From NCBI GenBank assembly GCA_003647375.1, contig QMMS01000148.1:1-10489 (forward strand): a stretch of 10,489 nt of DNA. The letters run 5' to 3'. The notes under the pieces are model-generated. The model saw nothing but the letters and a program-made list of their open reading frames with translations. It had not been told where the DNA came from and made no database searches. Numbering within the stretch: the stretch's first letter is position 1; every line of letters starts with the position of its first letter. Positions 1-10,489 of the stretch are shown piece after piece. The stretch is from Deltaproteobacteria bacterium (lineage in GTDB: Bacteria; Desulfobacterota; Desulfobacteria; Desulfobacterales; B30-G6). The position numbers and the translations under genes were made by a program.

Positions 1-93
1 CTGATTTCTGACCTCTGGCAATCTGTCTTGGCATCCCCCATTATTCCATTTTTCCATCATTCCAATGTTCCGTTGAGATTTTATCTTAGGCAA

Positions 94-108
94 CACCCCT
101 GTGGGGTG
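94..108. terminator. short GC-rich hairpin downstream of the usp gene (possible operon end)
   Basis: The sequence shows a perfect 6-bp inverted repeat, CACCCC, a 3-nt TGT loop, then GGGGTG. It lies about 150 nt past the stop of the minus-strand usp gene, where the rnf-usp transcript could end. There is no clear T-run after it on the minus strand, so it is not a textbook rho-independent terminator. A second weaker hairpin (CTGGTCC/GGGCCAG with one G-T pair, 119-135) is next to it. The function is inferred from position only. Confidence 0.25.
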
Positions 109-146
109 AAATCAATGTCTGGTCCTCTGGGCCAGGATTCTTTACT

Positions 147-182
147 GCGTTCCTTGGGTTGGTTGAGTCTATGGTGTTATTC
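147..182. repeat. degenerate 9-bp periodic repeat (four units)
   Basis: Read on the plus strand, 147-155 GCGTTCCTT, 156-164 GGGTTGGTT, 165-173 GAGTCTATG and 174-182 GTGTTATTC form a decaying 9-nt period resembling the clearer GRGTTTGTT repeat at 2244-2288. The first two units match well and the last two only partly. No coding function is apparent. The remainder of 1-260 holds only the small hairpins and no gene that I can support. Confidence 0.35.
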
Positions 183-260
183 AACCCTCGCAGTAAATGA
201 CTACAGCTTCTGGCTGAATTGCCTTGTACCGGAGCAGATCAAATTCGTGAAACTTCCGGG

Positions 261-1205
261 CTAACTGGCGACCCAGACGGCGACATCGCATGTCGAGGAA
301 ATCAGTTTATTGCTAACGCGCCCGTGGAGCATGACTCCCATAAAACTGACAGCCTCTCGACGGCCTACGACAATGGTCCCGTAGTTGCCTTCCACAGCCG
401 TGTCGATAATTCTCTGTATGGGGTTGCCCTGGTGAAACAAAAAATCGACCGATATATTCTTTTTAATCATGCCGGCTTTTACAAGGCGTTTAACCGCTTC
501 GTCCATGGTGGGTCGGAAACTGTTTTGATTGTATTTCAGTACGGTTTCTTGGTCCAATTCTCCTGCTATTCCGTTGTTGGAGATGGGTGACAGGTTCTGG
601 TCGTTGAATACGTGAAAGAGAGAGACTTCCAGACCCCGCGCTCGTGCCAGGTCACCGATGCAGGTGGTGGCCCGCATGGCCTCGATGGATTCATCCAGCG
701 CGATGAGAATTTTTTTGGATGCAGGTTTGCCGCCGACCACGATGATGGGGATATGTCTGACATTTTCGATCAGCTTGAAAGCCATGCTTCTCACAACGAA
801 ATCCTTCAGCCGGCTGATACCGGACCGCCCCACCACCAGAGCCTGGTAGCCCTGATACGATTCCTGAACGATATCTTTTAGTATGTTGGTTTTCTTGGTC
901 TGGGTTTTAACGGTAACAGCCTCTTCCGGAAAACCGGCATCGGATAGAATCTTAAACGCTTTTTCTTTGAATTCGCCCAGGACCAGTTGGTTGTCGGCAA
1001 GCCATTTTTCCACCTTCACCTTTTTTGATTGATAAAGGGGATTGCGGTTCATTTCCCAATAGACTTCCGGGAAACCGGTACCGACGCTGAGAAGCACCAC
1101 CTCCGTCAGGTCGGGAGGAACAATCATGCTGATATAGCGGACAGCTTCCAGGGCTTGATCCGATCCGTCAACGGCGATCAATATTTTTCTTCGAATGACT
1201 GCCAA
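261..1205 (-). CDS. universal stress protein, tandem two-domain UspA family
   Basis: This 314-residue protein carries two UspA folds in tandem, about residues 5-158 and 163-314. Each opens with a strand of the KILIAVDGSD / KILIALDESI type, which is characteristic of Usp proteins. The usual nucleotide-binding motif G-x2-G-x9-G-S/T is present in part. The first domain has G126 and G129, then R139-S140 where G-S is expected. The second has G281 and a later GRVS, but E284 replaces the second glycine, so ATP binding may be altered. The start is TTG at 1203-1205, supported by a GGAGG ribosome-binding site 7 nt upstream (1213-1217) and by the typical N-terminus. The gene follows rnfB after 47 nt and ends with TAG. 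It is probably co-transcribed with rnfB. Usp proteins are soluble and tied to stress or energy limitation; the specific role here is unknown. Confidence 0.92.
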   Translation of the reverse strand: MAVIRRKILIAVDGSDQALEAVRYISMIVPPDLTEVVLLSVGTGFPEVYWEMNRNPLYQSKKVKVEKWLADNQLVLGEFKEKAFKILSDAGFPEEAVTVKTQTKKTNILKDIVQESYQGYQALVVGRSGISRLKDFVVRSMAFKLIENVRHIPIIVVGGKPASKKILIALDESIEAMRATTCIGDLARARGLEVSLFHVFNDQNLSPISNNGIAGELDQETVLKYNQNSFRPTMDEAVKRLVKAGMIKKNISVDFLFHQGNPIQRIIDTAVEGNYGTIVVGRREAVSFMGVMLHGRVSNKLISSTCDVAVWVAS

Positions 1206-1252
1206 GTTGCTTCCTCCTTTTCACAATACCAGATCATGGTAAAAAAAATGAC

Positions 1253-2164
1253 CTAACCCCGCCATTCGGTATCGTCCACTGTGGTTTTAAAATCGGGAAC
1301 CACTATCTCCGGCGCCTCTAAAGTTTCGGCTTTTTCCAACTCTCTTGGAGAAGGTTTGCCCACAAATACAAGACGTTGCCGCTTGCATTTTTCACATGCT
1401 TCTAGAACTTCCATGGAACATTCCGGTGTATAGTCATCGTAGTTGATGGTGGAAAGATTGTTTTCAATGGTAAAAAGACTGGAAGTTCTGGCACAGGCAC
1501 CGCATCCGATGCATCCGACATTGCAGACGCTGATGACGTCTTTACCCTTGTCCTTGTTGGTGCAGGTTACTGCCAGCATCCGTTCGGCCTTGAAAGGGGT
1601 GATGCTGATGATGTTTCGCGGGCATGCTTTCGCGCAGGCACCGCACCCAACGCATTTTTCGTAATCCACCGTTGCCAGACCTTCGATTACATGGATGGCA
1701 TCGAATTCGCAAACCCGGGTGCAGTCACCAAAACCCAGGCAGCCGTATGTACACCCCTGAACATCTGTCACCAGGTTGGCAGCCGAGCAGCCCATCTCGC
1801 CACGGTATTCATTTCTTCCCAGACGGTCGTCGTAATGGGCGCCGCAGTGCACCACGGGCCGGTAAGGAAGTGTTTCTCCCACTTCAACGCCCATTATGTC
1901 GGCTACTGCCGACATACAGTCGGCCCCGCCCACCGTACATTTGTTGACAGCTTCGTGTTCCAGCGCCACGGCCTCGGCATATTCACCACAACCCACGTAG
2001 CCGCACCCACCACAGTTGGCGCCGGGAAGGGTTTCCAATATGGCCAGGACGCGTCGGTCCACGTCCACGTGGAATTTTCTGCTGGCCCACCCAAGAATGA
2101 ACGTCAACACCAGTGCCATGGAAAGCATGGTTGCGGCAGACAGGCTGATTGTAACCCAGGTCAT
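1253..2164 (-). CDS. rnfB: Rnf complex subunit B (polyferredoxin electron-entry subunit)
   Basis: RnfB receives electrons from reduced ferredoxin and passes them into the Rnf complex at the cytoplasmic face. The 303-residue protein has an N-terminal membrane helix (about residues 4-26). A 4Fe-4S domain follows with C51, C54, C59 and C76. Ferredoxin-type clusters come next: C138/C142/C148/C152 and a classical CxxCxxCxxxCP at C171-C181. A third motif, C214/C218/C221/C224, has S228 where the fourth cysteine would be expected. C249, C257 and C260 lie near the C-terminus. The ATG start has an AGGGAGG site 4 nt upstream. Unlike the rest of the cluster it is separated from rnfA by 208 bp, so it may have its own promoter or control. 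It ends with TAG. Confidence 0.96.
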   Translation of the reverse strand: MTWVTISLSAATMLSMALVLTFILGWASRKFHVDVDRRVLAILETLPGANCGGCGYVGCGEYAEAVALEHEAVNKCTVGGADCMSAVADIMGVEVGETLPYRPVVHCGAHYDDRLGRNEYRGEMGCSAANLVTDVQGCTYGCLGFGDCTRVCEFDAIHVIEGLATVDYEKCVGCGACAKACPRNIISITPFKAERMLAVTCTNKDKGKDVISVCNVGCIGCGACARTSSLFTIENNLSTINYDDYTPECSMEVLEACEKCKRQRLVFVGKPSPRELEKAETLEAPEIVVPDFKTTVDDTEWRG

Positions 2165-2182
2165 GGGTCCTCCCTATGATAA

Positions 2183-2200
2183 CTGACATATCAATGTCAG
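2183..2200. promoter_or_regulatory. perfect inverted repeat just upstream of rnfB
   Basis: CTGACAT, a 4-nt ATCA loop, then ATGTCAG form a perfect 7-bp inverted repeat. It lies about 19-36 nt upstream of the rnfB start codon and some 8 nt from its ribosome-binding site. It could be an operator for a dimeric repressor or an RNA hairpin affecting rnfB translation or mRNA processing. The sequence alone does not decide which. Confidence 0.35.
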
Positions 2201-2243
2201 GAGTTTATTTGTATTAATTCGATGTATAAAAACTGGTACCGTT

Positions 2244-2293
2244 GTGTATATTGAGTTTGTTGAGTTTCTTGGGTTCGTTGGGTTTGTTGTGTT
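2244..2293. repeat. 9-bp tandem repeat in the rnfA-rnfB spacer
   Basis: On the plus strand the units are GTGTATATT (2244-2252), GAGTTTGTT, GAGTTTCTT, GGGTTCGTT and GGGTTTGTT (2280-2288), then a partial GTGTT. The consensus is GRGTTTGTT and the last four full units differ at only one to three positions. On the rnf mRNA strand it reads as A/C-rich AACAAACYC. It lies in the 208-bp gap between rnfA and rnfB. I see no open reading frame with a ribosome-binding site in this gap. Confidence 0.75.
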
Positions 2294-2372
2294 GCTATCG
2301 GCCATTCGCTTTTAGACGACCTCAACCCGGCACTCTCTGACAGAGGCCTACCCTCGAACCCTTCTTATCCAC

Positions 2373-3068
2373 CTACATCAAGGCGGTCCGGATGCCGCTG
2401 TCCACCCCGGTAAATCCCATAAAGGCCATGGCTATAATGCCACCGACAATCAGGGTGATGGCTGCCCCCCTGAAAGGCACAGGAATATCACAAAGGTCGA
2501 GTTCTTCACGGATGCCTGCCATGATGACAATGGCGATGGTGAACCCAAGTCCGCCAAAGATACCCAGGACCAGAGCACGCCCTAAATCCCAGGCTTCGGC
2601 CGGATTCTCGACACCGACAACCTTGCTCATAACCGTCAAACAGGCAAACAGAATGGCACAGTTGGTCGTGATCAACGGCAAAAAGACCCCGAAAGATTTG
2701 TATAGTGGCGGATAAAACTTGCGCATGTACATTTCCACAAACTGGACTGACGACGAAATTGAAAAAATATAGACGATGTAAGCCAGGATGGTCAGGTCGA
2801 TCTTGGCTGCCTGTTCGCTCGACATGAAAAATCCGGCCACCCAGCTTGAAACAGGCGCTCCTTGTACCAGGACCAGGCTGGTAACGGTCCAGGAGATGAA
2901 TACTGCGATGATCATTACAAACGTGACGGCACTTCCCATGCCCACAGCCATATCCACCTGGCGCGACACCCCGATAAATGGACAGATACCGACAAAATAG
3001 TAGAACACGAAATTGTTGATCAGGGCTGCACCGATGGCAATCAAAAATATGTCGAATAGATATTCCAT
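2373..3068 (-). CDS. rnfA: Rnf complex subunit A (integral membrane)
   Basis: RnfA is a polytopic membrane subunit that pairs with RnfE, and the two hold a membrane-embedded 2Fe-2S cluster (known from Nqr/Rnf structures). The expected ligand cysteines are visible: C29 in the GICPFIGVS motif and C137 in LITTNCAIL. The family signatures [11 protein letters not shown] and PVPFRGAAI are also present. At 231 residues it is longer than the roughly 190-200 usual for RnfA/RsxA. The extra length lies mainly in a loop around residues 68-92 and another around 148-162. The start ATG lies 3 nt after the rnfE stop, with an AAAGGGGG-type ribosome-binding site inside the end of rnfE, so the two are translationally linked. 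It ends with TAG. Confidence 0.96.
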
Positions 3069-3071
3069 GGC

Positions 3072-3698
3072 TTAATTCCCCCTTTGCGGTCTGTTCGTAC
3101 GCCAAGCGCGAATCCAGTTGACCCCGGCCAGGAGAAGTCCGAAGGTCAGAAAGGCACCGGGTGGCAGCACCATGATCACCCACGGGGGCCAGGCAGCCGG
3201 AAGCATGGGTATACCCAGCAGCATGCCGGTACCCAGTATCTCCCGAACCGCAGCAATGCTGGCCAGCGCAAGGCCGAATCCCAGGGACTGGCCCACGGCA
3301 TCTCCTGCCGCTGCCAAAGGTCCCTGCCTGGAAGCACAGACTTCGCAACGGCAGATGATGATGCAGTTGACAATGATCAGTGGAATATAAGGCCCGAGAG
3401 TCTTGCTCATCTGGTACATGTAGGCACTCAGGACTTGATCCACGATGGTCACGAAGGTGGCAATAGTCAGGGTAAAGATCACGATTCGCAAATGGGGTTT
3501 TAAAAGATCCCGGATCAGGCTTACGATAACATTGGCGCACAGCAGCACCAAGCCGACAGCCACGGCCATGGTCAGCGCGGGCTTCAGTCCATTGGTTACC
3601 GCCAGGGTCGGACACAGCCCCAGAAGTTGCCTGTAGACCGGGTTTTCAGGCAGGATACCTTGAATGAAACGCTCACTCGGTGTCGGAAGCTTGCTCAT
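3072..3698 (-). CDS. rnfE: Rnf complex subunit E (integral membrane)
   Basis: RnfE is the partner of RnfA in the membrane core. The 208-residue protein has several hydrophobic helices and the two conserved cysteines expected to bind the shared 2Fe-2S cluster, C29 in LLGLCPTLAVT and C112 in IVNCII. The signatures AVREILGTG and LPPGAFLTFGLLLAG are typical. The stretch right after C112 is unusual: where family members normally read NCIxxGRAEAFA, this one reads NCIIICRCEVCA, adding C116, C118 and C121. The ATG overlaps the rnfG stop by 4 nt (ATGA), showing tight translational coupling. The start MSKLPTPSERF and the overall length fit the family. It ends with TAA. Confidence 0.96.
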   Translation of the reverse strand: MSKLPTPSERFIQGILPENPVYRQLLGLCPTLAVTNGLKPALTMAVAVGLVLLCANVIVSLIRDLLKPHLRIVIFTLTIATFVTIVDQVLSAYMYQMSKTLGPYIPLIIVNCIIICRCEVCASRQGPLAAAGDAVGQSLGFGLALASIAAVREILGTGMLLGIPMLPAAWPPWVIMVLPPGAFLTFGLLLAGVNWIRAWRTNRPQRGN

Positions 3699-4378
3699 TG
3701 ACCCTCCCCTGTATGGACGGTCTGGGAGGTAAGCCGTCCTTTGATGTCTATCACGGTCTGGTTTACAATATCGGCAACGCTTCGGGAAGAGATGGTTGCA
3801 CCGGTAACAGTATCGATCGTATTGGATGCCGTACTTTTTTCTTTTACCACCACAAAGGGTTTCGCTGTTTTTCTCCCCGCGAACTGTTCCCGCCAGGCAG
3901 GAAATGTTATCTTGTTACCCAGGCCGGGAGTTTCTTTCTGCTCTAAAATGAACAGACCGGTGATGGTTTCAACATCGGGATCGACACCAATGAGAACCTC
4001 GATATTGTCGGCATATCCCTGCCCCCGGGCTTTTACCACCCAGCCGGATATTACTTTACCGCGGGACACCCGGTACAGGGGATAATAGGTCGTCTTTTGC
4101 CCCTTTTTAACGGAAACGGTGCCGGGGATGATCTCAAGCGGTATATTGATGTCGGCAGCGTATTGAGCTGCATTTTCCCCCCACACCAACGCCGGAACCT
4201 GTGTCAATGTTTCATCCAGCTTATTGGCGGCAATAACCTCACTGAGGCTGATTTGAACAAAGGCCAGGGCCGTCCCGAAGCTGACAGCAAGCACAATTAC
4301 GAGCCAGGCCTGAGCCAAAAAACTATTTTGAAACCAACCCCTGCTGAGGATTGAGCTGTTTTTAACGGTTTTTCCCAA
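3695..4378 (-). CDS. rnfG: Rnf complex subunit G (covalent FMN subunit)
   Basis: RnfG carries a covalently bound FMN on the outer face of the membrane and passes electrons within the complex. The 227-residue protein has one N-terminal transmembrane helix (about residues 22-43) and an FMN-binding domain. The flavinylation motif is clear: VTGATISSRS, with T195 the predicted FMN-phosphothreonine. The motif ETPGLGNKI (149-157) is also typical. The start is TTG, immediately next to the rnfD stop. It is supported by a GGAGGT ribosome-binding site 7 nt upstream (4385-4390) and by placing the membrane helix near the N-terminus. The gene overlaps rnfE by 4 nt. Flavin attachment needs an ApbE transferase, which is not in this window. 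Confidence 0.96.
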   Translation of the reverse strand: MGKTVKNSSILSRGWFQNSFLAQAWLVIVLAVSFGTALAFVQISLSEVIAANKLDETLTQVPALVWGENAAQYAADINIPLEIIPGTVSVKKGQKTTYYPLYRVSRGKVISGWVVKARGQGYADNIEVLIGVDPDVETITGLFILEQKETPGLGNKITFPAWREQFAGRKTAKPFVVVKEKSTASNTIDTVTGATISSRSVADIVNQTVIDIKGRLTSQTVHTGEGQ

Positions 4379-5362
4379 TTAAATACCTCCAAAAGGCCTG
4401 GGGATGGTCCAGCGATTGATCAGCGGCGTCAGCGCATTCATCAAAAGGATCACAAACATGACGCCTTCCGGGTATCCGCTGAACAGACGCAGTATCATCA
4501 CCAGCGTGCCCACACCAATACCGAAAATCCACTTGCCCTTGGCTGTCAACGGACTGGTGACCGGATCGGTAGCGATAAAGAAGGCCCCGAAAAGAAGCGC
4601 ACCCCCCATGATATGGTGCAACACGGTCCAGTGAGTGGACAGGTCCGTAATATTGGCAATACCGCCAAGCACCAGCGATGCAACTATCACACCGGCCGGA
4701 ATTTCCCAGGAGGCCACGCGTCGTATGCACAGGTAAAGTCCCCCCAGCAGGCAAGCAGGTACGCTGGTTTCCCCCAGGGAACCATTGGTATACCCCCAAA
4801 ACAATGGCGCCAGTTGGCTGGCAATACCGGACTGTTTCTGTGCTGTCAGAGGCGTCGCCTGGGAGAGTATATCCACGCCACCGGTCATATCCACATAACC
4901 GGAGGCTGCAAGGCTGCCGGCAAAGGAAATCATGACAAAGGCGCGTCCAACCATAGCCGGGTTGAAGATGTTCATGCCCAGGCCGCCGAAAACCATCTTG
5001 CCGATGCCTATTGCCACGACAGAACCAATGCACCCCACATACCAGGGGGCCGTGGCAGGTAAGGACAATCCCAGGATCAGTCCGGTGACACCGGCCGATA
5101 AATCGGCCACGCTGATTGGCTTCGATCTCATTCGGGTAAAGATCAATTCAGCCGCCAGGCAGGTAGTCACGCAGATCAGCAACTGTAAGACCGCGAACCA
5201 TTTGAAAAACCAGATGGCTGCAATCAGTGTCGGACTCAAGGCGATGATCACATCGCGCATCATGTCCCGGGTGGTCATACCCATGTTAAACACATGGGGA
5301 GATGGGGCCACATGTATAGCTGGGCTGGACGGGTTGATGTCGTTTTTGAAATTTAGTTTCAT
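4379..5362 (-). CDS. rnfD: Rnf complex subunit D (integral membrane, FMN-binding)
   Basis: RnfD is a polytopic membrane subunit homologous to NqrB, believed to form part of the ion path and to carry a covalent flavin. The 327-residue protein shows many hydrophobic helices, the N-terminal SPHVFNMGMTTRDMMRDVI segment, the family signature NIFNPAMVGRAFV (131-143), and the C-terminal FSGYPEGVMFVILLMNALTP motif. The flavinylation region reads DILSQATPL, with T170 at the expected site; the usual S/T-G-A-T is S-Q-A-T here. The ATG overlaps the rnfC stop by 4 nt and the stop abuts the rnfG start, so it belongs to the same transcript. Confidence 0.96.
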   Translation of the reverse strand: MKLNFKNDINPSSPAIHVAPSPHVFNMGMTTRDMMRDVIIALSPTLIAAIWFFKWFAVLQLLICVTTCLAAELIFTRMRSKPISVADLSAGVTGLILGLSLPATAPWYVGCIGSVVAIGIGKMVFGGLGMNIFNPAMVGRAFVMISFAGSLAASGYVDMTGGVDILSQATPLTAQKQSGIASQLAPLFWGYTNGSLGETSVPACLLGGLYLCIRRVASWEIPAGVIVASLVLGGIANITDLSTHWTVLHHIMGGALLFGAFFIATDPVTSPLTAKGKWIFGIGVGTLVMILRLFSGYPEGVMFVILLMNALTPLINRWTIPRPFGGI

Positions 5363-6750
5363 TTTTTAGCTTCAGCTGCAATCAAAGTCTTGCCGGTGCG
5401 GATGAGCTGCACCAGAGGCAGACCCGCCGGACAGATATAGGAGCAGGACCCGCATTCAAAACAGGCCATGATGTTGTATTTACGAGCCAGGTTCAGTTCA
5501 CTGAGACGGGAAGCCATGGCGATTTTTGTGGGCACCAGATTCATGGGACAGACATCCACGCAGCGACCGCAACGAACGCAGACGGAACGCTCCACCCGCC
5601 GGATTTCTTCGTGGCTCAGAACGGTGATGCCACTGGTGCCCTTGGTTACGGGAATCTCGAGGTTGGTGAAGGCAAACCCCATCATAGGTCCGCCGGCGAC
5701 GATCCGGGCCGCTGTCTTTTTGAGACCGCCACAGTATTTGATCAGCTCTCCCATGGCGATGCCGATGGGAACCAGCAGGTTCTTGGGATGGACGATACCG
5801 CCGCCGGTAACGCTTACTACCCGATGAGTCAACGGAAGGCTTCGCATGACACCCCTGGCCACACTGGTAGCCGTGGCCACGTTGGTCATGGCCACACCGA
5901 TGTCTGAGGGAAGGCCGCCCAAGGGCACTTCGCGGTTCAAGGTGGCTTTGATCAGGTGTTTTTCACTTCCCTGGGGATATTTTGTTTTGAGCACGGCGAT
6001 GTGAATACCGGCTCCGGATGCTGCCTGCCGCAGTGATGCCACGGCTTCCATCTTGTTGTCTTCGATACCAATATAGGCCTTTTTTGCGCCTACAGCCCTG
6101 GCTGCCAGCAGGGTCCCCGCCACCACAGCTTCGGGAGCTTCCACCATTACCCGGTAGTCGGTGGTAAGATAGGGTTCGCACTCGCAGCCATTGACCATCA
6201 GAATTTCTATCGGTTTCTGATCGTTGGGTGTTATCTTGACATGCGTGGGAAAAGCCGCGCCGCCAAGTCCCACGATACCGGCCTGGTGAATGGCCTTGGA
6301 AATTTTTTCCGGGGCCAGGGTCTGGTAAGATTTCTGGGGCCATTTCCCGCCGAACATCTGGTCCCACAACGTCTGGCCGTCAACCTGTTCTCCCTCTACC
6401 TTGATGGCAATAGCCTGCAAATGCCGCCCGTTTGCCAAGGTAACTGTTTCTGTTTTTTTGACCACACCGGATACCGGGGCATGGATAGGAGCTGATATAA
6501 AGACCTCTCCCTTACCGATCATTTCCCCCAGTTCCACCTCTTGCTTGGCATTGACAATGGGGGTACAAGGTCCGCCGATGTGCTGCTGCAGCGGTATAAG
6601 TATCTTTTCCGGCGTGGGTATGATCTCAATGGGTGCGTCGGCTGCCAGTGATTTTCTTTCCGGTGGGTGAACCCCGTGGGCAAAGGTCCCCGGTCCGGGA
6701 AAGAATCCTGTGGCGTCATGTTCACGATATTTTTTTTTCAGAAAAGCCAT
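5359..6750 (-). CDS. rnfC: Rnf complex subunit C (NADH/FMN and Fe-S subunit)
   Basis: RnfC is the peripheral cytoplasmic subunit that exchanges electrons with NAD(H). The 463-residue protein shows the N-terminal FAHGVHPPERK segment, a sandwich-type domain around HAPVSGVV (90-97), the nucleotide/FMN-binding region GIVGLGGAAFPTHVK (158-172), and NGCECEPYLTTD (188-199). Two 4Fe-4S motifs follow near the C-terminus: C391/C394/C397/C401 and C430/C433/C436/C440. It is first in the cluster, so the operon promoter should lie in the 236-bp gap upstream. The ATG at 6748-6750 has only a weak ribosome-binding site, but the N-terminus matches the family. It overlaps rnfD by 4 nt. No cytochrome c gene, often found upstream of rnfC in Desulfobacterota, is present. 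Confidence 0.97.
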   Translation of the reverse strand: MAFLKKKYREHDATGFFPGPGTFAHGVHPPERKSLAADAPIEIIPTPEKILIPLQQHIGGPCTPIVNAKQEVELGEMIGKGEVFISAPIHAPVSGVVKKTETVTLANGRHLQAIAIKVEGEQVDGQTLWDQMFGGKWPQKSYQTLAPEKISKAIHQAGIVGLGGAAFPTHVKITPNDQKPIEILMVNGCECEPYLTTDYRVMVEAPEAVVAGTLLAARAVGAKKAYIGIEDNKMEAVASLRQAASGAGIHIAVLKTKYPQGSEKHLIKATLNREVPLGGLPSDIGVAMTNVATATSVARGVMRSLPLTHRVVSVTGGGIVHPKNLLVPIGIAMGELIKYCGGLKKTAARIVAGGPMMGFAFTNLEIPVTKGTSGITVLSHEEIRRVERSVCVRCGRCVDVCPMNLVPTKIAMASRLSELNLARKYNIMACFECGSCSYICPAGLPLVQLIRTGKTLIAAEAKK

Positions 6751-6986
6751 GATCCCACGCGTTTCTCTCAGAAGAATTTACTGCTGATCTATTCAATCAA
6801 CGAATATATGCATCGTGTAACATCTGCAAGTCTTATTCTAACAAAAGGCCCAGTTTAACGGATTACCGGGACGATGGTAAAAGCTTGACATTTGAAAAGC
6901 AACGGGATTACATCTGAGCTATTATCTTATGTAAAAGGTCAAGGGCAAACTTGACGATTAGATGACGTTTATTCTGGGGGAGACTC
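6751..6986. promoter_or_regulatory. divergent intergenic region between rnfC and the MFS remnant
   Basis: This AT-rich gap must hold the rnf operon promoter on the minus strand. On that strand a weak candidate is TTGCAG followed after 17 nt by TATTCG (about 6803-6831); it is not convincing. On the plus strand a perfect -35 box TTGACA (6885-6890) is followed after 17 nt by TTACAT (6908-6913, 3 of 6 matches to TATAAT), and could once have served the MFS gene. I see no RNA gene here. Confidence 0.3.
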
Positions 6987-7513
6987 GTGCAGAAAGGACT
7001 GCGTGAAGACATAACTGGCCGCGCCGCCGGAATCTCCCGGTTTCTCGCCCTGAAACGCAGCACCGTCGGTGTGCTGGCCATGGTGGTGCTGGTGGGTATG
7101 GGCGAGCGGATGGCCGAGCGTTTTCTGCCCATTTATATAATGGCCCTGGGAGGAGGTGTGCTGGTCATTGGTCTGTTGCAGGCCATGGACAATCTGCTCT
7201 CGGCCCTCTACTCGGCGGGCTTTTCATCGGTATCCTCATCCGATTCTGCGGGGGCTCAAGGAATTTGGTGAGCCCACCCCGCAAGTCCCTGATCATGGAC
7301 TTGGCACCGGACAGCTGCAAGGCGGGCATGTTCGGGCTTTATTATCTGATCCGAGATGTTTTCGTATCCCTTGCCGCTTTTGGCGGCGCGTTTTTATGGC
7401 CCATCAGCCCGGGGACCAATCTCGTTACGGCAGTTGTATTCGGAATCCTTGGCACAACGGGGTTTGCAGTTTTTGGTCGTGATCTGTGGGAAAAACCTGG
7501 TAGAATCCAATAA
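6987..7513 (+). pseudogene. decayed MFS transporter (large internal deletion plus frameshifts)
   Basis: The first ~75 codons read as an MFS N-terminus with GERMAERFLPIYIMALGGG and a following helix. From about 7211 the frame changes to LLGGLFIGILIRF. It shifts again at about 7246 to LRGLKEFGEPT, and again at about 7280 to RKSLIMDLAPD, which then continues through FGLYYLIRDVF and more helix to a TAA at 7511-7513. These pieces read as the N-terminus and the C-terminal half of one transporter. With about 175 codons in total against some 400 in the family, the middle is missing. A CCACCCCGC run looks like a single inserted C. The start is GTG with a GGGGGAG site 4 nt upstream. The substrate is unknown. 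It cannot make a working 12-helix transporter. Confidence 0.85.
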
Positions 7514-7603
7514 CCCAACTGTGACATCCTTGGCTAATTGGACATGTGTAGATATCTTTTTTTAAATCACCAGGCTTGATGACAGCGCCTGAATGTGAGC
7601 AAG

Positions 7604-8362
7604 TCAACCTCTGCCGGGTGGCAAAATCCCTTTAGTGAGGAGACTCAGGGCAGTGGCGATAATTTTGGCTGTTTGAACGGCATTCGCATCTGTATCGCGA
7701 AACCCTCTCTCTCTGATTTCAAGATGCATCGATTCAACCCTGTCAAACCCGTAACCCTGCTGATTGAACCATTGGTTGAGCCGCTTGGCATCACGGCCGC
7801 GGTAATTCGACCCAGCCGGATGAGTCAGAATGGTAGTCAGGCCTCCGGCACACAACTGGTCACGGAAGATCTCCACCGTCTCATTGCGGGCTGAATAACG
7901 GCTCCGGGTTTCACCGGTTTTGGGATTCCCGCCCTGTCCATAACCAATCAGAGCGTGCAGCTTTTCAGGGGCTTCATCGAACAGACCGAGGGATTTATGC
8001 TCCTGCCCCTGGGCAATGGCGACATCATCGGTGATCCCATGAATCCAGACCACGTATTTCTTCGCTCCGTTTTTAACAATCGTTTCGATGCGGCGGAGGT
8101 AGCCTGAGACCTTTTTTGAATGGTCGATTCTGTAGAGGTCTAGAAAATAGTTTTCCAGACTTTTGGTGATCGGCCCCTTCGGCTTGAAAAAAAGGTCATT
8201 GAGGATGGCATGACAGTCAAGTGTTTGTTGTATCTTTTCGGCAATGATGCCGGTACGCACATCATTTTCAAATACACCATTAATGACCGGGCTATGGGGA
8301 GAAACGATCAAAAGGTCACGCTTGCCAGGGATGTATCGTATGCCGCTGGGTTTCTGTGTCAA
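7604..8362 (-). CDS. N-formylglutamate amidohydrolase-like protein (putative zinc hydrolase)
   Basis: This 252-residue soluble protein resembles the N-formylglutamate amidohydrolase superfamily. An N-terminal strand runs into SPHSP (H23), followed by a FENDVRTG segment. A central WIHGITDD motif (H109, D112, D113) has the character of a metal site. Near the C-terminus, ESMHLEIRERGFRD (E215) resembles the superfamily's closing QxEINR-type motif. No signal peptide or membrane helix is seen. The start is TTG at 8360-8362, with AGGAG 6 nt upstream and no better ATG. It lies 89 nt downstream of mttB on the same strand and could be co-transcribed. It converges with the MFS remnant. The true substrate is unknown; family members cleave N-acyl or N-formyl amino acids. 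The family assignment is moderate, from motifs only. Confidence 0.7.
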   Translation of the reverse strand: MTQKPSGIRYIPGKRDLLIVSPHSPVINGVFENDVRTGIIAEKIQQTLDCHAILNDLFFKPKGPITKSLENYFLDLYRIDHSKKVSGYLRRIETIVKNGAKKYVVWIHGITDDVAIAQGQEHKSLGLFDEAPEKLHALIGYGQGGNPKTGETRSRYSARNETVEIFRDQLCAGGLTTILTHPAGSNYRGRDAKRLNQWFNQQGYGFDRVESMHLEIRERGFRDTDANAVQTAKIIATALSLLTKGILPPGRG

Positions 8363-8382
8363 ATTTTACTCCTATATAATTG

Positions 8383-8414
8383 ACTCTGTGAAGTGGTAGG
8401 GTTACAGAGTAACC
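8383..8414. promoter_or_regulatory. overlapping alternative inverted repeats between mttB and the downstream hydrolase gene
   Basis: Two inverted repeats share sequence. GGTTAC-AGA-GTAACC is a perfect 6-bp hairpin at 8400-8414. ACTCTGT (8383-8389) can instead pair with ACAGAGT (8404-8410), a perfect 7-bp match that excludes the first. They sit in the 89-bp gap after mttB and just before the ribosome-binding site of the next gene. Neither has a following T-run on the minus strand. They could form an attenuator-like switch, an mRNA-stability structure or an operator; this is inference. Confidence 0.3.
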
Positions 8415-8451
8415 AATAATTCTAAATTTAATTAAAATTCGGGATAGGGTC

Positions 8452-9948
8452 CTAATATATTACCTTGAGCTCTTTTTCAGTTTCGCGGATTATTTCATCA
8501 ATCTCTTTTTGAGCCTGTTCACTGATGGGCTTGGGCTGATGATTTGCCACCAGTTCCCTGGCCCTTTCCATAGCCCTTTCGTGGATGTCGGTTCGACCCT
8601 TGGCCGACCAGTTGTCATAATTTTCACGGTTCATAAGCCCGGGTTGTATCAGCTCGGAAAAATGATCCAAAGTGCTTGGATGCGTCAAGTAATTCCCGGT
8701 GTGCCCTACCTCCTTGATAAGATCCACCGAAAGAGACGTTTCCGTAACCGGCAGCCCTTTAACGATGCGCTTAATATGATGATTGATCTCATCATCAAGG
8801 ATCATTTTGCCGTAATCCAAAACCATTCCGCTGTCCAGCATCCCTGCTCCATAAACCAGATTGGCACCTGCCAATGAGGGAAGAAGCGCTGTAAGCAAGG
8901 ACTCGAACCCGGTTTGGGCGTCACACAGCTTGCTATCCACCTACCCGCCCGATACCCTAACGGGGATATGGTAATAACGACCCATCCGGGACAGGGCTGC
9001 ATTTAATATGGCGCCTTCCACAGATCCCACGGCGGCAGTGCCGAAAAGCATATCCATGGATGTGGTGGAACTGCTGTATATCATGGGTGCACCGGGCTTC
9101 AGCAGTTGTCCTAAAATCAACCCGCTTAACACTTCGGCATTGTGCTGAACCACTGTTCCGGCAAGATGAATGGGAGATGTTCCTCCGGCCAGACACATGG
9201 AGAGCACACTGGTGACAAAATTGTGTTCCACCGAGGCCATCAGCACTTCACTGCATTCGTCCACCAGTTGTAAAGGGCTCACAACACAGACTCCGGTAAA
9301 AAAGAAAGGATTCCGGCGAAAGACGTCTCTGCCCACAGCAGCCTCTCCCATCAATGCCATTTTAGGAATTAAATTGGCCGTGGGGGGTACGGCTTCCACC
9401 GGTTTGGTAGTGTTTGCGAGCATGGCCGCCGTGGCGTGCATGGTTTCGGTCAGGGGAGATTTTTCCGTACAACTCAATACGGTGATCAATATCTCAATGC
9501 TGCTCAAGGCATCCAAAACCCGGGTTGCCTGGGCGACATCTGCCGTGGTTGATTTTCGACGTTCGCCCGTAACTAAATCATTAATAAACACCGTGGTCCC
9601 AAAATTGATAAAGCCCAGTGAATCCCCCCCCACGATGTAATCCCGTGATCGCTCCCGCCCCGGGACGCGAATCTGTTCAGGGATGGTGGACATGGCTTTT
9701 TCGATCATGGCCGGTGACAAAAACACCCGGTGATCCTGTTTGTTCACCCGGGCACCATGATCCGCAAAAATTTCGGTTGCCCTGTCGCTGGGAACAAAAA
9801 TACCAGTTTGATCCAGAACTTCCAATGTTGCATTGTGGATTTTTCGGCAATCTTCATCACCCAGGCACTGCAACCGAAAGGGTGCGACAGGTTCAATGGC
9901 AACACCACACTTCTCTGCTGCCTGGGTTACTGTTTCGATTGGCATCAT
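8452..9948 (-). CDS. mttB: trimethylamine:corrinoid methyltransferase MttB with an in-frame amber (pyrrolysine) codon
   Basis: MttB transfers a methyl group from trimethylamine to its corrinoid protein, the first step in trimethylamine use. The reading frame runs 335 codons from ATG, meets TAG at 8941-8943, and continues in the same frame for 162 codons. This gives a 498-residue protein, close to the ~495 of archaeal MttB, with the amber codon at residue 336 against about 334 there. Conservation holds on both sides: LAGGTSPIHLAGTVVQHNAEVLSG and GTAAVGSVEG before it, VDSKLCDAQTGFES and LLPSLAGANLVYGAGML after it. Two ATGs stand in tandem; the AAAGGAG site (9952-9958) is 3 nt from the first and 6 nt from the second, so the second (9945) may be the true start. 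The gene ends with another TAG, then TAA 7 codons later. No mttC or transporter gene adjoins it. The alternative, a nonsense-mutated gene, is unlikely given the codon's exact position. Confidence 0.95.
8894..8934 (-). other. possible stem-loop just after the mttB amber codon
   Basis: On the mttB mRNA, AGCAAG begins 6 nt after the UAG and can pair with CTTGCT ending 47 nt after it. Inside, GAC/GTC and CCC/GGG allow further pairing. Its position resembles the stem-loops (PYLIS) described after UAG in some methylamine methyltransferase genes. Those elements are not strictly required for pyrrolysine insertion, and this pairing is short enough to be chance. Confidence 0.3.
8941..8943 (-). other. 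in-frame UAG codon, predicted pyrrolysine insertion site of MttB
   Basis: The codon reads TAG on the minus strand, between VSGG and VDSKLCDAQTG. In methanogen MttB the pyrrolysine sits at the same place in the alignment, before a D/S-rich D-A-K/S-K segment. The flanking codons keep one frame. The GTG that follows is read as valine, not as a new start; no ribosome-binding site precedes it. Confidence 0.92.
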
Positions 9949-9971
9949 TTTCTCCTTTCAGACATCTCTAT

Positions 9972-10000
9972 TTATTACATCCATATCCTGATTGGGTCAA
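9972..10000 (-). promoter_or_regulatory. probable sigma-70 promoter of mttB
   Basis: On the minus strand TTGACC (9995-10000, 5 of 6 matches to the -35 consensus) is followed after exactly 17 nt by TAATAA (9972-9977, a weaker -10). Transcription would start near 9965, giving a leader of about 20 nt ahead of the mttB ribosome-binding site. No operator is obvious around it. Confidence 0.5.
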
Positions 10001-10065
10001 TGGTATTTAGATCTTGCAAAGACGAAAAATAAGCTCTTCGATCCCGTCTTTTGATGGACTTGTGA

Positions 10066-10094
10066 TTGCGAGAAAAATGTTTTTCCGGTATCCT
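10066..10094 (+). promoter_or_regulatory. candidate promoter of the cysteine desulfurase gene
   Basis: TTGCGA (10066-10071) and TATCCT (10089-10094) are 17 nt apart, each matching 4 of 6 consensus bases. The spacer contains a perfect short inverted repeat, GAAAAA-TG-TTTTTC (10072-10085), which could be an operator or a chance A/T feature. The leader to the gene start would be about 100 nt. Confidence 0.3.
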
Positions 10095-10204
10095 TTTTCC
10101 AAAACGATAAATTGGCAGATGAAATACAATGGCCCTTCATATGCCCCGCCTGCCACCGCACCTTTGACTTGGGCTTTAAGGTGCCAAAATAAAGGAGGCC
10201 TCAT

Positions 10205-10489
10205 ATGGTTCAGCCCATCTATCTGGACTACAACGCCACCACGCCACATGATCCGGAAGTGATTGCGGCCATGCGACCGTTTATCGAAACCGAATTCGGC
10301 AACCCGTCCAGTTCCCATTGGTATGGTATCCGCCCCAAAAGAGCGGTGGAAAAAGCCCGACAACAGGTGGCTGGTCTGCTTAATTGCCAAGCACAGGAAG
10401 TGTTCTTTACCTCCGGCGGTACCGAATCCAACAACCATGCCATCAAGGGGATGGCCCGGGCCTTGAAGGATAAAGGTCGCCATATCATC
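10205..10489 (+). CDS. cysteine desulfurase, NifS/IscS family (N-terminal part, runs off the window)
   Basis: These 95 codons are the N-terminus of a pyridoxal-phosphate cysteine desulfurase, which takes sulfur from cysteine for Fe-S clusters or other thio-cofactors. The signatures are IYLDYNATTP (5-14), EFGNPSSSH (30-38) and FFTSGGTESNN (67-77), the last being part of the cofactor-binding region. The catalytic cysteine and the PLP lysine would lie further on, beyond the window. The ATG is supported by AAGGAGG 6 nt upstream (10192-10198). The gene diverges from mttB with a 256-bp gap. The family could equally be called NifS, IscS or a specialised paralogue, since the diagnostic C-terminal half is missing; I therefore give no symbol. 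Confidence 0.95.
   Translation, partial: MVQPIYLDYNATTPHDPEVIAAMRPFIETEFGNPSSSHWYGIRPKRAVEKARQQVAGLLNCQAQEVFFTSGGTESNNHAIKGMARALKDKGRHII

Follow-up and report, generated by a model that had tools for sequence, protein, structure and literature searches.

The stretch of DNA analysed here (10,489 nucleotides, referred to below as the window) was found to carry, on its minus strand, what is very probably one gene for a full-length, pyrrolysine (Pyl)-containing and corrinoid-dependent amine methyltransferase of the MttB family, 498 residues long, from an uncultured, Desulfobacterota-like bacterium in which UAG codon 336 would be decoded by a pyl system. Pyl-MttB of Deltaproteobacteria has already been published, with an account from 2021 (Kivenson et al., 2021, PMC8318568) and one on Bilophila (PMC7593587), and as these sources describe the group the window gene is a further member of it. 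Its contribution is one more well-supported pyrrolysine gene, here in a bacterium that has not been cultured.

The mttB reading frame

A single MttB-family frame of 498 codons runs on the minus strand from 9948 to 8452, its sole interruption being a TAG at 8941-8943 (codon 336). The ORF upstream of this codon (9948-8941) starts with ATG and encodes 335 aa before it is ended by the TAG; beyond it the frame resumes at a GTG (8940-8938) and continues for 162 codons to 8455, with the terminator at 8454-8452. The features of the locus are listed below.

9952..9956, minus strand: AGGAG resembling a ribosome-binding site, 3 bases 5' of the ATG (motif recognised by eye)
8944..9948, minus strand: pre-amber part of the mttB-like gene, 335 codons with an ATG start, homologous to the residues of 7xcl before the Pyl site
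8941..8943, minus strand: in-frame TAG, codon 336, the predicted pyrrolysine codon, aligned with residue X of 7xcl and present as TAG in relatives
8844..8943, minus strand: match to Rfam PYLIS_3, the model for the mttB pyrrolysine insertion sequence, beginning at the TAG, with 58.6 bits (gathering threshold 38), most likely coding homology only
8455..8940, minus strand: post-amber part of the mttB-like gene, 162 codons, Pfam MTTB 107.8 bits, TIGR02369 positions 316-469, dN/dS 0.11 against the relative L001
8452..8454, minus strand: terminator of mttB, likewise TAG, as read from the sequence
8428..8451, minus strand: seven codons and a TAA in frame past the terminal TAG, the extension that would result if the terminal TAG were read through

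The read-through protein of 498 aa matched the Pfam MTTB profile (PF06253) in one stretch covering residues 25-493 (307.5 bits), while the half-proteins before and after the TAG matched adjoining parts of the same profile with 183 and 107.8 bits, respectively. With TIGR02369, the NCBIfam model for pyrrolysine MttB, the whole protein scored 547.5 against a cut-off of 525, whereas the two halves (332.6 and 194.6) remained below it. A chance open frame was ruled out, as shuffles of the bases contained an average of 24.6 in-frame stops (n = 50) and none of 2000 had one stop or fewer.

A first-pass annotation of this DNA had placed a single MttB frame, split only by the TAG at codon 336, at 8452..9948. 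Both the frame and the coordinates are correct, although the strand (minus) was absent from that description. Its statements that family sequence is conserved in frame on both sides of the TAG, that the length of 498 and the position of the codon fit archaeal MttB (Pyl 336 compared with 334 in 7xcl, at similar length) and that the window holds no pyl genes were likewise borne out. No tRNA genes were found within the window.

Relatives and database proteins

The scan of a genome collection yielded four relatives of the gene, L001 (89% identity), L002 (68%), L003 (69%) and L004 (64%), whose genomes are designated G001 to G004. L001 belongs to a MAG labelled Deltaproteobacteria bacterium Ww484, L002 and L003 to genomes labelled Desulfobacteraceae and L004 to one labelled Desulfohalobiaceae. 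L001 is labelled Myxococcota in the tree, yet its genome shares one order with G002 and G003. When 389 genomes drawn from that order were searched, with the best few candidates scored per genome, the clade was present in four of them, namely G001, G002, G003 and a further genome, G218 (E 1e-190). An ortholog of the window mttB was not found in G005-G007, where the best matches reached 42–43%.

The RnfC protein of the window is 78% identical to that of G007 and 76% to that of G006 (both of the G001 family) and 61% to that of G003. G001 carries the closest mttB (89%) but no close match to this RnfC (best 24%), so the window comes from another genome, placed only loosely; the G001 family or its vicinity is the assignment proposed here, without certainty. 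A nifS-like gene is found in divergent orientation on the upstream side of mttB in both the window and the G001 locus.

The protein database contained 133 proteins over threshold, of which 120 were listed; proteins of full length lay within the limits set for the search. The closest 65 of these 120 listed proteins (P0002-P0066, 56–92% identity) included none of full length, all being 345 aa or shorter; 44 were exactly 334 aa long and 63 ended in Gly-Gly, the residues that precede the TAG. The expectation that gene callers would truncate the gene is matched by these entries, and the databases truncate the window's clade thoroughly, its closest listed proteins all being short pieces. Among the next 55 listed (P0067-P0121), 48 ended in Gly-Gly and two were of full length with Tyr or Ser at the Pyl site, which shows that the family at large also includes forms with a sense codon there.

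Equivalence to the pyrrolysine site of MttB

Three structures in the PDB (7xcl, 7xcm and 7xcn) are presumably those of Methanosarcina barkeri MttB and the entries that belong to PMC9842639. On alignment of the window protein to the 7xcl chain (E 2e-80; 275–277 bits), the TAG was located exactly under the residue printed as X, and the fold of the predicted protein is settled by this solved homologue. The active-site residues of MttB are given as Gly110, Thr111, Met249, Pyl334, Tyr364 and Gly372 (PMC9842639), and their counterparts in the window are G117, T118, M251, O336, Y366 and G374 (numbering mapped by hand, with the columns checked in the alignment). G117 and Y366 are kept in all five aligned members of the clade, and the active-site Thr is replaced by Ser in L002 and L004. 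In the Thr111 column the window's clade is closer to the solved MttB than are the other rows, which have Glu in 27 of 32 cases. The solved enzyme therefore resembles the window protein in the equivalent Pyl position, the length and the five other residues named for its active site; the window protein differs in being bacterial, in the level of the match (the bits given above) and in that no corrinoid-protein gene was recognised beside the window mttB.

TAG occupies the position of codon 336 in all five clade relatives for which DNA was available (L001-L004 and G218) and the corresponding place in 32 further distinct MttB homologues, one of which (L031) has Thr rather than Gly before the TAG. 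In all, 41 TAG-bearing MttB homologues or pieces were counted (five in G001, three in G002, five in G003, six in G004, eight in G005, four in G006 and ten in G007); five of these (G005:C311 and G007:C205, C104, C162 and C243) were left out of the inspection, and the 36 distinct genes inspected had TAG at the Pyl site without exception.

Between the window and L001, dN/dS was 0.08 upstream of the TAG and 0.11 downstream of it, and 33 of the 51 differences downstream were at third positions. For the four pairs compared, downstream values ranged from 0.11 to 0.15, those beyond L001 being rough because synonymous sites in L002-L004 are near saturation. The low dN/dS and the third-position bias indicate that the post-TAG part is translated and needed, and this part is under purifying selection.

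Two published bacterial genes can be set beside that of the window. The Pyl-MttB of marine Deltaproteobacteria, for which an in-frame amber codon at position 327 of 485 is reported (Kivenson et al., 2021, PMC8318568), is like it in the amber codon and the bacterial group; the likeness is one of description, not of sequence, and does not imply membership of the clade. The Bilophila Pyl-MttB, according to PMC7593587, is likewise deltaproteobacterial, cut at the TAG in public databases and accompanied by pyl genes in its genomes, but it comes from a gut organism and is again likened by description and not by sequence.

Pyrrolysine machinery in related genomes

PylS and PylB were found over their cut-offs in all four of G001-G004, and PylC and PylD in three of the four; over-cut-off PylC and PylD were not found in G004, the assembly of which is fragmented. 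PylS also exceeded its cut-off in G006 and G007. Four genomes of the G001 family are in the collection, three with PylS over the cut-off and the fourth with a piece of it 11 bases from a contig start. Four of the seven kin genomes (G001, G002, G004 and G006) were found to encode tRNA-Pyl with a CTA anticodon; in G001 its gene lies directly before pylS. This tRNA was not found in the fragmented assemblies of G003, G005 and G007; in G003 pylS starts 344 bases from the contig end. G002 was seen to contain three PylB homologues over the cut-off (C158, C153 and C355), and in G001 pylB (C14) is on a different contig from pylS-pylC-pylD.

Sampling of the kin order gave PylS over the cut-off in 19 of 146 genomes; predicted pyrrolysine use is common there, and the view that bacterial users of pyrrolysine are few is out of date. 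Among 14 controls for the PylS search, a match at threshold was obtained only in Methanosarcina acetivorans. Judging by these kin, the window's own genome would be expected to carry pyl genes. The earlier suggestion of an amber codon at the pyrrolysine position of MttB in a Desulfobacterota-like bacterium is upheld by the match to 7xcl, the TAG in all five clade relatives and the full or nearly full pyl sets and tRNA-Pyl in the kin.

With the pyl genes expressed, PylS would charge tRNA-Pyl (anticodon CUA) with pyrrolysine supplied by PylB, PylC and PylD, and UAG 336 would be read. As in the chemistry described for the solved MttB, the pyrrolysine would lie in the TIM-barrel active site and bind the methylated amine via an imine, and the methyl group would be presented to the cobalt of a corrinoid protein (PMC9842639). 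A second methyltransferase may then pass the methyl group to tetrahydrofolate and onward to the Wood-Ljungdahl pathway, as proposed in PMC8318568. The substrate would be trimethylamine or another tertiary amine.

Phylogenetic position and profile scores

In the alignment and tree (A1, 37 rows; L062 and L065 are duplicates of L056 and L049), the window and L001-L004 formed a clade of their own with 100/100 support on a stem of 1.34 changes per column. A1 omits L032 and L038 (cut at contig ends), L053 (early in-frame TAA), L047 (fragment) and L066 (no TAG), and G218, found afterwards, is outside the tree. L032 is a partial mttB at the end of the G001 contig that bears pylT, S, C and D and, by look only, genes for a corrinoid protein and a second methyltransferase. 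It is like the window gene in family and TAG site and lies in the genome with the closest ortholog, but it is only 42% identical to the window protein, as well as partial at the contig end. As judged from its sequence, the window gene is not an ortholog of this mttB.

The gene had been called a trimethylamine methyltransferase in the first-pass annotation. The assignment to the Pyl MttB family holds, but trimethylamine as the substrate is not secured, since the mttB of the pylT-pylS contig in G001 stands apart from the window's clade. The window and L001-L004 scored 547–555 with TIGR02369 and L032 scored 610.8. A further 12 full-length TAG members were scored singly, 11 of them at 587–771 and L059 at 559.7. 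The window protein exceeds the cut-off of 525 by only a small margin (547.5), and two homologues in which Val or His replaces Pyl reached 570 and 573, so a score over this cut-off is a weak test and establishes neither the use of pyrrolysine nor trimethylamine as the substrate; the cut-off presumably separates substrates no better.

Both TIGR02369 and Rfam RF02510 were observed to pass their cut-offs on homologues without TAG (L039 and L046 for both models; L040 was tested for Rfam), which makes them unfit as the sole basis for calling Pyl genes. MttB homologues with a single in-frame TGA were also noted (G007:C214:1686-3119 and G006:C110:29639-31069), and could reflect selenocysteine, a pseudogene or an error.

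Gene neighbourhood and the substrate

In G002, G004 and G218 the clade gene is adjoined by genes for a GntR regulator (66–77% identical) and a non-Pyl MttB homologue (66–70%). G004 and G218 also have, nearby, an ABC transporter whose binding protein is of the lysine/arginine/ornithine type; the two binding proteins are 61% identical and score 239 and 233 bits, below the TIGR01096 cut-off of 256.35. In G002 a Pyl-bearing MtbB homologue (440.8 bits vs 369.1, TAG at codon 375) comes directly after the clade gene, and in G218 one that is 77% identical to it comes directly after mttB. Such a neighbourhood is absent at the window and L001 loci, and for L003 the non-Pyl homologue is present only in pieces. 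The surroundings reported by Kivenson et al. (2021; PMC8318568), with an LAO-type binding protein, ABC permeases, a regulator and a non-Pyl MttB homologue, are alike in G004 and G218 and missing in the window. In that account the gene is taken as a trimethylamine methyltransferase, and the binding protein is thought perhaps to act in Pyl synthesis.

These features bear on whether the enzyme, while using pyrrolysine as proposed, has as its physiological substrate a tertiary amine other than trimethylamine, for example a partly demethylated amino acid, a reading that is tenable but rather unlikely. It is favoured by the separation of the clade from the other TAG-bearing MttBs (100/100, stem 1.34), by its lower TIGR02369 scores (547–555 against 587–771 for 11 of 12 others, with L059 at 559.7) and by what stands beside the gene elsewhere, that is, the non-Pyl MttB homologue and GntR regulator in G002, G004 and G218, the lysine/arginine/ornithine-type transporter in G004 and G218, and the Pyl-bearing MtbB homologue that is next in G002 and G218. 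However, apart from a Ser in place of the Thr in L002 and L004, the clade retains the named active-site residues, and in the Thr111 column it is nearer to the solved MttB than are the other rows, 27 of 32 of which have Glu. An MtbB neighbour fits the series trimethylamine to dimethylamine to methylamine equally well, and the binding proteins are under the TIGR01096 cut-off. Further, the window and L001 are without the neighbourhood, L003 has only pieces of the non-Pyl homologue, and PMC8318568 names the gene in a like neighbourhood a trimethylamine methyltransferase.

Somewhat more doubtful still is a specific form of this idea, in which the window's clade would be a second functional class of Pyl MttB and the second of three enzymes that successively demethylate a methylated amino acid of lysine/ornithine type after its import, with the non-Pyl MttB homologue acting on the quaternary, the clade enzyme on the tertiary and the Pyl MtbB homologue on the secondary amine. 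No proposal of a substrate other than trimethylamine for a Pyl MttB was found in the open-licence literature, as covered by titles and the openings of abstracts. Were the clade to act on methylated amino acids, pyrrolysine chemistry would extend past simple methylamines.

Alternative readings of the amber codon

The remaining alternatives concern the decoding of codon 336 itself. It is highly improbable that the TAG is a true stop, in a pseudogene or through a sequencing error, that leaves a 335-residue fragment only. The standard code would halt the frame at 8941-8943, and TAG is a frequent normal terminator in the kin (ending 47 of the 204 ORFs sampled in G001 and 51 of the 230 in G006), but the TAG falls where the solved enzyme has its pyrrolysine, and an identical TAG is found in five relatives, four at 64–89% identity and the fifth in G218. 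Together with the purifying selection downstream (dN/dS of 0.11–0.15 in four pairs, rough beyond L001), its presence in these relatives led to the rejection of a true stop or an error.

A stop at the TAG followed by reinitiation at the adjacent GTG, to give a two-subunit enzyme, would require a start codon at this point. GTG, a possible start, does follow the TAG in the window, L001, L002 and L140, but L003 and L004 have GTT, and ATG, GTG or TTG was seen in only one of 32 other TAG homologues. As the break would moreover split a conserved active-site motif mid-way, this reading was also rejected on the codons found at this place and is given very little credence. Insertion of another amino acid by an ordinary amber-suppressor tRNA is just as improbable, as nothing was found in its support, the window has no tRNA, the kin encode tRNA-Pyl, PylS and PylBCD, and this position is where the family carries pyrrolysine.

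The Rfam PYLIS_3 model also matched all three non-TAG homologues tested (L046, L040 and L039), and the fold of the post-TAG RNA, compared with shuffles, showed no extra stability in five clade members (z of 0.03 for the window, and 0.47, −1.13, 0.97 and 1.16 for the others). For both reasons the match at 8844..8943 is read as coding similarity, and a PYLIS-directed mechanism is unsupported.

TAG as a terminator

The window mttB itself ends in TAG, a point absent from the first-pass annotation. This codon terminates three of the six clade genes (those of the window, L001 and G218), the others terminating in TGA (L002 and L004) or TAA (L003). Four of the nine genes listed in the window (usp, rnfB, rnfA and mttB) end in this codon. 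In stretches of G001 and G006, both Pyl users, TAG terminates 47 of 204 (23.0%) and 51 of 230 (22.2%) ORFs, respectively. In three genomes of the order that gave no match to PylS, the figure for the stretches sampled was 21 of 127 (small samples). The ORFs were taken from a simple longest-ORF script, with which the G001 value was 21–24% under other length limits. A depletion of TAG as terminator was accordingly not seen in these small samples.

Backup stops were considered as a sign of frequent terminal read-through, and no excess of them was found after TAG. In G001, TAA or TGA occurs within 10 codons after 43% of TAG-ended, 40% of TAA-ended and 31% of TGA-ended ORFs, and in G006 after 18, 38 and 23%, respectively. 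High use of UAG is described as typical of Pyl bacteria in PMC9723677, where the control of specificity is called unresolved in the organisms of that study, and as it is stated there such use is not claimed as new. In G218 (L141 10961-12631) the terminal TAG of mttB was observed to be the sole stop before the in-frame start of mtbB, so that read-through would give an MttB-MtbB fusion.

The window mttB combines in one frame two amber codons of presumably opposite meaning, the internal one for pyrrolysine and the terminal one for stop. It offers a ready test case for how Pyl users with frequent UAG stops distinguish these codons.

Other features of the window

Just downstream of mttB, on the minus strand at 7604-8362, lies an ORF of 252 aa that matched neither Pfam nor NCBIfam and is, by eye, N-formylglutamate amidohydrolase-like. 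Two overlapping short ORFs on the plus strand (6987-7513), without a Pfam match, resemble frame-shifted pieces of a membrane transporter (MFS-like by eye). The region 261-6750 on the minus strand contains an rnfCDGEAB operon for electron transport, then a universal-stress-protein gene; rnfA, E, G and D were named from order and look only, while rnfB and rnfC were confirmed by NCBIfam and usp by Pfam.
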